From Halorubrum sodomense (lineage in GTDB: Archaea; Halobacteriota; Halobacteria; Halobacteriales; Haloferacaceae), in contig NZ_FOYN01000002.1 of assembly GCF_900111935.1 (NCBI RefSeq), positions 186,001 to 250,000 on the forward strand: a DNA stretch of 64,000 nt, written 5' to 3'. How positions within the stretch are numbered: position 1 is the stretch's first letter; each line of letters opens with the position of its first letter. The position numbers and the translations under genes are program-made. Positions 1-64,000 of the stretch are shown piece by piece. Under the pieces are notes generated by a model. It was given only the letters and a program-made list of their open reading frames with translations, searched no databases and had not been told where the DNA came from.

Positions 1-190
1 GTCCCGATCGTCGGGATGCTGTATGATAATATTTACTATCCATTCTAATTACTACTACGTATCTCACGGCGGCGACACCGCGGATCGACTGCGGTGCGGT
101 CCGCCGCCCTCCGCCGTCGACGCCGACGAAACGGGCGGTGTCGTGCCCCCACCCGAAGCCTCTTATCCGCGAGACGCTTTAATAAACACA

Positions 191-1408
191 ATGAGCGATA
201 CGGTCGACGACGTCGATATGCCCTACGACGAGGGCGCGGCGTCGAAACAAGAGAAGATCGACTCCTTACAGGAGCGACTCGACGTGTTGGAGTCCCAAAA
301 CGAGGAGATGCGCGACAAACTCCTCGACGCCAACGCCGAGAACAACAAGTACCAACAGAAGTTAGAGCGGCTCACCCACGAGAACAAGAAGCTGAAGCAG
401 TCCCCGCTGTTCGTGGCGACGGTACAGGAGATCACGCCCGACGGCGCCGTGATCAAACAGCACGGGAACAACCAGGAGGCGCTCACCGAGATCACCGACG
501 AGATGCGGGAGAAGCTCGACCCCGACGACCGCGTCGCGGTCAACAACTCGCTGTCGGTGGTCAAAAAGCTCGAAAAAGAGACGGACGTTCGCGCCCGCGT
601 CATGCAGGTCGAACACTCCCCGGACGTCACCTACGCCGACATCGGCGGGCTCGAAGACCAGATGCAGGAGGTCCGCGAGACCGTCGAGATGCCCCTCGAA
701 CACCCCGACATGTTCGAGGACGTGGGGATCACGCCCCCGAGCGGCGTCCTGCTGTACGGCCCGCCGGGTACCGGGAAGACGATGCTCGCGAAGGCCGTCG
801 CGAACGAGACGGACGCGACGTTCATCAAGATGGCCGGCTCCGAGCTGGTGCACAAGTTCATCGGCGAGGGCGCGAAGCTGGTCCGGGACCTGTTCGAGGT
901 CGCCCGCGAGAACCAGCCCGCCGTCCTCTTCATCGACGAGATCGACGCCATCGCCTCGAAGCGCACGGACTCGAAGACCTCGGGCGACGCCGAGGTCCAG
1001 CGGACGATGATGCAGCTGCTCTCCGAGATGGACGGCTTCGACGAGCGCGGCGACGTGCGCATCATCGCCGCGACCAACCGCTTCGACATGCTCGACCCCG
1101 CCATCCTCCGTCCCGGTCGCTTCGACCGCCTCATCGAAGTGCCGAAACCGGAGACCGAGGGCCGCGAGATCATCTTCCAGATCCACACCCGCAACATGAA
1201 TCTCGCCGACGGCGTCGACTTCGCGGAACTGGCCGAGATGACCCCCGAGGCCTCCGGAGCCGACATCAAGGCGATCTGTACCGAGGCCGGAATGTTCGCC
1301 ATCCGCGACGACCGCACGGAGGTCACGCTCGACGACTTCCTCGAGGCCCACGAGAAGCTCAGTCAGGACGACGAGACGAGCGCCGACGACTCGCTGGCGT
1401 TCGCCTGA
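191..1408 (+). CDS. pan: Proteasome-activating nucleotidase (PAN)
   Basis: Cytoplasmic AAA+ ring that unfolds substrates and feeds them into the 20S proteasome. The 405-aa product has normal PAN length. A heptad-rich coiled coil covers about residues 20-70, then an OB-fold (about 72-125) and one AAA+ module with Walker A GPPGTGKT at 190-197, Walker B LFIDEID and the RPGRFDR segment. The frame is open from 23, but I chose the ATG at 191: a TATA-like TCTTATCC lies about 25 nt before it and the upstream residues look like translated leader. The protein ends in LAFA, so the HbYX motif that docks PAN onto the 20S core would carry Phe instead of Tyr. Single gene; family assignment is certain, the number of paralogs unknown. 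Confidence 0.96.
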   Translation: MSDTVDDVDMPYDEGAASKQEKIDSLQERLDVLESQNEEMRDKLLDANAENNKYQQKLERLTHENKKLKQSPLFVATVQEITPDGAVIKQHGNNQEALTEITDEMREKLDPDDRVAVNNSLSVVKKLEKETDVRARVMQVEHSPDVTYADIGGLEDQMQEVRETVEMPLEHPDMFEDVGITPPSGVLLYGPPGTGKTMLAKAVANETDATFIKMAGSELVHKFIGEGAKLVRDLFEVARENQPAVLFIDEIDAIASKRTDSKTSGDAEVQRTMMQLLSEMDGFDERGDVRIIAATNRFDMLDPAILRPGRFDRLIEVPKPETEGREIIFQIHTRNMNLADGVDFAELAEMTPEASGADIKAICTEAGMFAIRDDRTEVTLDDFLEAHEKLSQDDETSADDSLAFA

Positions 1409-1478
1409 TCCCGCCGCGCGGCTGTCCGATTCGGTCGCTCCCTCTCGTTCACCCGTTCCGGGACCGCGACGCTTTCCC

Positions 1479-1610
1479 TCACAGCGCCGCGACCGCCAGA
1501 TACGGCACGACGAAAAACAGCAGAAACACCAGCCCCACCGCGAGCGCGTAGCCGACTCCCACGCCGACGAGCGCCCGCCATCCGTCGTTGACCGCGTCAG
1601 CGACGTTCAT
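1479..1610 (-). CDS. Small single-pass membrane protein (43 aa)
   Basis: A 43-aa frame beginning MNVADAVNDGW and ending PYLAVAAL. Residues about 14-43 are almost entirely hydrophobic and long enough for one membrane segment or a tight hairpin. The start is supported by a TATA-like GATTTAAG about 25 nt upstream on the minus strand, the leaderless arrangement of this genome. It sits alone between PAN and the DHH phosphoesterase. No function can be assigned; it resembles the short membrane proteins common in haloarchaea. Coding status rests on promoter position and hydrophobic pattern only. Confidence 0.6.
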   Translation of the reverse strand: MNVADAVNDGWRALVGVGVGYALAVGLVFLLFFVVPYLAVAAL

Positions 1611-1686
1611 GCCGAACGCATCGCGGCCCGAGACTTAAATCCGCACGCTCGGCTGTCGCGGGAGTCGCGTGACTCCGGCGGCTCGG

Positions 1687-2862
1687 TCAGACGTCGCCGG
1701 CCATCGCCCGGAACAGGCCGTCGGCGAGCGCGTCGCGGTCAACGGTCTCCGACTCCGTCTCCCCGGTGGGGTCGATCTCCGGCTCGATCGTTCCGCCGCC
1801 CATCCGCGAGTGGCCACCGCCGTTGGCGTTGTCAATGTCGTCTAACACCGCCGCTATCGCGTTACCCATGTGGACCCGGTCGTCGCGCGACCGCCCCGAG
1901 AGGTGGACGGTCCCCTCGCGCTCGCCGATCACCACGACCGCGCTGACTCCCTCCAGTTGGATCAGTTCGTCGGCGGCCTGCGGGATCGCGTCGACGTTGT
2001 TCACGCCGCCGACGTCTGCGACTCCGAACGACCCCTCGATGCGCCGTCCCGCGATGGCCCGCGCTTTCACCTCCAACACCTCCGCGTCGACCGCGGGGTT
2101 CGCGATGCGGTCGAGGCGGTCCTGGTCGACGCCGGGGTAGAGGTAGGCGGCCGCCGCGAAGTCGGGTTCGCTGGCGCCGACGGTGAGGTGTTTCGTGTCG
2201 GCCAAGATCCCGTACAACAGGCCCGTCGCGGTGTCGGTCGACAGCGTCAGACTGCTCCCCGTTTCGCTCGCGTGTTTGTCCGGCGGGACGGGGACCGCGT
2301 CGTTGTCCCGGAAGTACTCCGCGACGACCGAGGCGCTCGCCCCGTAGTCGGTCCGCACGTCGGTGAACGCCTCCCCGGCGCCGTCGCCCGGGTGGTGGTC
2401 GACGACGGCCATCGGCAACACGCCGTCGGCGCCGGCGAACCCCCGCGGCTCGTTGTGATCGACCAAGACGACCGATTCGGCCGCGAGGTCGCTCACGTGT
2501 TTTATCGGCTCCAGTTCGAGGTCGAGAACGGTCCGGAACGCGCGGTTCTCCTGATGGCGGATCTGTCCGGGGTACTGGACGGTCGCATCGACGTCGACCT
2601 GGTCTGCGAGGGAGGCCACGCCGACCGCGGCCGACATCGCGTCGGGGTCCGGGTTCGGGTGCATCAGCACCGTTATCTCCTCTTCGTCGGCCAGTAGTCG
2701 GCGGAATTTGACTCCCGGCGTCCGCCGAGCGCGGAGGACCACGACGACGACCGCGACGGTGATCAGGACGACGAGCGCCACGCCGACGGCGACTTCCGGG
2801 TTCTGCCGAACCATGGCTTCCGCCTGCGAGAATCGGTCGCCGGCCGCGCTCATCGCTCGCAT
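1687..2862 (-). CDS. Membrane-anchored DHH-family phosphoesterase
   Basis: The 391-aa protein has one N-terminal membrane segment (about residues 23-44) followed by a cytoplasmic DHH/DHHA1 phosphoesterase. Seen motifs are HPNPDPDA (68-75), DHN (135-137), DHH (155-157) and the DHHA1 signature GGGH at 348-351. Relatives (RecJ, NrnA, GdpP classes) hydrolyse nucleic acids, short oligonucleotides, pAp or cyclic dinucleotides with Mn2+. The membrane anchor recalls GdpP, but there is no PAS or GGDEF domain here, so the substrate is open. A second ATG at 2853 (MSAAGDR) is an alternative start. Monocistronic, with the SDR operon upstream. Confidence 0.85.
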   Translation of the reverse strand: MRAMSAAGDRFSQAEAMVRQNPEVAVGVALVVLITVAVVVVVLRARRTPGVKFRRLLADEEEITVLMHPNPDPDAMSAAVGVASLADQVDVDATVQYPGQIRHQENRAFRTVLDLELEPIKHVSDLAAESVVLVDHNEPRGFAGADGVLPMAVVDHHPGDGAGEAFTDVRTDYGASASVVAEYFRDNDAVPVPPDKHASETGSSLTLSTDTATGLLYGILADTKHLTVGASEPDFAAAAYLYPGVDQDRLDRIANPAVDAEVLEVKARAIAGRRIEGSFGVADVGGVNNVDAIPQAADELIQLEGVSAVVVIGEREGTVHLSGRSRDDRVHMGNAIAAVLDDIDNANGGGHSRMGGGTIEPEIDPTGETESETVDRDALADGLFRAMAGDV

Positions 2863-2985
2863 GCGTTGTGGCCAGTCGCTCCCGACACATGAAGGTTCGT
2901 TACCGTTCCGATGGACTGAGACCGACGAAAACGCCCGTTATCAGGCGACTGCGAACCGGATCGCCTGCCGTCCGGCCGAGACGCG

Positions 2986-3888
2986 CTACGCGGTCCGCGC
3001 CCGGTACGCGCGCACGGCGTCGCGGTATCCCGAGCGGAACGTCGGGTGGACGAACTCGTAGCCGAGTTCGCGGAGCAGTTCGTTCGAACACCGCTTACTC
3101 GTCCGGATTCGACGCTCCGCGGCCGCCGAGAGATCCCCCGCCGCGATCCGTTCGTCCTTCGACAGCTTCTCCGGACGCGGGACGCCGCAGGCGTCCGCGA
3201 GCCAGTCCGCGAACGCGTGTTTCTCGACCGGTTCGTCGTCGACGACGAGGACGACGCGGTCGCGAGCGCGGTCCGCCTCCAACAGGTGTCGGATCGATCC
3301 CGCGGCGTCGTCGCGGTGGACCATGTTCAGGTAGCCGGCCGTCACCGGTCCCTCCACGTACCGGTCCAGCCGATACCTATCGGGGCCGTACAGCCCCGTG
3401 AACCGGACGACCGTCCCGTCGATCCCCGCGTCGGTCGCGCGTTCCGTCGCGATCCGTTCGGCCTCGGCGAGGACGCGAGTCTTCTCCGTGGTCGGCTCGA
3501 CCGGCGTCTCCTCGTCGACCCACCCTCCGTCGTGGTCGCCGTACACGCCGGTCGAGGAGGTGTACACCAACCGGTCCGGCCGGGACGACCGCGAGCCGTA
3601 CTCGTCGACGACGTTCGCCAGTCCGTCGACGTACACCTCCCGCGCCGCGTCGGCGCCGCGACCGCCCGAACTGGCCGCGAAGACGACGGCGTCCGCGTCC
3701 GGTAGGGCATCCAGCGACGCCGGGTCAGTCGCGTCCGCGCGGACGGCCTCCACCTCGGGCCCGACGGCCGCGACCGCGTCGAGCCCCGAGTCGGACCGAC
3801 GGACGCCGGTCACCGCGTGGCCGCGGGCGTCGAGCTGTTCCGCCAGCGCTATGCCGACGTAGCCGCAGCCGACGACGACGACCCTCAT
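2986..3888 (-). CDS. NAD(P)-dependent epimerase/dehydratase-like SDR protein
   Basis: A 300-aa Rossmann protein. It opens with the dinucleotide-binding GCGYVG (residues 7-12) and carries VYTSSTGVYGDHDGG, the region that holds the active-site Ser and Tyr in extended SDRs; the usual Lys four residues after Tyr is not evident, which fits atypical YeeZ-like members. Its ATG overlaps the stop of the upstream gene (ATGA at 3885-3888), so the pair is probably translationally coupled. Substrate cannot be inferred; sugar-nucleotide epimerases and NADP-binding repair-type proteins share this fold. Confidence 0.8.
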   Translation of the reverse strand: MRVVVVGCGYVGIALAEQLDARGHAVTGVRRSDSGLDAVAAVGPEVEAVRADATDPASLDALPDADAVVFAASSGGRGADAAREVYVDGLANVVDEYGSRSSRPDRLVYTSSTGVYGDHDGGWVDEETPVEPTTEKTRVLAEAERIATERATDAGIDGTVVRFTGLYGPDRYRLDRYVEGPVTAGYLNMVHRDDAAGSIRHLLEADRARDRVVLVVDDEPVEKHAFADWLADACGVPRPEKLSKDERIAAGDLSAAAERRIRTSKRCSNELLRELGYEFVHPTFRSGYRDAVRAYRARTA

Positions 3889-4337
3889 CGCTTCCGGCGC
3901 TCGACGACTGCGAGTATCTCCGCGAGCTGCCCGAGCGTCATCGCGGTTCGCCCCTCCAGCGCCTGCTGGACCTCCTGGCCGGTGAGATCCGCGTCGATCT
4001 TCGCGGCGATCGCGTCCACGTCGAGCACCGCGGTCGCCATCCCCATCAGCAGGTGGTCGCGGACCTCAGCCACTATCGCGTCCGCGTCGCGGTCCGGATC
4101 CGCCGCCGCGAGGACGGCCGCGGCGTCGGTGAGCGTGACGTCTCCGATGTCGCCGTCGCGGACGGCGGTCGCGTCCGCCTCGGTCAGCCCGACCTCGCCG
4201 GCGAGCCGGTCGGTGTCGATCTCCGACGCCGCCTCCGTCATCACCGCCCCGAAGGCGTCGAGCAGGTCCGCCGCCGTCGTCTCGTCGGCGTCGACGTCGG
4301 GTCCGTGTCCGCCGTCGTCGACGACCTCGTGGAACAT
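3885..4337 (-). CDS. Conserved haloarchaeal protein (DUF5791-like)
   Basis: 150 aa from the ATG at 4337 (MFHEVVDDGG). It is acidic, entirely alpha-helical in character and has no catalytic motif or membrane segment. The start is favoured because GTTTTGAG, a TATA-like box, lies about 25 nt upstream, and the longer frame to 4388 adds only basic non-haloarchaeal sequence (MDASDRRRFETRRRS). The C-terminal part (ALEGRTAMTLGQLAEILAVVERRKR) looks like a short helical docking region. From memory it resembles DUF5791; this is not checked. It is the first gene of a two-gene operon with the SDR protein. Confidence 0.7.
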   Translation of the reverse strand: MFHEVVDDGGHGPDVDADETTAADLLDAFGAVMTEAASEIDTDRLAGEVGLTEADATAVRDGDIGDVTLTDAAAVLAAADPDRDADAIVAEVRDHLLMGMATAVLDVDAIAAKIDADLTGQEVQQALEGRTAMTLGQLAEILAVVERRKR

Positions 4338-4427
4338 ACGCTCACTCCGTCGCCGCGTCTCAAAACGCCTGCGGTCGGACGCGTCCACTCCGGTTCGCGT
4401 CTCTCCACTCCCCGGTTTCTCCGGCTC

Positions 4428-7400
4428 TCACCCCTCCGTACACTCGTCCGCCGCCTCCGGCGACGCGGTCAGCGGTCCCGGACACGGCCAGCCGGCTGAG
4501 GTCTCCTCGCGCGTCCCGTCGACGTCGCCGACCCCCGGCGGCCCCGCCGGGACGGCGACGACGATCACCGTTCTCGTCTCGAACGAGATCGGTTCCGTGG
4601 CACCCAGCGCGATCGACTCGCCGCTCACGTCGATGCGGACTTCGCCGGCGGTTCGGACGTACTCGAACGGGCGCCCGGGCGTCCCGACGTCCGCACGGAG
4701 CGTAAACCGCGGGTACTCCCCGCGCACCCGGACGTTCCACGCGTTGACGGTCGCCACCCAGTACCCGGGAACGGGAGCGACCGGAAGGCCGGCGCCGACG
4801 CTCCGAACGGGCTTCGGAACCCGTTTGTCCGGAATCGACGCGACCGCTTTCTTGCCCCGCCTCTCGATCGCAGACTTGAGCTCGTGCCGTCGGATCGCGC
4901 GGGACGCGGCCGTCGTCGCGTCGACGAAGCGGGCCGGAACGCGGACCGCGTCTCTCCCGGCCGCCGTCCGCGTCTCGACGCGGAGATGCGCCGCGAGCCC
5001 GATCCGCTCGGCCCTCGACAGCGTCCCGATTCGCGCCGCCTCGCGGGCGACTCGGTCCGGGTATTCCCCCTCGCCGACCGCGACGGCTCTGTCTCCGAGC
5101 GAGTCGTATTCGGCCCCGACGTTCTCCAACACCGCCCGCCGCTGCTCGCGAGAGAGATCGGTCCGGTCCGCGAGCCGTTCCGCCAGCGCTTCGTCGATGC
5201 GTCGCAGCGAGGCGTCGACCCGTCCGGCGAGCGCGCGCCGGTCGGCGCGCAGATCCTCGTCGCCTGTCGCCGCGAGCGCCTCCTCCGCCGCGAGGAGCGA
5301 CCGCCCGGCGACCCCGATCCGCACGGTGTCGTCGGTGCCGAGGATCCGGTCCGCGATCCCGCCGGCGACGTCGCTGTACGGGAGCGTGGCGTAGTTCACG
5401 TTCCTGGTCGCGAGCGGTCGCGTCGTCGTGCCGTCGACGCCCTCGATGCGCTCGCCGTCGACCGCGGTCCGCGGCAGGTATCCCGGCGATCCTTCCGGGG
5501 CGAACGTGACGGCGCCGCCCGGGCCCCCGTCACCGACGGCGTAGGTCCCCGGGTCGCGGGCGGCCTCGCGGCTGGCGATCACTTCGCCGACGGGCGGCCC
5601 GCCGAAGGCCTCCTTCACCCGATCGAGGACGCCGTTCGTCGCCGCTTTCCGCCTTTCTGCGGCCGATTCCAGTTCCTCGATAACGGCGTCGAGGTACGCG
5701 ACGCGGGCGGCGACCCGTCCGCGGTCGACCGCGCCGTCGTACCGCCCGGGCGCGTCCCGGAGGGCGTCGCGGCGGTTGCGGACGGTCGCGGCGAGGTCCC
5801 TGTACGGGGTCGACTCGCCGGCCGCCGCGTCGGCCATCGACGCCTCCGTCTCGAGGCTGCGGACGCGGTCCGACAGCGCCGAGACGTCGCTCGCGACCCG
5901 GTCCAGATCCGCCTCCGATCGGGCGCCGTATACGACCGTCGACCGCGTCTCGCCGCCGCCGTCGACGGCGACCCGCGCCAACTGATCGACGTCGGCGTCC
6001 GTCTCGAGGTTCAGTTCCGCCCTCGCGGCCGCCGGCGTGTCGGCGAGATCCGGTCCGTCGACGTCGTTACCACCGGCACCGAACGTCGCCGTCGGTCTGT
6101 CGGGCGCGCCGTCGCGCGGCGCGTACGTTCCAGTCACCGAAACCCGGACGCGGTATCGATCCGACGCCTCGTCGCGCGTCACGGTGCGGTCGACGCTGAC
6201 GTTTCGGACCGTCCCGTTCGGCCCCCGCTCGACGACCCGCCGTTCCCACGTCGCGGTCGCAGCGCGCTCCACGACGACCTCCCGGAGCGCGCCGCCGAAC
6301 GACACCGTCTCGCCGGGCGAAACCGTCTCGCCGTCGGTTCCCGTCCGGAGGTCGGTTCCGTCGACGACCCGGATTTCCTCCCGCCGCGACGTGTCCACTC
6401 GACGCCACGGTTCGGTACGCGACGACCGCGGGCGATCCGGCGTCACCGGGCCGCCGTCGGCGATCCGCGTCGTCTCCGCTTCCACGGTCGCCTCGACGCG
6501 GTGGCTCCCCCGAACGATCTCCTCGAGGTCGTCGTGAACTCGGGTCGCCGCGCGGTCGGCCGCGTGGCCGACCTCGACCGACGCCGTCTCGCCCGTCGGA
6601 TCCGCGGAGGGACTGAACGCCGCGTCTTCGCTCGCCGTCGCGTCTCCGGTCGACGACGCGCCTTCGCCCGCCCCCGTCCCTTCCGCGCCGCTCCCTCTCG
6701 TCGGCGTCGGCGCTCCGAGGACGGCGTCGGTCCACGCGGTCTTGTGGGGCCCCATCGGCGACAGCAGATCGCTCACGCCCGTCCGAGCGGTCGCACGGGC
6801 GACGCCGCCGCGCGCGTCGGGGTCGCTGGCGCCGAACACGTCCCGCTGGACCCGCACGATCCCGGCGTTGGTCGAAAGCTCCACGTGACGGTTCGCGACG
6901 ACGTTCTCGACGGGCGCACCGGCGTACTGGGCGTAGCCGCGGGCCCACGCCATCGCGTAGAGACTGGCGGTGATCTGCCGACCGAGGCCGGCTCCCTCGA
7001 CGGGCCCCCGGTTGAGGCGCGTCTCGAACCGCTCGGTCCGCTCGTGGGCGGCCAGCGTCGGCACGGCGACGGTGACGGTCCGCGATCGCGTCCGGTTCAC
7101 GACGGTTCGGCCGCCCCGGGTCGCGGTCGTCTCGACGCCCTCGAAGGTGACCCGCGTCGCCGTCCCGTTCGCGGCCGATTCGACGCGGACTCGCTCGCGC
7201 GCGGCGACGAGGTCGCGGGCCGACTCGACCGCCGGCAGCGACGCGTCCGCATTGACGCTCCCGGTGTCGCTCTCGACCGCCCCCAACGCCTCCGCCCCGG
7301 CGATCGCGAGCCGGATCCGGAACGCGTCCTCGAAGGCGGATCCCTCGCGGACAGCGCGCGACACCGGTCCCGATCCGTTCGGCGCGTTCGTCACGGGTTC

Positions 7401-7658
7401 CGCGGCCGCGTCGTAGGCGGCCTCGCTGGCCGCGCTCCGGAGCGCGGCGGTCGCGTCGGCGTCGACGCGCTCGACGGCGCGTTCGACCCGCCGGTCCTCC
7501 CCGACGAGCCCCTGCCCGGCGAGTCCCGCGGCGTACGCCGAACTCGTCACGAGCAGCAGTACGCCGACGAGCGCGAAGGGGACTCGAGCCCGCTCGTCGA
7601 CGACGAACGACCGCGCGCTCCGCCCTTCGTTCGACCGATCGCGGCGCAGGTTCCCCAC
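4428..7658 (-). CDS. Large membrane-anchored pilus-cluster protein (DUF7286-like)
   Basis: 1076 aa from a GTG at 7658. The N-terminus is short and basic, then one hydrophobic segment (VPFALVGVLLLVTSSAYA, about residues 27-44) anchors a very long, Thr/Arg/Asp-rich extracytoplasmic domain. The start is fixed by GGAGGTG lying 5-12 nt before the GTG and by the upstream gene ending 2 nt away (TAA at 7661-7663); the open frame to 7913 is only overlap with that gene. Last gene of the operon 9338 to 4428. The N-terminal anchor plus location suggests a pseudopilin- or tip-like component exported by the neighbouring PilB/TadC machine; this is inference. I recall a DUF7286 family at this place in haloarchaeal genomes. 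Confidence 0.8.
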   Translation of the reverse strand: MGNLRRDRSNEGRSARSFVVDERARVPFALVGVLLLVTSSAYAAGLAGQGLVGEDRRVERAVERVDADATAALRSAASEAAYDAAAEPVTNAPNGSGPVSRAVREGSAFEDAFRIRLAIAGAEALGAVESDTGSVNADASLPAVESARDLVAARERVRVESAANGTATRVTFEGVETTATRGGRTVVNRTRSRTVTVAVPTLAAHERTERFETRLNRGPVEGAGLGRQITASLYAMAWARGYAQYAGAPVENVVANRHVELSTNAGIVRVQRDVFGASDPDARGGVARATARTGVSDLLSPMGPHKTAWTDAVLGAPTPTRGSGAEGTGAGEGASSTGDATASEDAAFSPSADPTGETASVEVGHAADRAATRVHDDLEEIVRGSHRVEATVEAETTRIADGGPVTPDRPRSSRTEPWRRVDTSRREEIRVVDGTDLRTGTDGETVSPGETVSFGGALREVVVERAATATWERRVVERGPNGTVRNVSVDRTVTRDEASDRYRVRVSVTGTYAPRDGAPDRPTATFGAGGNDVDGPDLADTPAAARAELNLETDADVDQLARVAVDGGGETRSTVVYGARSEADLDRVASDVSALSDRVRSLETEASMADAAAGESTPYRDLAATVRNRRDALRDAPGRYDGAVDRGRVAARVAYLDAVIEELESAAERRKAATNGVLDRVKEAFGGPPVGEVIASREAARDPGTYAVGDGGPGGAVTFAPEGSPGYLPRTAVDGERIEGVDGTTTRPLATRNVNYATLPYSDVAGGIADRILGTDDTVRIGVAGRSLLAAEEALAATGDEDLRADRRALAGRVDASLRRIDEALAERLADRTDLSREQRRAVLENVGAEYDSLGDRAVAVGEGEYPDRVAREAARIGTLSRAERIGLAAHLRVETRTAAGRDAVRVPARFVDATTAASRAIRRHELKSAIERRGKKAVASIPDKRVPKPVRSVGAGLPVAPVPGYWVATVNAWNVRVRGEYPRFTLRADVGTPGRPFEYVRTAGEVRIDVSGESIALGATEPISFETRTVIVVAVPAGPPGVGDVDGTREETSAGWPCPGPLTASPEAADECTEG

Positions 7659-7660
7659 GC

Positions 7661-8368
7661 TTACCACCTCCGAACGACGATTCGGACGACGCCCTCCGGC
7701 GATCGATCCCCTCCGTCCCCGTCGCTGATCCCGCCGGGGATCGGCTGCCTGATGACCACGGCGGCGACGTCCGCGTTCCGCGGCGGCTCGGGACCGACGG
7801 CGATCGGATCCCGAGTCGCGGTCGCGGTACCGCTCTCGTCGCCCCCGCCGACCGTCCGCGTCGGCTCCCTCCCGACGGCGATCGAGAACGGATGTGCCGG
7901 CTTCTCGATCCACCCGAGGCGGGCCCCGTCGCGCCCTCTGGGCGGGGACCGCTCGTCCGGACTCCGCGCCGTCGGAGCGGCCGCAGTCTCTCGATTTCCG
8001 CCGTTCACCGCGGCGTCGACGGCACCGGTGCCGTCCGTCTCCCCGTCGACTTCCACCGTCGCGTCGACCCGCGTTCGCGGACCGAGTCCGGCACGGATGG
8101 ATTCGGTGGCTCGCCGTTCGAACGCCCCGTCCGCGTCCCGCTCGGCGAGCAGCGCGAGCAGCTCCGCGCGGGTCGCGTGGACCCGTCGCGTTCCGTTCGG
8201 CGCGGTACCGTCGCGGTACGTCACGGTCGCGGTCTCGGTGACGAGCCGATCCGCGGCGTCCGTCGCCGTCGGACCGTCCGGGCCGCCGGCGTCGCTCGCG
8301 CCGAGCGCGACGACGCTCGCGGAGACGCAGAGCAGCAGCACGCTCACGTCGAGGACGGTGCTGGTCAC
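7661..8368 (-). CDS. Pseudopilin-like membrane protein (DUF7284-like)
   Basis: 235 aa from a GTG at 8368 whose sequence GTGA overlaps the stop of the preceding gene, giving translational coupling. The first 27 residues (TSTVLDVSVLLLCVSASVV) form one hydrophobic N-terminal segment with almost no positively charged leader, followed by an extracellular-type domain rich in Thr, Asp and Gly. No catalytic motif. Third gene of the operon starting at 9338. The short hydrophobic N-terminus and gene order suggest a minor pilin or pseudopilin-like subunit; from memory it matches DUF7284. Confidence 0.72.
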   Translation of the reverse strand: MTSTVLDVSVLLLCVSASVVALGASDAGGPDGPTATDAADRLVTETATVTYRDGTAPNGTRRVHATRAELLALLAERDADGAFERRATESIRAGLGPRTRVDATVEVDGETDGTGAVDAAVNGGNRETAAAPTARSPDERSPPRGRDGARLGWIEKPAHPFSIAVGREPTRTVGGGDESGTATATRDPIAVGPEPPRNADVAAVVIRQPIPGGISDGDGGDRSPEGVVRIVVRRW

Positions 8369-8841
8369 CGCCACACCACCGCCCGAAGGGTTCCGCGAAC
8401 GTTCCGGCCGGGCGCCACCCGAACCGTCACCCGCCGCTCGGCGACCGCGACGGCGTCCGGCGACCGCGCTCCGGGCGGTCCCGGGGCGTCCGGACCCGAC
8501 GCGGCCAGCCACCGCTCGCCGTTCGCCTCCAGCTCGATCGCCGTCGCGGTTCCCGGCGCTTCGACTCTCCGCAGCCGCCTCGGATCGACGACGCCGCCGA
8601 CGGTGACCGCTCGTTCGGCGCGGTCGAGGGCCGCCTCCGCGGCCCGTCCGGATCGGTCGGGTGCGGCGTCGTCGAGCGCGCCGGCGTACAGGCCGAGCGC
8701 GAGGCCGACGACCGTCACCGCGACGAGCGCGGCGATCGGTTCGACGGCGGCGCGGTCGGACGCCGAGAGCGACGCGATCGGTCCCTCGCTCGTCGCAGTC
8801 GCGTTCGGTCTCGCGGGATCTCGTGACATCCGCGCGATCAC
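8365..8841 (-). CDS. Pseudopilin-like membrane protein (DUF7285-like)
   Basis: 158 aa. After a 30-residue hydrophilic leader the sequence DRAAVEPIAALVAVTVVGLALGLYAG resembles the H-domain of type IV pilins: a small residue run with one acidic residue (Glu) just inside the hydrophobic helix. A PibD-type cleavage before AAVEP is possible but the leader lacks the classical Arg/Lys-Gly pair. GTGA overlaps the stop of the upstream gene at 8838-8841; an ATG at 8829 (MSRDPARP) is an alternative start. Second gene of the 9338 operon. From memory the family is DUF7285. Confidence 0.72.
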   Translation of the reverse strand: MIARMSRDPARPNATATSEGPIASLSASDRAAVEPIAALVAVTVVGLALGLYAGALDDAAPDRSGRAAEAALDRAERAVTVGGVVDPRRLRRVEAPGTATAIELEANGERWLAASGPDAPGPPGARSPDAVAVAERRVTVRVAPGRNVRGTLRAVVWR

Positions 8842-9338
8842 CCGACGAGCGTGACGCGGACGTCTCCGTAGTGTACCCGTCGGACCGTGATCCGCTCCGG
8901 AGCGGCCGTCCAGGGAGCTTCGATCGATCGCGCGCGCTCGGCCGCCGCCGCGAACGACGCCGGATCGTCGAACGCTGCGTCGGGGGGAACGCCGTCGAGG
9001 ACGCGTCGAAGCCGCGCGTCAGTCGTCGCGTTCGATTCCCCCCGGGCCTCCGGTCGTATCACCGGCGTAATCCGCGGTGCGTCGAACGCCGCCCGTGCGG
9101 TCCCCGTCCCGCCCGTGAGCGAGACCGATCCGGTCGTGAGTCGGATCCGCTCCGCCGCGATTCCGTGTTCGGCGGTCGCGGGGTACTCCCCGTCAGCGAC
9201 CGAGTCGATCGTGTGCGCGACGCCGTCGGCGTCTGGCGGCGGCGAGGCCGGAAACGCCGCGGCCACGCCGGCCGTCGCGACGCTCACCACGGCTAAGCCG
9301 AGCCACGCGTACGTCGCGTCGAGGTTCGTCTCGAACAT
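8838..9338 (-). CDS. Membrane-anchored pilus-cluster protein (DUF7283-like)
   Basis: 166 aa. It starts MFETNLDATYAW and has one N-terminal hydrophobic segment (WLGLAVVSVATAGVAAAF, residues 12-29), then a soluble domain that probably faces outward. It is the first gene of the four-gene pseudopilin-like operon (9338 to 4428), reading from a strong TATA box exactly 22 nt before this ATG. All junctions downstream are overlapping or nearly so. Function unknown; position directly behind the TadC-like gene and the shared promoter sequence with the PilB-like gene argue that it belongs to the same export or pilus apparatus. Confidence 0.78.
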   Translation of the reverse strand: MFETNLDATYAWLGLAVVSVATAGVAAAFPASPPPDADGVAHTIDSVADGEYPATAEHGIAAERIRLTTGSVSLTGGTGTARAAFDAPRITPVIRPEARGESNATTDARLRRVLDGVPPDAAFDDPASFAAAAERARSIEAPWTAAPERITVRRVHYGDVRVTLVG

Positions 9339-9349
9339 GGGGCGGCTGG

Positions 9350-9376
9350 CCGCGGCTTCGTATATAAATGATCGGC
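9350..9376 (-). promoter_or_regulatory. Promoter of the pseudopilin-like operon
   Basis: Minus-strand TATA box TTTATATA (9361-9368) ends 22 nt before the ATG at 9338, so the mRNA is probably leaderless. The plus-strand block TCGTATATAAATGATCGGC (9358-9376) and a CCGCGG at 9350-9355 recur, with one mismatch and identical spacing, in front of the PilB-like gene at 13272-13298. Confidence 0.8.
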
Positions 9377-9424
9377 GCCGGGGAGCCGGTTCCGCCCGTC
9401 GTCGCACTCGCCGCCGTCGGCCCC

Positions 9425-11239
9425 TCACAACAGGAGCCCGGCGCCGGCGAACGCGACGAGGAACGTCGCGGTGGCCGTCGGCAGCGCGATGCCGATCCGG
9501 TAGGCCACCAGCGTCCGGTCGAATCCGCGTTCCAGCCCGGTCGCCAACCCGGTGAGGAGCGCGGCGAGCAGCAGCACGTACGCCCCCACGATCCGCCCGA
9601 GCACCGGTACCGACAGGGCTCCCGAAGCACCGGTCGCACCGTTTCCCCCCGCCGCCGCCGTCCCGCTTTTCGCCCCCGCGCCTCCGCCGAGCGCGTCCGC
9701 CCCTGCGGCCGCCCCGGCCCCGAGCCCGCCGACGTCGACCGTCTCGATCCCCGTCGCGAGCGCGACGGTCGCTCCGCCCACGAGCGGCGCGAACACGGCC
9801 GCGGTGTTCGAGAGCGTTCCCGTTACCGTCGCGAGCTGGCGTCGCGCGTCGCGTTCGAGGTCGCGCAGGGCCTCCAGCTGATCCGCGAGCTCCAACAGGA
9901 CGTCGCCCGCCGGGCGGCCCTCCCGCGCGGCGACGGCGAGGAGCGCGATCGCGCCGCGGAGCCTGGGCGACGGAACGTCGGCCGCCGGCCCGCCCCGTCC
10001 GAGAAACGCCTCGCGGACGCCCACTCGGAGCGTGTCGCTGCGCCGCCCGGCGCGCTCGAACACCTCGCCGGTCGCGCCGTCGAGCCGATCGCCGGCGTTC
10101 GCGACCGCGGTCTCGACCGCGACGCCCTCGGCCACGTCCCCGCCGATCACGGTCATCGCGTCCGGGAGCCCTCGCTCGACCTCGCGGACGTCCGACAGCA
10201 CGGCCCGCCGGGGTCTCACGAGGACGAACAGCGCCGTTCCGATACCGACGCCGACTCCCGCGACCGGCCACGCCCACGGCGCGACGGCTCGCGCGGCCAC
10301 GACGGCCGCCGCCGCCCCGAGGACGCAGCCGACGAGGAGCGCGCGGCCACTTCGATCCGGTACGTCGGGATGATCTCCGCTGATGCGCGGCGGCGGAAAC
10401 GCGACCGGTCGACGCGAGAGCAACCACGCCGAGGCGGCGACCAGCCCTCCGGGAAGCACGACGAGATACAGCCCGGCGACGAGCCCGGGACCGATCGCGA
10501 CGCCGGCGGCGGCGCCCGCGGGGAGCAGCGCGATGAGCGCCAGCGGCAGTAGCACTCCGAACGCGTACAGCGCGGAGACCGGTCCCCGAACCGCCCCGAC
10601 GAACGACGCGAGTCGGTCCGTCGTTCCGGAGAGCGTCGCGTCGAGCGCGCGGTCCAGACACCGCCCGCGACGCTCCGGCGGCGCGGTCGCCGCCGTTCGG
10701 ACGAGCGCCGCGGCGCGATCGATCGCGGGGAACCAGGGGCGCCACTCCCGGGCGAACGCCTGAATCCCGCTCGTCGGCCCGTCGGCGCTCCCGCGCTCGT
10801 GTCGGGAAAGCGCCGCCGCCAGCGGTCCGTCCCCGGTCCGGGCGGCGAACCGCACGGCGCGCTCGGTCGAGGGGTCGAGTCGCATCCGTAACACGAGTCG
10901 ACCGACGAGCCCCGGCGCCGCGCCGAGCGCCCGCGTCCGCCGAAGCGACGCGAGCCACACCGGCGCCCGGTGGATCGCGTGTACGCCGCCGACTGCCGCG
11001 GCCAACCCCGCCGGCACGGCCGCAACCGCACCGGCGACGAGGGCCGTGACGACGGTGACCGCGGCGCCGACGGCGACGCCGATCCGGTACCCGGCGGCGA
11101 CGACGCGCTCCGCGGTGCTCTCCCATCCGAGGAACGCGACCGCACGCCGCAGTTCCTCCGAGGCGGTCGATTCGTCCGCCGTAGCCGACCCGCCCGCCGT
11201 AGCCGACCCGTCCGCGTCTGCCGATCGCGTCTCGCTCAT
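9425..11239 (-). CDS. TadC/PilC-like T2SS-F platform membrane protein
   Basis: 604 aa, an integral inner platform protein of archaeal type IV pilus/T2SS systems. Several hydrophobic blocks are visible (for example AAVTVVTALVAGAVAAVPAG, YAFGVLLPLALIALLPAGAA, and the last 45 residues), and it has two T2SSF-type modules, as is usual for archaeal TadC proteins of this length. The cytoplasmic centre contains ATPase-contacting helices. Its ATG overlaps the stop of the PilB-like gene (ATGA, 11236-11239), so both are made together. The N-terminal 35 residues are a low-complexity Ser/Ala/Asp leader with an imperfect SATADES-type repeat. Confidence 0.85.
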   Translation of the reverse strand: MSETRSADADGSATAGGSATADESTASEELRRAVAFLGWESTAERVVAAGYRIGVAVGAAVTVVTALVAGAVAAVPAGLAAAVGGVHAIHRAPVWLASLRRTRALGAAPGLVGRLVLRMRLDPSTERAVRFAARTGDGPLAAALSRHERGSADGPTSGIQAFAREWRPWFPAIDRAAALVRTAATAPPERRGRCLDRALDATLSGTTDRLASFVGAVRGPVSALYAFGVLLPLALIALLPAGAAAGVAIGPGLVAGLYLVVLPGGLVAASAWLLSRRPVAFPPPRISGDHPDVPDRSGRALLVGCVLGAAAAVVAARAVAPWAWPVAGVGVGIGTALFVLVRPRRAVLSDVREVERGLPDAMTVIGGDVAEGVAVETAVANAGDRLDGATGEVFERAGRRSDTLRVGVREAFLGRGGPAADVPSPRLRGAIALLAVAAREGRPAGDVLLELADQLEALRDLERDARRQLATVTGTLSNTAAVFAPLVGGATVALATGIETVDVGGLGAGAAAGADALGGGAGAKSGTAAAGGNGATGASGALSVPVLGRIVGAYVLLLAALLTGLATGLERGFDRTLVAYRIGIALPTATATFLVAFAGAGLLL

Positions 11240-13260
11240 CGCTCGTCACCCCCGCGTTTCGGCGTTTCCCCGCCGTGTGAACCGCCTGATCGGTCGTCGG
11301 TCTCGTCGGTTCCACCGCCGACCCCGTCGCCTCCGGCGTACCGCCTCGGCGCGGTCCGTCCCGCTCGAACCGCCTCGCGAATCCGGTCACTCCGGCTGTC
11401 GACGACGTCTCGAACCGCCGCGTACGACTCGTTTGGGGCGCCGAGCCCCTCGATTAACCGACTCTCGCCGCGGTCGATTCGCCCCGTCCCCACGAGCCCT
11501 CGATCGGTCCGCTCGAACAGCGGGTCGAAGCTCACGCCGCCGTCGTGGTCGTCTACCTCGACGATCGACTCGACGCGGTGGTAATCGAGAACCGCGATCA
11601 GGTCGGTCGCGGCGAACGACGAGCGCGCGACTCCGAGATCGGTGACGACGCGCTCTTCGACCGCCGCCGGGTCCTCGCCGTGGATCGTCCCCAGCACCGT
11701 CTCGCCGGCGGCGCCGACGCGCATCGCCTCGTACAGCGCCTGTGCCTCCTCGCCGCGCACCTCGCCGACGGTGATCGCGCCGCCGCCCATGCGGAGCGCC
11801 GTCCGGACGGCGTCCGCCGGCGCGAGTTCGGCCCCGTCCCCGACGCGGAGCCGCTGGGTGTCCCGCCCGGCGTCCGCGAGGGCGTCCACCGGGAGTTCCG
11901 GCGTGTCTTCGATGGCGACCGTTCTGGTCCCGGCGGGCAGTTCCCACAACAGCGACCCGAGCGCCGTCGTCTTCCCGGCCGCTCGCCCGCCGGCTATCAG
12001 CCCCGTCACGCCCCGTTCGACCGCGACCGACAACAGCCCGGCGGCCGCGGGCGTGAGCGTGTCCGCGGACACCAGCCGGGCGAGCGTCCACGCCTCCGGG
12101 TCGCCGCGTCGGAAGGTGAACGAGAGCCCGTCGCTGGCGGGCGCCGTGGTCGCGGCGACCCGAACGCGACCGGTCTCCGACTCGATCGTCGCGTCGAGCG
12201 TCGGCGTCGCCCGCGAGAACGCCCGGCCGCTCGACCGTCGAAGCCGCGACGCGAGCGTGGCGGCCCCCTCCGGAGGGAGTCGCACGTTCGTCCGGCACCG
12301 CTCGCCGTCGAGGACCACGCGCAGGGGGTTCTCCGCGACCGGCGCCGTCACCGTCGCGTCGCTCACCCTCTCGTCGGCGAACACGTGTTCGAACACCCCG
12401 TAGCCGTGGGTGTGTCGCCGCAGTATCTCGGTCAGGTCCGCGACCGGATCGCCGCCGTCAGCGGCCGCTCGGACCGCCCGTCCGGGCGCCCTGTCGCCGC
12501 CGCCGGGATCGTCGAGCAGCCGCTTCCGCGCGGCGGCGAGCGTCGCCGCGGCGTCGGCGTTCAGGTCGGTCGTCGGCGGCGTGAGGTGGTACGTTCGGAG
12601 CGAGTCGTCGCCCGCGTAGAGCCGGACCGTCGCGCCGGTCGGCACCGTCCAGCGGTCGACCAGCGTCGCGCCCGGAGGCGGCGCGGCAGCGACGCGCGCG
12701 GTCGCGGCCGTCGGCCCGACGTGCGCCCGCAAGATCCCCTCCAGGTCGCGGTCGCCGTCGGCCTCGATCCCGCCTCCGCTCAGTTCTTCGACGGCCGACA
12801 GCAGCCCGGTTTCACGCGCGATCCGCTTCGCGGAGCCCGCGCGTCCGCTCGCCTCCCTCGCCGCGCCGAGCGGCTCGCGGACGACTCGGTCGGCGAGCCG
12901 CTCTTCGTGGAACTCGACCCGCTCGGCGAACCGGCCCGCGGCGACCAGGAAATCGGCCGCGCCGTCGGCGTAGGACCGCTCCCGTCCGCGGTGCCGAGTC
13001 CTGATCACGTCGGCGCCGCGGTCGGTGAGCGCCGCGATAACGGTCGCGAGGCAGTCTCGGCTCGCTGCGAGGTCGCCCCGCCCGGGACAGTCGTCGGCGT
13101 CGACGTCGAGCACCACCCGGTCCTCGACGCCCGTTCCCACGGGCTCGCGGAACGTCGGATCGCACCGACATTCGCCGGGGTCATCGTCGATCCACGGGAG
13201 CGCCCGGAGCGGCGTCCCGCCGACTCCGTCGGCGACGCCCGCGCTGAGATCCAAATTCAT
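11236..13260 (-). CDS. PilB/TadA-like type II/IV secretion ATPase
   Basis: 674-aa hexameric assembly ATPase powering a pilus or secretion system at the cytoplasmic membrane. The C-terminal RecA-like domain has Walker A GGRAAGKT at 424-431, the Asp box EDTPELP near 451 and Walker B AITVGE at 495-500 followed by VRGEEA. The N-terminal 250 residues are specific to haloarchaeal members and include Cys31, Cys33, Cys58 and Cys70, a spacing that could bind a metal. The ATG at 13260 lies 22 nt after a perfect TATA box. First gene of an operon with the TadC-like gene. It is not accompanied by an obvious prepilin peptidase in this window. Confidence 0.88.
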   Translation of the reverse strand: MNLDLSAGVADGVGGTPLRALPWIDDDPGECRCDPTFREPVGTGVEDRVVLDVDADDCPGRGDLAASRDCLATVIAALTDRGADVIRTRHRGRERSYADGAADFLVAAGRFAERVEFHEERLADRVVREPLGAAREASGRAGSAKRIARETGLLSAVEELSGGGIEADGDRDLEGILRAHVGPTAATARVAAAPPPGATLVDRWTVPTGATVRLYAGDDSLRTYHLTPPTTDLNADAAATLAAARKRLLDDPGGGDRAPGRAVRAAADGGDPVADLTEILRRHTHGYGVFEHVFADERVSDATVTAPVAENPLRVVLDGERCRTNVRLPPEGAATLASRLRRSSGRAFSRATPTLDATIESETGRVRVAATTAPASDGLSFTFRRGDPEAWTLARLVSADTLTPAAAGLLSVAVERGVTGLIAGGRAAGKTTALGSLLWELPAGTRTVAIEDTPELPVDALADAGRDTQRLRVGDGAELAPADAVRTALRMGGGAITVGEVRGEEAQALYEAMRVGAAGETVLGTIHGEDPAAVEERVVTDLGVARSSFAATDLIAVLDYHRVESIVEVDDHDGGVSFDPLFERTDRGLVGTGRIDRGESRLIEGLGAPNESYAAVRDVVDSRSDRIREAVRAGRTAPRRYAGGDGVGGGTDETDDRSGGSHGGETPKRGGDER

Positions 13261-13271
13261 GGCGGGCGTGC

Positions 13272-13298
13272 CCGCGGTATCGTATATAAACGATCGGC
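13272..13298 (-). promoter_or_regulatory. Promoter of the PilB-TadC operon
   Basis: Minus-strand TATA box TTTATATA (13283-13290) with 22 nt to the ATG at 13260. The plus-strand block TCGTATATAAACGATCGGC (13280-13298) and CCGCGG (13272-13277) match the promoter at 9350-9376 with the same spacing. Confidence 0.8.
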
Positions 13299-13332
13299 TC
13301 GCCGAACCGGAGCGGCCCTCGGTCGCTCCGAT

Positions 13333-13797
13333 TCACCCGACCCGACTGATCCGGATCGTCGGTCCCCCGTCGTCGACGTACTGGACCCGAATGCGGCTCG
13401 CCCCGCCCGGGCGGAGTTCGATCGGTCCGCCGACGAGTTCGACCGCCGTCCGCGCGGGTCCCGTTCCGATCCGAAACTCGCGCTCGGGCCGGTCGCCGAC
13501 CCGGTACGCGAGCGCGGCGCTCCCCGGTCGGTCGGGCGATTCCACGAGCGCGACGCGGTCGACGTCCGCCGCGGCGAATCCGGTCGGAACGCGGACGAGG
13601 ACGGTCGTCTGCGCCGCCATCGCGGGGTCGCCCACGGGCGTCGATCCGGAGACGACGCCCCCGATCGCCCGCTCCAACCGGTCCGCCTCGGCACCGATCC
13701 GGTCGGTCGTCGTCGTCGTCCGAGCCGTCTCGATCGCTGGCATCGACGCCGCGAGCAGCGCGACCGCCACGAGGACGGTGAGCACCACGCGGATCAC
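13333..13797 (-). CDS. Signal-anchored pilus-cluster protein (DUF7311-like)
   Basis: 154 aa from a GTG at 13797, 7 nt after the stop of the coiled-coil gene. The N-terminus is one hydrophobic signal or anchor segment (VIRVVLTVLVAVALLAASMPAI without the last residue counted as mature start), followed by a beta-rich, outward-facing domain ending in VQYVDDGGPTIRISRVG. The frame is open to 13914, but that part overlaps the preceding gene and is Thr/Ala-rich shadow sequence. Second gene of the 14452 operon; from memory DUF7311, whose gene normally sits beside DUF7310. A role in the pilus-like machine is inferred from location only. Confidence 0.7.
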   Translation of the reverse strand: MIRVVLTVLVAVALLAASMPAIETARTTTTTDRIGAEADRLERAIGGVVSGSTPVGDPAMAAQTTVLVRVPTGFAAADVDRVALVESPDRPGSAALAYRVGDRPEREFRIGTGPARTAVELVGGPIELRPGGASRIRVQYVDDGGPTIRISRVG

Positions 13798-13804
13798 GGC
13801 TCGG

Positions 13805-14452
13805 TCACAGCGACTCCCGGAGCCGGTCGAGCGCGTCGGCCGCCCACGCGTCGCCGTCGCCGCTTCCGTCGCCGTCGGCGTCTCGACCGAGGGACCCGTC
13901 GCCGCCCCCGTCACGCGGTCCCGACGCGGAACGGTCGTCGGGAAGCGCGGCGTCGAGGGCGCTCTCCGAGGGCACGGCGTCGCCGGTGTCGTCGGTCGGC
14001 GTCGCGTCGCGCCGTCGAGACCGGCGATCGGATCGGTCGGCGGCGGCGTCCCCGCGCTCCCCGCTCCGCTCGCGGGCTCCGTCGACCTCCCGGCCGGCTT
14101 CCGTCGCCCGTGCCAGCGCGAGGTCGGCCCGCCGCTCGACCTCGCGGTTGACCGCCCTGACCGACCCCGCGTAGCCGCGGATCGCCTGGGTCGCCGCCTC
14201 CAACTCCGCGACGCGCTCCTCGAGGTCGTCGAGCCGCGATTCGAGCCGATCGCGCTCGGCCGTCGCCTCCGCGTCCGCGACGGCGTCGGCCGGCCGCGCG
14301 TCGCTCCCGGTCACCGCGCGCTCGACGGCGCGGAGGCGGGACTCGATCCGGTCGGTCGACCCGTTCGCTCCGGTCGTCGCCTCCGTCCCCGGCCTCGGCG
14401 GCGCCGCGTCCGTTTCCGCTCCCGGACCGGCGCTCTGTCCGTTGTCGCTCAT
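13805..14452 (-). CDS. Coiled-coil protein (DUF7310-like)
   Basis: 215 aa, acidic and soluble. Residues about 40-125 have a clear heptad pattern (RLESRLDDLEERVAELEAA), then a long disordered Asp/Gly/Arg-rich tail with a final amphipathic end AADALDRLRESL. The ATG at 14452 (MSDNGQSAG) is preferred to the upstream start at 14476 because TTTAAG lies about 25 nt before it. It heads the operon with the signal-anchored protein at 13797 and is transcribed away from the CetZ gene 74 nt distant. Could be a cytoplasmic scaffold; function is unknown. Confidence 0.75.
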   Translation of the reverse strand: MSDNGQSAGPGAETDAAPPRPGTEATTGANGSTDRIESRLRAVERAVTGSDARPADAVADAEATAERDRLESRLDDLEERVAELEAATQAIRGYAGSVRAVNREVERRADLALARATEAGREVDGARERSGERGDAAADRSDRRSRRRDATPTDDTGDAVPSESALDAALPDDRSASGPRDGGGDGSLGRDADGDGSGDGDAWAADALDRLRESL

Positions 14453-14526
14453 GCGACCGGCTGGCCGCGTCTCCACTCTTAAACCTCGGGGAAACAGTAT
14501 TCACCGGGGAACGGGAATGTCTCGCT
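14453..14526. promoter_or_regulatory. Divergent promoter between coiled-coil gene and CetZ
   Basis: 74 nt serve both genes. On the minus strand TTTAAG near 14475-14481 faces the start at 14452; on the plus strand the TATA-like CAGTATTCACC near 14495-14505 faces the start at 14527. Both distances fit leaderless transcripts. Confidence 0.6.
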
Positions 14527-15606
14527 ATGAAGGCAGTCCTCCTCGGCGTCGGACAGGCGGGCGGCAAGCTCACGACCGCCCTCGCGGAGTTCGACGCCGA
14601 CGCCGGCTACGGCGCGGTCCTCGACGCGCTCGCCGTCAACACCGCCGCGGCCGACCTCGACCCCCTCCCGCTCGAAACGGTCCTCGTCGGGCAGTCGCGC
14701 GTCAACGGCCACGGCGTCGGCGGCGACAACGAACTCGGCGCGGAAGTGATGGACGAGGACGCCGTCGAGGTGCTCGACGCGCTCGCCCCGAAGGTCACCG
14801 CGGCGGCCGAGGCGGTGTTCGTCGTCGCGGGCCTGGGCGGCGGGACGGGCTCCGGCGGCGCGCCGGTCCTCGTCCGCGAGCTGAACCGGGTGTACGACGT
14901 GCCCGTCTACGCGATCGGTATCCTCCCCGGCCGCGACGAGGGGACGATGTATCAGGTGAACGCCGGGCGGTCGCTCAAGACGCTCGTCCGCGAGGCGGAC
15001 GCGACGATCCTGCTCGACAACGACGCGTGGCGCTCCTCGGGGGAGTCCATGGAGGGCGGCTACGAGGCGATCAACGCCTCGATGGCGAAGCGGATCGGGC
15101 TCATCTTGGCGGCCGGCGAGGCGGTCGAGGGCGTCGGTGAGTCCGTCGTCGACACGAGCGAGGTGATCAACACGCTCCGCGCGGGCGGGATGGCCGCCGT
15201 CGGCTTCGCCTCGGCGCCCGCGGCCGAGGACGCGGAGGAGAACGTCACCACGGTGACGAGCGCGGTCCGCAGCGCGGTGATGACCGGGCTCTCCCTGCCG
15301 AACGCCACCGACGCCGACGCGGCCCTCGTCGCGGTCGCCGGCGACCCGGACCGGATCTCGCGGAAGGGCGCGGAGAAGGCCCGCAAGTGGCTCCAAGAGG
15401 AGACGGGCTCGATGCAGGTCCGCGGCGGCGACTTCCCGCTCGACTCCGACCGGATCGCCGCCTTGGTCCTCCTCGCGGGCGTCGAGCGTTCCCAGCGGGT
15501 GGAGGCGTTCTTGGAGCGCGCCAGGCAGGCGGTCCGCGACGAGCCCGAGGAGAAGTCCGACCCGGCGGCCGCGTTCGAGAACGACGAGATCGACGACCTG
15601 CTGTGA
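14527..15606 (+). CDS. cetZ: CetZ-family tubulin-like protein
   Basis: 359-aa cytoskeletal GTPase of the archaeal FtsZ/tubulin superfamily. The N-terminal GQAGG (9-13) and the GTP-binding G-box GGGTGSG (104-110) are intact, and the nucleotide-contacting loop NDAWR/NASMAKRIG region is present. CetZ proteins polymerise under the membrane; CetZ1 of Haloferax controls rod shape and motility, other paralogs are less known. The sequence lacks the FtsZ C-terminal tail and ends in an acidic FENDEIDDLL. It stands alone on the plus strand, divergent from the pilus-like cluster. Which CetZ subgroup it belongs to I cannot decide from sequence alone. Confidence 0.93.
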   Translation: MKAVLLGVGQAGGKLTTALAEFDADAGYGAVLDALAVNTAAADLDPLPLETVLVGQSRVNGHGVGGDNELGAEVMDEDAVEVLDALAPKVTAAAEAVFVVAGLGGGTGSGGAPVLVRELNRVYDVPVYAIGILPGRDEGTMYQVNAGRSLKTLVREADATILLDNDAWRSSGESMEGGYEAINASMAKRIGLILAAGEAVEGVGESVVDTSEVINTLRAGGMAAVGFASAPAAEDAEENVTTVTSAVRSAVMTGLSLPNATDADAALVAVAGDPDRISRKGAEKARKWLQEETGSMQVRGGDFPLDSDRIAALVLLAGVERSQRVEAFLERARQAVRDEPEEKSDPAAAFENDEIDDLL

Positions 15607-15708
15607 GGCGGCCGCGACGCCCGAAGCCCGGCGGCGAGTCGGGCGACGCGTCCGGCCGACGGGACAGGTTCCGCACCTTTTTGGTCTCGCCCGGTGGAGT
15701 CTCGCCCG

Positions 15709-16416
15709 ATGACCAACCCGTGGGACGACTGGGACCACGTGCTGAAGGTCGACCCCGACAAGGACCTACAGCCGGGCGAGACCTTCGAGGACGTCTGCCG
15801 GACCGGGACGGACGCGATCGAGATCGGCGGGACCCTCGACGTCACCGCGGAGAAGATGACGCGCGTCGTCGACGCCGCCGCGGAGTACGACGTGCCGCTG
15901 TACCAGGAGCCGTCGAACCCGGGCGTCGTGATCGACTCGCCGGCGCTCGACGGCTACCTGATCCCGACCGTGTTCAACGCGGGCGGTCCCTTCTGGATCA
16001 CGGGCGCGCACAAGGAGTGGGTCCGCATCGACGACCTCGACTGGAGCCGGACCCACACCGAGGCGTACATCGTCCTCAACCCGGACGCCGCGGTCGCGGA
16101 GCTGACCGACGCGAACTGCGACCTCGCGGCCGACGACGTGGGGGCGTACGCGAAGGTGGCCGAGCGCATGTTCGGCCAGGAGATCGTCTACGTCGAGTAC
16201 TCCGGGACTTTCGGCGACACAGAAAAGGTCGCGGCCGCCCACGACGCCCTCGACGACGCCACGCTCTTCTACGGCGGCGGGATCCACGACTACGAGTCGG
16301 CAAACGAGATGGCCGCCCACAGCGACGTGATCGTCGTCGGCGACCTGCTCCACGACGAGGGCGTCGACGCCGTCCGCGAGACGGTGAAGGGCGCGAAGGA
16401 CGCGCACGACGCCTAA
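15709..16416 (+). CDS. Geranylgeranylglyceryl phosphate synthase
   Basis: 235 aa. It joins sn-glycerol-1-phosphate and geranylgeranyl diphosphate, the first ether-bond step of archaeal membrane lipids. The opening [18 protein letters not shown], the substrate-binding [28 protein letters not shown] and the final [14 protein letters not shown] phosphate-binding loop are those of the haloarchaeal group I enzyme. I use the ATG at 15709; an in-frame GTG at 15694 is less likely because a TATA-like T-tract lies near 15675. Followed by a 452-nt gap holding repeat copy 1. Confidence 0.95.
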
Positions 16417-16536
16417 ACGTCCTTCAGTTTCCTGGCTCTCCCGCTGATTCGTCCGCTGCGGGGATCGCTTACTTCGCTCGCGGATGCTCTCCAGGGCGAA
16501 GACAGTCGATCTGCTGGACTGAGCGGGTCAGCGATA

Positions 16537-16800
16537 CGGTCGGCGCGTGCCTCCGAGCGCCTATCGGGCGCGAGGAGCACGCGCGAGGGAGTCGGTGGTC
16601 CGGAGCGAAGCGGAGGACCACCGACGAGGCTGGGGAGGTGTGAGGTGCTGTGCGGTGCCGTGCGGGGTGGGACTCAAAGGGGCAGCCGCGAGGGTGAAGG
16701 CGCGCGACGCAAGGACCGCAGGCGCGAACGGAGTGAGCGCCGAGGACCACAGCGAGCGCACCGAGCCCTCGCGGCTGGGGCTTTGGTGGCAGTCACCGCA
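16537..16800 (-). repeat. Intergenic hairpin element, copy 1
   Basis: One of four copies of a GC-rich non-coding family; this one is inverted relative to the other three. The left end (conserved CCAAAGCCCC, here 16775-16792 on the minus strand) is followed by hairpin H1 with arms AGCCGCGAGGG (16684-16694) and CCCTCGCGGCT (16766-16776), the conserved core CCTCCCCAGCCTCGTCGG on the minus strand, hairpin H2 with arms GTCGGTGGTCC (16591-16601) and GGACCACCGAC (16615-16625), and the right end CGCGCCGACCG at 16537. It fills most of the 452-nt gap between the convergent GGGP synthase and ribE genes; the rest of the gap (16417-16536, 16801-16868) shows nothing recognisable. Confidence 0.85.
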
Positions 16801-16868
16801 GTCTCGGCTTCGGAGTCACACCGTCGAGCGGCCGGCGGTTCCGAACCACCGTCTTCCCGTAACGCTTC

Positions 16869-17507
16869 TCAGGCGTCCCCCTCAAGCATGTTCTCGACGT
16901 ACTTCGCGATCACGTCCACCTCTAGGTGGACCGGGTCGCCGACCGACTTCTCCGAGAGCGTCGTCAGCTCGTAGGTCGTCGGGATGACCGCCACGTCGAA
17001 CTCGTCGCCGCGCTTCTCGGCGACCGTCAGCGAGATGCCGTCGAGCGTCACGGAGCCCTTGTCGACGAGGTAGCGGTCCTGTCCCGACGGAATCGCGAAG
17101 GTGAACCGCCAGTCCTCGCCGACGCGCTCGATCCCCCTCACCTCCGCGACGGTGTCGACGTGGCCCTGGACGACGTGGCCGTCGAACCGCCCGTCGGCGG
17201 GCATCGCGCGCTCGACGTTGACAGCGTCGCCCTCGCGCACGTCGCCGAGGTACGTCTTCGCGACCGTCTCGCTCGCGAGGAACACATCGAACCACTCGCC
17301 GCCGTCGGCGTCACCGCCGTGGCCCGCTCCGGCCGCGCCGCCGTCGACGCCGTACTCCTCGACGGTCAGGCAGACGCCGCTCACGCTGATCGACTGGCCG
17401 TGACCGAGGTCGTCGAACCCGTCGACGCCGATCCGCAGCCGCAGCCCGTCGTCAGTCTCGGTCCGCTCGCGGACCGTGCCGGTGCCCTCGACGATGCCGG
17501 TGAACAT
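16869..17507 (-). CDS. ribE: Riboflavin synthase alpha-type
   Basis: 212 aa. It dismutates two 6,7-dimethyl-8-ribityllumazine molecules to riboflavin. The two tandem lumazine-binding barrels are visible: MFTGIVEGTG and SGVCLTVEEYG in the first, VVQGHVDTVAEV and DGISLTVAEKRGDEFDVAVIP in the second. About half of the archaea use an unrelated pentameric enzyme, so the bacterial-type protein is a haloarchaeal trait. A short insertion DGGAAGAGHGGDADGGEW interrupts the first repeat. TATA-like GATAACC lies about 25 nt before the ATG. Riboflavin genes ribB and ribK lie 9 kb away. Confidence 0.95.
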   Translation of the reverse strand: MFTGIVEGTGTVRERTETDDGLRLRIGVDGFDDLGHGQSISVSGVCLTVEEYGVDGGAAGAGHGGDADGGEWFDVFLASETVAKTYLGDVREGDAVNVERAMPADGRFDGHVVQGHVDTVAEVRGIERVGEDWRFTFAIPSGQDRYLVDKGSVTLDGISLTVAEKRGDEFDVAVIPTTYELTTLSEKSVGDPVHLEVDVIAKYVENMLEGDA

Positions 17508-17672
17508 ACCGGATCTGGGGGCGGGCGACGGTTATCGGTTCTGGGTCCGCGCGGTCGCGGCGGCGGCCGGCTCCGCCGGGCGGCGCCGTCGCCGTCGCGC
17601 GGCGGAGCCGGGCCGAGCCGGGCCGAGCCGTCGCCGCGTTCCTTTTGCCTCCCGGGAATCAACGGGGGCGCA

Positions 17673-17996
17673 ATGCGACTCGGACTGCTGGACATGATCG
17701 GGCTGGCGGGATCGCTCGTCTTCGCGCTCCCGCTGGCGAACTACGCCGTCATCCGGCTGTTCGCCGGCGAGGTCGCGCTCGGCGTCGGCCTGTTTGTCGT
17801 CGCCGCCGCGATGGTCGTCCTCCCGCAGTACTTCCTCGACCCGGCTCGGATCGCCCGCAGGCTCTTTTCGGGACTGTTGCCCCGCCAGCTGCGCGGCGAT
17901 ACCGACAGCGCGGACGCCGGCCGCGAAAGCGGCGCAGACGAGTCCGAGTCGCCGGACGCCGCAGCGGTCGACGGCGACGACGCGACGGGGCGGTAG
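17673..17996 (+). CDS. Small two-helix membrane protein
   Basis: 107 aa. Residues about 5-28 and 33-52 are hydrophobic and likely form a membrane hairpin, followed by a conserved-looking LPQYFLDPARIARRLF and an acidic disordered tail of about 40 residues. The ATG at 17673 is preceded by GGGGGCG; the frame upstream is shadow of ribE. Family not recognised with confidence (possibly the haloarchaeal DUF7533 group). It lies in a region between ribE and a convergent M24 peptidase. Confidence 0.72.
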   Translation: MRLGLLDMIGLAGSLVFALPLANYAVIRLFAGEVALGVGLFVVAAAMVVLPQYFLDPARIARRLFSGLLPRQLRGDTDSADAGRESGADESESPDAAAVDGDDATGR

Positions 17997-18007
17997 GCCG
18001 CCGCCGC

Positions 18008-19417
18008 TCAGGTCGGGTCCGCGTCCGGCACGATACCGAACGGGTACTCGGCCAGCAGCTCGTACCCCTCGTCGGTGACGAGGACCAGGTCCTCCAGCCT
18101 GACGCCCCCGATTTCGGGGTCGTAGACGCCGGGCTCGACCGTCACCACGTGGCCCGGTCGGAGTTCGCCCGCGCCCGACAGCGACGGTCCCTCGTGGAGG
18201 CTCACGCCGACGCCGTGGCCGGTCCCGTGCGTGAAGCCGGCCTCGCCCTCGCCCGCGTTCGGCTCAAACCCGTACGCGGTGAGCTCCGCGGCCGCCTCGC
18301 CGTGGACCGCCTTGGCCGGGACGCCGGGTTCGACCTCGTCGAGCGCGGCCTCGCGGGCGGCCTCGACCGCGACGTACGCCCGGCGCTCCCACCCGCCGTC
18401 GCCGTCGACGACGAACGTCCGCGTCACGTCGCCGTGGTACCCGTCCGGGCCGCGCGGCGAGATATCGATCAACACCGTCTCGCCGGGACGGATCGGGTCG
18501 CTGCCGACGTAGTGGAGGTCGGCCGCCGACGGGCCGGCGCCGATCACCGTGTTGCCCGCGTCGCGCACCCCGCGAGCAGCGAGGACGCGGTTCGCCTCGC
18601 GGCGGAGCCGCTCGGTCGTCAGCGGCTCGCCTTCCCAGCGGAGCGGGGGTCGGCGGTCGTCGTCGGACCGGCCGTCTCCGCCGCTCCCGTCGGCCCCCTC
18701 GACGGCCTCGCTTTCGACGGCCTCGCTCTCGGCGAGGACCGCCTCGGCGCGGGCCATCCCGGCGACCGCCGCGCGCTGAACTCTCCGGAGCCGGTCGACC
18801 TCCGCGGGCGTCTTGCGCGCCCGAGCGGCCGCGACCGCGTCCGTCGACGAGAGGTCGTTACCCGCGCGCTCCAGGTACACCGCGGCGTCGTGGGGGATCG
18901 ACGCGGGAGCGAGGACGGTCGGACCGTCGTCCTCGGCCGCGGCGCTCGCGCCGTCGACGAGGTCGTCCACGACCGCGGCGGCGCGCTCGCCGGCGTGGTC
19001 GCCGACGCCTTCGGTCCGGACCTCGCGGATGACCCCGTCGTGAAACGCGCGGTCGTCCGCGTCGGCATCGTCGGTCGGATCCGCGGTCGACTCGCGGGCG
19101 ACCGCGACGAACTCCCGCTCCGCCTGCTCGCGGAACAGCGCGGGGGCACAGAGGACCGCGCGCCCAGCCGGCGAGTTCGCCGTCGGCTCGTCGTCTCCGT
19201 CCGTCGCTCCGCCGCTCGGAACGACGACCAGCGCGTACGGCCGGTCGGGCCCGGAAAAGCGCGTGAGGTAACGCAGGTCGTCGTCGAAGCGGTCCCCGAC
19301 CGCGACGAACGCGGCCGCGTCGGCCTCGCGGACCGCCTCGACGACGGGGCGGAGGTCGGTCCGGAGGGGGGCGGCCGCTCCCTCGGCGCCTCCCGGCGCC
19401 GCGTCCTCCCCGCTCAC
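18008..19417 (-). CDS. M24 family Xaa-Pro aminopeptidase-like metallopeptidase
   Basis: 469 aa with a creatinase-type N-terminal domain and a C-terminal pita-bread domain. The metal ligands can be placed: Asp in VLIDISPRG, Asp in GDVTRTF, His in HGTGHGVGV, Glu in VTVEPGVYD and Glu in RLEDLVLV. A disordered acidic insertion follows VLAESEAVESEAVEGADG. The GTG at 19417 overlaps the stop of the UvrD-like gene (GTGA), so the two are co-translated; the long upstream frame is shadow of that gene. Likely cleaves peptides with proline at position two, removing peptides made by the proteasome; exact specificity is unknown. A paralog sits at 35889-37064. Confidence 0.88.
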   Translation of the reverse strand: MSGEDAAPGGAEGAAAPLRTDLRPVVEAVREADAAAFVAVGDRFDDDLRYLTRFSGPDRPYALVVVPSGGATDGDDEPTANSPAGRAVLCAPALFREQAEREFVAVARESTADPTDDADADDRAFHDGVIREVRTEGVGDHAGERAAAVVDDLVDGASAAAEDDGPTVLAPASIPHDAAVYLERAGNDLSSTDAVAAARARKTPAEVDRLRRVQRAAVAGMARAEAVLAESEAVESEAVEGADGSGGDGRSDDDRRPPLRWEGEPLTTERLRREANRVLAARGVRDAGNTVIGAGPSAADLHYVGSDPIRPGETVLIDISPRGPDGYHGDVTRTFVVDGDGGWERRAYVAVEAAREAALDEVEPGVPAKAVHGEAAAELTAYGFEPNAGEGEAGFTHGTGHGVGVSLHEGPSLSGAGELRPGHVVTVEPGVYDPEIGGVRLEDLVLVTDEGYELLAEYPFGIVPDADPT

Positions 19418-21258
19418 GGCTCCGGTTCGGGCACCGCCAGCTCGGCCTGGACCTCCTCGACGAGATCCTGGGCCGGCTCCTCGCGGAGCTCGTTGAACAG
19501 CAGGACGCTGATCGGGAGCGTCGGCGCGCCGCCGATGAGGCTCTCCATGATCACGAGGCGCTCGCGAGCCCGAGACATCCCGACGTAGAAGACGCGGCGC
19601 TCGTTGTCGGTGAGGACGGGGACGGGGCTCGTCGCCTTCGTGAACTCCTCGACGCCGTCGATGTCGGTCGGGTCGTCGATGGAGGCGGCCATCTGCTCGA
19701 CCACCTTCTCGGTGAGGTCGGTCGCGACGAACACGTGATCGGCCTCGCGGCCCTTCGCGGAGTGGATGGTGCCGACCCGGACGCGGGTGGGATCGGTCCC
19801 CTGGTAGTCGCCCTCGAAGTACGCGCCCATCGACTTGCGCTGGAAGCTCGTCACCTTCCGGACCATGTCGTCGGCGCTCGCGGTGTCCGGCATGAAGGGG
19901 ATGTACTCGTCGAGCGTGTCGGCCGCGATATCGATGTCGGCGACGTCGTCGGCGTCGGCCGCCTCCTCGCGGTCGTCGAGGAAGTCGTAGAACTCCTCGC
20001 GGTCGTGGGTCCCGAACGCCGACTCCTGGAGCATGTCGGCCAACCGCCGCGCCTCCAGCCCGGTCACGGGCTCGTCGGCCTCGGCCTTCTCGATGGCGCT
20101 GACGTAGTCCTGGACGCGATCGGTCCACATCCGTCCGTCGGTGAGCATGGAGAAGGGGATCCCGTGGCCGATGAACTCGTCGATGAAGTCGAACATCTGG
20201 TAGCGGGCGCGGAACAGACACATGATGTCGCCCTCGTCGTCTTCGACCGTGTACCGGACGTTCCGGACGAGTTCGAGCATCGAGGGCGACTCGATCGCCT
20301 CGACGGTGCCGCCCTCCTTGCGCGGGTGGAGGTCCTTCTCCTGGCGCTTGTCGATGTGGCGGATCTCGGCGTTGACGACGTTGAGGATCTCGGAGGGGAG
20401 CCGGTAGGAGTTCGGGAGGACTACGTCCTCGTCGACCTCGGTGTCCAGGAGGAGGTCGGGGTCGGCGCCCTGCCACGCGTAGACGACCTGGTCGTCGTCG
20501 CCGGCGATGAGCACCTTCTCCATGTGCGGGCGCCACTCCTCGAAGACGTTGTACTGGAGCGTCGTGATGTCCTGGAACTCGTCGATGATCAGGTAGTCGA
20601 CGCTGGGGACGAGCGAGCGCTGCGCGACCCGTTCGAGCATGTCCGCGAAGCCGACGAGGTCGTTGTCGCCCTTGTACGCGCGCCACGCCCGGATCGTCTC
20701 CGGGATGTCGATGCGCTCGTCGTCCGAGGGCCACGTGGGCGTGTACTTGTTCCCTTCCTGGGCGTTCGGGTCCTCCTCGGGCGGGAGCCTGACCTCCTCG
20801 ACGTCCCACTGGAAGGGGACCTCGTACCAGTCGGCCACGTCGCGCTCGGTCCGCTGGAGCCACTGGGAGGTGGCGATGATCTTGTTGCCGATCGTCGTCG
20901 AGCGGGCGGTCCGGCGGCCGGCGCCGCCGTGCTGGTCCTCGAACTCGATGCCGTACTCCTCGCAGAACGACTCCTTGTCGTCCTCGCCGACGACGTCGCC
21001 CCGAGAGAGGTCGAGCAGTTCGTACGCCTTCGCGTGCATCGTGCTCACGTTCCCCTGGAGGCTGCGGGGGGAGACGTCGAGCCGCTCGGCGAGCCGCTCG
21101 CGGATCTCCGCTGCGGCCGCGCGCGTGTACGAGACGACGAGCACGTCGCGGACCTCCGCGTCCTCCGCTTCGAGGATCCCCTCGACGCGGTCCAAGAGCG
21201 CGGTCGTCTTCCCGCTCCCGGGCCCCCCGAACAGCCGCGTCACCGTGGTATCGGTCAT
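19414..21258 (-). CDS. UvrD/Rep-family DNA helicase
   Basis: 614-aa superfamily 1A helicase. Motif I FGGPGSGKTT is at residues 10-19, motif Ia VVSYTRAAAAEIRERL follows, motif II IIDEFQD, motif III AGDDDQVVYAWQGA, motif IV PNSYRLPSEI and a C-terminal MSRARERLVI segment are all present, so it should unwind DNA. The start has GGAGGT 5 nt before ATG, a clear Shine-Dalgarno in a genome of mostly leaderless genes, with TTTAAG further upstream. Shorter than bacterial UvrD (about 720 aa), it lacks a nuclease domain. The downstream M24 peptidase overlaps it by 4 nt. Confidence 0.93.
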   Translation of the reverse strand: MTDTTVTRLFGGPGSGKTTALLDRVEGILEAEDAEVRDVLVVSYTRAAAAEIRERLAERLDVSPRSLQGNVSTMHAKAYELLDLSRGDVVGEDDKESFCEEYGIEFEDQHGGAGRRTARSTTIGNKIIATSQWLQRTERDVADWYEVPFQWDVEEVRLPPEEDPNAQEGNKYTPTWPSDDERIDIPETIRAWRAYKGDNDLVGFADMLERVAQRSLVPSVDYLIIDEFQDITTLQYNVFEEWRPHMEKVLIAGDDDQVVYAWQGADPDLLLDTEVDEDVVLPNSYRLPSEILNVVNAEIRHIDKRQEKDLHPRKEGGTVEAIESPSMLELVRNVRYTVEDDEGDIMCLFRARYQMFDFIDEFIGHGIPFSMLTDGRMWTDRVQDYVSAIEKAEADEPVTGLEARRLADMLQESAFGTHDREEFYDFLDDREEAADADDVADIDIAADTLDEYIPFMPDTASADDMVRKVTSFQRKSMGAYFEGDYQGTDPTRVRVGTIHSAKGREADHVFVATDLTEKVVEQMAASIDDPTDIDGVEEFTKATSPVPVLTDNERRVFYVGMSRARERLVIMESLIGGAPTLPISVLLFNELREEPAQDLVEEVQAELAVPEPEP

Positions 21259-21376
21259 TGTTACCTCCAGATTCCGGTTCTCCTTAAACGCCGTGGCTCC
21301 GTGGTCGTCGACACGGGTTCCGGTCCGGCCGCGACGGGTCGGCGTTTCATCGCTCGGTAACGGCTCGGGCGTCTCC

Positions 21377-21535
21377 TCAGCTGCTCCGCGTTGCGCGCGC
21401 TTCGCGAACGTCCGCCCCGTCGCGGACGAGGTCCTCGCAGGCCGGACAGACGCGGGGTCGATCGACCTCGTTCGGGGTAAACACCCGAACGTAATCAGTC
21501 GTGACGAACGAGCCGCAGTTCTGACAGGTCGGCAT
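21377..21535 (-). CDS. Zinc-finger microprotein (DUF7563-like)
   Basis: 52 aa. Two CxxC pairs (CQNC at 4-7 and CPAC at 30-33) form a probable zinc ribbon, with VRVFTPNEVDRPRVC between. The ATG at 21535 is preceded by an AT-rich TATA-like stretch near 21558-21568, about 25 nt away; the long upstream frame is non-coding. Haloarchaea encode many such microproteins; I recall this pattern as DUF7563. Function is unknown. Confidence 0.8.
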   Translation of the reverse strand: MPTCQNCGSFVTTDYVRVFTPNEVDRPRVCPACEDLVRDGADVREARATRSS

Positions 21536-21621
21536 GGTAGTCACTATCGGGTAATTCCACATAATACTACCGGGGAGTATGACGGAAAGAAAATTCGCGG
21601 ACCGTGGCGTCGCCGCCGCCC

Positions 21622-21813
21622 TCAGTTCGGCCGCCAGTCGCAGACGGAACACCGCGCGGACCCTTCCTCGTGGAGCGCACCGCACTCGGGACACTGGAGC
21701 TTGTTATAGGATCGCTCCCAGCCTACGATCTCCGTCTCGTGGCCGTGATCGGAGAGGAACTCGTCGAACACGTCGTCGTCCGAGCTGGGTGCACTACTGG
21801 ACATGCGTGCCAT
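21622..21813 (-). CDS. Zinc-finger microprotein (HVO_0416-like)
   Basis: 63 aa from the ATG at 21813; a second ATG at 21804 is possible. The C-terminal half holds CPECGALHEEGSARCSVC, a four-cysteine zinc finger, after a helical DDVFDEFLSDHGHETE segment. CATATATG near 21829-21836 is the TATA box, which fits the start at 21813. The family corresponds, from memory, to the HVO_0416 zinc-finger group of Haloferax. Function unknown. Confidence 0.8.
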   Translation of the reverse strand: MARMSSSAPSSDDDVFDEFLSDHGHETEIVGWERSYNKLQCPECGALHEEGSARCSVCDWRPN

Positions 21814-21955
21814 GGTATGCCACACCAGCATATATGTCTTTCTCTCGTTCTCGCAGCTGCGAATTACGCGACCGAACGATCAGTCATCAGGAAAAATTAG
21901 TTTGATACGCAACTTCTCTGCGAGTCACTCGCCGGGAGCGAACGTCCGCCTCCGC

Positions 21956-22498
21956 TCACCACGGCTCGTTCTTCAGCCCGAGCGCGTACGCCGCGGCGTT
22001 CGTGACGACGTGGAGGACGGGGGTCATCACGAGGACGACCGCGAGGACGCGCGGCGTGAACACCGCGAGCGCCCAGTCGGTGTCGACGAGGAAGGCGAGC
22101 GCGAGCGCGCCGACGACGAAGTCGAGCTGGTCGAGCCCCGGGAACGCGGCGCCGCGCTCCCGGCCCGAGCGCCGCTTGAGGAACGAGGCGCCGATGTCGC
22201 CGCACATCGCCCCGAACGCGAGCGCGAACGCGGCCGGGAGGGCGAACGTCGGGAATTCGACGCCGAACGCGGCGCTCGCGGGGGGTGAGAGGGCGTTGAG
22301 TCCGAGCGCGAGGCAGACGCCGACGAGCGTCCCGACGGCGGTGCCGCGCCACGTCTTTCCGTCGCCGAGCAGCCGCGCGCCGCGCCACTCGCGCCCGCCG
22401 TCGATGGGGCGACCGCCGCCGGCCAACACCGCGGCGTTGTTCGGGACGTACGCCGGGAGCATCGCCCAGAACGCCGTCGCGACGAGCGCACCGATCAT
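21956..22498 (-). CDS. carS: CDP-archaeol synthase
   Basis: 180 aa integral membrane enzyme that loads CTP onto 2,3-di-O-geranylgeranylglyceryl phosphate to make CDP-archaeol, the branch point for polar lipids. Four to five membrane segments are visible, with the cytoplasmic loop [13 protein letters not shown] and the catalytic [19 protein letters not shown] region typical of the CarS (DUF46) family. The ATG at 22498 lies about 25 nt after TTTATAAC, a good TATA box; the frame upstream to 22708 overlaps the divergent proline dehydrogenase and is rejected. Together with GGGP synthase at 15709 it covers two steps of ether-lipid synthesis. Confidence 0.93.
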
Positions 22499-22588
22499 GT
22501 CCTCACGGGCGACGCCCGGGATGTTATAAACCCCGGATCCGTCGCCGGGTCGGCAAAGGTAAAGTTCGCGCCGTCCGGAAGTCACGAC

Positions 22589-23428
22589 ATGATCCCCCCC
22601 ATCGCTCGGCGGTTCGTCGCCGGCGAGAGCGTCCCGTCCGCCCTCGACCACGCCCGCGCCGCGAACGAGGACGGCGTCGCGGTCATCCTGAACCTCCTCG
22701 GTGAACACTACGACGACCCCGGCGACGCGAGGGCGGACACGGACGCCTACCTACAGCTGCTCGACGACATCGCCGACAGCGGCCTCGACGCCTGCGTTTC
22801 GGTGAAGCCCTCCCAGATCGGGATGGACGTCTCGCCGGACCTCTTCGCGGAGCACTACCGCGAGATCGTCGCGCGCGCCGACGAGCTCGACGCGTTCGTC
22901 TGGTGTGACATGGAGGACGCGGACACGACCGACGACACCCTCGACGCCTTCGAGTCCATCGCCGCCGACTACCCGTGGAGCGTCGGCCAGTGTATCCAGT
23001 CGAACCTCAGGCGCACCGCGGACGACCTCGACCGCCTCGTCGACGTCCCCGGCAAGATCCGGCTCGTGAAGGGCGCGTACGACGAGCCGTCGTCGATCGC
23101 GTACACCGACAAGGCGCGCGTCGACGAGGCGTACCGCGACGACCTCCGGCTCCTCTTCGAGCGCCGAGACCGCGGGATCGCGGTCGGCAGCCACGACCCC
23201 GAGATGATCTCGCTGGCGGACCGGCTGGCGCGCGAGCACGGGGCCGACTACGAGGTCCAGATGCTGATGGGGGTCCGCGAGGACGCCCAGCGCGACCTCG
23301 CCGCGCAGGGGATCGACGTGTATCAGTACGCGCCGTACGGCGACAAGTGGCTCTCGTACTTCTACCGGCGCGTCCGCGAGCGCAAGGAGAACCTGACGTT
23401 CGCGGCCCGGGCGGTGCTGGGGCAGTAG
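22589..23428 (+). CDS. putA: Proline dehydrogenase
   Basis: 279-aa monofunctional enzyme (FAD-dependent TIM barrel) that oxidises proline to pyrroline-5-carboxylate. Typical blocks are [50 protein letters not shown], the FAD-contacting SHDPEMI and the C-terminal [19 protein letters not shown], where the Arg pair binds the proline carboxylate. It has no P5C dehydrogenase domain, so P5C dehydrogenase must be separate. Divergent from carS with 90 nt between starts. Confidence 0.94.
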
Positions 23429-23524
23429 CCGGCGACCCCGCGTCCGGCGTCCGGCGTCGACCTCGGCTCGCCGCCGGCGCGTGAAAGCCCTCTTAAGGAT
23501 TGCCGACGCATACCGATCCGATAG

Positions 23525-24238
23525 ATGTCCACGTGGAAACGCGACTTCGCCAGCGGGCTCATCGTGCTGGCGCCGCTCCTCGTCCTCCTCTTAGTCCTCC
23601 GGTGGATCTACCAGTACATCGCGTCGATCCCGCTGATCGAGGGGCTCCAGCCCGAGATCATCCCGGCGCCGTTAGAGCCCGTTTCCCGGGTGATAATCGC
23701 GTTCGCGGTGTTCGCGACCGTCGTCCTCGCGGTCGGGTACTTCATGCGGACCACGCTCGGTCGTCTGGCGGAGTCGGCGGTGGACGACGCGATAAACCGG
23801 ATCCCGGCGCTCCGGGTGGTGTACAACGCCTCGAAGCTCGCGATCGAGACGGCGATCTCCGGCACCGACGAGCTACAGAGCCCGGTGTACATCGAGACGT
23901 GGCCCGGCATCCGCATGACCGCGTTCCGAACCGGGAAGAAGACTCGCGACGGCAAGATCGTCCTGTTCATGCCGACCGCCCCGAACATCACCACCGGCTT
24001 CGTCATCGAGGTCGAGCCGGAGCGGATCGAGGAGACCGGCGAGACCGTCGAGGAGGGGATGACGCGGGTCCTCTCCGCCGGCTTCGCGGAGTCGGCACAC
24101 CAGGTCCCCGTCCACGAGGAGAACCCCGACGAGGGGGACGGCGGCCGGACTCCGGGCGGGTTCGGACACGTCCGGACCGACGGGACGGCCGGCGATTCGG
24201 CGGGGTCGACTGCCGAGGAAAGCGGGTCGGGTGAGTAG
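23525..24238 (+). CDS. DUF502 family membrane protein
   Basis: 237 aa. Two membrane segments (about 10-27 and 52-70) precede a conserved soluble domain. The features of the DUF502 family are visible: FASGLIVLAPLLVLLLVLRW near the start, IPALRVVYNASKLAIE and VLFMPTAPNITTGFVIEV. The function of the family is not known. The last 60 residues are acidic and disordered, and the gene ends just before ilvE on the other strand. Confidence 0.88.
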   Translation: MSTWKRDFASGLIVLAPLLVLLLVLRWIYQYIASIPLIEGLQPEIIPAPLEPVSRVIIAFAVFATVVLAVGYFMRTTLGRLAESAVDDAINRIPALRVVYNASKLAIETAISGTDELQSPVYIETWPGIRMTAFRTGKKTRDGKIVLFMPTAPNITTGFVIEVEPERIEETGETVEEGMTRVLSAGFAESAHQVPVHEENPDEGDGGRTPGGFGHVRTDGTAGDSAGSTAEESGSGE

Positions 24239-24263
24239 CGGTTCGGGCGAGTAGCGGGTCGTT

Positions 24264-25193
24264 TCAAAGGTAGGTGAACCACTCGTCGTGGTCGTCCGTC
24301 CGGCGCTCGACCAGGTCGAAGAAGGCGCTCTGGAGCTCCTCGGTGACCGGCCCGCGAGTGCCGGCGCCGATCTCGGTGTCGTCGACCGAGCGGATCGGGG
24401 TGACCTCGGCCGCGGAGCCGGTGAAGAACAGCTCGTCGGCGGTGTACAGCTGCCCGCGCGAGATGACGGCCTCGTCGTGGACCTCGTAGCCGCGCTCCTC
24501 GGCGAGGGCGATCACGGTGTCGCGGGTGATCCCTTCGAGGATGGACTGCGCCGGCCCGGTGGTGTATATCTCGCCGTCGTTGACCATGAAGATGTTCTCG
24601 CCGGGGCCCTCCGCGACGTTCCCCTCCTTGTTCAGGACGACGGCCTCGACGTAGCCGTTCCGGCGCGCCTCCTCGCCCGCAAGCATGGAGTTGACGTAGA
24701 GGCCGGTCGTCTTCACGTTCGTCGGCACCTGCGAGGAGGCGTGTTTCCGCCACGAGGAGACCATCACGTCGACGCCGTCTTCGAGGGCCTCCTCGCCGAG
24801 GTACGCGCCCCACGGCCACGCGGCGAGGACGAGGTCGGTCGGACAGTCCTTCGGGGAGACGCCGAGCGAGTCGTAGCCGTAGTAGGCGATCGGCCGGATG
24901 TACGCGGAGTCGAGGTCCTGCCGGTCGAGGAGTTCGAGGGTGGCCTCGGTGATCTCCTCGCGGGAGTGTTCGATGTCCATGTCGTACATCTTCGCGGAGT
25001 CGAACAGCCGGTCGAGGTGCTCGTCCCAGCGGAACACCGCCGGCCCCCGCTCGGTTTCGTAACAGCGGACGCCCTCGAACACGCCGCTCCCGTAGTGGAG
25101 CGCGTGGGTCAGCACGTGGGTCGTCGCGTCCTCCCAGTCGAGGAACTCCCCGTTCTTCCAGATCGTGTCGACGTCCATCTCGTCGAATCCCAT
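24264..25193 (-). CDS. ilvE: Branched-chain amino acid aminotransferase
   Basis: 309 aa, fold type IV PLP enzyme that interconverts Leu, Ile and Val with their 2-oxo acids. The PLP lysine is Lys161 in NVKTTGLYVN; HALHYGSGVFEGVRCYE, YIRPIAYYGYDSLG and the phosphate-binding EGPGENIFMVNDG agree with IlvE rather than with D-amino acid transaminase or Pab lyase. Normal length. Minus-strand TATA-like GTTTTAAG at 25218-25227 lies about 25 nt before ATG. MDVDTIW six residues in is a second possible start. Confidence 0.95.
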   Translation of the reverse strand: MGFDEMDVDTIWKNGEFLDWEDATTHVLTHALHYGSGVFEGVRCYETERGPAVFRWDEHLDRLFDSAKMYDMDIEHSREEITEATLELLDRQDLDSAYIRPIAYYGYDSLGVSPKDCPTDLVLAAWPWGAYLGEEALEDGVDVMVSSWRKHASSQVPTNVKTTGLYVNSMLAGEEARRNGYVEAVVLNKEGNVAEGPGENIFMVNDGEIYTTGPAQSILEGITRDTVIALAEERGYEVHDEAVISRGQLYTADELFFTGSAAEVTPIRSVDDTEIGAGTRGPVTEELQSAFFDLVERRTDDHDEWFTYL

Positions 25194-25274
25194 GGTCGGG
25201 AGTTGCGGCCGGCGGGCTTAAAACTGTGACAAGCGGTCGAGTGCTACCACGAGAGCGCAGGGTCGAAACCCATC

Positions 25275-25598
25275 GACGGATCGAGTGTGAACCGCTCTGA
25301 AACCCCAGCCGCTCGGCAATACGTGACCCACACCGCTCTCAGGAACTGCCCCGAAGCCCCAGTCGCGAGGGCGCCGTACGCTCGCTGTGCTCCTCGCTCA
25401 GTCACTCCGCTCCTTCGCTGCGGTGCTTACGTCGCCTACGGCGCCCTCGCGACTGCCCCTTCGAGTCCCACCCCGCACAGCACCTCACGCCTCCCCAGCC
25501 TCGTCGGCCGGTCTCCGCTTCGCTCCGACCGGCCGACTCCCTCGCACGCGCTGGCTCGCGGTCGCCGGGGGCGACCGCTCGCAGGCGCGCGCCGACCG
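25275..25598 (+). repeat. Intergenic hairpin element, copy 2
   Basis: Best-preserved copy of the family. H1 is a perfect 18-bp inverted repeat: AGTCGCGAGGGCGCCGTA (25361-25378) and TACGGCGCCCTCGCGACT (25437-25454). The conserved core is at about 25485-25506. H2 arms are GTCGGCCGGTC (25503-25513) and GACCGGCCGAC (25527-25537) with a 13-nt loop. H3 arms are GCGGTCGCC (25558-25566) and GGCGACCGC (25570-25578). The left end appears twice in degraded form (near 25287 and 25332), as if one copy had been inserted into another. It occupies almost the whole gap between ilvE and ribB; I see no gene in it. Confidence 0.88.
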
Positions 25599-25611
25599 CA
25601 TCAAAAGTCGA

Positions 25612-26385
25612 TTACTTCAGCGCCTCGACGAGGGCCGCGCCCTCGACGTAGGGGATGTCGCGGCGGGCCGCGTAGGCGGCGGCGTCCGCGGGCGCGAGCG
25701 CGTCGCCGGTCTCGTCGTCGAGCATCTCGCAGACCACGGCGGCGGGCGCGGCGCCCACGGCCTCGGCCATCGCGAGGCCGAGTTCGGTGTGACCGGTCCG
25801 CCCCGCGAGCCCGTCGCGGTCGCCGCGCAGGACGTGGACGTGACCGGGCGCGCGGAACTCCGCCGCGAAGTCCTCGGGCCCGTAGCCGGTTGGGTCGTCG
25901 CGGACGCGGCCGGCCGCGTTCGCCACCTCCACGATGGTCTTCGCGCGGTCCGCGTCCGTGATCCCGGTGAACGTCTCGCGGTGGTTCACGGGCAGCGAGA
26001 ACGAGGACCGGTCGTCGTAGTCGGGGTCGTCGTCGACCGCCGGGTGGTCGAGCGCGTCCGCGAGGAACGGCAGGTCGAACGCGTCGCCGACCGCGTCGCT
26101 GACGGCCACGCAGATCAGCCCGCCCGCGTCGTTGCGCATGTGCGCGACCGCGGCCTCGTCGACCGCGCCGGCCGGGTAGACGATGTCCGTCTCGCCCTCG
26201 CGGTCCGCGAAGTCGTGGACGCAGACGGGGTCGCCGGCGCGGAAGGCGTCGAGCGCCCGCTCGACGGGGTCGGTCGCGTCCGGGGCGGCCTCGGCGGTTT
26301 CAGCGGGATCGGCGGTCTCGGTCGATTCGGCGGTCTCGGCCGCGCCCCCGCTCGTCTCGGGGTCGGCGTCGACGTCGGCGCGCAT
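25612..26385 (-). CDS. ribB: 3,4-dihydroxy-2-butanone 4-phosphate synthase
   Basis: 257 aa. Converts ribulose 5-phosphate to the four-carbon riboflavin precursor. After a haloarchaea-specific acidic linker (residues 8-40) the enzyme shows VHDFADREGETDIVYPAG (metal and substrate loop), MRNDAGGLICVAV and GRTGHTELGLAMAEA, all diagnostic for RibB. The ATG at 26385 shares one base with the stop of ribK (TGATG), so ribK-ribB form a translationally coupled pair. No GTP cyclohydrolase II domain is fused, as expected in archaea. Downstream lies repeat copy 2, only 13 nt past the stop. Confidence 0.95.
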   Translation of the reverse strand: MRADVDADPETSGGAAETAESTETADPAETAEAAPDATDPVERALDAFRAGDPVCVHDFADREGETDIVYPAGAVDEAAVAHMRNDAGGLICVAVSDAVGDAFDLPFLADALDHPAVDDDPDYDDRSSFSLPVNHRETFTGITDADRAKTIVEVANAAGRVRDDPTGYGPEDFAAEFRAPGHVHVLRGDRDGLAGRTGHTELGLAMAEAVGAAPAAVVCEMLDDETGDALAPADAAAYAARRDIPYVEGAALVEALK

Positions 26386-27143
26386 CAGGCGGCCTCCGTC
26401 TCGACCGCGGTCGATCCCGTCTCGTCGGCGCGGCTCGTCGGCTCGACGCGGACCTCCACCGCGTCGCCGTCCGCGAGGTCGAGCGCGTCGCGCAGGCGGT
26501 CCGGCGCGATCAGTTCGAGCTGGTCGTCGTCGTGGTGCGTGCGGTCGGGGACGATGGCGTGGACCTCCTCGTAGCGCTCGTCGCCCGCGACGAGGGTGAC
26601 CCCGTAGCAGGTGGCGGCGCCGTAGGTGCGGTCCTCGCCCTCCCACGCGTCGATGGGGACGGCGTCGATGCCGGCCATCTCGCCGCGCCGGCGGACGCTC
26701 TCCTCGGTGAGGTTCACGTTGAGCGTGCCCGGGAACGGGTCGTAGCCCAGCCGCTCGCGGAACTGCTCGGCGTACCCCGGCAGCGTGATGTAGTGGCGCC
26801 CCTCGCCCATCCCGCCGGTGACCGACCCGCGGAGCGAGAGCTCGACGTCCGACTCGAACAGGCGCCGGTAGTCGGCGTACTCCGCGCGGAGCGCGGCCTC
26901 GCCCGCGTCGGTCACCCGGACCCACTGCCCGTCGCTGACCACGTCGCGCTCGACGTAGCCCGCGGATTCGAGCGTCTGGAGGCGTCGAGAGGCGGTCTGC
27001 GTGGAGGCGTCGAGCCGGTCGCCGAGCGCCGCGCACGACACCTTCGTCTCGGAGAGGCCGCCGACCAGCCCGACGTGTTTGAGGGCCGCGAGCGCGGCCG
27101 GGTCCACGTCGGCCGCCGCGTCGGTCGCCGTCGCGTCTGACAT
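26385..27143 (-). CDS. ribK: CTP-dependent riboflavin kinase with N-terminal HTH
   Basis: 252 aa. The C-terminal DUF120 domain (about 100-235) phosphorylates riboflavin to FMN with CTP, as shown for Methanocaldococcus RibK; GSVTGGMGEGRHYITLPGY and PGTLNVNLTEES are its signature. The N-terminal 95 residues form a winged helix (LGDRLDASTQTASRRLQTLESAGYVER), so the protein may also bind DNA and act as repressor, like the RbkR regulators of archaea, which usually carry this fusion. It is the first gene of the ribK-ribB operon. Start at MSDATATD with the TATA-like T-tract at 27165-27171. Autoregulation of its own operon is inference. Confidence 0.94.
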   Translation of the reverse strand: MSDATATDAAADVDPAALAALKHVGLVGGLSETKVSCAALGDRLDASTQTASRRLQTLESAGYVERDVVSDGQWVRVTDAGEAALRAEYADYRRLFESDVELSLRGSVTGGMGEGRHYITLPGYAEQFRERLGYDPFPGTLNVNLTEESVRRRGEMAGIDAVPIDAWEGEDRTYGAATCYGVTLVAGDERYEEVHAIVPDRTHHDDDQLELIAPDRLRDALDLADGDAVEVRVEPTSRADETGSTAVETEAA

Positions 27144-27402
27144 ACGATACGCTCGGTCGTCAGCGGGCAAAAGGGTAACGAATGTGGAACGCATCTCAGG
27201 AACGTTAATCAGTCGGCGGAACCGACCGGAGACCGCTGGAGCCGATAGTTCCCGCGCTGGATATGTAACCCCGTCGGTGCCGGTCGGCTTCGCGGCGTCT
27301 CCGGTGACTCCCCGAACCGGTTCGGTTCCCGGATGTGAGCGTCTCCCGCACCGGTCAGCGAAAGGTAAGGTACAAATACGAACGGGGATTGATTCGTGAT
27401 GA

Positions 27403-27474
27403 GGGCTCGTAGATCAGTGGCAGATCGCTTCCTTCGCAAGGAAGAGGCCCGGGGTTCAAATCCCCGCGAGTCCA
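27403..27474 (+). tRNA. tRNA-Ala(CGC)
   Basis: 72-nt cloverleaf: acceptor GGGCTCG/CGAGTCC (27403-27409 with 27467-27473) containing the alanine identity pair G3-U70; D arm 27412-27426; anticodon stem CTTCC/GGAAG with loop TTCGCAA and anticodon CGC at 27435-27437, reading GCG; T arm CGGGG TTCAAAT CCCCG (27450-27466); discriminator A27474. CCA is not encoded and there is no intron. A TATA-like TACAAATACG lies at 27371-27380. Open frames antisense to it are artefacts. Confidence 0.97.
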
Positions 27475-27526
27475 CTTCTTCACTCCCTTCGGTCGTTCAG
27501 TCGTTCCCTCGCGTGGTCCCACTCGC

Positions 27527-28138
27527 TCACTCCGTTCGCTCGCGGGACCCCCGCGAGTCCACTCCGCTTCCCGCGGAGTTCTGCGTCGACAGCGCGTTCT
27601 CTGCGGCGGTTCGATCCGGGAACCGCTCACCGAGGGCCAGGTAGTCGACCAGCCTATCGAACGCCAGCGGACGGTAGTCCAGCAGTTCGACGGAAAAGTT
27701 CACACGGCGGGCGTCGTGGTCGATGAAGGGGAACCGATCCGGCCAATTGTTGTGGTGGTGGCCGTGGAGTGTCCACCCCTTCGGGTTCGACGGCCCGTCT
27801 GCCGGGTCATGGACGGCGTGGAACGGGACTCCGCGATGCTCGAAGCGGCACTCCTCGACGAACTGAACCCCGTCTAACCGCTCCAGTATCGTCCCGTCGT
27901 GGTTCCCGATGAGGAAGACGAGCTCCCCGTCGAGTTCGTCGAGCCGGTCCAACAGGGCTCCCGCTGAATCCCGGATCGTCAGGTCCCCACCGTACAACAC
28001 CTCGTCAGTCGGATCGACGACGCGATTCCACCGCTCGACCAGCGTCTCGTTCATCTCCTCGACCGAGCCGAACGGTCGATCGCAGTAGCCGATGACGTTG
28101 CCGTGGTCGAGGTGGAGATCGGAGACCAGGTAGTCCAT
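27527..28138 (-). CDS. Calcineurin-like metallophosphoesterase
   Basis: 203 aa. The dinuclear-metal motifs are complete: SDLHLDHGN (6-14), GGD in YGGDLTI, GNHDGT and GWTLHGHHHNNWP. This small stand-alone form resembles phage- and bacteria-type phosphoesterases of unknown substrate. The last about 15 residues (SGVDSRGSRERTE) are translated from the duplicated tRNA 3' end, so the natural C-terminus was probably replaced by the recombination that made the repeat. All catalytic residues are upstream of that point, so activity should be unaffected. Confidence 0.9.
   Translation of the reverse strand: MDYLVSDLHLDHGNVIGYCDRPFGSVEEMNETLVERWNRVVDPTDEVLYGGDLTIRDSAGALLDRLDELDGELVFLIGNHDGTILERLDGVQFVEECRFEHRGVPFHAVHDPADGPSNPKGWTLHGHHHNNWPDRFPFIDHDARRVNFSVELLDYRPLAFDRLVDYLALGERFPDRTAAENALSTQNSAGSGVDSRGSRERTE
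27549..27563 (+). repeat. Partial duplication of the tRNA-Ala 3' end
   Basis: CCCCGCGAGTCCACT is an exact 15-nt copy of the tRNA 3' end (27462-27476), 87 nt downstream and in direct orientation, like an att scar. The interval holds only simple TCG/CTC-rich sequence with inverted repeats and no gene. The copy lies inside the 3' end of the phosphoesterase gene on the opposite strand. Confidence 0.75.
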
Positions 28139-28260
28139 CGAATATCGACGCTTCTCACTGACCGCGCTTCAGCGTGACGACCAGCGGCCGATCGGCCGGC
28201 TTGCCGTTGCTACCTCCCGGACCCAGTCCGCTTATATACCCCGAGTAAGTTTGGCGACGT

Positions 28261-28389
28261 ATGGGCGTCTCCGAGATACTCGAGGGCACGAACCTCACGC
28301 ACCGTCAGATGGGGGCCATCATGGTCGGGTGGATCCTGCTGGTCTCGATCGTCGCCGTCGGCCTGCTGCTGTACACGTCGTCGCTGTAG
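28261..28389 (+). CDS. Small single-pass membrane protein (42 aa)
   Basis: The 42-aa frame MGVSEILEGTN...LLLYTSSL has a short helical N-terminus with HRQMGAIMVGW and one membrane segment (about 20-39). The strong TATA box CTTATATACC at 28231-28240 lies the right distance upstream for a leaderless start at 28261, which is the main argument that it is real. It precedes the MFS gene by 105 nt and has its own promoter. No family recognised with certainty. Confidence 0.72.
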   Translation: MGVSEILEGTNLTHRQMGAIMVGWILLVSIVAVGLLLYTSSL

Positions 28390-28494
28390 GCTCCCCCGCA
28401 GTGGCCCCGCCGGCCCGCAATCGTCCCCGGACTCTCGGCAACCGCGGCGGCTACCCCGGAGGTTATCAGCGGACCCGCCGAACCGTCGGCTCAC

Positions 28495-29787
28495 ATGGAC
28501 GCCGCCGAGCGACGGATCGTCGAGTTCACCGCGGGATCGCACGGGCTCGTCCACACCTACGAGCTGTCGATCCCGATTCTGCTGACGGTGTGGATCGGGG
28601 AGTTCTCCACGACCGCCGCCGCCCTCGGCGTCGTCGTCACCCTCGGCTACGGGCTGTTCGGGGTCGGCGCGCTCCCGGGCGGCATCCTGGTCGACCGGTT
28701 CGGGTCGAAGCCGCTCATCCTCGCCTGTCTCACGGGGATGGCGGGGTCGTTCCTCCTCGTGAGCGTCGCGCCGACGCTCCCGGTCCTCGCCGTCGCCGTC
28801 GCGTGCTGGGGGCTCACCGCCAGCGTCTACCACCCCGCGGGGCTGTCGCTGATCTCGAAGTCGATCGACCGGCGCGGGACCGCGCTCGGCTACCACGGGA
28901 TCGGCGGGAACCTCGGGATCGCGCTCGGCCCGCTGGCGACCGCGCTGCTGCTCCTGGCGTTCGACTGGCGGCTGGTGACGGCGGCGCTCGCGCTGCCCGC
29001 GGTCGTCGTCGCCGCGTACGGCGTCACCGTCGACGAAACGGGGAGTTCGGCCGAAGCGGGGAATGTGACCGACGCGGAGAATTCGGCCGAAGCGGGGAGT
29101 TCCGACGGCGGAGCGTCGTCCGGCGGCACGAAAGGCGAGGTCTCGCTGTCGTCGATCGCGACGGACACGCGCGCCCTGCTCGCCGGCGGCTTCCTGATCG
29201 TGTTCGCGTTCGTCACGTTCAGCGGGCTCTACTACCGGACGTTCCTCACGTTCCTCCCTGACCTCCTCGGCGACGCGCTCGGCGGCCTCGTCGACCTCCG
29301 ACTCGTCGACCCCGACAGTCCGTACGCCGACCAGTTCGACGTGGGCCGCTACCTGTACGTCGCGGTCCTCTCGGTCGGCGTGTTCGGACAGTACCTCGGC
29401 GGTCGGATCGCCGACCGCGCGGCGCCGGAGCGGGGCCTCATTGCGGTGATGGCCGCTCTGTCGCTGCTCGCGCTGCTCTTCATTCCGGCGACCGACGCGG
29501 TCGCGACGTTCGTCGCGGTGTCGCTTGCGCTCGGCGTCGCGCTGTTCACGGTCCAACCGCTCTCACAGGCGACGGTCGCCGCCTACTCCCCGAGCGAGGC
29601 GCGCGGCCTCTCCTTCGGCTACACGTACGTCGGGATCTTCGGGATCGGCGCGCTCGGTTCCACGCTGGCCGGGACGGTCCTGACCCGCGCCGGACCCCGA
29701 GAGCTGTTCGTCGTCTTGGCAGGTATCGCGGCGCTCGGCTCGCTGTCCGCGACCGCTGTCACGCGGTTCGCGACGCGACGGGACTGA
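28495..29787 (+). CDS. MFS transporter
   Basis: 430 aa with the twelve-helix MFS pattern. The loop 2-3 motif is visible as GGILVDRFGSKPLI (residues about 61-74), and loop 8-9 as GGRIADRAAPERGL. A Ser/Glu/Gly-rich cytoplasmic linker with three near repeats (SSAEAGN, NSAEAGS) separates helices 6 and 7. The N-terminal GSHGLVHTYELSIPILL block is typical of fosmidomycin-resistance-like exporters, but substrate is uncertain. TATA-like GGTTATCAG lies about 27 nt before ATG. Confidence 0.9.
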   Translation: MDAAERRIVEFTAGSHGLVHTYELSIPILLTVWIGEFSTTAAALGVVVTLGYGLFGVGALPGGILVDRFGSKPLILACLTGMAGSFLLVSVAPTLPVLAVAVACWGLTASVYHPAGLSLISKSIDRRGTALGYHGIGGNLGIALGPLATALLLLAFDWRLVTAALALPAVVVAAYGVTVDETGSSAEAGNVTDAENSAEAGSSDGGASSGGTKGEVSLSSIATDTRALLAGGFLIVFAFVTFSGLYYRTFLTFLPDLLGDALGGLVDLRLVDPDSPYADQFDVGRYLYVAVLSVGVFGQYLGGRIADRAAPERGLIAVMAALSLLALLFIPATDAVATFVAVSLALGVALFTVQPLSQATVAAYSPSEARGLSFGYTYVGIFGIGALGSTLAGTVLTRAGPRELFVVLAGIAALGSLSATAVTRFATRRD

Positions 29788-29888
29788 GCGGACCGCCGGC
29801 CGCGTCGCCCCCCGCTCGACCCGACGGCGGCCCGGCGTTCGCGGGCGCTCGGATCCGGCGGCGGTATCTCCGACGACCCCGGGATCGG

Positions 29889-30362
29889 TCACGACTCGTC
29901 GTCTGCGGTCTCGTCGTCGTCTGCGGTCTCGTCGTCGTCTGCGGTCTCGTCGTCGTCTGCGGTCTCGTCGTCGTCTACGGTCTCGTCGTCTGCGGTCTCG
30001 TCGTCTGCGGTCTCGTCGTCTGCGTCGGCGTCCTCCTCGGACTCGACGTCGATCCTCACGGGCCCCTCGTCGGACTCGGCGCCGTCCGGCTCGGACCCGT
30101 CTGACCCGTCGGTGGCTCCCGAATCACGTCTCTCGTCGGCCGCCGACTTCAGTTCGCTGACGGCGTAGCCGACCGCGTAGCCGGTCGACCCGCCGAGGAA
30201 CGCGCCGATCCCGGCGCCGACCGGGCCCCCCCGGGCGCCGAGGACCGCGCCGGTGAAGCCGCCGAGCGTCGCCGCGCGCTCCGCGTCGCGCTCGGGGTCG
30301 CCGGTGGGTTCGAGCGCGCCCTTCCCGTGTCGGTCCGCGTCGGTGTGTTCGTGGCCGGTCAT
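29889..30362 (-). CDS. Glycine-zipper protein with acidic tandem-repeat tail
   Basis: 157 aa. Residues about 30-66 are glycine-rich and weakly hydrophobic (GGFTGAVLGARGGPVGAGIG), like glycine-zipper membrane segments. The last third is a run of DDETAD units encoded by direct DNA repeats, a region able to change length by slippage. TATA-like ACATATAC lies about 25 nt before the ATG at 30362. Function unknown. Confidence 0.72.
   Translation of the reverse strand: MTGHEHTDADRHGKGALEPTGDPERDAERAATLGGFTGAVLGARGGPVGAGIGAFLGGSTGYAVGYAVSELKSAADERRDSGATDGSDGSEPDGAESDEGPVRIDVESEEDADADDETADDETADDETVDDDETADDDETADDDETADDDETADDES
29901..30020 (-). repeat. In-frame tandem repeat (18-nt x5, 15-nt x2)
   Basis: Five 18-nt units (GTCTGCGGTCTCGTCGTC on the plus strand, the fifth with one change) at 29901-29990, followed by two 15-nt units to 30020. 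They encode DDETAD and DETAD units of the protein tail. Array length is a multiple of three throughout, so variation keeps the frame. Confidence 0.9.
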
Positions 30363-30458
30363 ACCGGTCGTTGCGGCCGAGCGGGTGTATATGTCTCGGC
30401 GCGTCGCGTCTCGCGGGCCGGCACGGTCGGCCTGCTACCCGACCCCGGCCGCGAGAGA

Positions 30459-31760
30459 CTACGCCGTGTGCTTCGCCGCCTCGGAGTCCTCGACGACCTC
30501 GACGCCGCGGTTGTTGACCGCGTGCGGGTCGAGCCCCTGCTCTTCGAGGAACTGCTTGTAGAGCCGCTCGGCTGTCTCGCCGTCCTTCTGCTTGTCGCTG
30601 GCGCGGTCGCAGAGTTCGACGAGGGTCTCGGGCACGTCGTTCTCGTGGACGATCCAGTGGTTGATCGTGTCCGACAGCCGGCGGATGGGCGAGGTGAAGT
30701 GCCCGTAGATGTCGAAGTTGAGCGCGTGGTGGCCGCCGAACGGGTCGTTCATGTACTTCGCGCGCGGCATCACCTTCAACACGGCGCGCTGGATCTTGTT
30801 GAGCTGGCGCTCTGGCGACTCCTCTAAGGCGGCGTTGACCGCCTTCCGCGGGTCGTCGCCCCACGCGTCGCCGGGGATCGAGACGCCGTCGAGCTCCTGG
30901 ATCTCCTTGAGCGCCTCGTTCCACTGGTCGGGGGTGGGCTGCGGGTGGACGCGGTACATCGCCTCGACGCCGCGGTCCCACATCAGGGTGTGCGTCACCG
31001 CCTTGTTCGCCTTCAGCATCGACTCCTCGATGATGGTGTGCGCGCGGTCGCGGCGCGGGTTCAAGACGAGCGAGCCGTCCGCCTTGCGCTGCTCGTGCAT
31101 GCGGTCGGCGAGCTCGAAGGCCAACTGATTCTCCTCGCCAAGCGGCAGATCGGGGTCTTCGAGCCGCTCTTCGCACTCGGAGTAGGTGAGCCGTTCGTCG
31201 GAGTTGATCACGGATTTGTAGATGTCGATGTCCTCGAAGGAGAGCGTCTCCTCGTCGATCTCCATCTCGACGGTGTGTGCGAGGCGGTCCTCGTTCGGGA
31301 CGAGCGAGCAGACGGTCTCGGCCAGCACCGGCGGGAGCATGTGGATCGTGTAGTCGGGCAGGTAGACGGTGTTGGCGCGCTCGACGGCCTCCTCCCACAT
31401 CGCGGTGTCCGGGGTGACGTAGTGGGTCACGTCGGCGATGTGGACCCACAGCCGGTAGGCGCCCTCCTCGCGCTCGATGGAGATGGCGTCGTCGAAGTCC
31501 TGCGCGTCGACCGGGTCGGTGGTCCAGGTGGTGAGGTCGCGGAGGTCCTCGCGCTCGTCGATCTCGGCCTCGATCTCCTCGTAGACGCCCTCGGTCCGGG
31601 CCTCCGCTTCGCGGAGCACCTCGCTCGGGAACTCGTCGCGGATCTCGAACTCCTCGAACAGCTCCTCGCGCTTCTCGGCGAGTCGGTCCGCGAGCGCCGG
31701 CGTGATCGTCACGGGGCCCTGGTCCTCGGCGGACCCGGGCTTCGGCTCGTCGTCTGACAT
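30459..31760 (-). CDS. rnr: RNB-domain exoribonuclease (RNase R-like)
   Basis: 433 aa, essentially a bare RNB catalytic domain: the 3'-5' exoribonuclease signature DPVDAQDFDD (82-91) supplies the catalytic Asp cluster, and LWVHIADVTHYV, HMLPPVL, FDIYGHFTSPIRRLSD are conserved blocks. It lacks the cold-shock and S1 domains that make bacterial RNase R about 800 aa; this short form is the known haloarchaeal RNase R, the main alternative to the exosome that haloarchaea lack. Processive RNA decay in the cytoplasm is expected. Start at MSDDEPKPG, TATA-like TTTCTAAC upstream. Confidence 0.95.
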   Translation of the reverse strand: MSDDEPKPGSAEDQGPVTITPALADRLAEKREELFEEFEIRDEFPSEVLREAEARTEGVYEEIEAEIDEREDLRDLTTWTTDPVDAQDFDDAISIEREEGAYRLWVHIADVTHYVTPDTAMWEEAVERANTVYLPDYTIHMLPPVLAETVCSLVPNEDRLAHTVEMEIDEETLSFEDIDIYKSVINSDERLTYSECEERLEDPDLPLGEENQLAFELADRMHEQRKADGSLVLNPRRDRAHTIIEESMLKANKAVTHTLMWDRGVEAMYRVHPQPTPDQWNEALKEIQELDGVSIPGDAWGDDPRKAVNAALEESPERQLNKIQRAVLKVMPRAKYMNDPFGGHHALNFDIYGHFTSPIRRLSDTINHWIVHENDVPETLVELCDRASDKQKDGETAERLYKQFLEEQGLDPHAVNNRGVEVVEDSEAAKHTA

Positions 31761-31822
31761 ACCTCCACCAACGCGGGTCCGTTAGAAAGGCCTGTCGGGC
31801 GGGACGAACCCCGTATCGAACC

Positions 31823-32656
31823 TCAGACGAGCGCCGCGACCACCGGCGACAGCGCCACCGCCGCGACGACGAGCATGACCGCGCCGCCGCCGATCGGAAC
31901 CGCCGACGCGCCGACCAGTCGGAGCGCGGTCCGCCGCGGGGTCGCGTCCGCGACGACGAACGGCGACCCGTCCGCGATCCGCGATTTCACCTCCCCGACG
32001 GGCGCGTCCGGGAACGCCTCGGCGTCACCGACGACGGTCACCTCGTCGCCCGGCCGGAGCGTCCGCTGGAGGTACCGGCGTCGGGGGTCGTCGCCGATCG
32101 TGACCGGTCCCACCTCGTACCCCGTCTCCGTGGCGTCGACCTCGTCGACCGCGTCGACGAACCCTCGGACGCGCTCCGGCGGCTCCTCGTCGGCGTCGAC
32201 CTTGATCTTCTCGTCGACGTCGAGCGAGAACGCCGCCGCCGCGGGGTCGACTCGGATCCCGGTCCCGCCGTCGTCGACGCGGAACGGGACGCCGGCCTCA
32301 CCCCCGTCGATCGTGACCCACGACTGCCCCTCTCCCTGGCTGCGGAACTCCGAGACGTCGTAGTCGACGCAGAGGGCGGGATCGCCGCCGAACGGTGCGG
32401 GAAGCGTCTCGTCGTCGATCGCGGCGGCTCGTCCCGTGATCCGCACCGCTCGCTCGTCGCCGTCGAGCCCGGCCGGACCCGTCGTCGTCGCTCGGAGGAC
32501 GCCGACCGCGTCGACGGTACCGCTCGCACCGCGCGCGAGGAACACGAGTCCGAGGGCCAGTGCGCCGACGCCGATGGCCGTCGGAACGGGGTCGGCGGCG
32601 TCGATAGCGGTCGAAACGGGGCCGGAAGCCGCGGCTACCGCGTGGAGGGCGTTCAT
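31823..32656 (-). CDS. GIDE-domain-like membrane protein
   Basis: 277 aa. A hydrophobic segment near residues 27-43 and another at the C-terminus (about 252-275) bracket a beta-rich domain. The order (membrane segment, GDERAVRITGRAAAIDDETLPAPFGG, then an LxxGDEVTVVGDA strand and a terminal helix) resembles the GIDE domain found in eukaryotic Mulan-type ligases and in many prokaryotic membrane proteins; no RING domain is present. Function in archaea is unknown. Its promoter would overlap the repeat-coding end of the upstream gene. Confidence 0.6.
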   Translation of the reverse strand: MNALHAVAAASGPVSTAIDAADPVPTAIGVGALALGLVFLARGASGTVDAVGVLRATTTGPAGLDGDERAVRITGRAAAIDDETLPAPFGGDPALCVDYDVSEFRSQGEGQSWVTIDGGEAGVPFRVDDGGTGIRVDPAAAAFSLDVDEKIKVDADEEPPERVRGFVDAVDEVDATETGYEVGPVTIGDDPRRRYLQRTLRPGDEVTVVGDAEAFPDAPVGEVKSRIADGSPFVVADATPRRTALRLVGASAVPIGGGAVMLVVAAVALSPVVAALV

Positions 32657-32693
32657 GCGTACGAGCCGGGGTACCGGTCCCCGACGGGTAGCA

Positions 32694-33068
32694 TTATCGG
32701 TCGCGGTCGGAGCGGTCGCGGTCGGAGCGGTCGCGGTCGGAGCGTTTCCGATCCGACCGCCCTCGGGTGTCGGCCTCGTCGGTCCGGTCGTCCGCGTCGC
32801 CCGCGACCGCGTCCGCGTAGCGGTCGAGGAACTCCTCGGTGGTGAGTCCGTCCGCCTCGATGGAGCGAATCAGCGATTCGAGCCCGTCGCGGGGCTGGTG
32901 CGATATCTCGTCGTCGCAGTCGGTACAGAGGTACTCGAACTCCTTGTCGCGCCGGCTCCAGCGGTCGCCCTCCTTGTCGTACTCGCGGGCGTCTTCCCGT
33001 GCCACCGAGTCGCCGCACGCGATACAGACCACCGTTTGCCGGTCTCGGCCCCCCCGGGAGCGCCACAT
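32694..33068 (-). CDS. Zinc-ribbon protein (DUF7562-like) with RSDRD repeat tail
   Basis: 124 aa. MWRSRGGRDRQTVVCIACGDSV starts a four-cysteine zinc ribbon (CIAC and CTDC, about residues 14-17 and 42-45), then a helical region. The start ATG at 33068 has TATA-like CGCTAAGTG about 25 nt upstream. The C-terminus is a basic/acidic RSDRD repeat coded by 15-nt direct DNA repeats (32694-32745). From memory the zinc-ribbon family is DUF7562. Function unknown. Confidence 0.76.
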   Translation of the reverse strand: MWRSRGGRDRQTVVCIACGDSVAREDAREYDKEGDRWSRRDKEFEYLCTDCDDEISHQPRDGLESLIRSIEADGLTTEEFLDRYADAVAGDADDRTDEADTRGRSDRKRSDRDRSDRDRSDRDR

Positions 33069-33202
33069 ACCGATCCCCTTTCTCTCGCCCCACTTAGCGT
33101 TTGGTGCGCGGCCGACGCTCGGCTGACGGGACCCGCCGACCGCTGACGCGGGTCCGCCGGCGAGAGGTGTAGACATATTACCGTGGGCTCTCTGGTCTCG
33201 GT

Positions 33203-33685
33203 ATGACGGTCACCGAGTCCGACCTCCCGGGGGTCGGCAAGAAGTTCGAGATCGAACTGGGCGGCGGCGAGGAGATGATCGTCGTCATCCACAACACCGG
33301 CAAGCGAGAGGTGTTCCGGCGGACCGACCCGGACGCCGACTCCGAGAGGGCGTTCGAGTTCTCCGACGACCTCGCCCGGACCATCGGCTCGATCATCGAG
33401 GGGGCGTACTTCCAGCCGGTCGAGCCGGAGACGCAGGAGACGACGCTGCCGGGCGGCGTCCTGTTGGAGTGGTACGAACTCCCGCCCGGGTCGCCGCTCG
33501 TCGGCGAGACGCTCGAGAGCGCCGACATCGGCAACCGGACCGGGCTCGCCGTCGTCGCCATCCAGCGCGGCGACGAGGTGCTCGACAGCCCGGGCGCCGA
33601 GACCACCCTCCGCGAGGGCGACACCCTCATCGGAGTCGGCACCCGCGAGAACTGCGCGGCGTTCGAAGCGATACTCACCGAATGA
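33203..33685 (+). CDS. KhtT-like regulatory subunit of K+/H+ antiporter
   Basis: 160 aa. The N-terminal part (LPGVGKKFEIELGGGEEMIVVIHNTGKREVF) is the KhtT/AmhT domain, and the C-terminal 75 residues (PGSPLVGETLESADIGNRTGLAVVAIQRGDEVLDSPGAETTLREGDTLIGVG) form an RCK_C (TrkA-C) ligand-sensing domain. Such subunits gate the membrane antiporter encoded by the next gene, for example in response to pH or cyclic nucleotides. TATA-like CATATTACC is about 25 nt before ATG. The antiporter starts 61 nt after its stop. Confidence 0.9.
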   Translation: MTVTESDLPGVGKKFEIELGGGEEMIVVIHNTGKREVFRRTDPDADSERAFEFSDDLARTIGSIIEGAYFQPVEPETQETTLPGGVLLEWYELPPGSPLVGETLESADIGNRTGLAVVAIQRGDEVLDSPGAETTLREGDTLIGVGTRENCAAFEAILTE

Positions 33686-33746
33686 CAGGCCGGCACGGCG
33701 CCGCCGGTTTCGGCGTTACGGTCCGCCCTCCCGGAGGTGACTGGTA

Positions 33747-34982
33747 GTGGCGCTGCTCGACGTCGGCGTCATGTTCGCCGCGGTCGCGGTCGCCGGCTGG
33801 CTCGCGAACCGCCTCGGGCAGTCCGTGATCCCCGCGTACATCCTCGTCGGGATGCTGGTCGGGGAGTTCGTCCTCGGACGGGTCGCCCTTCCCGCCGTCG
33901 GCACCGTCTACGTCCCCGAGACGGAGTTCATCGCGCTCGGCGCGGAGCTCGGGATCGTCTTCCTCCTCTTCTTCCTCGGCCTGGAGTTCAACCTCGACCG
34001 ACTGCTCGGTCGGTGGCGCCCGATCGGGACCGCGGGAACGATCGACCTGGCCAACTTCGGGGTCGGACTCGTCCTCGGCTGGCTCGTCTTCGACGCGTTC
34101 CTCCCGGCGTTCCTGGTCGCCGGGATCGTCTACATCTCCTCGTCGGCGGTGATCACGAAGTCCCTCATCGACCTCGGCTGGATCGCCAACGACGAGGCGG
34201 AGCCGCTGCTCGGGACCCTGGTGTACGAGGACCTGTTCATCGCCGTCTACCTCGCGGTCGCGTCCGCCTTGGTGCTCGGCGGCGGCGACGTCGCCGCGGC
34301 CGCGACCGACGTGGGCATCGCGGTCGGATTCATCGTCGGCCTGCTCGGCGTCGTCCGGTTCGGCGCCCCGCTCTTCGACCGGCTCGTCGCGACGGACAAC
34401 CGGGAGTTCGTGGCGCTGCGCGCCGTGGCGGCGGTCGTGTTCGTCGCCGGCGCGGCGCTCGCGCTCGGCGTCAGCGAGGCGGTCGCGGCCTTCTTCGTGG
34501 GAATGGCGTTCTCCGCGACGGACCGGGCCCACGCGATCGAGACGATCCTGGAGCCGGTCCGCGACCTCTTCGCCGCGGTGTTCTTCTTCTGGATCGGGCT
34601 CGTCACGGACCCCGCGCTGTTCGCGGACGTCGCGGTGTTCGTCGCGCTCGCCGTGGTCGTGACCACGCCGACGAAGGTCGTCACCGGCTACCTCGCGGGG
34701 CGGGCGTTCGACCTCGACGTCCGGCGGTCGACGCGGGTCGGCCTCGGCATGACCACGCGCGGCGAGTTCTCGCTGATCATCGCGACGGTCGCGGTCACCG
34801 GCGCGGAGGCGGGCTCGTTCGATCCGGCGCTCGCGGGGACGATCAACGCGTTCGCGGTCGGCTACGTCCTCGTGATGGCGGTCCTGGGGACGACGCTGAT
34901 GGGCTACTCCGCGCCGTTCGAGTCGATCGCGACCTCGTGGCTGGATCGTGGCGGAGCGGACGGCAGCGGGGCGGGCGGGTAG
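33747..34982 (+). CDS. CPA2-type K+/H+ (or Na+/H+) antiporter, KhtU-like
   Basis: 411 aa with 12 to 13 membrane helices. GTG start at 33747. Typical CPA2 elements are VIPAYILVGMLVGEFVLG, FLLFFLGLEFNLDRL, SSSAVITKSLIDLG and MTTRGEFSLIIATVAVTGAEAG. It lacks the C-terminal RCK_N domain of KefB/C; regulation is supplied by the KhtT-like protein upstream. Together they should expel K+ or Na+ for protons, important for a salt-in organism. Ends just before repeat copy 3. Confidence 0.92.
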   Translation: MALLDVGVMFAAVAVAGWLANRLGQSVIPAYILVGMLVGEFVLGRVALPAVGTVYVPETEFIALGAELGIVFLLFFLGLEFNLDRLLGRWRPIGTAGTIDLANFGVGLVLGWLVFDAFLPAFLVAGIVYISSSAVITKSLIDLGWIANDEAEPLLGTLVYEDLFIAVYLAVASALVLGGGDVAAAATDVGIAVGFIVGLLGVVRFGAPLFDRLVATDNREFVALRAVAAVVFVAGAALALGVSEAVAAFFVGMAFSATDRAHAIETILEPVRDLFAAVFFFWIGLVTDPALFADVAVFVALAVVVTTPTKVVTGYLAGRAFDLDVRRSTRVGLGMTTRGEFSLIIATVAVTGAEAGSFDPALAGTINAFAVGYVLVMAVLGTTLMGYSAPFESIATSWLDRGGADGSGAGG

Positions 34983-35080
34983 GAGTTCGGTGGCGGGGTC
35001 GTTTATCCATACGCAGTCGTCGGCGTGTCGATGGCCAACACCGGCAGCGGTCCGGTCACTCGGTTACAAACGGTGGTCAA

Positions 35081-35255
35081 CGGATCGGCGGTGAACGCCG
35101 TCAAAGCTCCTCTGAGTTCCGCCCCGCACGGCCCCGCACCTCACGCCTCCCCAGCCTCGTCGGGCGACCGGAGCGGAGCGACGGTCGCCCGACTCCCTCG
35201 CACGCGCTGGCTCGCGGTCGCCGGAGGGCGACCGCTCGCAGGCGCGCGCCGACCG
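35081..35255 (+). repeat. Intergenic hairpin element, copy 3 (H1 missing)
   Basis: Short copy. It begins with CGGATCGGCGGTGAAC (35081-35096), as in copy 4, but H1 is deleted: the left end joins directly to the GCCCCGCACG segment and the core. H2 arms are GTCGGGCGACC (35159-35169) and GGTCGCCCGAC (35183-35193) with a 13-nt loop, and this loop itself is changed to GGAGCGGAGCGAC. H3 and the right end are intact. It fills most of the 336-nt gap between the antiporter and the DUF5789-like gene, which are convergent. The rest of the gap shows no gene. Confidence 0.83.
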
Positions 35256-35318
35256 CCATCGTAACCGTCTCTCGTCGTCTCGGCTGCTGGATATCGGTAG
35301 TGCCGTCGCGCTCGACGC

Positions 35319-35621
35319 CTACTCGGTCGCGACCGGGCCGCGGCCGACGACGTCCTCGACCGCCTGAACGAACTCGCTCCGGCTCTCGAAGAGGGGGACC
35401 TCGCTCTCCGCGAGCACGTCGTCGAGCGTGCGCGCGCCGTCGGGCGTCCGGAGTTCGGCGTCGCCCTCCTGTTCGCGGACGTCGCTGCGCGTCGCGGGCC
35501 AGGTGAGCCGCGACGCGACGCGGGCGACGGGCTCGCCGGCCACGTCCGGCCCGTCCCCGAGCTCGACGGCCGGTTCCGCTTCGGCCTCCTCGTCCGCCTC
35601 GTCCGAATCGGTGTCGCTCAT
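35319..35621 (-). CDS. DUF5789-like conserved haloarchaeal protein
   Basis: 100 aa, acidic N-terminus, then a folded part with ASRLTWPATRSDVREQEGDAELRTPDG and DDVLAESEVPLFESRSEFVQAVEDVVG. The pattern of a short strand-helix domain and the final helix fits DUF5789, from memory. No membrane segment or catalytic motif. Minus-strand CCATTAGT about 25 nt before the ATG at 35621 is a reasonable TATA box. Confidence 0.75.
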   Translation of the reverse strand: MSDTDSDEADEEAEAEPAVELGDGPDVAGEPVARVASRLTWPATRSDVREQEGDAELRTPDGARTLDDVLAESEVPLFESRSEFVQAVEDVVGRGPVATE

Positions 35622-35734
35622 GCCCCGCGGTTCCGCTCGGGCGACACTAATGGTTTCGATGCCGTTCGGGGGTCCGCGGGGGCGCAGCCGCGAGGCCGCC
35701 GCCGGCTCGGTCCGACACCGAGAACACACCCGAA

Positions 35735-35764
35735 ATAATCCGGTAATACTGTTATATTATCCGG
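35735..35764. promoter_or_regulatory. AT-rich site with two ATWATCCGG repeats
   Basis: Inside a 267-nt gap (35622-35888) of otherwise GC-rich DNA lies a patch of about 40 nt that is mostly A/T. It holds ATAATCCGG at 35735-35743 and ATTATCCGG at 35756-35764, a direct repeat with 21-nt centre-to-centre distance, two helical turns. It could be an operator for the minus-strand gene at 35621, or part of an RNA. No ORF on it is convincing. Confidence 0.4.
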
Positions 35765-35888
35765 GCGTAATCTCCGGTTGGGGGCGCAGGCACACGACTC
35801 CCGCACTCGCGTGTCGAACGCCGACACGCCGGTCTCCGCGCTTTCCGCCGACTCGACTCCGTCGCGAACCGCTTCGCCTATCTCCCCG

Positions 35889-37064
35889 TCACTCCCATCC
35901 GCGGTCGGTCCGGTTCAGCCGCTCGCAGCCGTCCTCGGTGACGACCACGAGGTCCTCGATCCGACAGCCGAAGCGCCCGTCGAGGTAGATTCCGGGCTCG
36001 ACGGAACACACCATTCCCGGTTCCAGCGGGCGGTCGTTCCCGGCGACGAGGTAGGGCTCCTCGTGGACGTCCAGCCCCACGCCGTGGCCGGTCCGGTGGA
36101 CGAACGCGTCCCCGTGCCCCGCCGCCTCGATCACGTCGCGCGCGGCGCGGTCGACGGCCGACGCGGGGACCCCGGGCTCGACCGCCTCCACGCCGGCCGC
36201 CTGCGCCTCGCGCACGACCTCGTGGACCTCCGCGTACGCCTCGCTCGGCTCGCCGCCGAAGACGAGCGTCCGCGTCTGGTCGGAGGGGTAGCCGTCGACG
36301 CGCGTCCCGAAGTCGAGGACGACCGGCTCGCCAGCCCGGATCTCGCGGTCGCCGTGCCCGTGGTGGGGCTTCGCGCCGTTCTCGCCGGCCGCGACGACCG
36401 TCTCGAAGCTGACGCCGCGCCCGCCGCGCTCGGTCAGTCGCTCCGCGATCCGGTCGGCCAGGGCGGCCTCGGTCATGCCGACGGCGTCGGCGCCCAGCGC
36501 GCGGAGGTCGCCGACGACCGCGTCCGCGACCGCGGCCGCCTCGCGCAGCGCCGCCAGTTCGGCCTCGTCCTTCCGGACCCGGAGGCCGGCGAGCGCCTCG
36601 CTCGCGAGCCCCCACGTCGCGTCGGGCGCCGCCGCGCGGAGGTCCTGCGTGAACCGCGCCCACATCGTGTCGTCGACGAGCAGCCGCCCGGCGTCGAGCC
36701 CCCGGTCCGCGAGCAGGTCGCGCGTCGCCGCGACCGGGTCGTCGCCGTCGCTCCACGTCCGCACCTCCGCGACGCCCGTCGCCTCCCGGACCTGCGTCTC
36801 GTACAGCGCGGGCACCAGCAGCGCCGGCTCGGGGTCGGCCGCGCTCGCGGCCGGCACGACGAGGAAGAAGTGCCGCTCGCCGGGCTCCTCCGCGAAGCCG
36901 GTGAGGTACTGGAGGTTGCGGCTCGGGAACGCGACCAGGCCCGCCGCGTCGACCTCGTCCAGCCGTTGCGCGGCCCGCTCGCGTCGCCGCTCGGACGGTC
37001 GACTCGGCTCCCTCTCCTCCGCCGCCCCCTTCGCCGGCCCTCCCGCGTGTGCGTCGTCGGTCAC
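35889..37064 (-). CDS. M24 family Xaa-Pro dipeptidase/aminopeptidase
   Basis: 391 aa. Metal ligands: Asp in VVLDFGTRVDG, Asp in SDQTRTLVFG, His in HRTGHGVGLDVHEEP, Glu in CSVEPGIYL and Glu in CRIEDLVVV, a full prolidase-type site. GTG start at 37064 (MTDDAHAGG) with TATA box TTATATAT about 20-27 nt upstream. It is a paralog of the M24 protein at 18008-19417 and lacks its acidic insertion. Likely takes proline-containing di- or tripeptides in the cytoplasm; exact substrate unknown. Confidence 0.9.
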   Translation of the reverse strand: MTDDAHAGGPAKGAAEEREPSRPSERRRERAAQRLDEVDAAGLVAFPSRNLQYLTGFAEEPGERHFFLVVPAASAADPEPALLVPALYETQVREATGVAEVRTWSDGDDPVAATRDLLADRGLDAGRLLVDDTMWARFTQDLRAAAPDATWGLASEALAGLRVRKDEAELAALREAAAVADAVVGDLRALGADAVGMTEAALADRIAERLTERGGRGVSFETVVAAGENGAKPHHGHGDREIRAGEPVVLDFGTRVDGYPSDQTRTLVFGGEPSEAYAEVHEVVREAQAAGVEAVEPGVPASAVDRAARDVIEAAGHGDAFVHRTGHGVGLDVHEEPYLVAGNDRPLEPGMVCSVEPGIYLDGRFGCRIEDLVVVTEDGCERLNRTDRGWE

Positions 37065-37157
37065 GCGCCGGAATTCGGTCTCGATATATAAGTAGGATGG
37101 CGTTGACGTGGCCGCAAGCGGCGCATAACTAGGGCGGATCGGTCGCTCCGAGACAGT

Positions 37158-37331
37158 ATGTCGACCGAGAACGCCGCGACGTTCGACTGCCCCGACTGCG
37201 ACGTGCGCGCCCCCTCGACCTCGGTGCCGTACGACTCGCTCGGCTACGTCGTCTGCCCGGTGTGCGGGTACGCCGCCACGCCGGCCCTAGAGCGGTCGTC
37301 GAGCGCCGAGCGGTCGCCGGCGGGCGACTGA
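37158..37331 (+). CDS. Zinc-ribbon microprotein (57 aa)
   Basis: 57 aa: MSTENAATFDCPDCDVRAP, then VVCPVCGYAAT, giving two CPxC knuckles 22 residues apart, a classic zinc ribbon. Leaderless start supported by the TATA-like CATAACTA near 37127. It is separated by 88 nt from the next small gene. Function unknown; similar small zinc ribbons are widespread in haloarchaea. Confidence 0.72.
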   Translation: MSTENAATFDCPDCDVRAPSTSVPYDSLGYVVCPVCGYAATPALERSSSAERSPAGD

Positions 37332-37419
37332 CTCGGCCGCGACCCGCCTCGCCGAACTCGGCGCCGCGCCGCGGCCTCGGAACCGCACCGCTTTAGCCGC
37401 GGGGCGCGTCCGCCCGGGT

Positions 37420-37650
37420 ATGAGCTGGTCGCTGGAGCGCGACGACGGCACGGTCACCGAGTGGGAGCGGTCGGACGGGTACGCGACCGTCAGGCTCCGC
37501 GAGCGCGCGGCGGGCGGCTTCGTCGTCCGCCTCGACGTGATGGAGCAGGCGGCCGACGAGTCGGCCTACGAGCGCGTGCGGTTCGACGACCGAGACGCGG
37601 CCGAGGCGCGGGCGACCGAGTGGCGCGAGGCCCGCGCCCTCGACGAGTAG
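37420..37650 (+). CDS. Small conserved protein (DUF7543-like, 76 aa)
   Basis: 76 aa, short beta-meander followed by a helix: TVTEWERSDGYATVRLRERAAGGFVVRLDVMEQAADESAYERVRFDDRDAAEARATEWR (broken here into its visible parts: strands to about residue 40, helix from about 56). TATA-like GCTTTAGCC about 25 nt before the ATG. From memory it is the DUF7543 group. No function known. Confidence 0.72.
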   Translation: MSWSLERDDGTVTEWERSDGYATVRLRERAAGGFVVRLDVMEQAADESAYERVRFDDRDAAEARATEWREARALDE

Positions 37651-37659
37651 CACGCGCGG

Positions 37660-38043
37660 CTACTCGATGTCGACCGCGTCGTTAAGGAAGACCTGACACT
37701 CGACGGTCCGCCCTTCCGGATCCTCGGCGAAACACTGGTATATGTCGTACGTCTCGTTCTCCCGCGGCTCCGTCACGACCGCGTCGCCCAGCCGACCGGC
37801 GGCGGCGTCGACCCCCTCTCGGTCCGGGTAGACGAAGGTGAGTATCCCGCAGTCGTCGGCCTCCTCACGCTCGCAAAACCCGAACAGGAACCCGTCGAAC
37901 TCTAAGATCGTGCAGTCGGGCTGTTCGAGCCGCACGGTCGCGTTCAGCCGCTCGCGGTAGAACTCGACGACCGCGTCGCGCCGCTCCGTCGCGTGGAAGA
38001 CGATTCCGGTCACGTCCGGCCGCTCGGGCGGCGACCACTTCAT
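37660..38043 (-). CDS. VOC-superfamily (glyoxalase-like) protein
   Basis: 127 aa with the tandem beta-alpha-beta-beta-beta pattern of VOC proteins: TGIVFHATERRDAVVEFYRERLNA in the first half, FVYPDREGVDAAAGRL and AEDPEGRTVECQVF in the second. The expected metal ligands are His in VFHAT and Glu in VECQVF. Substrate cannot be told. Its start is 38 nt past the stop of tiaS, so it may be the last gene of that unit. Confidence 0.82.
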   Translation of the reverse strand: MKWSPPERPDVTGIVFHATERRDAVVEFYRERLNATVRLEQPDCTILEFDGFLFGFCEREEADDCGILTFVYPDREGVDAAAGRLGDAVVTEPRENETYDIYQCFAEDPEGRTVECQVFLNDAVDIE

Positions 38044-38081
38044 CGCTCCGGGCGGGCGTTATCGCTCCGGGCGGGTCCGCG

Positions 38082-39569
38082 TCACCGCTCCGGGTGCGTC
38101 GGCGCGTCGAACCCGCCGCGGACGAGGGGCTTCGCGACGTGGCGGCGCGCGCTCGGCGGCACCTCGTACCAGCCGACCTCGAGGTCGCGCTCGATCGGTT
38201 CCGCGACCTTCCCCGGCGCGCTCGTGCCGCAGTCGCGACACCGGTACCCCTGCCCGCTCCCCGCCGAGGACATCGACCGCCCGCAGTCGGGACACGTCGG
38301 CACCGCTGGCGCCGTTCGGACGAGGTCGCGGACGGCGAACTTCTCCAGCTTAAGCGTGCTCTCGGGCCCGTCCGCGTCGTCTCGCACCTCGTGTTCTCGC
38401 ACCTCGTGTTCTCGCACCTCGTGTTCTCGCACCTCGTGTTCTCGCACCTCGTGTTCGCCGCAGAGGGTGACGCGGTCGCCCGGCCGGAGCGCGCGCACCC
38501 GGTCGCGGAACCGCCCCGTGGGCGCGAACGCGACGGCGCGGAGGGTGTCGCGGTCCGCGGCCGGACCGCCTTCGCCCGTCGCGGCCGCGACGTCGACGTG
38601 GACGTGCCCCCCTTGTTTCGTCTCTGGCGCGCTCGCCACCACGCCCGCGACGCGGTAGCCGGCGCCGTCGCGGAGGCCCCCGATTCGCCCGGGCGCGAGG
38701 TGGGCATCGGTGCCCTGGTTCGTCAGGAACGTCGCGGCGCGGTCGACCGTTTCGCCGTCGATATCGGCCGCGACCTCGCGACACGCGGTCGCATCGTCGC
38801 CCCGGATACCGTAGAGGATCGGCCCGGGGGCGTTGGGGACGCAGACGGCGGCGCCGGTCTCGCGGTCGACGGTGTCCCAGACCGTCGGGTACCCCTCCTC
38901 GGCGGCGGCGAAGACGCTCTCGACGTCGACCTCGCGGGGCGTCCCGCAGCGGTCGAGCTCGCGGTAGGCGATCCGCTCGAACGTCCAGTCGTCGAACGCC
39001 GCCGGCGCGCCGACCGCCGCGAGCGCGCCGATCCGCCCCCGTCCCGCGACCCCGTCCGCCCCGCCGGCCTCGTCCGCCTCGTCTGTCTCGCGGCCCCCGT
39101 CCGCCATGCCGGCCCCGCCTGCCGAGCCGACCGCGGCGTGTCGGAACCCGTGTTCGTCGGCGAGGTCGACCGCCTCGGCGACGGAGAGCCGCTCGCGGAG
39201 CGCGCGGTGCGCGAATCCGGCGACCGCCTCCGGGATCGGCTCCCCGGTCGGGTCGAAGGGGTCGCCGTCGACGTCGCGGTCGGCGACGACGATGCCGGGG
39301 GAGGTCCGGGGGTCAGCGGCCGCAGCGAGCTCCTCGACCGTCTCGACGGCGACGGTCGCGGCCCGCTCCGCGTCGACCCCGGAGACGTGGATCGCGACCG
39401 CGGCGTTCCCGCGCGTCTTGTGTTTCACGGCCGGATTCAGGCGAACGAGTAGCCGCCGACGGACTCGGCCGCCCGCGTCCGCGAGCCGCTCCGCGATCCG
39501 CGTCGCGACGTACGTCGTGCACATCCCGCGCTCGCGGGAGTCGGTGTCGTCGACGGCGACGATCGGCAT
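38082..39569 (-). CDS. tiaS: tRNA(Ile2) 2-agmatinylcytidine synthetase
   Basis: 495 aa. TiaS puts agmatine on C34 of tRNA-Ile(CAU) so that it reads AUA. The N-terminal kinase-type domain begins [25 protein letters not shown] with its GMCTTY substrate loop and continues [15 protein letters not shown]; the middle region has the FLIA-type [11 protein letters not shown]; an OB-fold follows, then a C-terminal zinc ribbon (CPDC and CRDC pairs). The frame from 39596 is longer, but MPIVAVDD at 39569 is the conserved start. The odd part is a five-fold EHEVR repeat (residues 372-396) inside the OB-fold, absent from TiaS as I know it. Confidence 0.93.
38382..38456 (-). repeat. 15-nt tandem repeat (x5) inside tiaS
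   Basis: Five perfect units of TCGCACCTCGTGTTC (plus strand), 38382-38456, coding for EHEVR five times. All copies are identical, which points to recent or ongoing slippage. Unit length of 15 keeps the reading frame. Confidence 0.95.
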
Positions 39570-39766
39570 GCGACGCGGTTCGTGGCGGCGCGTCAAGCCC
39601 CTTTCGAGGGCGGCCCGGTCGCTCTCCGGTCGGTCGACCCGCTCTCGGCCCCGGTCGAGTATTTAACCGTTTCCCGTGCCGAACGCGGAAAATCGCAGGC
39701 GGGCGGCAGTTTCGTCGGGAGGGAGACGACACAACGCATATATACGGCGAGCCGCTTGTTTCGGCT

Positions 39767-40738
39767 ATGTCCCGGACTGCGCTCATCGAGAACGTCACCG
39801 CGATGCTGGAGGACGCGGGCTTCCTCGTTAGCGACCGGTGTGCGGTCCGGCCCAAGAGCTTCGACGTGGCGGCCCGCCGCGACGAGGACCTCCTCCTCTT
39901 GAAGATCCTCGGCAACGTCGACGCGCTCGACGCGGAGACCGGCGCGGAGATGCGCCGGCTCGGCGAGTACCTCAGGGGAACGCCGATGGTGATCGGGATC
40001 CGAACCCGCGACGAGGAGCTGAAGCCGGGCGTCGTCTACTTCAGGCACGGCGTGCCGGTGATCAACCCCGACACCGCCTACGACCTGTTCGTCGAGGGGA
40101 TGCCCCCGCTCATCTACGCGGCGCCCGGCGGGCTGTACGTCAGCCTCGACGGCGACCTGCTGGCCGACGAGCGCGAGGAGCGCGGCTGGTCGCTCGGCCG
40201 CCTCGCGAACGAGCTGGGCGTCTCCAGGCGCACCGTCTCGAAGTACGAGGACGGGATGAACGCCTCCATCGAGGTGGCGATCCAGCTGGAGGACCTGTTC
40301 GACCAGCCGTTCTCCAGCCCGGTCGACGTGCTCGAGGGCGCGGACGATGTCCGGGACGCGGAGCCGACGCCCTCGGCGCCCGCGGCCGACCCCGACGACG
40401 AACACGTCCTGGGCGTGCTCACGAGCGCCGGCTTCACCGTCCACCCGACCGCCCGCGCGCCGTTCAAGGCCGTCTCAGAGGACGAGGACAGCCCCGCGAC
40501 GCGCGTGCTCACCGGCCACTCGGCGTTCACCGCCGCGGCCGAGAAGCGCGCCCGGATCATGTCCTCCATCGGCGAGGTGGCACAGACCCGGTCGGTGTAC
40601 TTCACCGAGGAGGACGAGAAGCGCGAGTCCGTCGACGGCACCGCTCTGGTCTCCTGCGAGGAGCTCGCGTCCGTCACCGACCCCGAGGAGATCCGCGAGC
40701 TGATCCGCGACCGCGCCCGCGTTCCCTCGGAGGCCTGA
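39767..40738 (+). CDS. Archaeal HTH transcriptional regulator with N-terminal nuclease-like domain
   Basis: 323 aa. The middle part ([34 protein letters not shown], about 140-180) is an XRE-type helix-turn-helix. The N-terminal 130 residues begin with [44 protein letters not shown], a pattern of the conserved archaeal HTH-type regulator group. The C-terminal domain after about residue 195 repeats a similar alpha/beta pattern ([21 protein letters not shown]), so the protein could be a two-part sensor. TATA box GCATATATAC at 39736-39745, about 22-25 nt before ATG. Target unknown. Confidence 0.87.
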
Positions 40739-40810
40739 CGGCGTCGCCGCGGTCCGACCGATTCCCGCTGCGCCGGCTACCCGCTCGACGAGTCACGGCC
40801 TCGCCGCTCC

Positions 40811-42337
40811 CTACCGACCGAAGAGCCGGCTGAAGAATCCCCCGCTCTTCTCCTGTTCCTCCTCGTCGCTCCGGGGGTCGGCCGCTTCGGAGGGCTCGGG
40901 ATCGGTTCGGTCCGCGTCGTCGGCGTCCGGGGACGACTCGGATCCGTCGTTCCCCTCGTCTTCCCGGTCCTCGTCGGACAGCACGGTGTTCATCGTCCCG
41001 GTGTCGTCGTCGCGGAACGGGATGCTGCCGGCCAACTCGTCCTCGACGTCGTCGCCGGACCCGGTCTCGCCGGTCGCCGTCCGCGCGGTCTCGTCCGCAT
41101 CGGGAATCGGGGCCGGTTCCGCGTCGCTCTCCTCCGCGTCGCTCTCGGCTGCGTCCTCGTCGCCCTCCGCTGCGTCGCTCTCGGCTGCGTCCTCGTCGCC
41201 CTCCGCTGCGTCGCTCTCGGCTGCGTCCCCGTCGCCCTCACCGGCGGTCGCCGCGGCCGATTCGCTCGCCGTCTCGTCGCCGTCGGCGGCGGGACCTCCG
41301 TCCGCGTCCTCGTCCGTGTCATCGTCGGTCGGTTCGCTCTCGCTCGCGACGATGATGTCCTCGCCGTCGCCCGGCTCCGTCACCCCGGTCGCGTCGGGGT
41401 CCGCGACGATTATCTCGCCGTCCTCGGAGGCGGCCTCGCCGTCCTCGGAGGCGGCCTCGCCGTCGCTTTCGTCGGTGGTGCGTTCGTCGTCGGCCTCCAG
41501 CTCGTCCGCGTCCGCTCGTTCGCTCTCCCCCGCCTCGTCGTCGGTCGCTTCCGGTTCGGCCTCGCCGTCGTCGTCTCCGTCGCCCCCGTCTCCGGCACCG
41601 CCCGCGGCGTCGGCCGCGGGTTCGTCGAGCCCGGTGCCGTCGATATCGGTTCCCGTCAGGGCCCGGGCGAGGTCGCGATACGCCCGCGTCGCCGGCGCGT
41701 CGGGCGCGACGGCCAGCAGGGGTCGGTTCGCCGCCGCGGCCCGGGGCACGGCCTCGTCGTCGGGGATCCGGCCGAGGATCGGGGCGTCGAGCAGCGCCGT
41801 GACGACCTCGTCGGCGTCGTCGGTCACGCGCGTGATCGCGGCGCCCGCGACGGTCCCGCCGAGGCGCTCGGTCAGCTGTCGGGTCTTCTCGGTGTCGCCG
41901 AGGGCGCTCCGCTCCGGCGTCGAGACGAGCAGCGTCTCGTCGGCGACCGCGAGCGGCATCGTCGAGTCGTGGGAGAGGCCGGCGCCCGCGTCGACGAACA
42001 CGAAGTCGGCGTCACCGAACGCCTCGACGACCCGGCGGAGCCCGGACGGGTCCGCGGCCGCGTACGCGTCGAGGTCGGCCGCCCCCGGGACGACCCGGAG
42101 GCCGGACGCCCCCTCGCGGACCGCGTCCTCCGGGTCTGCCTCGCCGGCGAGGACGTCGTGGAGGGTGGTCTCGCCGGGGGTCACCCCGACGACGCCCGCG
42201 AGGTTCGCCATGCCGAGGTCGGCGTCTATCGCGACGACGTCGGCGCCCGACTCCGCCAGAACCGTCGCCAGCGCCGCGGTCGTGGTGGTCTTCCCGACGC
42301 CACCTTTCGCCGACGCGACCGCATACACCGTTGCCAT
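40811..42337 (-). CDS. MinD-family P-loop ATPase with long acidic C-terminal tail (MinD4-like)
   Basis: 508 aa. Residues 1-235 are a MinD/ParA ATPase with deviant Walker A KGGVGKTT (11-18), switch I-type DLGMANLAGV and the VDAGAGLSHD Walker B. There is no clear membrane-targeting amphipathic helix. Instead the remaining 270 residues are acidic and disordered, closing with a conserved-looking basic/aromatic cap KSGGFFSRLFGR. Haloferax MinD4, which oscillates between cell poles and helps place archaella and chemosensory arrays, has such an extension; the position beside the ATP synthase genes also agrees with what I remember of it. Divergent from atpH; TTTAAG 25 nt before ATG. Confidence 0.85.
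   Translation of the reverse strand: MATVYAVASAKGGVGKTTTTAALATVLAESGADVVAIDADLGMANLAGVVGVTPGETTLHDVLAGEADPEDAVREGASGLRVVPGAADLDAYAAADPSGLRRVVEAFGDADFVFVDAGAGLSHDSTMPLAVADETLLVSTPERSALGDTEKTRQLTERLGGTVAGAAITRVTDDADEVVTALLDAPILGRIPDDEAVPRAAAANRPLLAVAPDAPATRAYRDLARALTGTDIDGTGLDEPAADAAGGAGDGGDGDDDGEAEPEATDDEAGESERADADELEADDERTTDESDGEAASEDGEAASEDGEIIVADPDATGVTEPGDGEDIIVASESEPTDDDTDEDADGGPAADGDETASESAAATAGEGDGDAAESDAAEGDEDAAESDAAEGDEDAAESDAEESDAEPAPIPDADETARTATGETGSGDDVEDELAGSIPFRDDDTGTMNTVLSDEDREDEGNDGSESSPDADDADRTDPEPSEAADPRSDEEEQEKSGGFFSRLFGR
41145..41239 (-). repeat. 36-nt tandem repeat in the MinD-like tail
   Basis: Two exact 36-nt units (41145-41180, 41181-41216) and a partial third (41217-41239) encode the acidic AAESDAAEGDED unit of the tail. 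Unit length is a multiple of three. A related but diverged acidic pattern continues on both sides. Confidence 0.85.
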
Positions 42338-42514
42338 ACGGTGAGGGTCCGGCGACTGCTACTTAAATGTAGGCGGCGGCGACCGGATCCGACCGCCGGG
42401 TCGGACGCGTTCCGGACGAGATCCGTCCGGAATCGCCCCGGTATCTCCGCGAAACCCCGCGGGCTTTCGCAAACACCTTATACGTCGCTTGTGGAGTTTC
42501 AGGCGATTAGTAGC
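42338..42514. promoter_or_regulatory. Divergent promoter region, MinD-like gene and atpH
   Basis: 177 nt without a gene. On the minus strand TTTAAG at 42361-42368 serves the MinD-like gene. On the plus strand CTTATACGTC near 42477-42485 lies about 30 nt before the atpH ATG at 42515 and is the likely main promoter of the ATP synthase operon. Confidence 0.6.
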
Positions 42515-42871
42515 ATGGCGAGACCAGAGGTGCTCAACTCGATCAAGCAGGCCGAACGGGAGGCGGACGAGATCATCGCGACGGCGGAGTCGGACGCCGA
42601 CGAGCGCCTCGCCGAGGCTCGAGAGCGCGCGGACGAGATCCGCGCCGAGGCCGAGGAGGAGGCGGAGGCCGAGGCCCAAGAGCGGCTCGAAGCGGCCCGC
42701 GAGGAGATCGAAGAGCGGCGCGAGGAGATCCTCGAATCGGGGCGTAACGACCGCGACGAGCTCGAACGCGAGGCCCGCGAGCGCGTGGACTCGGCCGTCG
42801 ACTACGCCGTCGAACGGTTCGAGGAAGCGGTGAACCAACAGGCCGAGGAGGCGGTGGATGCTCAGGCCTGA
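42515..42871 (+). CDS. atpH: A-type ATP synthase subunit H
   Basis: 118 aa, one long charged coiled coil (EADEIIATAESDADERLAEARERADEIRA is only the middle of it). In the A1Ao complex, subunit H pairs with subunit E as a peripheral stalk. The ATG at 42515 is preceded by TAGTAGC and lies about 30 nt after the TATA-like CTTATAC. Overlaps atpI by 14 nt. First gene of the atpHIKECFAB operon. Confidence 0.9.
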   Translation: MARPEVLNSIKQAEREADEIIATAESDADERLAEARERADEIRAEAEEEAEAEAQERLEAAREEIEERREEILESGRNDRDELEREARERVDSAVDYAVERFEEAVNQQAEEAVDAQA

Positions 42872-45089
42872 GCGGATGAGCCGGGTGTCGGTGACGGGAT
42901 CGAAGCGCGTCATCGACGACGTCATCGAGGCGGCGTACGCCCACCACTCCCTGCACGTCACCGACTACGACGACCGGTACGAGGGGTTCGAGCCCGGGAC
43001 CTCGCTCGAGGGCGCCGAGACCGTCAACGAGCGGCTCGTGACGGTCCGGTCGCTCGAGAGCATCCTCGACGTCGAGGCCGACGACGCCGACGTCGCTCGG
43101 TCGCTCGACGACGACGAACTCGAGGCCGAGCTCGACCGCGTCCGCGAGCGAGTCAACGAGCTCAACGACGAGCGCGACGAGCTCCAGGCCGCGATCCGCG
43201 ACCGGCAGGAGGAGATCGACCGGATGGAGCCGTTCGCCGAGCTCGGGATCGACCTGGAGTACCTGCGCGGCTACGACTCGGTCGAGGTCGTCGTCGGCGA
43301 GGCGAAGGTCAGCGCCGTCGAGGCGGCGCTCGAAGACGCCGAAACGATAGGCGCCTTCGACGTCTTCGCCGGCGGCGACGTGGTCGCCATCGTCGCGCGA
43401 CCGACCGACCCGGACGCCGAGGGCGTCGTTCAGGACGCGCTCGTCGGCGTCGACATCGCGCTGCTCGACGTGCCGGACGCGGACGCGAGCCCCGAGGAGT
43501 ACGTCGCGGAGCTGGAGGCCGAGCAGGCCGACCTCCGCGACGAGCTCGACGCCGTCGAAAGCGAGCTCGACTCGGTGAAAGAGGAGGCCGCCGGCTTCCT
43601 GTTGCGCGCCGAAGAGCGGCTCACCATCGAGGCCGAAAAGAAGGAGGCGCCGCTCTCCTTCGCGACGACGGAGAACGCCTTCGTCGCCGAGGGGTGGGTG
43701 CCGACCGAGACGTACCCCGACTTCGAGGCGGCCGTCGTCGACGCGGTGGGCGATCACGTCGAGGTCGAGGAGCTCGAACGCGCCTCCTTCACCGCCGACG
43801 GCGACCACCACGCCGAGCCGGTCGACGACGAGACCGGCGGGGCGGAGGCGTCCGACTCTCCCGCCGCAGACGCCGAGGACGCGACCGCGGAGCGCGAGGC
43901 GGCCACCGACGGCGGCCACGCGGCGCACGGTTCCGACGACCCGCCGGTCGTTCAGGACAACGGCGGCGCCGCGGGACCGTTCGAACTGCTCGTTCAGGCG
44001 TTCGGGCGGCCGAGGTACTCGGAGTTCGACCCGACGCTTCTGGTCTTCCTGACGTTCCCGGCGATGTTCGGGTTCATGATCGGTGACGTCGGGTACGGCG
44101 CGCTGTACGCCGCGGTCGGCTACTTCATGTACACCAAGTACGACGGCTCGTTCCGCGAACTCGGCGCCGTCGCGATGTGGGCCGGCGGATTCACGATACT
44201 GTTCGGGATCTACTACGGCATCGACCTGTTCGGCTACCACGCCTACCAGCTGCTCGGGATCCACTGGCCGGTCGAGGGGAAGGGCCTCTCGCCCGCCGAC
44301 CTCGACTGGGGCCTCTCGTTCCTGGTCGTGAGCGTCGTGTTCGGCATCGTTCACCTCAATATCGGACACGTCCTCTCGTTCGTGCGCACCCACCAGCAGC
44401 ACGACCTCAAACACGCGATCTACGAGGGGGGATCGTGGCTGCTGATCCTCAACGGCGCGTGGATCTGGATTTTCAGCCAGCACGTTCCCGGTCCGAAGCC
44501 CGACTTCCTGTTCGACGCGGTCTCGGTCCTCACCTTCGGCGCGGTCTCGTTCAGCGGGTTCCCGGTCGTCGTCGGCATCGCCGGCGCCGCGGCGGCCGCC
44601 CTCGGGATCGTCCTGCTGGGAATCGGTGAACCGCCGGAGCTGGCCGAGTTCCTCTCGCCCGTCGTCAACGTCATCTCGTACGCCCGGCTCATGGCCGTCC
44701 TGCTCGCGAAGGGCGGGATGGCGCTCGCGGTCAACCTGCTCGCGTTCGGCGCGTACATCGACGACGGCGGCCAGGGGAGCTTCCACTTCATCTTCTCCGC
44801 GGAGCACCTCGCTCACGTTCAGGAGACGCCGAGCGAGGAGCTGGTCTTCGCGGGGATCACCACCGCGTTCGATCCCGCCTCCATCGGCCTCGTCGGGGTC
44901 GTCGCCCTCGTGGCCGGGATTCTCGTCGCGGTCGTCGGCCACCTCGTCGTCCTGCTGCTCGGCGTCACGTCCGCCGGTATCCAGGCCGTCCGCCTCGAGT
45001 ACGTGGAGTTCTTCGGGAACTTCTACGAGGGCGGCGGGCGGGCGTACCTGCCGTTCGGCCGCGACCGGAAGTACACCCGCGAGGACTGA
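42858..45089 (+). CDS. atpI: A-type ATP synthase subunit I (a-like)
   Basis: 743 aa. The N-terminal 330 residues are a cytoplasmic coiled-coil/alpha-beta stalk-binding part, then an acidic linker (about 320-375) and a C-terminal membrane part with about eight helices (from FELLVQAFGRPRYSEFDPT). The proton half-channel Arg should lie in the sequence SPVVNVISYARLMAVLLAKGGMALAVN. The start ATGCTCAGGCC at 42858 overlaps atpH; ATG at 42876 (MSRVSVTG) is the alternative. Length and organisation are normal for archaea. Confidence 0.95.
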   Translation: MLRPERMSRVSVTGSKRVIDDVIEAAYAHHSLHVTDYDDRYEGFEPGTSLEGAETVNERLVTVRSLESILDVEADDADVARSLDDDELEAELDRVRERVNELNDERDELQAAIRDRQEEIDRMEPFAELGIDLEYLRGYDSVEVVVGEAKVSAVEAALEDAETIGAFDVFAGGDVVAIVARPTDPDAEGVVQDALVGVDIALLDVPDADASPEEYVAELEAEQADLRDELDAVESELDSVKEEAAGFLLRAEERLTIEAEKKEAPLSFATTENAFVAEGWVPTETYPDFEAAVVDAVGDHVEVEELERASFTADGDHHAEPVDDETGGAEASDSPAADAEDATAEREAATDGGHAAHGSDDPPVVQDNGGAAGPFELLVQAFGRPRYSEFDPTLLVFLTFPAMFGFMIGDVGYGALYAAVGYFMYTKYDGSFRELGAVAMWAGGFTILFGIYYGIDLFGYHAYQLLGIHWPVEGKGLSPADLDWGLSFLVVSVVFGIVHLNIGHVLSFVRTHQQHDLKHAIYEGGSWLLILNGAWIWIFSQHVPGPKPDFLFDAVSVLTFGAVSFSGFPVVVGIAGAAAAALGIVLLGIGEPPELAEFLSPVVNVISYARLMAVLLAKGGMALAVNLLAFGAYIDDGGQGSFHFIFSAEHLAHVQETPSEELVFAGITTAFDPASIGLVGVVALVAGILVAVVGHLVVLLLGVTSAGIQAVRLEYVEFFGNFYEGGGRAYLPFGRDRKYTRED

Positions 45090-45224
45090 CGGCCGGACCG
45101 ACCGCCGGCCACCGTTCGGTCCCGTCGCGTTCCCCCGCGCTCGGACCCGGCACCGCCGTCGGGTTTTCGACCGCAGTAGCCCCCGCTTTCCGCCTCGTTT
45201 TCCCCGAATCCGTTCGGTCGTTTT

Positions 45225-45240
45225 GGGAAGCTTTATGACT
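45225..45240 (+). promoter_or_regulatory. Putative internal promoter before atpK
   Basis: GCTTTATGAC near 45229-45238 is a TATA-like box in the 204-nt gap between atpI and atpK. It would give a leader of about 35-40 nt. A separate promoter here would raise expression of the c-subunit, which is needed in many copies per complex. Confidence 0.45.
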
Positions 45241-45293
45241 CCTCTAGGGGCAAATAGCAACCGTTCGGAGACGAGCAACAGCAACTACTACCA

Positions 45294-45548
45294 ATGTTTG
45301 AAGCTACCAACGAACTCGGGAACCTCGTACTGTCGACCGGTGGAACGCTGACTAACCCCAGTGCCGCGGCGGCGCTCGCCGTCGGCCTGGCAGCGCTGGG
45401 CGCCGGCTACGCGGAGCGCGGTATCGGGTCGGCCGCCGTCGGCGCGATGGCGGAGGACGACGACCTCTTCGTGAACGGGCTCATCCTGACGGTCCTTCCC
45501 GAGACGATCGTCATCCTCGCGCTCGTCGTCGTCTTCATCGTCGGGTAA
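45294..45548 (+). CDS. atpK: A-type ATP synthase subunit K (c, proteolipid)
   Basis: 84 aa, two hydrophobic helices forming the rotor c-ring. The first helix carries the glycine pattern AVGLAALGAGYAERGIG; the second holds the ion-binding carboxylate Glu70 in LPETIVILALVV. Only one hairpin is present, unlike the two- or three-hairpin c-subunits of some methanogens and Thermococci. Sits between atpI and atpE with its own probable promoter. Confidence 0.93.
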   Translation: MFEATNELGNLVLSTGGTLTNPSAAAALAVGLAALGAGYAERGIGSAAVGAMAEDDDLFVNGLILTVLPETIVILALVVVFIVG

Positions 45549-45569
45549 CTCTCCAGCGTTTTTCAACCA

Positions 45570-46148
45570 ATGAGTTTGGAAACCGTCGTTGAGGACGTCG
45601 AAGATGAGGCCCGCGCGCGTGCGGAGGAGATCCGCGAACAGGCCGAGGCGGAGGCCGACGAGATCGTCGCCGAGGCGGAGGCCGACGCGGAGCGCATCCG
45701 CGAGGAGCGGCTCGCCGAGGTCGAGCGTCAGATCGACCAGGAGCGCGAACAGACGCTCTCCTCGGCGAAGCTCGAGGCCAAACAGGAGCGGCTCGGCGCT
45801 CGCCGCGACGTCTTGGAGGACGTTCGCGACGAGGTCGAGGCGGCGATCGCCGGCCTCGAGGGCGACGACCGCCGCGAGCTCACCGAGGCCCTGCTCGACG
45901 CGAGCCTCGCGGAGTTCGACGACGACGAGGACGTCGCCGTCTACACCCGCGCCGAGGACGTCGAGCTGCTCGAAGAGCTCGTCGCGGACCGCAACGCCGA
46001 GGTCGACGGCGAAGTCGACTGTCTCGGCGGCGTCGTCGCCGAGAGCGACACCTCCCGCGTTCGCGTGAACAACACGTTCGACTCGGTCCTGGAGTCCGTC
46101 TGGGACGACGAGTTGAAGAACATCTCGGAGCGGCTGTTCGACCAATGA
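45570..46148 (+). CDS. atpE: A-type ATP synthase subunit E
   Basis: 192 aa. The N-terminal half is a charged coiled coil and the C-terminal half a compact alpha-beta head (VAVYTRAEDVELLEELVADRNAEVDGEVDCLGG region). Subunit E binds the A1 headpiece as part of the peripheral stalk with H. Start 21 nt after atpK; its stop overlaps atpC (ATGA at 46145-46148). Confidence 0.92.
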   Translation: MSLETVVEDVEDEARARAEEIREQAEAEADEIVAEAEADAERIREERLAEVERQIDQEREQTLSSAKLEAKQERLGARRDVLEDVRDEVEAAIAGLEGDDRRELTEALLDASLAEFDDDEDVAVYTRAEDVELLEELVADRNAEVDGEVDCLGGVVAESDTSRVRVNNTFDSVLESVWDDELKNISERLFDQ

Positions 46149-47191
46149 GCGCCGCCGGCAGCTCGAACCCCGAGTACGTCGTCGCGCGGGTTCGTGCCCG
46201 CCGCGGCAGCCTCTACGGGGACGAGGAGTACCGCAAGCTCACCCGGATGGGGCCGGCGGAGATCGCCCGGTTCATGGAGGAGTCGAGCTACGGCGAGGAG
46301 ATCAACGCCTTGGGGAGTCGCCACGGCGGCGTCGACCTGATCGAGTACGCGCTGAACCGGAACCTCGCCGAGCAGTTCGACGACATCCTCGACTGGAGCG
46401 AGGGGACGCTGTACGACCTGATCGCCCGGTACCTCCGGAAATTCGACGCATGGAACGTGAAGACGGTCATCCGCGGCGTCTACACCGACGCGGACCAGTC
46501 GGCCGTCGAGGCCGACCTGATCCGCGCCGGCGAGTTCGACGACCGCCGGATCCGGCGGCTGCTGGAGGCGGACTCGATCGACGGCGTGATCGAGGTCCTC
46601 GAAGACACGATCTACGGGGAGCCGCTGCGGGAGGCGTACGCCGAGTTCGAGGAGACGGGCGTGCTGGTGCCGCTGGAGAACGCGGTCGACCGCGCGTTCT
46701 ACGAGCGGCTCCTCTCCGGGCTCGGCGGCGACGAGCCGACCCGGCAGTACGAGGCGTTCCTCAGGGCAGAGGTCGACTTCCGGAACGCGACGAACGCGCT
46801 CCGGCTCGCCCGCTCGGGCGCCGATATCGACCCCGCGGCGTACTTCATCGAGGGGGGCGACCTGTTCACTCGCTCGTCGCTCGCGCGGCTGGCGCAGAAC
46901 CTCGACGAGCTGGTCGAGTACATCGGCGACAGCCAGTACGGCGAGGAGCTCGGGCCCGCGCTGCGCGAGCTCGAGGCGGCGGACAGCCTCATCGCGTTCG
47001 AACACGCGATCGACGGCGCGCTGTTGGCGTACGGCGACCGGCTCGGCACGATCCACCCGGTGTCGGTCACCCCGGTGATCTCCTACATCCTCGCGAAGGA
47101 GCGCGAGACGGAGAACATCCGAGCGATCGCCCGCGGAAAGGAGGCCGGCCTCTCGCCGGACGAGATCGAATCGGAGCTGGTGATAACATGA
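46145..47191 (+). CDS. atpC: A-type ATP synthase subunit C
   Basis: 348 aa, funnel-like all-helical protein that couples the rotor axle to the c-ring. It has the internal three-fold arrangement of the V-type d/C subunit family, with conserved YVVARVRARRGSLYGDEEY at the start and NIRAIARGKEAGLSPDEI at the end. Overlaps atpE by 4 nt and atpF by 4 nt. Confidence 0.93.
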   Translation: MSAAGSSNPEYVVARVRARRGSLYGDEEYRKLTRMGPAEIARFMEESSYGEEINALGSRHGGVDLIEYALNRNLAEQFDDILDWSEGTLYDLIARYLRKFDAWNVKTVIRGVYTDADQSAVEADLIRAGEFDDRRIRRLLEADSIDGVIEVLEDTIYGEPLREAYAEFEETGVLVPLENAVDRAFYERLLSGLGGDEPTRQYEAFLRAEVDFRNATNALRLARSGADIDPAAYFIEGGDLFTRSSLARLAQNLDELVEYIGDSQYGEELGPALRELEAADSLIAFEHAIDGALLAYGDRLGTIHPVSVTPVISYILAKERETENIRAIARGKEAGLSPDEIESELVIT

Positions 47192-47517
47192 GCCAGGAGA
47201 TAGCGGTCGTCGGCAGCCCGGAGTTCACGACCGGATTCCGCCTCGCCGGCGTCCGGGCGTTCGAGAACGTGCCGGACGACGAGAAGGACGAGAAGCTCGA
47301 CGACGCCGTCGAGCGGACGCTCGACGACGAGGGCGTCGGCATCATCGTGATGCACGACGACGACCTCGACCACCTCTCGCGGGGGACCCGCGAGGCGGTC
47401 GAGGGGAGCATCGAGCCGGTCCTCGTGACGCTCGGCGGCTCCGGCGCCGGCAGCGGCGGGCTGCGCGACCAGATCAAACGCGCCATCGGCATCGACCTGA
47501 TGGAGGAAGACGACTAA
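47188..47517 (+). CDS. atpF: A-type ATP synthase subunit F
   Basis: 109 aa. Small Rossmann-like subunit that sits at the central axle; conserved [18 protein letters not shown] at the N-terminus and [15 protein letters not shown] at the C-terminus. ATG overlaps the stop of atpC. atpA begins 1 nt after its stop. Confidence 0.93.
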
Positions 47518-47518
47518 T

Positions 47519-49282
47519 ATGAGCAAAGCAGACACAACCGACGCCGCGACAGACAGCGGTGTCATTCAGAGCGTGAGCGGTCCGGTCGTGACCGCCCGCG
47601 ATCTCAACGCCCGCATGAACGACGTCGTCTACGTCGGCGACGAAGGGCTCATGGGGGAAGTGATCGAGATCGAGGGCGACCTCACGACCGTTCAGGTGTA
47701 CGAGGAGACCTCCGGCGTCGGCCCCGGCGAACCCGTCGAGAACACGGGCGAGCCGCTGTCGGTCGACCTCGGCCCGGGGATGCTGGACGCCATCTACGAC
47801 GGCGTTCAGCGCCCCCTGGACGTGCTGGAGGGCAAGATGGGGAGCCCCTACCTCGACCGCGGGGTCGACGCGCCCGGCATCGACCTCGAGGAGGAGTGGG
47901 AGTTCGAGCCCGCGGTCGAGGAAGGCGACGTCGTCGAGCCCGGCGACATCGTCGGCGTCGTCGAGGAGACGGTCACCATCGACCACAAGGTCATGGTGCC
48001 GCCGGACTACGAGGGCGGCGAGGTCGTCGCCGCCGAGGCCGGCAGCTTCGACGTGACTGAGACGGTCGTCGAGCTCGACAACGGCGAGGCGGTCTCGATG
48101 CACCAGGAGTGGCCGGTGCGCGAGGCCCGCCCCGCGGAGGACAAGAAGACGCCCCGGACGCCGCTGGTGTCCGGGCAGCGCATCCTCGACGGGCTGTTCC
48201 CCATCGCGAAGGGCGGGACGGCCGCGATTCCCGGCCCGTTCGGCTCCGGGAAGACGGTCACTCAGCACCAGCTCGCGAAGTACGCCGACGCGGACATCAT
48301 CGTCTACGTCGGCTGCGGCGAGCGCGGCAACGAGATGACGGAGGTCATCGAGGACTTCCCCGAGCTGGAGGACCCGGCCAACGGCAACCCGCTGATGGCC
48401 CGCACCTCGCTCATCGCGAACACCTCGAACATGCCCGTCGCGGCGCGCGAGTCCTGTATCTACACCGGGATCACGATCGCCGAGTACTACCGCGACATGG
48501 GGTACGACGTGGCGCTGATGGCCGACTCCACCTCGCGGTGGGCGGAGGCGATGCGCGAGATCTCCTCCCGGCTGGAGGAGATGCCCGGCGAGGAGGGGTA
48601 CCCCGCGTACCTCGCCGCCCGGCTCGCGCAGTTCTACGAGCGCGCCGGCTACTTCGAGAACATCAACGGGACGGAGGGCTCCGTCTCGGCGATCGGCGCG
48701 GTGTCGCCGCCCGGCGGCGACTTCTCCGAGCCGGTCACCCAGAACACGCTGCGGATCGTGAAGACGTTCTGGGCGCTCGACGCGGACTTAGCGGAGCGCC
48801 GCCACTTCCCGTCGATCAACTGGAACGAGTCCTACTCGCTGTACAAGGATCAGCTGGACCCCTGGTTCGAAGAGGAGGTCGCCGACGACTGGGCCGAGCG
48901 GCGCCAGTGGGCGGTCGACGTGCTCGACGAGGAGACGGAGCTGCAGGAGATCGTCCAGCTCGTCGGGAAGGACGCCCTGCCCGACGACCAGCAGCTCACC
49001 CTGGAGGTCGCGCGCTACCTGCGCGAGGCGTACCTCCAGCAGAACGCGTTCCACCCGGTCGACACGTACTGTCCCCCGGAGAAGACGTACCTCATGCTGA
49101 CGACGATCCAGACGTTCAACGACGAGGCGTTCGACGCGCTCGACGCCGGCGTCCCGGTCGAGGAGATCATCGACATCGAGTCGGCCCCGCGGATTAACCG
49201 CATCGGCGTGCAAGAGGACTACGAGGAGTACGTCGAGGATCTCAAAGCCGAGATCAGCGAGGAGCTCCGGAGCCTCTACTGA
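47519..49282 (+). CDS. atpA: A-type ATP synthase subunit A (catalytic)
   Basis: 587 aa, the catalytic subunit of the A1 head. Walker A GPFGSGKT is at residues 239-246, followed by [22 protein letters not shown] and the conserved [12 protein letters not shown]. The A-specific non-homologous insert (about 115-190) is present. Start is 2 nt past the atpF stop. No intein is found, although this gene is a known intein site in archaea. Confidence 0.97.
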
Positions 49283-49284
49283 CC

Positions 49285-50706
49285 ATGAAAGAGTATCAAA
49301 CCATCACCGAGATCAGCGGTCCCCTCGTGTACGCCGAGGTCGACGAGGCGATCGGCTACGACGAGATCGTCGAGATCGAGACGGCACAGGGCGAGACGCT
49401 GCGCGGACAGGTGCTCGAATCCTCGGAGGACGTGGTCGCCATCCAGGTCTTCGAGGGCACCTCAGGCATCGACAGAGACGCGTCCGTCCGCTTCCTGGGC
49501 GAGACGATGAAGATGCCCGTCACCGAGGACCTCCTCGGGCGGGTGCTCGACGGTTCCGGCCGCCCGATCGACGACGGTCCGGAGATCGTGCCCGAGGAGC
49601 GCCAGGACATCGTCGGCGCGGCGATCAACCCGTACTCCCGGGAGTACCCCGAGGAGTTCATCGAGACGGGCGTCTCCGCTATCGACGGGATGAACACGCT
49701 CGTCCGGGGCCAGAAGCTTCCGATCTTCTCCAGTTCGGGCCAGCCGCACAGCGAACTGGCGATGCAGATCGCGCGACAGGCCAGCGTGCCCGAAGAGGAG
49801 GAGGGCGACGACGAGGACGGCTCCGAGTTCGCCGTCATCTTCGGCGCGATGGGGATCACCCAGGAGGAGGCCAACGAGTTCATGCAGGACTTCGAGCGAA
49901 CCGGTGCCCTGGAGCGCTCCGTCGTCTTCATGAACCTCGCGGACGACCCCGCCGTCGAGCGGACGGTCACGCCGCGGATGGTCCTGACGACGGCCGAGTA
50001 CCTCGCCTTCGAGAAGGACTACCACGTCCTCGTCATCCTGACGGACATGACCAACTACTGCGAGGCGCTCCGCGAGATCGGCGCGGCCCGCGAGGAGGTG
50101 CCGGGCCGACGCGGCTACCCCGGGTACATGTACACCGACCTGGCGCAGCTGTACGAGCGCGCCGGCCGGATCAAGGGCCGCGACGGCTCCGTCACCCAGA
50201 TCCCGATCCTCACGATGCCGGGCGACGACGACACCCACCCGATCCCGGACCTGACCGGGTACATCACGGAGGGGCAGATCTACGTCGACCCCGACCTCAA
50301 CAGCCAGGGCCTCCAGCCGCCGATCAACGTCCTCCCCAGCTTGTCGCGGCTGATGGACGACGGGATCGGCGAGGGGCTCACCCGCGCCGACCACGCGGAC
50401 GTGAAAGACCAGATGTTCGCGGCGTACGCGGAGGGCGAGGACCTCCGCGACCTCGTGAACATTGTCGGTCGGGAGGCGCTCTCCGAGCTCGACAACCAGT
50501 ACCTCGACTTCGCGGACGCGTTCGAGTCGGAGTTCATCGACCAGGGCTTCGAGACGAACCGCGACATCGAGGAGACGCTGGAGATCGGCTGGGACCTCCT
50601 CTCGATGCTGCCGAAGGACGCCCTCAACCGGATCGACGAGGAGTTCATCGAGGAGCACTACCGCGAGGACGACGCCGAGCGCGAAGTCGTCGAAGCGGCC
50701 GACTAA
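49285..50706 (+). CDS. atpB: A-type ATP synthase subunit B (regulatory)
   Basis: 473 aa. The non-catalytic nucleotide-binding subunit of the A1 head, recognised from [38 protein letters not shown] in place of a true P-loop, [11 protein letters not shown] and [17 protein letters not shown]. Begins 2 nt after atpA. Last gene of the tight atpH-B operon; atpD follows after 138 nt. Confidence 0.97.
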
Positions 50707-50844
50707 CGTCTCGGCTCACTTTTCCCCGCGCAGTCGTACGTTACCCCTGAGCGGCGGCGTCGCCGCTGACGACGCGCACGCCGGCCCGCCGACCCGCCGC
50801 GTCTGAAAAGAATTAACCGCCTCGGAGCGGAACCTCTCCCCAAG

Positions 50845-51543
50845 ATGGCCAAGGATGTCAAACCGACGCGCAAGAACCTGATGGCGATCGAGGACCGCAT
50901 CGAGCTCTCCGAGCGCGGTCACGACACGCTCGAACAGAAGCGCGACGGGCTCATCATGGAGTTCATGGACATTCTCGACCAGGCGCAGGACGTCCGGTCC
51001 GAGGTCTCCGAGAACTACGAGACGGCCCAGCGCAAGATCGACATGGCCCGGGCGATGGAGGGCGACGTCGCCGTCCGCGGCGCGGCCGCGGCGCTGAAAG
51101 AACACCCCGAGATCACGACCCAGTCGAAGAACATCATGGGCGTCGTGGTCCCGCAGATCGAGTCCTCGAAGGTACAAAAGAGCCTCGACGAGCGCGGCTA
51201 CGGGCTGCTCGGCTCCTCGGCGCGGATCGACGAGGCCGCCGACGCCTACGAGCAGCTGCTCGAGTCGATCATCCTCGCCGCCGAGGTCGAGACGGCGATG
51301 AAGAAGATGCTCACGGAGATCGAGACCACGAAGCGCCGCGTGAACGCCCTGGAGTTCACGCTGCTCCCGACCCTGTACGAGAACCAGGAGTACATCGAGC
51401 AGAAGCTCGAAGAGCAGGAGCGCGAGGAGATCTTCCGCATGAAGAAGATCAAAGCGAAAAAAGAGGAGGAGGAGAAGGAAGAGGCCGAAGAGGACGCCGC
51501 GGTCGCGGCCGCGGAGACCGAAGAGCCCGAGCCCGCCGACTGA
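50845..51543 (+). CDS. atpD: A-type ATP synthase subunit D
   Basis: 232 aa. Central axle subunit, long helical hairpin with [36 protein letters not shown] and the C-terminal helix [34 protein letters not shown]. It lies 138 nt after atpB behind GAATTAACC (about 50811-50819), a TATA-like box, so it can be transcribed separately. The [16 protein letters not shown] tail is haloarchaeal. Confidence 0.95.
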
Positions 51544-51664
51544 CGGCTCCCCGACCGATAGCCCGTCGCGCGTCGGCTCCCGAACCGCCATCACCGCTCC
51601 CGCGTCGGTCGCCGCTTCTCTCTCCGCCGTCGACTTTTACTCGGACCCGCTTGTAGCGACGAGC

Positions 51665-52081
51665 GTGTCCTGTCCACACTGCGACGCCGACGCGATCGCG
51701 TTCGCCGTGCCGCCGACGCTCCGTGAGCACGCCCCGGCCGACGCGGCCGCGATCTGTACTCGGTGTCTGCGGGTCGTCGCGGCCGCGGAGGCGGGCGTCG
51801 AAGGCGCGGCGGCCGAGGCGGAGATCGCGGACGGAGTGCCCGCGGATCCCGACTTCTCAGCGGTCGACCCCGCGTTCCCGTCCGGCGAGGCGGGCGTCGC
51901 GCTGGCGCTCTGCTGCGGGAAGCTGGAGTCGTTCGCGCTGAATCGGGCGTCGATCGAGGCGCTGATCGGCCACGCTGAGGGGGCGGGTGCCGACGCGTTC
52001 GCCTTCTTCGACCGGCTCGACGCGCCCGAGGCCGCGTTCGACCTCGACCGTCGGCGGGCGGCGCTCCGCGACGCGATTTAG
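51665..52081 (+). CDS. DUF6276-like zinc-knuckle protein
   Basis: 138 aa from a GTG at 51665. CPHC (3-6) and CTRC (32-35) give a four-cysteine zinc knuckle, and a CCGK follows in the helical middle. TATA-like CTTTTACTC lies about 25 nt before the start. Pattern matches, from memory, the DUF6276 family; function unknown. Followed by repeat copy 4. Confidence 0.82.
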   Translation: MSCPHCDADAIAFAVPPTLREHAPADAAAICTRCLRVVAAAEAGVEGAAAEAEIADGVPADPDFSAVDPAFPSGEAGVALALCCGKLESFALNRASIEALIGHAEGAGADAFAFFDRLDAPEAAFDLDRRRAALRDAI

Positions 52082-52140
52082 AGCGGATCGGTTTTCGATA
52101 AAGTCGCCGTTGACGGTGGTCGTTTATAAATAAGCGACAG

Positions 52141-52457
52141 CGGATCGGCGGCGAACAGCTCCAAAGCCCCGGCCGCGAGGACGGCGCACACTCGTTGCGC
52201 TCCTCGCTCGTTCGCTCCGCTCACTCGCTGCGGTGTCGCCGGCGGCGGAGCCGCCGGCTTTCCGTGGCGCGTAGCGCCACGCTACTTCCGTCGCCGTGCT
52301 TCGTCCTCGCGACTGCCCCTTTGAGTCCCGCCCCGCACAGCAACCGCACCTCACGCCTCCCCAGCCTCGTCGGCCGGCCTCCGCTTCGCTCCGGCCGCCC
52401 GACTCCCTCGCGCGTGCTCCTCGCGCCCGTTGGACGCTCGGAGGCACGCGCCGACCG
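52141..52457 (+). repeat. Intergenic hairpin element, copy 4
   Basis: Starts with CGGATCGGCGGCGAAC (52141-52156) and CCAAAGCCCC. H1 arms are CGCGAGGACG (52174-52183) and CGTCCTCGCG (52302-52311); its apical region is larger than in copy 2 and itself holds stems GCCGGCGGC/GCCGCCGGC (52238-52246, 52250-52258) and GTGGCGC/GCGCCAC. Core is intact. H2 arms GTCGGCCGGCC (52369-52379) and GGCCGCCCGAC (52393-52403) pair at 10 of 11 positions around a 13-nt loop. Right end at 52457. It fills most of the 479-nt gap between convergent genes; the remaining parts show no gene. Confidence 0.85.
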
Positions 52458-52560
52458 CACTGTTGTTTATAAACATCGACGCCACCCGCTCTCGGATATT
52501 TAAATATCACATCGGTCGCCGCTGTCTCGGTGCTGACCGGGATCTGTCCTGGTCGCGCCG

Positions 52561-52914
52561 TCAGAGGTCGACGCCGTCCGGGTCGTTCCACTCGTCGTCT
52601 TCGTCGTCGCCGTCGTCTGCTTCCGTCCCGGCCGGGCCGAGGCGTTTCTCGCCTTGGCGCGACTCGTGGACGGCGAAGCCGCCGGTGCGGCCGTCGTCGC
52701 CGCCGGCGTACGGGTCCTCCTCGGGGTCGTAGTCGAGTTCGTCGCGCTCGAAGACGTACGCGAGGAAGCCGAACAGCGGGACGACGAACGCGATGAGGGC
52801 CCACTTGCGCGGGTTCATGCCGTACTTGGGCGCGTCGACGTACGCGTAGGCGGCGAAGCCGACGAGCCACGCGAGCGGGACGCCGACGAGGATGACGGCG
52901 ACGAGCGGCTGCAT
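52561..52914 (-). CDS. Two-helix membrane protein with acidic tail
   Basis: 117 aa. Helices about 3-26 and 38-56 lie either side of a short APKYGMNPRKWALIAF loop, then a long acidic tail ending DEWNDPDGVDL. The arrangement resembles PLDc_N-like membrane hairpins. TATA-like GCTTATTACC lies about 25 nt before the ATG at 52914. Function not known. Confidence 0.72.
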   Translation of the reverse strand: MQPLVAVILVGVPLAWLVGFAAYAYVDAPKYGMNPRKWALIAFVVPLFGFLAYVFERDELDYDPEEDPYAGGDDGRTGGFAVHESRQGEKRLGPAGTEADDGDDEDDEWNDPDGVDL

Positions 52915-53005
52915 ACCGTCGCTTCGACCGCGCGGTAATAAGCGTGCGGGCGGCGTCAGCGCCCCGCTCCGGCGCCGTGGAGGGCGGGTCGGCGGTCGGC
53001 GTCGC

Positions 53006-54511
53006 TCACAGGAACGGCCGCCAGTAGTACGGGCTGACGAACCCCTCGATGACGGCGGCGACGCCGAGTACGATTCCGATCCCGACGGTCACCCAGAAGG
53101 CTGTCGCCAAGGCGTCGGCGAACCGCTCTCGGCTCGCGCGGCCGCGGAACGCCCGCCACGAGACGGCGCCGAGGCGGATCCCGAGCGCGCCGGAGACGAC
53201 GATCGCGGGGATCTCGAAGATCCCGTGGGGGACAACGAACGCGACGAGCGCGAGGAGGTTCTCCTCGAGGGCGGCGGTGGCGCCGAGCGCGAGACCGTTG
53301 AACGCGAGCGACGAGAGCGCGGGGACGGCGAGTCCGACACCGGAGAAGGCGGTCGCGATCGCGACCCCCCAGTTGTTCCCGAAGAACGTCAGCGCCGCGA
53401 CGGGCGGAACGTGACCGACCAGTCTCGCCTCGATCGAGGTCGGGACCGCCCCGGCGAAGGGGGCCGCGGCCGTCCAGCCGACCGCGCCGAATCCGACCGC
53501 TACCGCGATCGCGAGCGCGTGGTGGCCCGGCGTCGACCGCACGAACCCGGTCAGTTCGCGCCACCCGCGCCGGAGCCCCCCGCCGAGCTGGGCTCTGACG
53601 CCCGCCTCGGGCGCCGAGACGGGGTCGACCGTCCCGCGGTAGTCCCCGTACAGGGCGGTCTTCAAGAGGTCGAGCGCGGGCGCGACGACGACCGCGCTGG
53701 CGAGCGCGACCACGGCGCCGCCGCCGAGGAACGCGACGCCGGAAGCGACCGACGCGACGGCGATCAGCGCGCCGATCGCGACCACGAGGTAGGCCGCGGC
53801 GTCGACGGGGTTCGAGCGCACGAAGCCGCCCGCCCCCTCGACGCCCCCGACCACGCCGGCGTCGTCGACGACGACGGCCACCGGCGCGAACGCGAAGAGG
53901 ATCCGGACGAGCGCGAGGGCGACGAAGCCGACGAGGAGGGCGGCGACCGCGACCGCGGCCCCGAGGAACGGGTTCGCGAGGAACGCCGCGCCGACCGCGA
54001 GCGACCCGAGCGCGATCACGCCGATCCAGAGGAGCAGCTCGGCGACGTACAGCCCGAGGAACGTCAGCCAGCGTGATCGTGCGCCGGCGATCCCCCCGAC
54101 GAGTCCGCGCTCGTCGCGGAGGCTCGCGGCGACGGCCGAGAGCTGACCGGCCGAGATGACGGTGTACGCGACCACGGCGAGGACGACCGTGACGAGCACG
54201 CCGGCGGCGAACAGGACCGCGACGGTGGGCGTCAACAGCGGTTCGAACGCGGGGGTCAATCCCTCCGCCCACGCCCGGAGCGCCGCCGGATCCTGGGTCT
54301 CCGGCGGCGGTTCGATCCCGCCTAGCGCGTCGCGAGCCGCCGCGAGCCGACCGGTCAGTTCGAGGTGGAGGTAGATCCCGGCGAGCGCGGCGAACGTTCC
54401 GAGCCGGGCGATCACCGGCACCGCGGTGCCGAGGAGGTAAAAGGGGAGGACGTCTGCGGGGCGTCGGCGGAGGGTCGCTGTCGCGGCCGTGACGGCGGCG
54501 GAGAGGTCCAT
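53006..54511 (-). CDS. SpoIIM-domain integral membrane protein
   Basis: 501 aa, about eleven hydrophobic segments. The C-terminal third is a stage II sporulation protein M (DUF95) domain: FFGNNWGVAIATAFSG, FNGLALGATAALEENLL, PHGIFEIPAIVVSGALG are its signature blocks. In bacteria SpoIIM works with peptidoglycan hydrolases; in archaea, which lack peptidoglycan, the role is open. The N-terminal two thirds resemble a Glycerophosphoryl-diester-type membrane region. GTTTAAGTATC lies about 25 nt before ATG. Single gene. Confidence 0.87.
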   Translation of the reverse strand: MDLSAAVTAATATLRRRPADVLPFYLLGTAVPVIARLGTFAALAGIYLHLELTGRLAAARDALGGIEPPPETQDPAALRAWAEGLTPAFEPLLTPTVAVLFAAGVLVTVVLAVVAYTVISAGQLSAVAASLRDERGLVGGIAGARSRWLTFLGLYVAELLLWIGVIALGSLAVGAAFLANPFLGAAVAVAALLVGFVALALVRILFAFAPVAVVVDDAGVVGGVEGAGGFVRSNPVDAAAYLVVAIGALIAVASVASGVAFLGGGAVVALASAVVVAPALDLLKTALYGDYRGTVDPVSAPEAGVRAQLGGGLRRGWRELTGFVRSTPGHHALAIAVAVGFGAVGWTAAAPFAGAVPTSIEARLVGHVPPVAALTFFGNNWGVAIATAFSGVGLAVPALSSLAFNGLALGATAALEENLLALVAFVVPHGIFEIPAIVVSGALGIRLGAVSWRAFRGRASRERFADALATAFWVTVGIGIVLGVAAVIEGFVSPYYWRPFL

Positions 54512-54586
54512 GTTCCCCGATCGGTCGTCCGATACTTAAACACGGGAGTCCGGCGGACCGCCGCCGGACAGCGACGAGGAGCCGAG

Positions 54587-57502
54587 CTAGTCCCAGAACG
54601 ACTGCGTGCGCGCGTACTCGCGCTCCTGACGGAGCACGTCGCGGTAGAACTCGTCTTCGTCCTCGCGGAGCTTGTTGATGATCCGGGCGGCGTTGTGGGG
54701 GCCGACGCCGCGGGCGGCTAAGGCGATCACCGCCCGCTTCCCGTGCGTCTGGACGAGGCTCGCGGCGCGGTGGGCCCGCTTGGTGCGGTGCTCCTGCTCG
54801 TCGTCCTTCTCGGCCGCGCGCACCGCGGCGACCGTCTCGTCGTCCCACGGGTTGAGCGCCGCGATCCGGGTGGAGCCGCACTCCGGGCACTCGGGTTGGT
54901 CGCGGACGCGCCGGACCTTCGTCGTCTGCTTCCAGTCCGCGCAGTGGAGACAGAAGAGTATCACCCGGTCGTCCCGGATGCGCTCTTTGACGGTCTGGAT
55001 CACGTCGGCGTCGGCGTTGTCGGGCACGAGGAACTCCGTGCCGGCGGAGCGGCCCGCGGTGCCGAGCGGGGTGCGCTCGCGGGCGATCGCGAGGTCGAGC
55101 GAGTCATCCTGAATCCCCGCGAGCAGGTCGGCCGTCTCCGGCACCGCGAGGTCGGCGTGGAACACCTCGCGGAGCGCCTCGTCGTAGACTGGGGTGTCCT
55201 CGAGCGCCGCGAGCAGGCGGTCGCCGCCGAACTTCCCTCGCCCCTCCTTGTACCGCTTGACCGCGCCGAACTTCGCGGCGACCTGCGCGAGCGTGAACTT
55301 CAGCGCGTCCGAGTTCCTGACGGCGAGTTCGAGGTACGCCTCCAACCGCTCGGGGTCGGTGGTCTCCAACACCTCCCGGAAGTCCCCGACGCCGGCGTCG
55401 TGAGGCACCTCGAACTCGATCCGGTAGGGGTCGACGTCCATTCCCACCGACGAGCCGGCGCGCTGGCCGACCAAGGCCGCGAGCAGGCGCGCGAGCGTCT
55501 CGTTGACCTCGTGGCCGAACGCGGCGTTGACCGCGACGGTGCGCGCGCTGCCCTCGATCACGATCCGCTCGTCCGTGGGGATCGGGTGACCGGCCTCGAC
55601 GTGGTCGACGACGGACTTCAGCGCGGCGGCGACCGTCTCCTCGTCGGTCGGATATCGCTCCGCGAGGTCGGCCGCGACCGCCTCCGGGGTGGAACCGGTG
55701 TCGAGCGCGGCCGCGGCCTCGCCGCGTACTCGGCCGACCTCCTCGGCGACCGGCTTCGGGACGGGGATCTCCCGGCCGACCCACGAGGGCACCTCGCCGG
55801 TCGGGTCGGGGATCGGGGTCACGTTCACGCGCTCCTCCTCCTCGTCGACCTCCGTAATCTTCCACATCTCGCCGCGCTGGACGAACGTCTCGCCCGGCCC
55901 GGCGAAGTTGACGACGAACTGCTCGTCGAGGGTGCCGATGCCCCGCCGCGAGGACATGTCGTACACCTCGTAGGTGGCCTCGTCGGGGATCATCGAGAGG
56001 TTCGCGTAGAAGTACTGCCAGGTGCCGCCGGACTTCTCGAGGGTGTCCGTCTCCTCGTCGAGCCACAGCAGGCGGTTCCCGTCGAGCTCGCGGACGACCT
56101 CCTGGAACTCCGGCTCCGAGAGGTCCCTGAACGGGTAGGCGTTCGTAACGGTCTCGTACGCCTCGCGCGCGTGAACGTCGCCCTCGTCCATCACCAGCCC
56201 GACGATCTGGTTCGCGACCGTGTCGAGGCTGCCGTGGTGGATGTTCGCCGGCTCGACGAGCTCCTCGCCCGCCCGCCGCGCGATGGCCATCGCTTCGAGC
56301 GTGTCGTCGCCCCCCTGCGTCACGACGGTCCCCTCGGAGACGAGGTCGCGGCGGTGGCCCGCGCGCCCGACGCGCTGGAGCAGGCGGGCGACCTCGCGCG
56401 GGCTCCCGTACTGGACCACGTGGTCGACGCGGCCCACGTCGATCCCGAGCTCCATCGAGGAGGTGCAGACGAGCCCGTCGAGCTCGCCCGACTTGAACCG
56501 GTCCTCCACGTCGATCCGGACCTCCTTCGAGAGCGAGCCGTGGTGGAGCTCGATCTCGGTAGGGTCCTCCGTGCCCTTATCTCGCTCCTTCTCCGCGAGC
56601 GTTTTGAACCGCGAGCCGAGCGCCTCCGCGGTCTGTCGCGTGTTGACGAAGATCAGCGTCGACTCGTTGTCCGCGACGATCTCCCGGATCGTTCGCACGT
56701 GGCTCGCGGTCGTCTCGTCGACCGCGAGCTCGCCCGCGAGCGTCGCGTCGCGGTCGGTGATCTCGGGGTCGCGGACGCGCACGTCCGTCCGCGTCCCGGC
56801 CGCGACCTCGACCGTCTCGAACGCGCGGTCGCCCTCGCGGTCGGGGTCGCGTTTCCCCGTTCCGACGAGGAACTTCCCGACCTCCTCGGGGTCGCCGACC
56901 GTCGCGGAGAGGCCGACGCGCTGGAACGGGCCCGCCACGCGGCGGAGCCGCTCCATGCCGACCGTGAGCTGGGCGCCGCGCTTCGCCGCGGCCAGCTCGT
57001 GGACCTCGTCGATTACGACGTGCGCCACGCCTTCGAGGGCGACGCGCATCTTCGAGCCGGTGAGGATCGCCTGGAGGCTTTCCGGCGTCGTGATGAGCAC
57101 GTCGGGCGGGTCGTCGGCCTGCTTCGACCGCTCGTACTGCGTGGTGTCGCCGTGGCGCACCGCGACCTCGACGCCGAGCGTTTCGCCCCACCACTCCAGC
57201 CGGTCCATCATGTCGCGGTTGAGCGCGCGGAGGGGGGTGATGTACAGCGCGGAGATCCCCTCGCGGGGCGGGTCGCCCGGCGAGTTCCGGGCGTCGACGA
57301 GCGCGTCGAAGACGGGTAACATCGCGGTCTCCGTCTTCCCGGTGCCGGTCGGGGCCAGGACGAGGGCGTTCTTCCCCTCGGCGAGGGGCGGGATCGCCTC
57401 GCGCTGGGGCTCGGTGGGCGTGGTGAACCCCCGGTCCGAGAGCGCCTCGCGGACCTCGCTCCCGAGGTGCGCGAACGCGTCCATCCCCGAGGGTTCCGCC
57501 AT
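54587..57502 (-). CDS. lhr: Lhr-type ATP-dependent helicase
   Basis: 971-aa superfamily 2 helicase. PTGTGKTE (51-58), VVIDEVHEL (DEVH box), SATVG (motif III) and QRVGRAGHR (motif VI) are all present. A winged helix and the Lhr-specific C-terminal domain follow. A zinc knuckle (CLHC, CPEC near residue 845-865) and a helix-hairpin-helix-like end ALAARGVGPHNAARIINKL complete the protein. Lhr proteins act in replication-fork repair and RNA:DNA unwinding. Start at 57502 with TTAATC about 30 nt upstream. Confidence 0.93.
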   Translation of the reverse strand: MAEPSGMDAFAHLGSEVREALSDRGFTTPTEPQREAIPPLAEGKNALVLAPTGTGKTETAMLPVFDALVDARNSPGDPPREGISALYITPLRALNRDMMDRLEWWGETLGVEVAVRHGDTTQYERSKQADDPPDVLITTPESLQAILTGSKMRVALEGVAHVVIDEVHELAAAKRGAQLTVGMERLRRVAGPFQRVGLSATVGDPEEVGKFLVGTGKRDPDREGDRAFETVEVAAGTRTDVRVRDPEITDRDATLAGELAVDETTASHVRTIREIVADNESTLIFVNTRQTAEALGSRFKTLAEKERDKGTEDPTEIELHHGSLSKEVRIDVEDRFKSGELDGLVCTSSMELGIDVGRVDHVVQYGSPREVARLLQRVGRAGHRRDLVSEGTVVTQGGDDTLEAMAIARRAGEELVEPANIHHGSLDTVANQIVGLVMDEGDVHAREAYETVTNAYPFRDLSEPEFQEVVRELDGNRLLWLDEETDTLEKSGGTWQYFYANLSMIPDEATYEVYDMSSRRGIGTLDEQFVVNFAGPGETFVQRGEMWKITEVDEEEERVNVTPIPDPTGEVPSWVGREIPVPKPVAEEVGRVRGEAAAALDTGSTPEAVAADLAERYPTDEETVAAALKSVVDHVEAGHPIPTDERIVIEGSARTVAVNAAFGHEVNETLARLLAALVGQRAGSSVGMDVDPYRIEFEVPHDAGVGDFREVLETTDPERLEAYLELAVRNSDALKFTLAQVAAKFGAVKRYKEGRGKFGGDRLLAALEDTPVYDEALREVFHADLAVPETADLLAGIQDDSLDLAIARERTPLGTAGRSAGTEFLVPDNADADVIQTVKERIRDDRVILFCLHCADWKQTTKVRRVRDQPECPECGSTRIAALNPWDDETVAAVRAAEKDDEQEHRTKRAHRAASLVQTHGKRAVIALAARGVGPHNAARIINKLREDEDEFYRDVLRQEREYARTQSFWD

Positions 57503-57614
57503 GCTGTGATCGTCTATTGTTGGGCGCTCGGGCGATTAAGCCCGTCGCTCCACGAGATTCAGACGGTTGACCGCGCGGCCGAGCGCTGCCGTCGCCGGAG
57601 GGGTCGCTCGCCGA

Positions 57615-60254
57615 TCACTCGGCGAGCGGCAGCTTGACGACGAACACGCTCCCCGTCGGCTCGTTGTCCTCGATCCACACGTCGCCGTCGTACCTGTTGA
57701 CGAGCGTCTTGACGAGGTACAGGCCGATCCCGGTTCCGCCGCTCTCCAGTCCCTTCTCGCCCTCCTGAAAGATCTGCTCTTTGTGATCGTCCGGGATTCC
57801 GGGCCCGTTGTCGGCGACCGAGACGCACACCGCGTCCTCCGACAAACCGGTCGAAACCGTGATCTCGGCCACCTGCTTGTCGTTGTGGACGACCGCGTTC
57901 GTCAGCAGGTTCCGGAACACCGCCTCCAGCAGGCCGTCAGCCAACACCGTCACGTCCGGGATCGATCCGTTCACCGTGACCGTCGCGCGGTCTTTCTCGG
58001 ATCGGATCCGTTCGATCTGCTGGTTGAGTTCGGTGCGGAGATCGACCGGCTCTTGGTCGGTTCCGACCTGTAGCAACACGTCGGTGACGTCCCTGGCAGT
58101 CTCCGTGATGTCGGCCGCCTGCTTCGCCGCCCCGATGACCGTCCGCGCGTACGTCCGGCTCTGGTCGTCCGGTAGCGAGTCCTCGAGCAGTTCGGTGTAC
58201 GACGTGACGACCATCAGCTGATTCCGGATGTCGTGGCGCACGACTTGGTTGAGCAGCATGAGGGTGTCTCGCTGCTCTTCGAGCGTCTGCTCGTACCGCT
58301 TGAGGTCGGTGACGTCGCGGGCGTATCCCAGAACGGCGTCTTCACCCGTTTCCGGCACCCTGTAGGGGATCTTCACCGTCTGGAGGATGCGCGTTTCGCC
58401 GTCCGCCGTCGTCAACGTCTCCTCGCCGACGTTCTTCGGTTCCCCGGACTCGATCACCTCCAAGTCGTCCTGCCGGAACGCCGCGGAGTCGTCGGCGTCC
58501 GGGATGATCTCGCCTTCGGACTTCCCCTCGACCTCGTCCGGCGTCAGTCCGTACGCCGCGGCCGTCGCCTCGTTCGCCAGGAGATACTCGCCATCGCGGT
58601 TCTTCACGAACACCAGGTCCGGCACGAGGTCGATGACTGTCCGTAGCTCCTCGCGCGTCGACTCAAGGGCCATCTCGTACCGCTTCCGCTCGGTGATGTC
58701 TTGAAACAGTCCGAGCGCGCCGACGACCTCCCCCGCGTCGTCGAACTGCGGATCGCCGACCGCCCTGACCCACCGGGTTCGTCCGGTCGCCGTGACGATC
58801 CGCAGTTCGAGGTCGTACGACTCGCCCTCCTCCGTCAGCCGCTCGAACGCCCGTTCGATCGCGTCCCGGTCGTCCGGGTGATAGAACTCTATTCCGTCTT
58901 CTAGTTCCACCGTCTCGTCGGCCGGCACCTCGTGGATCCGGTACACCTCGTCGCTCCACGTGAGCGACTCGTTGACCAGGTCGACCTCCCACCAACCGAT
59001 CGACGCGCTCTCTTGGGTGCGCTCGATGAGGGCTTGCGTGCGCTCCAGCTCCGCCTCTCGCCGCTTCTGGTCGTCGATGTCGAGGTGGATTCCGACGGCC
59101 CGAACTGGCTCCCCGTCGTCGTCGCGCTCGACGACCCTTCCGACGTCGCGGATCCACTTCCACTCGTCCGCCGCGGTTCGCATCCGGTGTTCCGTGTCGT
59201 AGTACTCCGTCTCGCCCGCCATGTGTTCAGACAGGGCGTCTTCGACCGCTGCGAGGTCGTCGGGATGGACACGGCGTTCCCACGCGACGAGGTGCGGCTC
59301 GATCTCGTCGGACGAGTGACCCAGCATCTCCGCCCACTGATCGTTGAACTCGACCTCGTCGGTGGTCATGTCCCAGTCCCAGACGCCGATCTGCGCGCCC
59401 TCGACCGCGAGTTTGAGTCGGTCTTTGATCTGCTGGAGGGTTCGCTCCCGCTCTCTCTGTTCGGTGATGTCGGTCGAAACCCCACACACTCCCCGGATCG
59501 ATCCCTCCTCATCGTATACGGGAGACTTCCGCGTCAGTCGAACGCTCTCCCCGGCGGGCGTCGGGACCGTCTCCTCGATCTCGATCTGCTCACCGCCTTC
59601 GATCACTCTGCGGTCGTCCGCTCGGGCCTGCGCCGCGACGGCCTCCGGAAAGAGGTCCTCGTCGGTCATTCCGACGGGGTCCTCGTCGATGTCGAACACG
59701 TCGCGGCACGCCTGGTTCATTAGGAGGTACCGCCCGTCGGTGTCTTTCAGGAACACCGCCGCGGACATCGTCTCTAACACCGTCTGGAACCGACGGTACG
59801 TCCGCCGGTGTTCCCGCTCGCGTTCCTTCTGCTCCGTGATGTCGCGAGCGACGCCGATGATCTGCGTCACCGTTCCGTCCTCCGTGACCGGCGTCAGCTT
59901 CGTCTGCCAGTCCGTTGTCCCGGCCGGGAAATCGAGCCGCTCTTCGTACTCGATCGTCGTCCCCTCCTCGACGCACCGGCGGTAGTTCGCTTCGACCGCG
60001 ATCCCTTGTTCGTCCCCGAGGAGCTCCCGCGGCGTCTGCCCGAATATCGCGTCCTCGGTCAGCCCGGTCTGTTGCTGGTACGCGGTGTTGTTCTGCTTGA
60101 ACGTGAACTCGTATTCGCCGTCCCTTCGCACCACGTCAAGGAGAAACATCGCGTCGTCCGCCGCTCGGAACATCGCCTCGTAGGCGTTGGTCACCCGGTC
60201 ACCGTCCGTCCCGGACCGACCAGCTCCGTCGGCTGTGTGTGACTCTCCTCCCAT
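57615..60254 (-). CDS. PAS-domain sensor histidine kinase (five PAS)
   Basis: 879 aa, soluble (no membrane segment). Five PAS-type domains in series (roughly 24-142, 150-270, 278-405, 410-535, 540-660), most closing with DITEQ- or DVTDLK-type linkers, precede a kinase core with phospho-acceptor His674 in VVRHDIRNQL, an N-box NLLTNAVVHND and G-boxes SVADNGPGIPDD and GLESGGTGIGLY. No receiver domain is fused, and no response-regulator gene is adjacent. The signal is unknown; PAS domains may sense redox, light or small ligands. A TATA-like stretch sits about 40 nt upstream. Confidence 0.93.
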   Translation of the reverse strand: MGGESHTADGAGRSGTDGDRVTNAYEAMFRAADDAMFLLDVVRRDGEYEFTFKQNNTAYQQQTGLTEDAIFGQTPRELLGDEQGIAVEANYRRCVEEGTTIEYEERLDFPAGTTDWQTKLTPVTEDGTVTQIIGVARDITEQKEREREHRRTYRRFQTVLETMSAAVFLKDTDGRYLLMNQACRDVFDIDEDPVGMTDEDLFPEAVAAQARADDRRVIEGGEQIEIEETVPTPAGESVRLTRKSPVYDEEGSIRGVCGVSTDITEQRERERTLQQIKDRLKLAVEGAQIGVWDWDMTTDEVEFNDQWAEMLGHSSDEIEPHLVAWERRVHPDDLAAVEDALSEHMAGETEYYDTEHRMRTAADEWKWIRDVGRVVERDDDGEPVRAVGIHLDIDDQKRREAELERTQALIERTQESASIGWWEVDLVNESLTWSDEVYRIHEVPADETVELEDGIEFYHPDDRDAIERAFERLTEEGESYDLELRIVTATGRTRWVRAVGDPQFDDAGEVVGALGLFQDITERKRYEMALESTREELRTVIDLVPDLVFVKNRDGEYLLANEATAAAYGLTPDEVEGKSEGEIIPDADDSAAFRQDDLEVIESGEPKNVGEETLTTADGETRILQTVKIPYRVPETGEDAVLGYARDVTDLKRYEQTLEEQRDTLMLLNQVVRHDIRNQLMVVTSYTELLEDSLPDDQSRTYARTVIGAAKQAADITETARDVTDVLLQVGTDQEPVDLRTELNQQIERIRSEKDRATVTVNGSIPDVTVLADGLLEAVFRNLLTNAVVHNDKQVAEITVSTGLSEDAVCVSVADNGPGIPDDHKEQIFQEGEKGLESGGTGIGLYLVKTLVNRYDGDVWIEDNEPTGSVFVVKLPLAE

Positions 60255-60363
60255 TGGCTCTCTTATACTATCTACGCCACCTCGACTGATAATACTGCGG
60301 ATGTCAACGGCGGAACCCTCTCGTCAGTCGACCCCGGCCGCGGACTCCCACGTTCCGCGCCCG

Positions 60364-61773
60364 CTAGGTCACGCTGTCCTCGCTCGTCGCGTACTTCTCG
60401 TGCGCGCCGCTGTCGAGAATCGCTTCGATCTCGTCGACGACTTCGAGCACGTCGGCGAACGAGGTGTACGGCGCGGCGGGACAGACGCGCACCACGTTCG
60501 GCGGGCGGAAGTCGACGACGACGCCGCGGTCCTTGAGCGCCGCGCTCAGACGCTCGGCGTCGGAGTGTTCGAGTGCGACGTGGCCGCCGCGGGCCTCGTG
60601 GTCGCGGGGCGTCCCGACCGACACCTCGGGGAGGCGGTCGTCGACGAGGGCGATCAGGAAGTCGGTCAGCGCGAGCGACTTCTCCCGCAGGCGCTCGATA
60701 CCGGCCTCGCGCAGGAGCTCCACGGATCCCTCCAGCGGCGCGGCCGAGAGCAGCGGCGGGGTTCCGATCTGCCACGCGCCCGCGGAGTCGGCCGGGGTGT
60801 ACGTCATGTTCATCTCGAACTGGGTCTCCTTCTCGTGGCCCCACCACCCCGCCAGCGCGGGCGTGAGCCCGTGGTGACGCTCCGCGACGAACAGCGCGCC
60901 GATCGACCCGGGGCCGGCGTTGAGGTACTTGTACGTGCACCAGACAGCGAAATCGACGCCCGCGTCGTCGAACTCGTGGGGCACGGCCCCCGCGGAGTGC
61001 GCCGCATCGAAGCCGGCGTACGCCCCCGCTTCGTGGGCGGCCGCCGCGATCCGCTCGACGTCGAACAGCTGGCCGGAGCGGTACAGCGCGGTCGGCATGA
61101 AGACGATTCCAACGTCGTCGTGCTCTTCCAGCGCGGCCTCGACGTCGCGAGAGTCGATCGTCCGCCCGTCGCGGCTCGGCACGACCCGAAGCTTCCCGTC
61201 GGGGTCGATCCCCCGGTGGCGGAGCTGCGCCCGGATCGCGTAGTGGTCGGAGGGGAAGTCAAGCTCGTTGACGAGGACGGCGGGGTCCGTGGCTGTGTTC
61301 CAGTCTCCATCGGCCGCCCTGAATCCCTCGTGTTCGGGGCCGTTCCCGGCCAGCAGTTCGTCGAGGAAGGTGCCGACGAGCGTGTGGATGTTCACCGTGA
61401 TCGAGTTGCCGACGACCACTTCCTCGGGGCCGGCGCCGACCAGCGGCGCGAGCGCGTCGCCGAGCCGTTCGCCGACATCGAACCACGGCGGGTCGGCGTC
61501 GGTCCACCCCGAGATGAGCAGGTCGCGCCACTCGTCGACCACGCGGTCGAGGCTCGCGAGCGCGGCGTCGCTCGCGGGCCCGAGCGAGTTGCCGTCCATG
61601 TAGAGGGCGTCGTCCGGAACGTGATATCGGTCCGCGAACGAAGAGAGCGGGTCGGCGTCGTCGAGCCGCGCGGCGAGGACCGCGGGGTCGGCCGCCTCGC
61701 TCTCGGCCGTGGAACCGTCACCGAGCCCGTCGCCGGCGAGAGCTTCGCGGGCGGGCGCGTACGGGTCGTCCAT
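60364..61773 (-). CDS. kynU: Kynureninase
   Basis: 469 aa, PLP enzyme that cleaves kynurenine (or 3-hydroxykynurenine) to anthranilate (3-hydroxyanthranilate) and alanine. Lys282 in CTYKYLNAGPGS is the PLP lysine; YMDGNSLGP, NSITVNIHTLVG, FDAAHSAGA and GWWGHEKETQFEM are diagnostic. Start at MDDPYAPARE with GCTTAGTC about 25 nt upstream. It may provide anthranilate from tryptophan; no other kynurenine gene is near. Confidence 0.95.
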   Translation of the reverse strand: MDDPYAPAREALAGDGLGDGSTAESEAADPAVLAARLDDADPLSSFADRYHVPDDALYMDGNSLGPASDAALASLDRVVDEWRDLLISGWTDADPPWFDVGERLGDALAPLVGAGPEEVVVGNSITVNIHTLVGTFLDELLAGNGPEHEGFRAADGDWNTATDPAVLVNELDFPSDHYAIRAQLRHRGIDPDGKLRVVPSRDGRTIDSRDVEAALEEHDDVGIVFMPTALYRSGQLFDVERIAAAAHEAGAYAGFDAAHSAGAVPHEFDDAGVDFAVWCTYKYLNAGPGSIGALFVAERHHGLTPALAGWWGHEKETQFEMNMTYTPADSAGAWQIGTPPLLSAAPLEGSVELLREAGIERLREKSLALTDFLIALVDDRLPEVSVGTPRDHEARGGHVALEHSDAERLSAALKDRGVVVDFRPPNVVRVCPAAPYTSFADVLEVVDEIEAILDSGAHEKYATSEDSVT

Positions 61774-61850
61774 ACGGGAAGGGACCGCGCCGGCGACTAA
61801 GCGTTTCCGGGGGCGGCAGAGCCCGCCGAGCTCATCGCAGGAGTCGGCCG

Positions 61851-64000
61851 CTACTCGACGATGTCGATGGCGGGGCGGCCCGGCTCCGCCTTGCTGAGCA
61901 CGCTCTCGTCGGCGTCGGCGGCGCGCTCGACGCGGACCGGCGCGTCGAACTCCCGCTCGATCAGCCACGCGGCGGCGCGCAGGGCGTCGTACTCGGCGTC
62001 GCCGCCGAGCGTCTCCCGTAACGCCTCGCGGTTCGCCTGGAGGTCCTGCCCGTACGAGGCGGCGGCGTCCCCCTGATCGCGGATGTGGCTCTCGGCCATC
62101 AGCTCCGAGATCAGGTTGTCGGCGTCGCTGTCGATCGCGATCGCCAGGGCGTCGTACTTCCAGTCGGGCGCGACGACCACGTCGATCCGCTCCGGGTCCT
62201 CGATCCCGGCGACGTCGATTATGTCGCGCACGTCCTCGCGGGTGTTGGTCACCAGCCGGCGCCGGCGCTCGACGGTGTCGCGGTCGACGCTCGCGGTCGG
62301 CCACTCGGCCTCGGCGACGAACCCCTCCCGACCGAGCGTCTCCCACAGCTCCTCGGCGAGGTGGGGGGCGACCGGCGCGAGCAGTCGGACCGCGACGTCG
62401 AGCCCGCGCTCGAAGACGGCGGGGTGCGGGTCGGCGTACTCGCGGTAGCTCCGGAGCGTCCCCACGAGGTCCTGCGCCTCGCGGAGCGCGACGTTGAACG
62501 TCAGGTCGTCGTACTCCGCGCCGGCGATGGCGACCGCGGCGTCGGTCTCGTCGGCGACGTAGTCGTCGATCTCACCGCGGTCGACGGGGTCGGCGCCGGT
62601 GCCGCCGCCGGCGAGCGTCACGTCGCCCGCCGCGTACGCCTCGACGAGGTCGTTGAGGCGGGTCAGGAACCGGTGGGTGGACCTGACCCCCTCTTCGGAC
62701 CAGTCGAAGTCGCGCTCGGGCTGGGCGGCCTCCATCATGAACAGCCGCGCGGTGTCGGCGCCGTACTCGTCGACGATCCGCTGCGGCGAGACGACGTTCC
62801 CCTTCGACTTCGACATCTTCTCGCCCTCCAGCTGGACCATCCCCTGCGCCAGCAGGTTCGTGAACGGCTCGCGGTGGTCGAGGCCCTCCTCGTCGGCCAG
62901 CACCTTGGTGAAAAAGCGCGAGTACAGCAGGTGCATCACGGCGTGTTCGATGCCGCCGACGTACTGGTCGACCGGCATCCAGTCGTTCGCGCGGTCGAGG
63001 TCGAAGGGTGCCTCGTCCAGGTCCGGCGAGACGTACCGCAGGAAGTACCACGAGGAGTCGACGAACGTGTCCATCGTGTCCGTCTCCCGGGTCGCGGGCG
63101 CGCCGCACTCCGGACACGTCGTCGCCTGCCACTCGTCGGCGGCGTCCAGCGGGTTGCCGGTCGTGTTGATGAACTCCGGCAGTTCGACGGGCAAGTCCTC
63201 GTCGGGCACCGGGACCGCTCCGCAGTCGTCGCAGTTCACGATCGGGATCGGCGTTCCCCAGTAGCGCTGGCGGGAGATCCCCCAGTCGCGCAGGCGGTAC
63301 TGCGTCGCCTCGCTCGCGCCCTCGGTGTCTTCCGTAATCCGTTCCCGGGCGGTCTCGCTGTCGAGGCCGGTGTACTCGCCGGAGTCGATCACGACCCCGT
63401 CGTCGGTGAACGCTTCCGCCTCGACGTCGGGGGCGTCCGGGACCGTCTCGCCGTCCGGGTCGTCCGGCTCCGGCGCGATCACGGGCCGGATCTCGACGCC
63501 CTTCTTCGTCGCGAACGCGTGGTCGCGCTCGTCGTGGGCGGGGACCGCCATCAGCGCGCCCGTCCCCACGTCCGAGAGGACGAAGTCCGCGACGTAGACG
63601 GGGATCTCCTCGCCCGTAACGGGGTTCGTCGCGGTGAGGCCGGTCTCGACGCCGTTCGGCTCGTCGCCGTCCGGGTCGGCCTCGTGGTGGACGAACTCGT
63701 GGACCGCGTCGTCCGTTTCCGCCAGCTCCCGGGCGATCGGGTGGTCGGGCGCGATGGCGAAGAACGTCGCGCCGTGGATCGTGTCGATCCGGGTCGTGAA
63801 CGCGGTGACGGTCCCGTGTCCTTCGATTTCGAAGTCGACCTCGCTCCCGTACTGGCGACCGATCCAGTTGCGCTGCATCTGGCGGACGGAGTCGGGCCAC
63901 CCTTCCAGCTCGTCGATGGCCTCCAGCAGCTCGTCGGCGTACTCGGTGATCTTCAGGAACCACTGGTCCAGCTCGCGAGTCTCGACGGGGGTGTCACAGC
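61851..64000 (-). CDS. leuS: Leucyl-tRNA synthetase (3' part; runs off window)
   Basis: The visible 716 codons are the C-terminal part of LeuRS; the catalytic HIGH motif lies outside the window. Seen are the editing domain (TRIDTIHGATFFAIAPDHP, and the TNPVTGEEIPVYVADFVLSD block), the zinc-binding CDDCG and CPECG pairs, the KMSKS loop in EKMSKSKGNVVSP, then the anticodon-binding and C-terminal domains. It is the bacterial-type LeuRS, as found in haloarchaea. Reading is open to the last codon at 63996-63998. Ends VSKAEPGRPAIDIVE-type tail. Confidence 0.96.
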   Translation of the reverse strand, partial: CDTPVETRELDQWFLKITEYADELLEAIDELEGWPDSVRQMQRNWIGRQYGSEVDFEIEGHGTVTAFTTRIDTIHGATFFAIAPDHPIARELAETDDAVHEFVHHEADPDGDEPNGVETGLTATNPVTGEEIPVYVADFVLSDVGTGALMAVPAHDERDHAFATKKGVEIRPVIAPEPDDPDGETVPDAPDVEAEAFTDDGVVIDSGEYTGLDSETARERITEDTEGASEATQYRLRDWGISRQRYWGTPIPIVNCDDCGAVPVPDEDLPVELPEFINTTGNPLDAADEWQATTCPECGAPATRETDTMDTFVDSSWYFLRYVSPDLDEAPFDLDRANDWMPVDQYVGGIEHAVMHLLYSRFFTKVLADEEGLDHREPFTNLLAQGMVQLEGEKMSKSKGNVVSPQRIVDEYGADTARLFMMEAAQPERDFDWSEEGVRSTHRFLTRLNDLVEAYAAGDVTLAGGGTGADPVDRGEIDDYVADETDAAVAIAGAEYDDLTFNVALREAQDLVGTLRSYREYADPHPAVFERGLDVAVRLLAPVAPHLAEELWETLGREGFVAEAEWPTASVDRDTVERRRRLVTNTREDVRDIIDVAGIEDPERIDVVVAPDWKYDALAIAIDSDADNLISELMAESHIRDQGDAAASYGQDLQANREALRETLGGDAEYDALRAAAWLIEREFDAPVRVERAADADESVLSKAEPGRPAIDIVE

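What the first reader, a model, noticed from the sequence alone, without database searches (positions are those of the whole stretch)
4428..14452. Uncharacterised pilus/secretion-like machine with four anchored subunits
A PilB-like ATPase, a TadC-like platform and four proteins with single N-terminal hydrophobic helices (166, 158, 235 and 1076 aa), plus coiled-coil and signal-anchored proteins, form three abutting operons. The subunits lack the usual haloarchaeal class III leader (Arg/Lys-Gly before Gln-Ser), and no prepilin peptidase or classical pilin is present. The 1076-aa protein is far larger than a pilin and could be a tip adhesin or an exported effector.
Basis: partly seen in the sequence, partly recalled or inferred. 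Interest (0 to 1): 0.6.

Follow-up and report, generated by a model that had tools for sequence, protein, structure and literature searches.

The report
Known-type archaeal pilus locus beside CetZ
The window holds a salt-loving archaeon's copy of a conserved eight-gene set for building a pilus-like surface machine next to a tubulin-like gene; the set was already predicted in genome surveys, but its very large surface subunit and the loss of a processing signal in one subunit are new details that can be tested.

Summary
On the minus strand (14452-4428) of a Halorubrum-like genome lie, in order, DUF7310 coiled coil, DUF7311, VirB11/PilB-type ATPase, TadC-type platform, DUF7283, DUF7285, DUF7284 and 1076-aa DUF7286. 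All eight genes occur together in 35 of 40 Halobacteria loci sampled mostly one per genus. A CetZ gene stands divergently next door.

This is not an unknown machine. It matches the subclade-4F type IV pilus system of Makarova 2016 and the cetZ2-adjacent pilB2/C2 regulon of Brown & Duggin 2023; no paper in the library searched names the DUFs.

DUF7285 (RA|AVEP) and DUF7286 (RA|RVPF) keep a class III-type site. DUF7284 lost its leader in the window's family only (0 of 16 loci, against 25 of 25 others). One prepilin peptidase and six PilA-type pilins are encoded elsewhere in the genome.

Methanogens carry DUF7285-DUF7284-DUF7286 (four genomes) and, unlinked, one matching ATPase with a cysteine-rich N-terminus (13 of 14 genomes).

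Best reading: a type IV pilus-like assembly machine with DUF7286 as its large surface or tip subunit. Neither predicted fold (DUF7285, DUF7286) has a significant PDB match. Function is inferred.

The parts
13805..14452 (-). DUF7310 coiled-coil protein, cytoplasmic; likely the coiled-coil arCOG07564 of 4F loci (arCOG match not tested)
   Evidence: Pfam PF23991 E=1.4e-27; no hydrophobic segment
13333..13797 (-). DUF7311, single N-terminal hydrophobic helix, starts without a leader; fifth candidate pilin-like subunit
   Evidence: Pfam PF23993 E=2.7e-36; profile match to a methanogen gene that has a KG|AD-type leader, E=9e-9
11236..13260 (-). VirB11/PilB-type secretion ATPase (PilB2-like, subclade 4F-like)
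   Evidence: PF00437; Walker A GGRAAGKT, ITVGEVR and GTIH boxes; closest solved: GspE-type 2oap, CpaF, FlaI; tree
9425..11239 (-). TadC/PilC-type membrane platform, about 8 hydrophobic segments
   Evidence: weak PF00482, segments, conserved next to the ATPase also in methanogens
8838..9338 (-). DUF7283, N-terminal anchor, no class III site
   Evidence: PF23954 E=4.2e-49
8365..8829 (-). DUF7285 pilin-like subunit, leader ...SDRA|AVEPIAALVAV (start at conserved Met, 154 aa; 158 aa from GTG 8841)
   Evidence: PF23956 E=9.6e-28; conserved Met; AlphaFold2 pLDDT 82.6, kinked helix 35-79 and four strands
7661..8368 (-). DUF7284 pilin-like subunit, leaderless here (starts VTSTVLDV; others RA|ISTVLDV)
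   Evidence: PF23955 E=2e-8; clade comparison
4428..7658 (-). DUF7286, 1076-aa surface subunit, leader DERA|RVPFALVGVLLL then a large ectodomain
   Evidence: PF23957 1064 bits; AlphaFold2 pLDDT 77.8, helix 28-47, mixed alpha/beta ectodomain, C-terminal beta domain 969-1037
14527..15606 (+). CetZ tubulin-like GTPase, divergent neighbour (CetZ2 by synteny)
   Evidence: PF21011 E=1.5e-62, PF00091; CetZ in 28 of 40 loci sampled mostly one per genus
13272..13295 (-). TATA-box promoter of ATPase-TadC
   Evidence: GATCGTTTATATACGATACCGCGG
9350..9373 (-). TATA-box promoter of the DUF7283-7285-7284-7286 block
   Evidence: GATCATTTATATACGAAGCCGCGG
3885..4388 (-). DUF5791, conserved downstream neighbour, probably not part of the machine
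   Evidence: PF19104 E=5.5e-40; synteny
2986..3888 (-). NAD-dependent epimerase-like gene, conserved neighbour
   Evidence: PF01370; synteny

Best explanation
The locus encodes an archaeal type IV pilus-like assembly machine, the haloarchaeal pilB2/C2 system next to cetZ2 (subclade 4F). SHOWN by sequence: a VirB11/TadA-type ATPase with intact nucleotide-binding motifs, a TadC platform, single-pass subunits of which DUF7285 and DUF7286 carry class III-type sites here, co-conservation as one cassette, and near-identical promoters for the motor and subunit blocks. INFERRED: PibD, encoded elsewhere, trims DUF7285 and DUF7286. DUF7284 in this family, and DUF7283 and DUF7311 in all haloarchaea, are made already without a leader. 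The ATPase drives the TadC platform to lift these low-copy pilin-like subunits out of the membrane as an initiating or tip complex. DUF7286 is the large surface-exposed (tip or adhesin-like) part, anchored by a pilin-like helix. Any bulk filament subunit would come from PilA-type pilins encoded elsewhere. DUF7310 and CetZ would be cytoplasmic partners that couple or position the machine.
For: Gene content. Eight-gene conservation, 35 of 40 loci. Split loci keep the orthologous ATPase elsewhere (47-58% identity), and six genomes without DUF7286 have only distant paralogues (34% at best). Of 14 methanogen genomes with DUF7286, 13 have exactly one close ATPase (37-48% identity), usually beside a TadC. 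The ATPase groups with the methanogen Cys-rich ATPases apart from the genome's other paralogues, 99/97 support. Class III-type sites like RA|VS, RA|QI and KA|IS sites of characterised archaeal pilins (PMC4371748). DUF7285 model: N-terminal helix then a four-stranded sheet. Shared promoters. Literature match.
Against: No major pilin in the locus and no experiment on this system's filament. Foldseek gives no significant PDB match for DUF7285 or DUF7286, so a pilin fold is not confirmed. DUF7283 is not significantly related to its methanogen positional counterpart. Hbt. salinarum pil-2, probably the same system, has an in-frame stop in pilC2 (PMC4292770), so it may be dispensable in some strains.
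Confidence: 0.6

Rival explanations
1. A short pseudopilus or bindosome-like machine with no long filament: it places or secretes the giant DUF7286 protein, or unlinked cargo, at the cell surface.
For: Four or five different single-copy subunits and no repeated major pilin in the cassette; three subunits lack leaders, unusual for filament pilins; DUF7286 is far larger than its partners and conserved along its whole length.
Against: Six PilA-type pilins exist elsewhere in the genome, and haloarchaeal PilB/C are known to use pilins encoded in trans (PMC4858521; PMC6491452). No cargo gene travels consistently with the cassette in the loci examined.
Confidence: 0.25
2. A cell-cell contact or DNA-transfer device rather than a surface-adhesion pilus.
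For: The ATPase also scores with conjugation ATPases TrbB/VirB11 and the locus adjoins a cytoskeletal GTPase.
Against: VirB11-type ATPases are shared by all archaeal pili; no relaxase, coupling protein or DNA-processing gene was found in the cassette. In H. volcanii cetZ2 expression falls at most time points under mating conditions (PMC7749143).
Confidence: 0.07
3. A decaying remnant in the Halorubrum lineage, given the lost leaders.
For: DUF7284 and others lack processing sites; one relative of the same genus, G152, has stop codons inside both ATPase and DUF7286.
Against: All reading frames and ATPase motifs are intact in the window, promoters are kept, and leaderless DUF7284 is fixed across 16 loci of the family, nearly all with the rest of the cassette intact.
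Confidence: 0.05

Closest known systems
Subclade 4F archaeal type IV pilus system (Makarova, Koonin, Albers 2016, PMC4858521)
   Same: VirB11-type ATPase plus TadC, coiled-coil protein, ftsZ-family gene next door in Halobacteria, methanogen ATPase relatives with a Cys-rich N-terminus
   Different: Their PilA-family major pilins are not in this locus; DUF7311 as a pilin-like subunit and methanogen counterparts of the subunit block are not stated in the text I read; arCOG identities could not be checked
cetZ2-adjacent pilB2/C2 regulon (Brown & Duggin 2023, PMC9856176)
   Same: cetZ next to pilB/C, with a hypothetical gene, an epimerase and a phosphoesterase-type gene nearby; shown for H. volcanii and Halorubrum lacusprofundi
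   Different: They list arCOGs only; in the text I read there is no analysis of leaders, subunit order or the giant subunit
Halobacterium salinarum pil-2 locus (Losensky 2015, PMC4292770)
   Same: haloarchaea-specific pilB2/pilC2 with putative pilins; pilB2 induced 8.5-fold in adherent cells
   Different: pilC2 has an in-frame stop there; sequence identity to this locus not tested
H. volcanii PilA/PilB3-C3 adhesion pili
   Same: PilB/PilC motor logic and RA|VS-type processing sites
   Different: Different ATPase group; the subunits here are not PilA/Pilin_N proteins
Bacterial minor pilin/pseudopilin tip complexes (FimU-PilV-PilW-PilX with PilY1; GspH-I-J-K), from general knowledge
   Same: several unequal low-copy subunits plus, in the pilus case, a very large surface protein in one operon
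   Different: No sequence or fold match found; analogy only

Membership tests
Subclade 4F archaeal type IV pilus system | VirB11-family secretion ATPase with adjacent TadC | tested here: met
   adjacency conserved
Subclade 4F archaeal type IV pilus system | ATPase clade with variable Cys-rich N-terminal domain, strongest in methanogens | tested here: met
   closest methanogen ATPases have 6-13 Cys in the first 300 residues; window ATPase keeps CRC...C...C; they form one clade with 99/97 support. Makarova's own tree was not reproduced
Subclade 4F archaeal type IV pilus system | Coiled-coil component (arCOG07564) and ftsZ-like gene (arCOG02202) in halobacterial loci | tested here: met
   DUF7310 coiled coil and CetZ present; arCOG numbers themselves not testable
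Subclade 4F archaeal type IV pilus system | Pilin subunits with class III signal peptides | tested here: inconclusive
   met by DUF7285 and DUF7286 in the window, lost in DUF7284 here, absent in DUF7283 and DUF7311; FlaFind was not available
Subclade 4F archaeal type IV pilus system | Dedicated PilA-family major pilin (arCOG02981 or arCOG10216), often stand-alone | not testable with these tools
   six Pilin_N proteins elsewhere in the genome, not assignable to arCOGs here
PilA-type (Pilin_N) pilins | Pfam PF07790 match in the four subunits | tested here: not met
   no PF07790 hit among the subunits
Type IV pilin/pseudopilin fold | long N-terminal helix followed by an antiparallel beta sheet, matching solved pilins | tested here: inconclusive
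   DUF7285 model has helix plus four strands but no PDB match below E=0.1
cetZ2-pilB2/C2 regulon | cetZ2 adjacent to pilB/C with epimerase and hypothetical gene conserved | tested here: met
   CetZ2 versus CetZ1 assignment rests on synteny only

The most novel reading that the evidence does not exclude
In one haloarchaeal family a pilus-type subunit (DUF7284) has dropped its prepilin leader, so that translation starts at the former cleavage point and the subunit enters the assembly machine already mature, independent of prepilin peptidase. DUF7283 and DUF7311 may have done the same earlier, in a machine whose tip is a 1000-aa protein of unrecognised fold.
Probability: 0.3. Interest if true: 0.6.

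Novelty: already known. Interest (0 to 1): 0.35.

Why it matters
It links six unnamed Pfam families (DUF7283-7286, DUF7310, DUF7311) to a published but unstudied pilus system present in about three quarters of the Halobacteria genomes sampled, and extends the subunit set to methanogens. The clade-specific loss of the DUF7284 leader offers a natural test of whether prepilin cleavage is needed for every pilus-type subunit, and the giant DUF7286 is a concrete candidate for a pilus tip in a group with tractable genetics.

Tried and rejected
Literature search for the DUF names: zero papers. A guess that H. volcanii pilB2 is HVO_1034: not supported by the papers found. Foldseek of DUF7285 and DUF7286 against PDB: only insignificant hits, ignored. 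PDB sequence search with DUF7286 and DUF7285 profiles: nothing meaningful. Homology of DUF7283 to the methanogen gene in the same position: not significant, so only positional equivalence is claimed. The idea that the subunit families stand free of any dedicated ATPase in some Halobacteria: rejected for G116, G123, G173, G045 and G174, whose orthologous ATPase lies elsewhere; G044 is a possible true case. The apparent lack of a DUF7284 leader in L057 was a start-codon choice of my script (one search corrects).
Full report
WHAT IS THERE. The window is part of a 3.03-Mb haloarchaeal genome. Its DUF7286 is 84% identical to that of Halorubrum trapanicum, so it is a Halorubrum or very close to it. 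Eight genes lie on the minus strand between 14452 and 4428: DUF7310, DUF7311, a T2SSE/VirB11 ATPase, a TadC-like membrane protein, DUF7283, DUF7285, DUF7284 and DUF7286. The ATPase has Walker A (GGRAAGKT), ITVGEVR and GTIH boxes; its nearest solved relatives are the GspE-type protein 2oap, CpaF and FlaI. Two nearly identical TATA-box promoters precede the ATPase and DUF7283, and TATA-like sites recur in front of DUF7283 in 28 of 39 loci against 1 of 351 control windows. The motor block and the subunit block therefore probably respond together.

A CetZ tubulin-like gene lies divergently at 14527-15606. Downstream come DUF5791, an epimerase and a DHH protein. This is the gene neighbourhood that Brown & Duggin 2023 describe as the cetZ2-associated pilB2/C2 type IV pilus regulon of Haloferacales and Halobacteriales (PMC9856176). 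Makarova et al. 2016 describe the subclade-4F pilus systems of Halobacteria as having a coiled-coil protein (arCOG07564) and an ftsZ-like gene (PMC4858521). The pil-2 locus of Halobacterium salinarum is probably the same system (PMC4292770); I did not test that by sequence. Legerme and Pohlschroder place H. volcanii PilB2 in subclade 4C (PMC6491452), which conflicts with the 4F features seen here. The system is therefore known by prediction, not by experiment, and no paper in the library used here names these DUFs.

CONSERVATION. DUF7286 is found in 187 of 242 Halobacteria genomes. I fetched 40 loci, mostly one per genus; all eight genes are present in 35, one is cut by a contig end, and four are split. 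CetZ is in the fetched stretch of 28 of the 40. In five genomes of split-locus lineages the orthologous ATPase is elsewhere at 47-58% identity; six genomes without DUF7286 have only distant paralogues, 34% identical at best. Motor and subunits are thus mostly kept or lost together. G044 keeps DUF7285, DUF7284 and DUF7286 without an orthologous ATPase; G152, of the window's genus, has stops in both ATPase and DUF7286.

BEYOND HALOBACTERIA. DUF7286 also occurs in other families of the phylum. I examined 14 of these genomes and all carry methyl-coenzyme M reductase, so they are methanogens or close kin. Thirteen of the 14 have exactly one ATPase close to the window's (37-48% identity; next best 33% or less). 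These ATPases have a cysteine-rich N-terminus, with TadC next to them in 12 of the 13 stretches, as Makarova describes for 4F. In a tree they form the sister group of the haloarchaeal cassette ATPases, apart from the window genome's other paralogues (some paralogues have long branches). Four genomes of one methanogen family keep the order DUF7311-like, an unassigned gene, DUF7285, DUF7284, DUF7286. The DUF7311 link is supported by profile comparison (E=9e-9); the unassigned gene is not significantly similar to DUF7283.

LEADERS. In 41 sampled loci DUF7286 always begins [KR][GA]|x[VIL]P[FL]A and DUF7285 begins [KR][GA]|xx[EDST]P in 35. Both motifs survive in the window (ERA|RVPF, DRA|AVEP). These resemble sites of characterised archaeal pilins such as RA|VS, RA|QI and KA|IS (PMC4371748). 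DUF7284 has R[GA]|x[SN][TA] in 25 of 25 loci outside the window's family and in 0 of 16 inside it, where the protein typically starts MTSTVLD or VTSTVLD; in the window that start overlaps the stop of DUF7285. By alignment the initiator sits at the old -1 position. In the methanogens the five genes have mostly [DN][DE]x[GA]-type N-termini, which suggests leaders were ancestral; this is a reading by eye, not a statistical test. DUF7283 and DUF7311 lack such sites in Halobacteria. The prepilin peptidase is encoded elsewhere in the genome, as are six Pilin_N matches (one of them holds a stop).

STRUCTURES. AlphaFold2 gives DUF7285 a kinked N-terminal helix and four strands (mean pLDDT 82.6). DUF7286 has one membrane helix (28-47) and a large folded ectodomain ending in a beta domain (pLDDT 77.8). 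Foldseek against PDB finds nothing below E=0.1 for either. The pilin-like topology of DUF7285 is suggestive, not proven; DUF7286 has no recognised fold.

MECHANISM. The best reading is a type IV pilus-like machine whose motor assembles several low-copy pilin-like subunits, with DUF7286 as the large surface or tip part. Processing by PibD, tip position, filament formation and any role of CetZ or DUF7310 are inferred. The chief rival is a short pseudopilus or surface-assembly device without a long filament.

LIMITS. The gene calls in other genomes use my own iterative profiles. The 77 named loci are largely Halorubrum and are not independent evidence. CetZ counts are limited by the length of the stretches fetched. 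CetZ2 identity, arCOG numbers and subclade 4F placement rest on synteny, described features and a small tree.

Noticed in passing
L069:3425-7051 (minus strand): DUF7286 reads in frame into the downstream DUF5791 gene, giving one fused open frame; a real fusion, or a lost stop or sequencing error.
   Followed up: no
L155:13102-13716, L156:12895-13473, L160:8267-8854, L162:12189-12788: In the methanogen loci read, a small secreted protein with a conserved 'Y(F)NG ... GEPF' region lies next to DUF7286; a possible partner not seen in Halobacteria.
   Followed up: no
L165:3-3772, L161:14630-17909: Stand-alone 270-330-aa proteins match part of DUF7286 (C-terminal by the Pfam coordinates) in tandem or near a full-length copy, suggesting that this domain works on its own.
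   Followed up: no
G152:C1:30421-37986: A relative of the same genus carries in-frame stops in both the ATPase and DUF7286, so the system is decaying in some strains.
   Followed up: partly
L155:6817-7332 and L156:7027-7467 (minus strand): Methanogen coiled-coil proteins with a C-terminal hydrophobic segment next to the subunit genes resemble DUF7310 (E=3.5e-3 for one), so this component may not be unique to Halobacteria.
   Followed up: partly
window genome G000 (C6:190837, C8:201040, C8:770254): Three CetZ genes in the genome; only the C8:201040 one adjoins the pilus cassette.
   Followed up: no

Follow-up and report, generated by a model that had tools for sequence, protein, structure and literature searches.

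A MinD4 orthologue of Halorubrum sodomense with a MinD-like C-terminal cap and conserved islands in a long acidic tail

The locus

The window analysed here is a stretch of 64,000 nucleotides from Halorubrum sodomense (contig NZ_FOYN01000002.1, positions 186,001 to 250,000), and all positions below are counted from its first letter. It contains a gene for a MinD-type ATPase with a long C-terminal tail and, facing it across an intergenic region, the operon for an A-type ATP synthase (Table 1). The feature as first delimited ended at 42514, i.e., it comprised the minD4 ORF and the intergenic gap as far as the ATG of ahaH (42515).

Table 1. Features of the minD4 locus and its surroundings in the window
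Feature	Residues	Position	Strand	Basis
minD4 orthologue, 508 aa		40811..42337	-	ORF list, ATG start, stop included
ATPase domain	1-232	41642..42337	-	AF2 pLDDT, fold and phmmer matches
Deviant Walker A, AKGGVGKT	10-17	42287..42310	-	invariant K11-T17
Acidic tail, predicted disordered	233-496	40850..41641	-	pLDDT <50 over most of the stretch
21-nt tandem array (SEDGEAA)	292-308	41414..41464	-	2.4 copies, 100%
Two IIVA boxes, GEIIVADPDATG and EPGDGEDIIVASESE	306-335	41333..41422	-	10-mer conservation in genus
36-nt tandem array, free spacer	367-407	41118..41239	-	tandem-repeat detection
IPF box, DDVEDELAGSIPFRDDDTGTMNTVLSD	429-455	40973..41053	-	10-mer conservation in genus
Cap, KSGGFFSRLFGR	last 12	40814..40849	-	130/131 orthologues; likeness to E. 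coli MinD terminus
Intergenic minD4-ahaH, divergent starts		42338..42514	.	sequence
A-type ATP synthase operon, ahaH to ahaD		42515..51543	+	subunit profile matches
rbkR (26385-27194), ribB (25615-26388), ilvE (24264-25193) and a further gene		23611..27194	-	follow minD4 in other genera

The identification as a MinD-type ATPase, made in the first-pass annotation, is borne out. The whole protein scores 209.6 bits against TIGR01969 (minD_arch), above the cut-off of 201.75, and it also has a CbiA/MinD/ParA Pfam match. In the AF2 model, pLDDT is 85-98 per ten-residue block across residues 1-230. The best PDB fold match is the MinD of A. fulgidus (1hyq; phmmer 3e-42), and the archaeal MinDs 1hyq, 1g3q, and 1ion are the three best PDB matches both by sequence and by fold. 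Residues K11-T17 of the deviant Walker A motif and D117 of Walker B (numbering of the first row) are invariant in an alignment of 23 rows.

A TATA-like element, ATTTAAGTA, can be seen by eye on the minus strand (window 42338-42370), about 25-30 bases before the start codon of minD4; this is the placement expected for a leaderless archaeal transcript.

The divergent neighbours match the ATP synthase subunits H, I, E, C, A, B, and D; H, E, C, A, B, and D each exceed at least one cut-off, and subunit I lies below the cut-offs of its models. The gene had been described as divergent from the ATP synthase operon, and indeed minD4 on the minus strand faces ahaH to ahaD on the plus strand.

Orthology to MinD4

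A search of 148 genomes of the family gave 132 with a MinD4-like best hit (cut at E <1e-40). Of these loci, 129 were used (G069, G088, and G116 were left out) and three from a class search were added to give 132; one of them (L033, covering the L037 gene again) is cut short by the end of its contig and was dropped, which leaves 131 complete orthologues.

In a tree of 141 rows, with MinD4 limited to at most six rows of the window's own genus and at most two per other genus, all 49 Haloferacaceae MinD4 rows fall into one clade (support 99/92) apart from the paralogues, and the genera in which the gene is divergent from ahaH are nested within it at 100/96. HVO_0322, which is MinD4 of Haloferax volcanii according to the excerpts of PMC11588486, is not among the rows, and the link to it goes through locus numbers and synteny: HVO_0326 and HVO_0327 are rbkR and ribB in the excerpts of PMC8305020. 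Of 22 loci with wide flanks (five of them from genus g24, and including Halegenticoccus tardaugens, L135, and Halogranum rubrum, L136), 20 have rbkR and ribB downstream of minD4 in the same orientation, and 11 have ahaD upstream of it, again in the same orientation, some stretches being too short to reach ahaD; L352 and L354 have neither rbkR/ribB nor ahaD. Given the single clade and the rbkR/ribB synteny, the window gene is, on sequence grounds, the MinD4 orthologue of a member of the Haloferacaceae. The identity originally proposed for it is confirmed by the same two results, and a placement outside MinD4, the phylogenetic outcome named in advance as speaking against it, did not occur in the Haloferacaceae.

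The protein might instead be one of the other MinD paralogues (MinD1-3), with a tail by coincidence. The genome does hold three further MinD-like ORFs, and the deep branches between families are unsettled in the tree, so that the orthology of the MinDs of other haloarchaeal families to MinD4 is not settled by it. However, these three ORFs have neither tail nor cap, and the window protein is nested in a MinD4 clade with the minD4-rbkR-ribB neighbourhood found in most of the wide loci; we therefore consider a paralogue extremely improbable.

The neighbourhood differs in part from that of the relatives. In the window, rbkR, ribB, and ilvE share the strand of minD4 at a distance of about 14 kb; the atp operon, with a DUF6276 gene, is on the other strand. 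In the window's own genus, ahaI is beside minD4 on the opposite strand in 30 of the 31 complete loci (the remaining locus starts at a contig end), and the same holds for all three g12 loci and the single g14 locus. Relatives in which ahaD was seen next to minD4 have the gene at that end of the atp operon; divergence from ahaH was observed only in the own genus and two close genera. The simplest reading is that the atp operon looks inverted relative to the minD4 block, and the divergent layout would then be derived and say little about function. As to the nearness to the atp genes that had been likened to Haloferax, the synteny with ahaD and rbkR/ribB in relatives agrees with it, but the ahaH-divergent arrangement is a local one.

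The C-terminal cap

With the cap defined by the expression [GS]-[FLIV]-[FLIV]-x-[RKW]-[FLIW]-[FLIV] inside the last 14 residues, it is found at the C-terminus of 130 of the 131 complete Haloferacaceae MinD4 orthologues, from 26 genera, compared with a mean of 0.0/131 in shuffled tails (200 rounds) and 0/23 in paralogues. Position 1 is glycine in 129 of the 130; at position 5, 118 have arginine and 12 have tryptophan. When columns are anchored on the cap expression (n = 130, locus L058 left out), the entropy of the seven cap columns is 0.07-1.54 bits, against 2.2-3.0 bits at positions -12 to -2. The apparent loss of the cap in L058, from a genome without ArlD/E, was rejected: the sequence does encode the cap, out of frame after an assembly gap of 12 N. 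The conservation of the cap, claimed in the first-pass annotation from a single sequence, is thus upheld by the comparison of haloarchaeal tails that it had proposed, in which the cap proves fixed in the family; the opposite outcome, a cap not conserved in MinD4 orthologues, did not occur in the Haloferacaceae.

The terminus of E. coli MinD (MG1655) is EEEKKGFLKRLFGG. Its likeness to the cap, together with the C-terminal position, leads us to read the cap as the membrane-targeting sequence (MTS) itself. To judge from sequence, the cap is the canonical MTS of MinD, displaced to the tip of a disordered tether, and it is likely to be the targeting part of MinD4. The original description had a cap "instead of" a membrane-targeting helix; a cap that replaces the MTS is ruled out by the comparison with E. 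coli. Its further suggestion that the cap may be the targeting part probably holds, but not as a new proposal, since the targeting role of the MinD C-terminus is the accepted view for MinD and reportedly goes back to Szeto in 2002. Nussbaum is likewise said to have found, in 2020, that H. volcanii MinD4 carries an MTS homologous to that of bacterial MinD and that this MTS is essential for oscillation.

The AF2 model has a short helix in the cap at residues 501-505, with low confidence (about 64), and the hydrophobic moment hardly separates caps from shuffled caps (median 0.48 vs 0.44). As proof of a membrane helix, the moment was rejected as not discriminating. Since it stays near the shuffled level, membrane binding is argued from homology and position. 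These same features, i.e., a short helix of low predicted confidence and an unexceptional moment, would also suit a cap that docks onto a protein rather than anchoring in the membrane. Such a docking peptide is nevertheless very improbable in view of how closely the cap resembles the E. coli MinD terminus residue by residue, the C-terminal position in all but one orthologue, and the reportedly essential role of the MTS in MinD4 oscillation; moreover, an uncultured archaeon (L139), which the tree places apart from the haloarchaeal groups, has a MinD with a like terminus, EEEKQGFFKKIFGR.

A search of the window's own genome for cap-like C-termini with a single fixed pattern gave three matches, compared with two in the reversed control, and minD4 is the only convincing one. 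Genus g24 (e.g., L061, L082, L103, and L345-L349) has a GFLRWLL-type cap.

The tail: variable length and tandem repeats

The tail after the ATPase domain has 276 residues, close to the 270 first given for it, nearly all of them without confident structure in the AF2 model. Tails of the family are strongly acidic (21% D and 16% E in 128 tails, three loci of the final 131 having joined later). Their lengths after the domain range from 22 to 501 residues (median 256; 131 orthologues), the tails of genus g24 having only 22-87 residues (11 loci).

The 36-nt repeats that had been described are present (3.4 copies, 94% matches, score 209). They are not common to other species: within the genus, 10-mers of the array recur in 0-4 of the 30 other tails, compared with 0-5 for shuffled tails, and an expression for the repeat matches none of the other proteins among the 131. 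Repeats as such are widespread, since TRF finds arrays in 112 of the 131 tails, the best array has a period divisible by three in all but two of these (110/112), and the repeat units differ among the arrays of the orthologues inspected as examples.

Two further arrays lie in the window outside minD4. One is a perfect 15-nt tandem array of 5.1 copies (HEVRE repeated; 38380-38456, minus strand), which lies in frame within a TiaS-like tRNA-modification gene (38082-39596), before the zinc ribbon; this conserved enzyme seems to have gained the in-frame repeats recently. The other is an 18-nt tandem array (29896-30020; 7.3 copies, 92% matches).

Conserved islands in the tail

When each 10-mer of the window tail is sought in the tails of 30 congeneric species, allowing at most three mismatches, conservation is concentrated in a few places. 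In the IPF box, 10-mers starting at residues 429-446 are found in 23-30 of the 30 species (none in shuffled tails). In the second IIVA box, 10-mers starting at 321-326 are found in 21-24 species (again none in shuffled tails); the first is weaker (starts 304-312, 7-16 species), as is a PIPDADE stretch (starts 408-413, 12-14 species). For comparison, 10-mers of the cap starting at 496-499 are found in 27-30 species, and those starting at 453-490, between the IPF box and the cap, in 0-6. Expressed as patterns, [IV]PF occurs in 31/31 tails of the genus and [DE][IV][IV][VI]A in 26/31. Within the genus, the IPF box is therefore as conserved as the cap and the IIVA box somewhat less so, and the repeats are not shared between species. 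The first-pass annotation had the length of the tail free and the cap fixed. Both parts stand, as does the freedom of the spacers, but the tail is no plain spacer.

Across the Haloferacaceae, [IV]PF occurs in 80 of the 131 tails and 12 of the 26 genera (in shuffled tails, 0.8 on average and at most 5), a count that is partly post hoc because the pattern had been chosen by visual inspection of five sequences of this family. The expression was fixed before the sequences of families f6 and f7 were examined, so the counts there (5/5 and 7/7) are a fair test. No [IV]PF was found in f2 (0/9), f3 (0/12), f4 (0/23), f8 (0/1), or the paralogues (0/23). Two further patterns, defined after the f6 and f7 tails had been inspected, are [YM]xTxL (68/131 tails, 8 genera; shuffled mean 0.3, maximum 3) and [ILV]P[DE]AE (23/131 tails, 9 genera; shuffled mean 1.8, maximum 6). 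In genus g28 (15 loci), both [IV]PF and [YM]xTxL occur in 15/15 tails. In the window's own genome, the IPF-box pattern is found in the minD4 copy only.

Acidic composition is usual in haloarchaeal proteins. The tail could accordingly be a passive halophilic spacer, in which the islands merely keep the protein soluble or resist proteolysis and neither length nor motifs have a positional role. The composition of the tails fits such a spacer, and so do lengths that vary more than twentyfold, down to those of genus g24, and the 14 of 26 genera without [IV]PF in any tail examined. Against it, a 27-residue island is conserved like the MTS in the 31 species of the genus next to a stretch that is scarcely conserved at all, [IV]PF occurs in the family far above the shuffled maximum, and truncation of the tail of H. 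volcanii MinD4 impairs motility, as reported in the excerpts of PMC11621097. On balance, we regard a purely passive tail as rather unlikely.

A proposed mechanism

The best explanation, and one that we hold to be very probable, is that the window gene encodes the MinD4 of a member of the Haloferacaceae, with an MTS on a tether, docking islands in that tether, and a role in the polar placement of the motility machinery. In bacterial MinD, ATP-driven dimerisation and cooperative membrane binding are established. By analogy, the ParA/MinD ATPase domain of MinD4 would dimerise on ATP; its last 8-12 residues would be an amphipathic MTS carried on a disordered acidic tether of 264 residues, and the two anchors of each dimer would make membrane binding weak and cooperative. 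The length of the tether would drift through in-frame slippage of the repeats. The IPF and IIVA boxes, presumably kept by selection, would most simply be docking peptides for partner proteins. MinD4 may then help to place the archaellum and the chemotaxis machinery at the poles, as has been reported for Haloferax MinD4.

The distribution of ArlD/E (PF04659) bears on this last step. In the 148 genomes, 16 lack MinD4, 20 lack ArlD/E, and 11 lack both, with nine that have MinD4 only and five ArlD/E only; hence, ArlD/E is absent in 11/16 genomes without MinD4 compared with 9/132 of the others (Fisher p 4e-8). In the genomes that are at least 90% complete (n = 133), the figures are 6/8 and 7/125 (p 6e-6), an association that involves few lineages, with the double absences in these genomes all in two genera; seven of the 133 keep MinD4 without ArlD/E and two have ArlD/E without MinD4. 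This co-absence weakly supports a role in motility.

The genomes without a MinD4-like best hit include six of genus g3 (G002, G030, G050, G077, G086, and G092) and one of the window's own genus (G146), with best E-values of 1.1e-35 to 9.5e-34. ArlD/E is absent in four of these six g3 genomes and present in G002, G092, and G146. In genus g24, minD4 and an ArlD/E gene are about 7-20 kb apart in several genomes and 55-71 kb apart in others.

MinD4 is the only archaeal MinD with reported oscillation in the parts of the literature covered. The MinE partner of a MinCDE oscillator was not found: MinE (PF03776) had no match in 97 haloarchaeal genomes, that of the window included, compared with matches in three of 14 named control genomes, among them E. 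coli. According to the excerpts of PMC11621097, H. volcanii MinD4 with mutations in Walker A or Walker B still oscillates but forms no polar caps. A more speculative idea, which we put forward as doubtful, is that the tether uncouples the anchor from the nucleotide switch, such that the MTS samples the membrane in any ATP state, and that an archaeal regulator brought in by the IPF and IIVA boxes stands in for MinE. Such uncoupling would explain why these Walker mutants oscillate without polar caps. If it were true, the short-tailed genus g24 would be a natural test, as oscillation there should depend on the ATPase.

The map of constrained elements (anchor, IPF, and IIVA) and free ones (repeat spacers) points to point mutants and bait peptides rather than undirected deletions of the tail, and the natural tails, from the shortest to the longest, are ready-made variants for tether experiments.

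Comparison with known systems

The closest solved structures, the archaeal MinDs 1hyq, 1g3q, and 1ion, have chains of 237-263 residues and no long tail. The MinD of E. coli shares the ATPase fold (3q9l is among the fold matches) and a C-terminal MTS, GFLKRLFGG. In E. coli, however, the MTS comes almost directly after the domain in a protein of 270 residues in total, whereas in the window protein the long tether lies between the two.

Other haloarchaeal families end differently. The strict cap expression matches 1/57 sequences from six of them (f2, f3, f4, f6, f7, and f8); by eye, the ends in f2, f3, f6, f7, and f8 have other hydrophobic stretches and those in f4 have none. The Natrialbaceae-type MinD (e.g., L138 from Natrinema altunense) is the best MinD-like match in these genomes and has a tail motif like the mid-tail motif of f7, but it differs in having no cap (0/23) and in ending in VS[SN]AITEAE in 22/23, and its orthology to MinD4 is unsettled by the tree. 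The count of 23 comprises L138, L234-L237, L239, L240, L244, L245, L247, L252, L255-L259, L261, L263, L264, L266, and L268-L270, with none of the family-f4 loci from a further search added. Three f7 relatives (62-65% identity to L138) and other f7 proteins have a related mid-tail motif and a hydrophobic end, so the Natrialbaceae type may have lost the anchor and acquired a new conserved end.

The nearest known system is MinD4 of H. volcanii (HVO_0322), likewise a MinD ATPase whose long C-terminal extension is required for motility (excerpts of PMC11621097 and PMC11588486) and whose gene lies a few locus numbers from rbkR/ribB (excerpts of PMC8305020). The window gene differs from it in being divergent from ahaH, with an apparent inversion of the atp operon, and in having repeats that are not common to other species. 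The parts of the MinD4 literature covered, with Nussbaum 2020 outside that scope, contain no mention of the tail islands. MinD4 and its long tail are already known, and the islands are the part worth testing; the interest of the case lies in these conserved islands and in the natural range of tether lengths.
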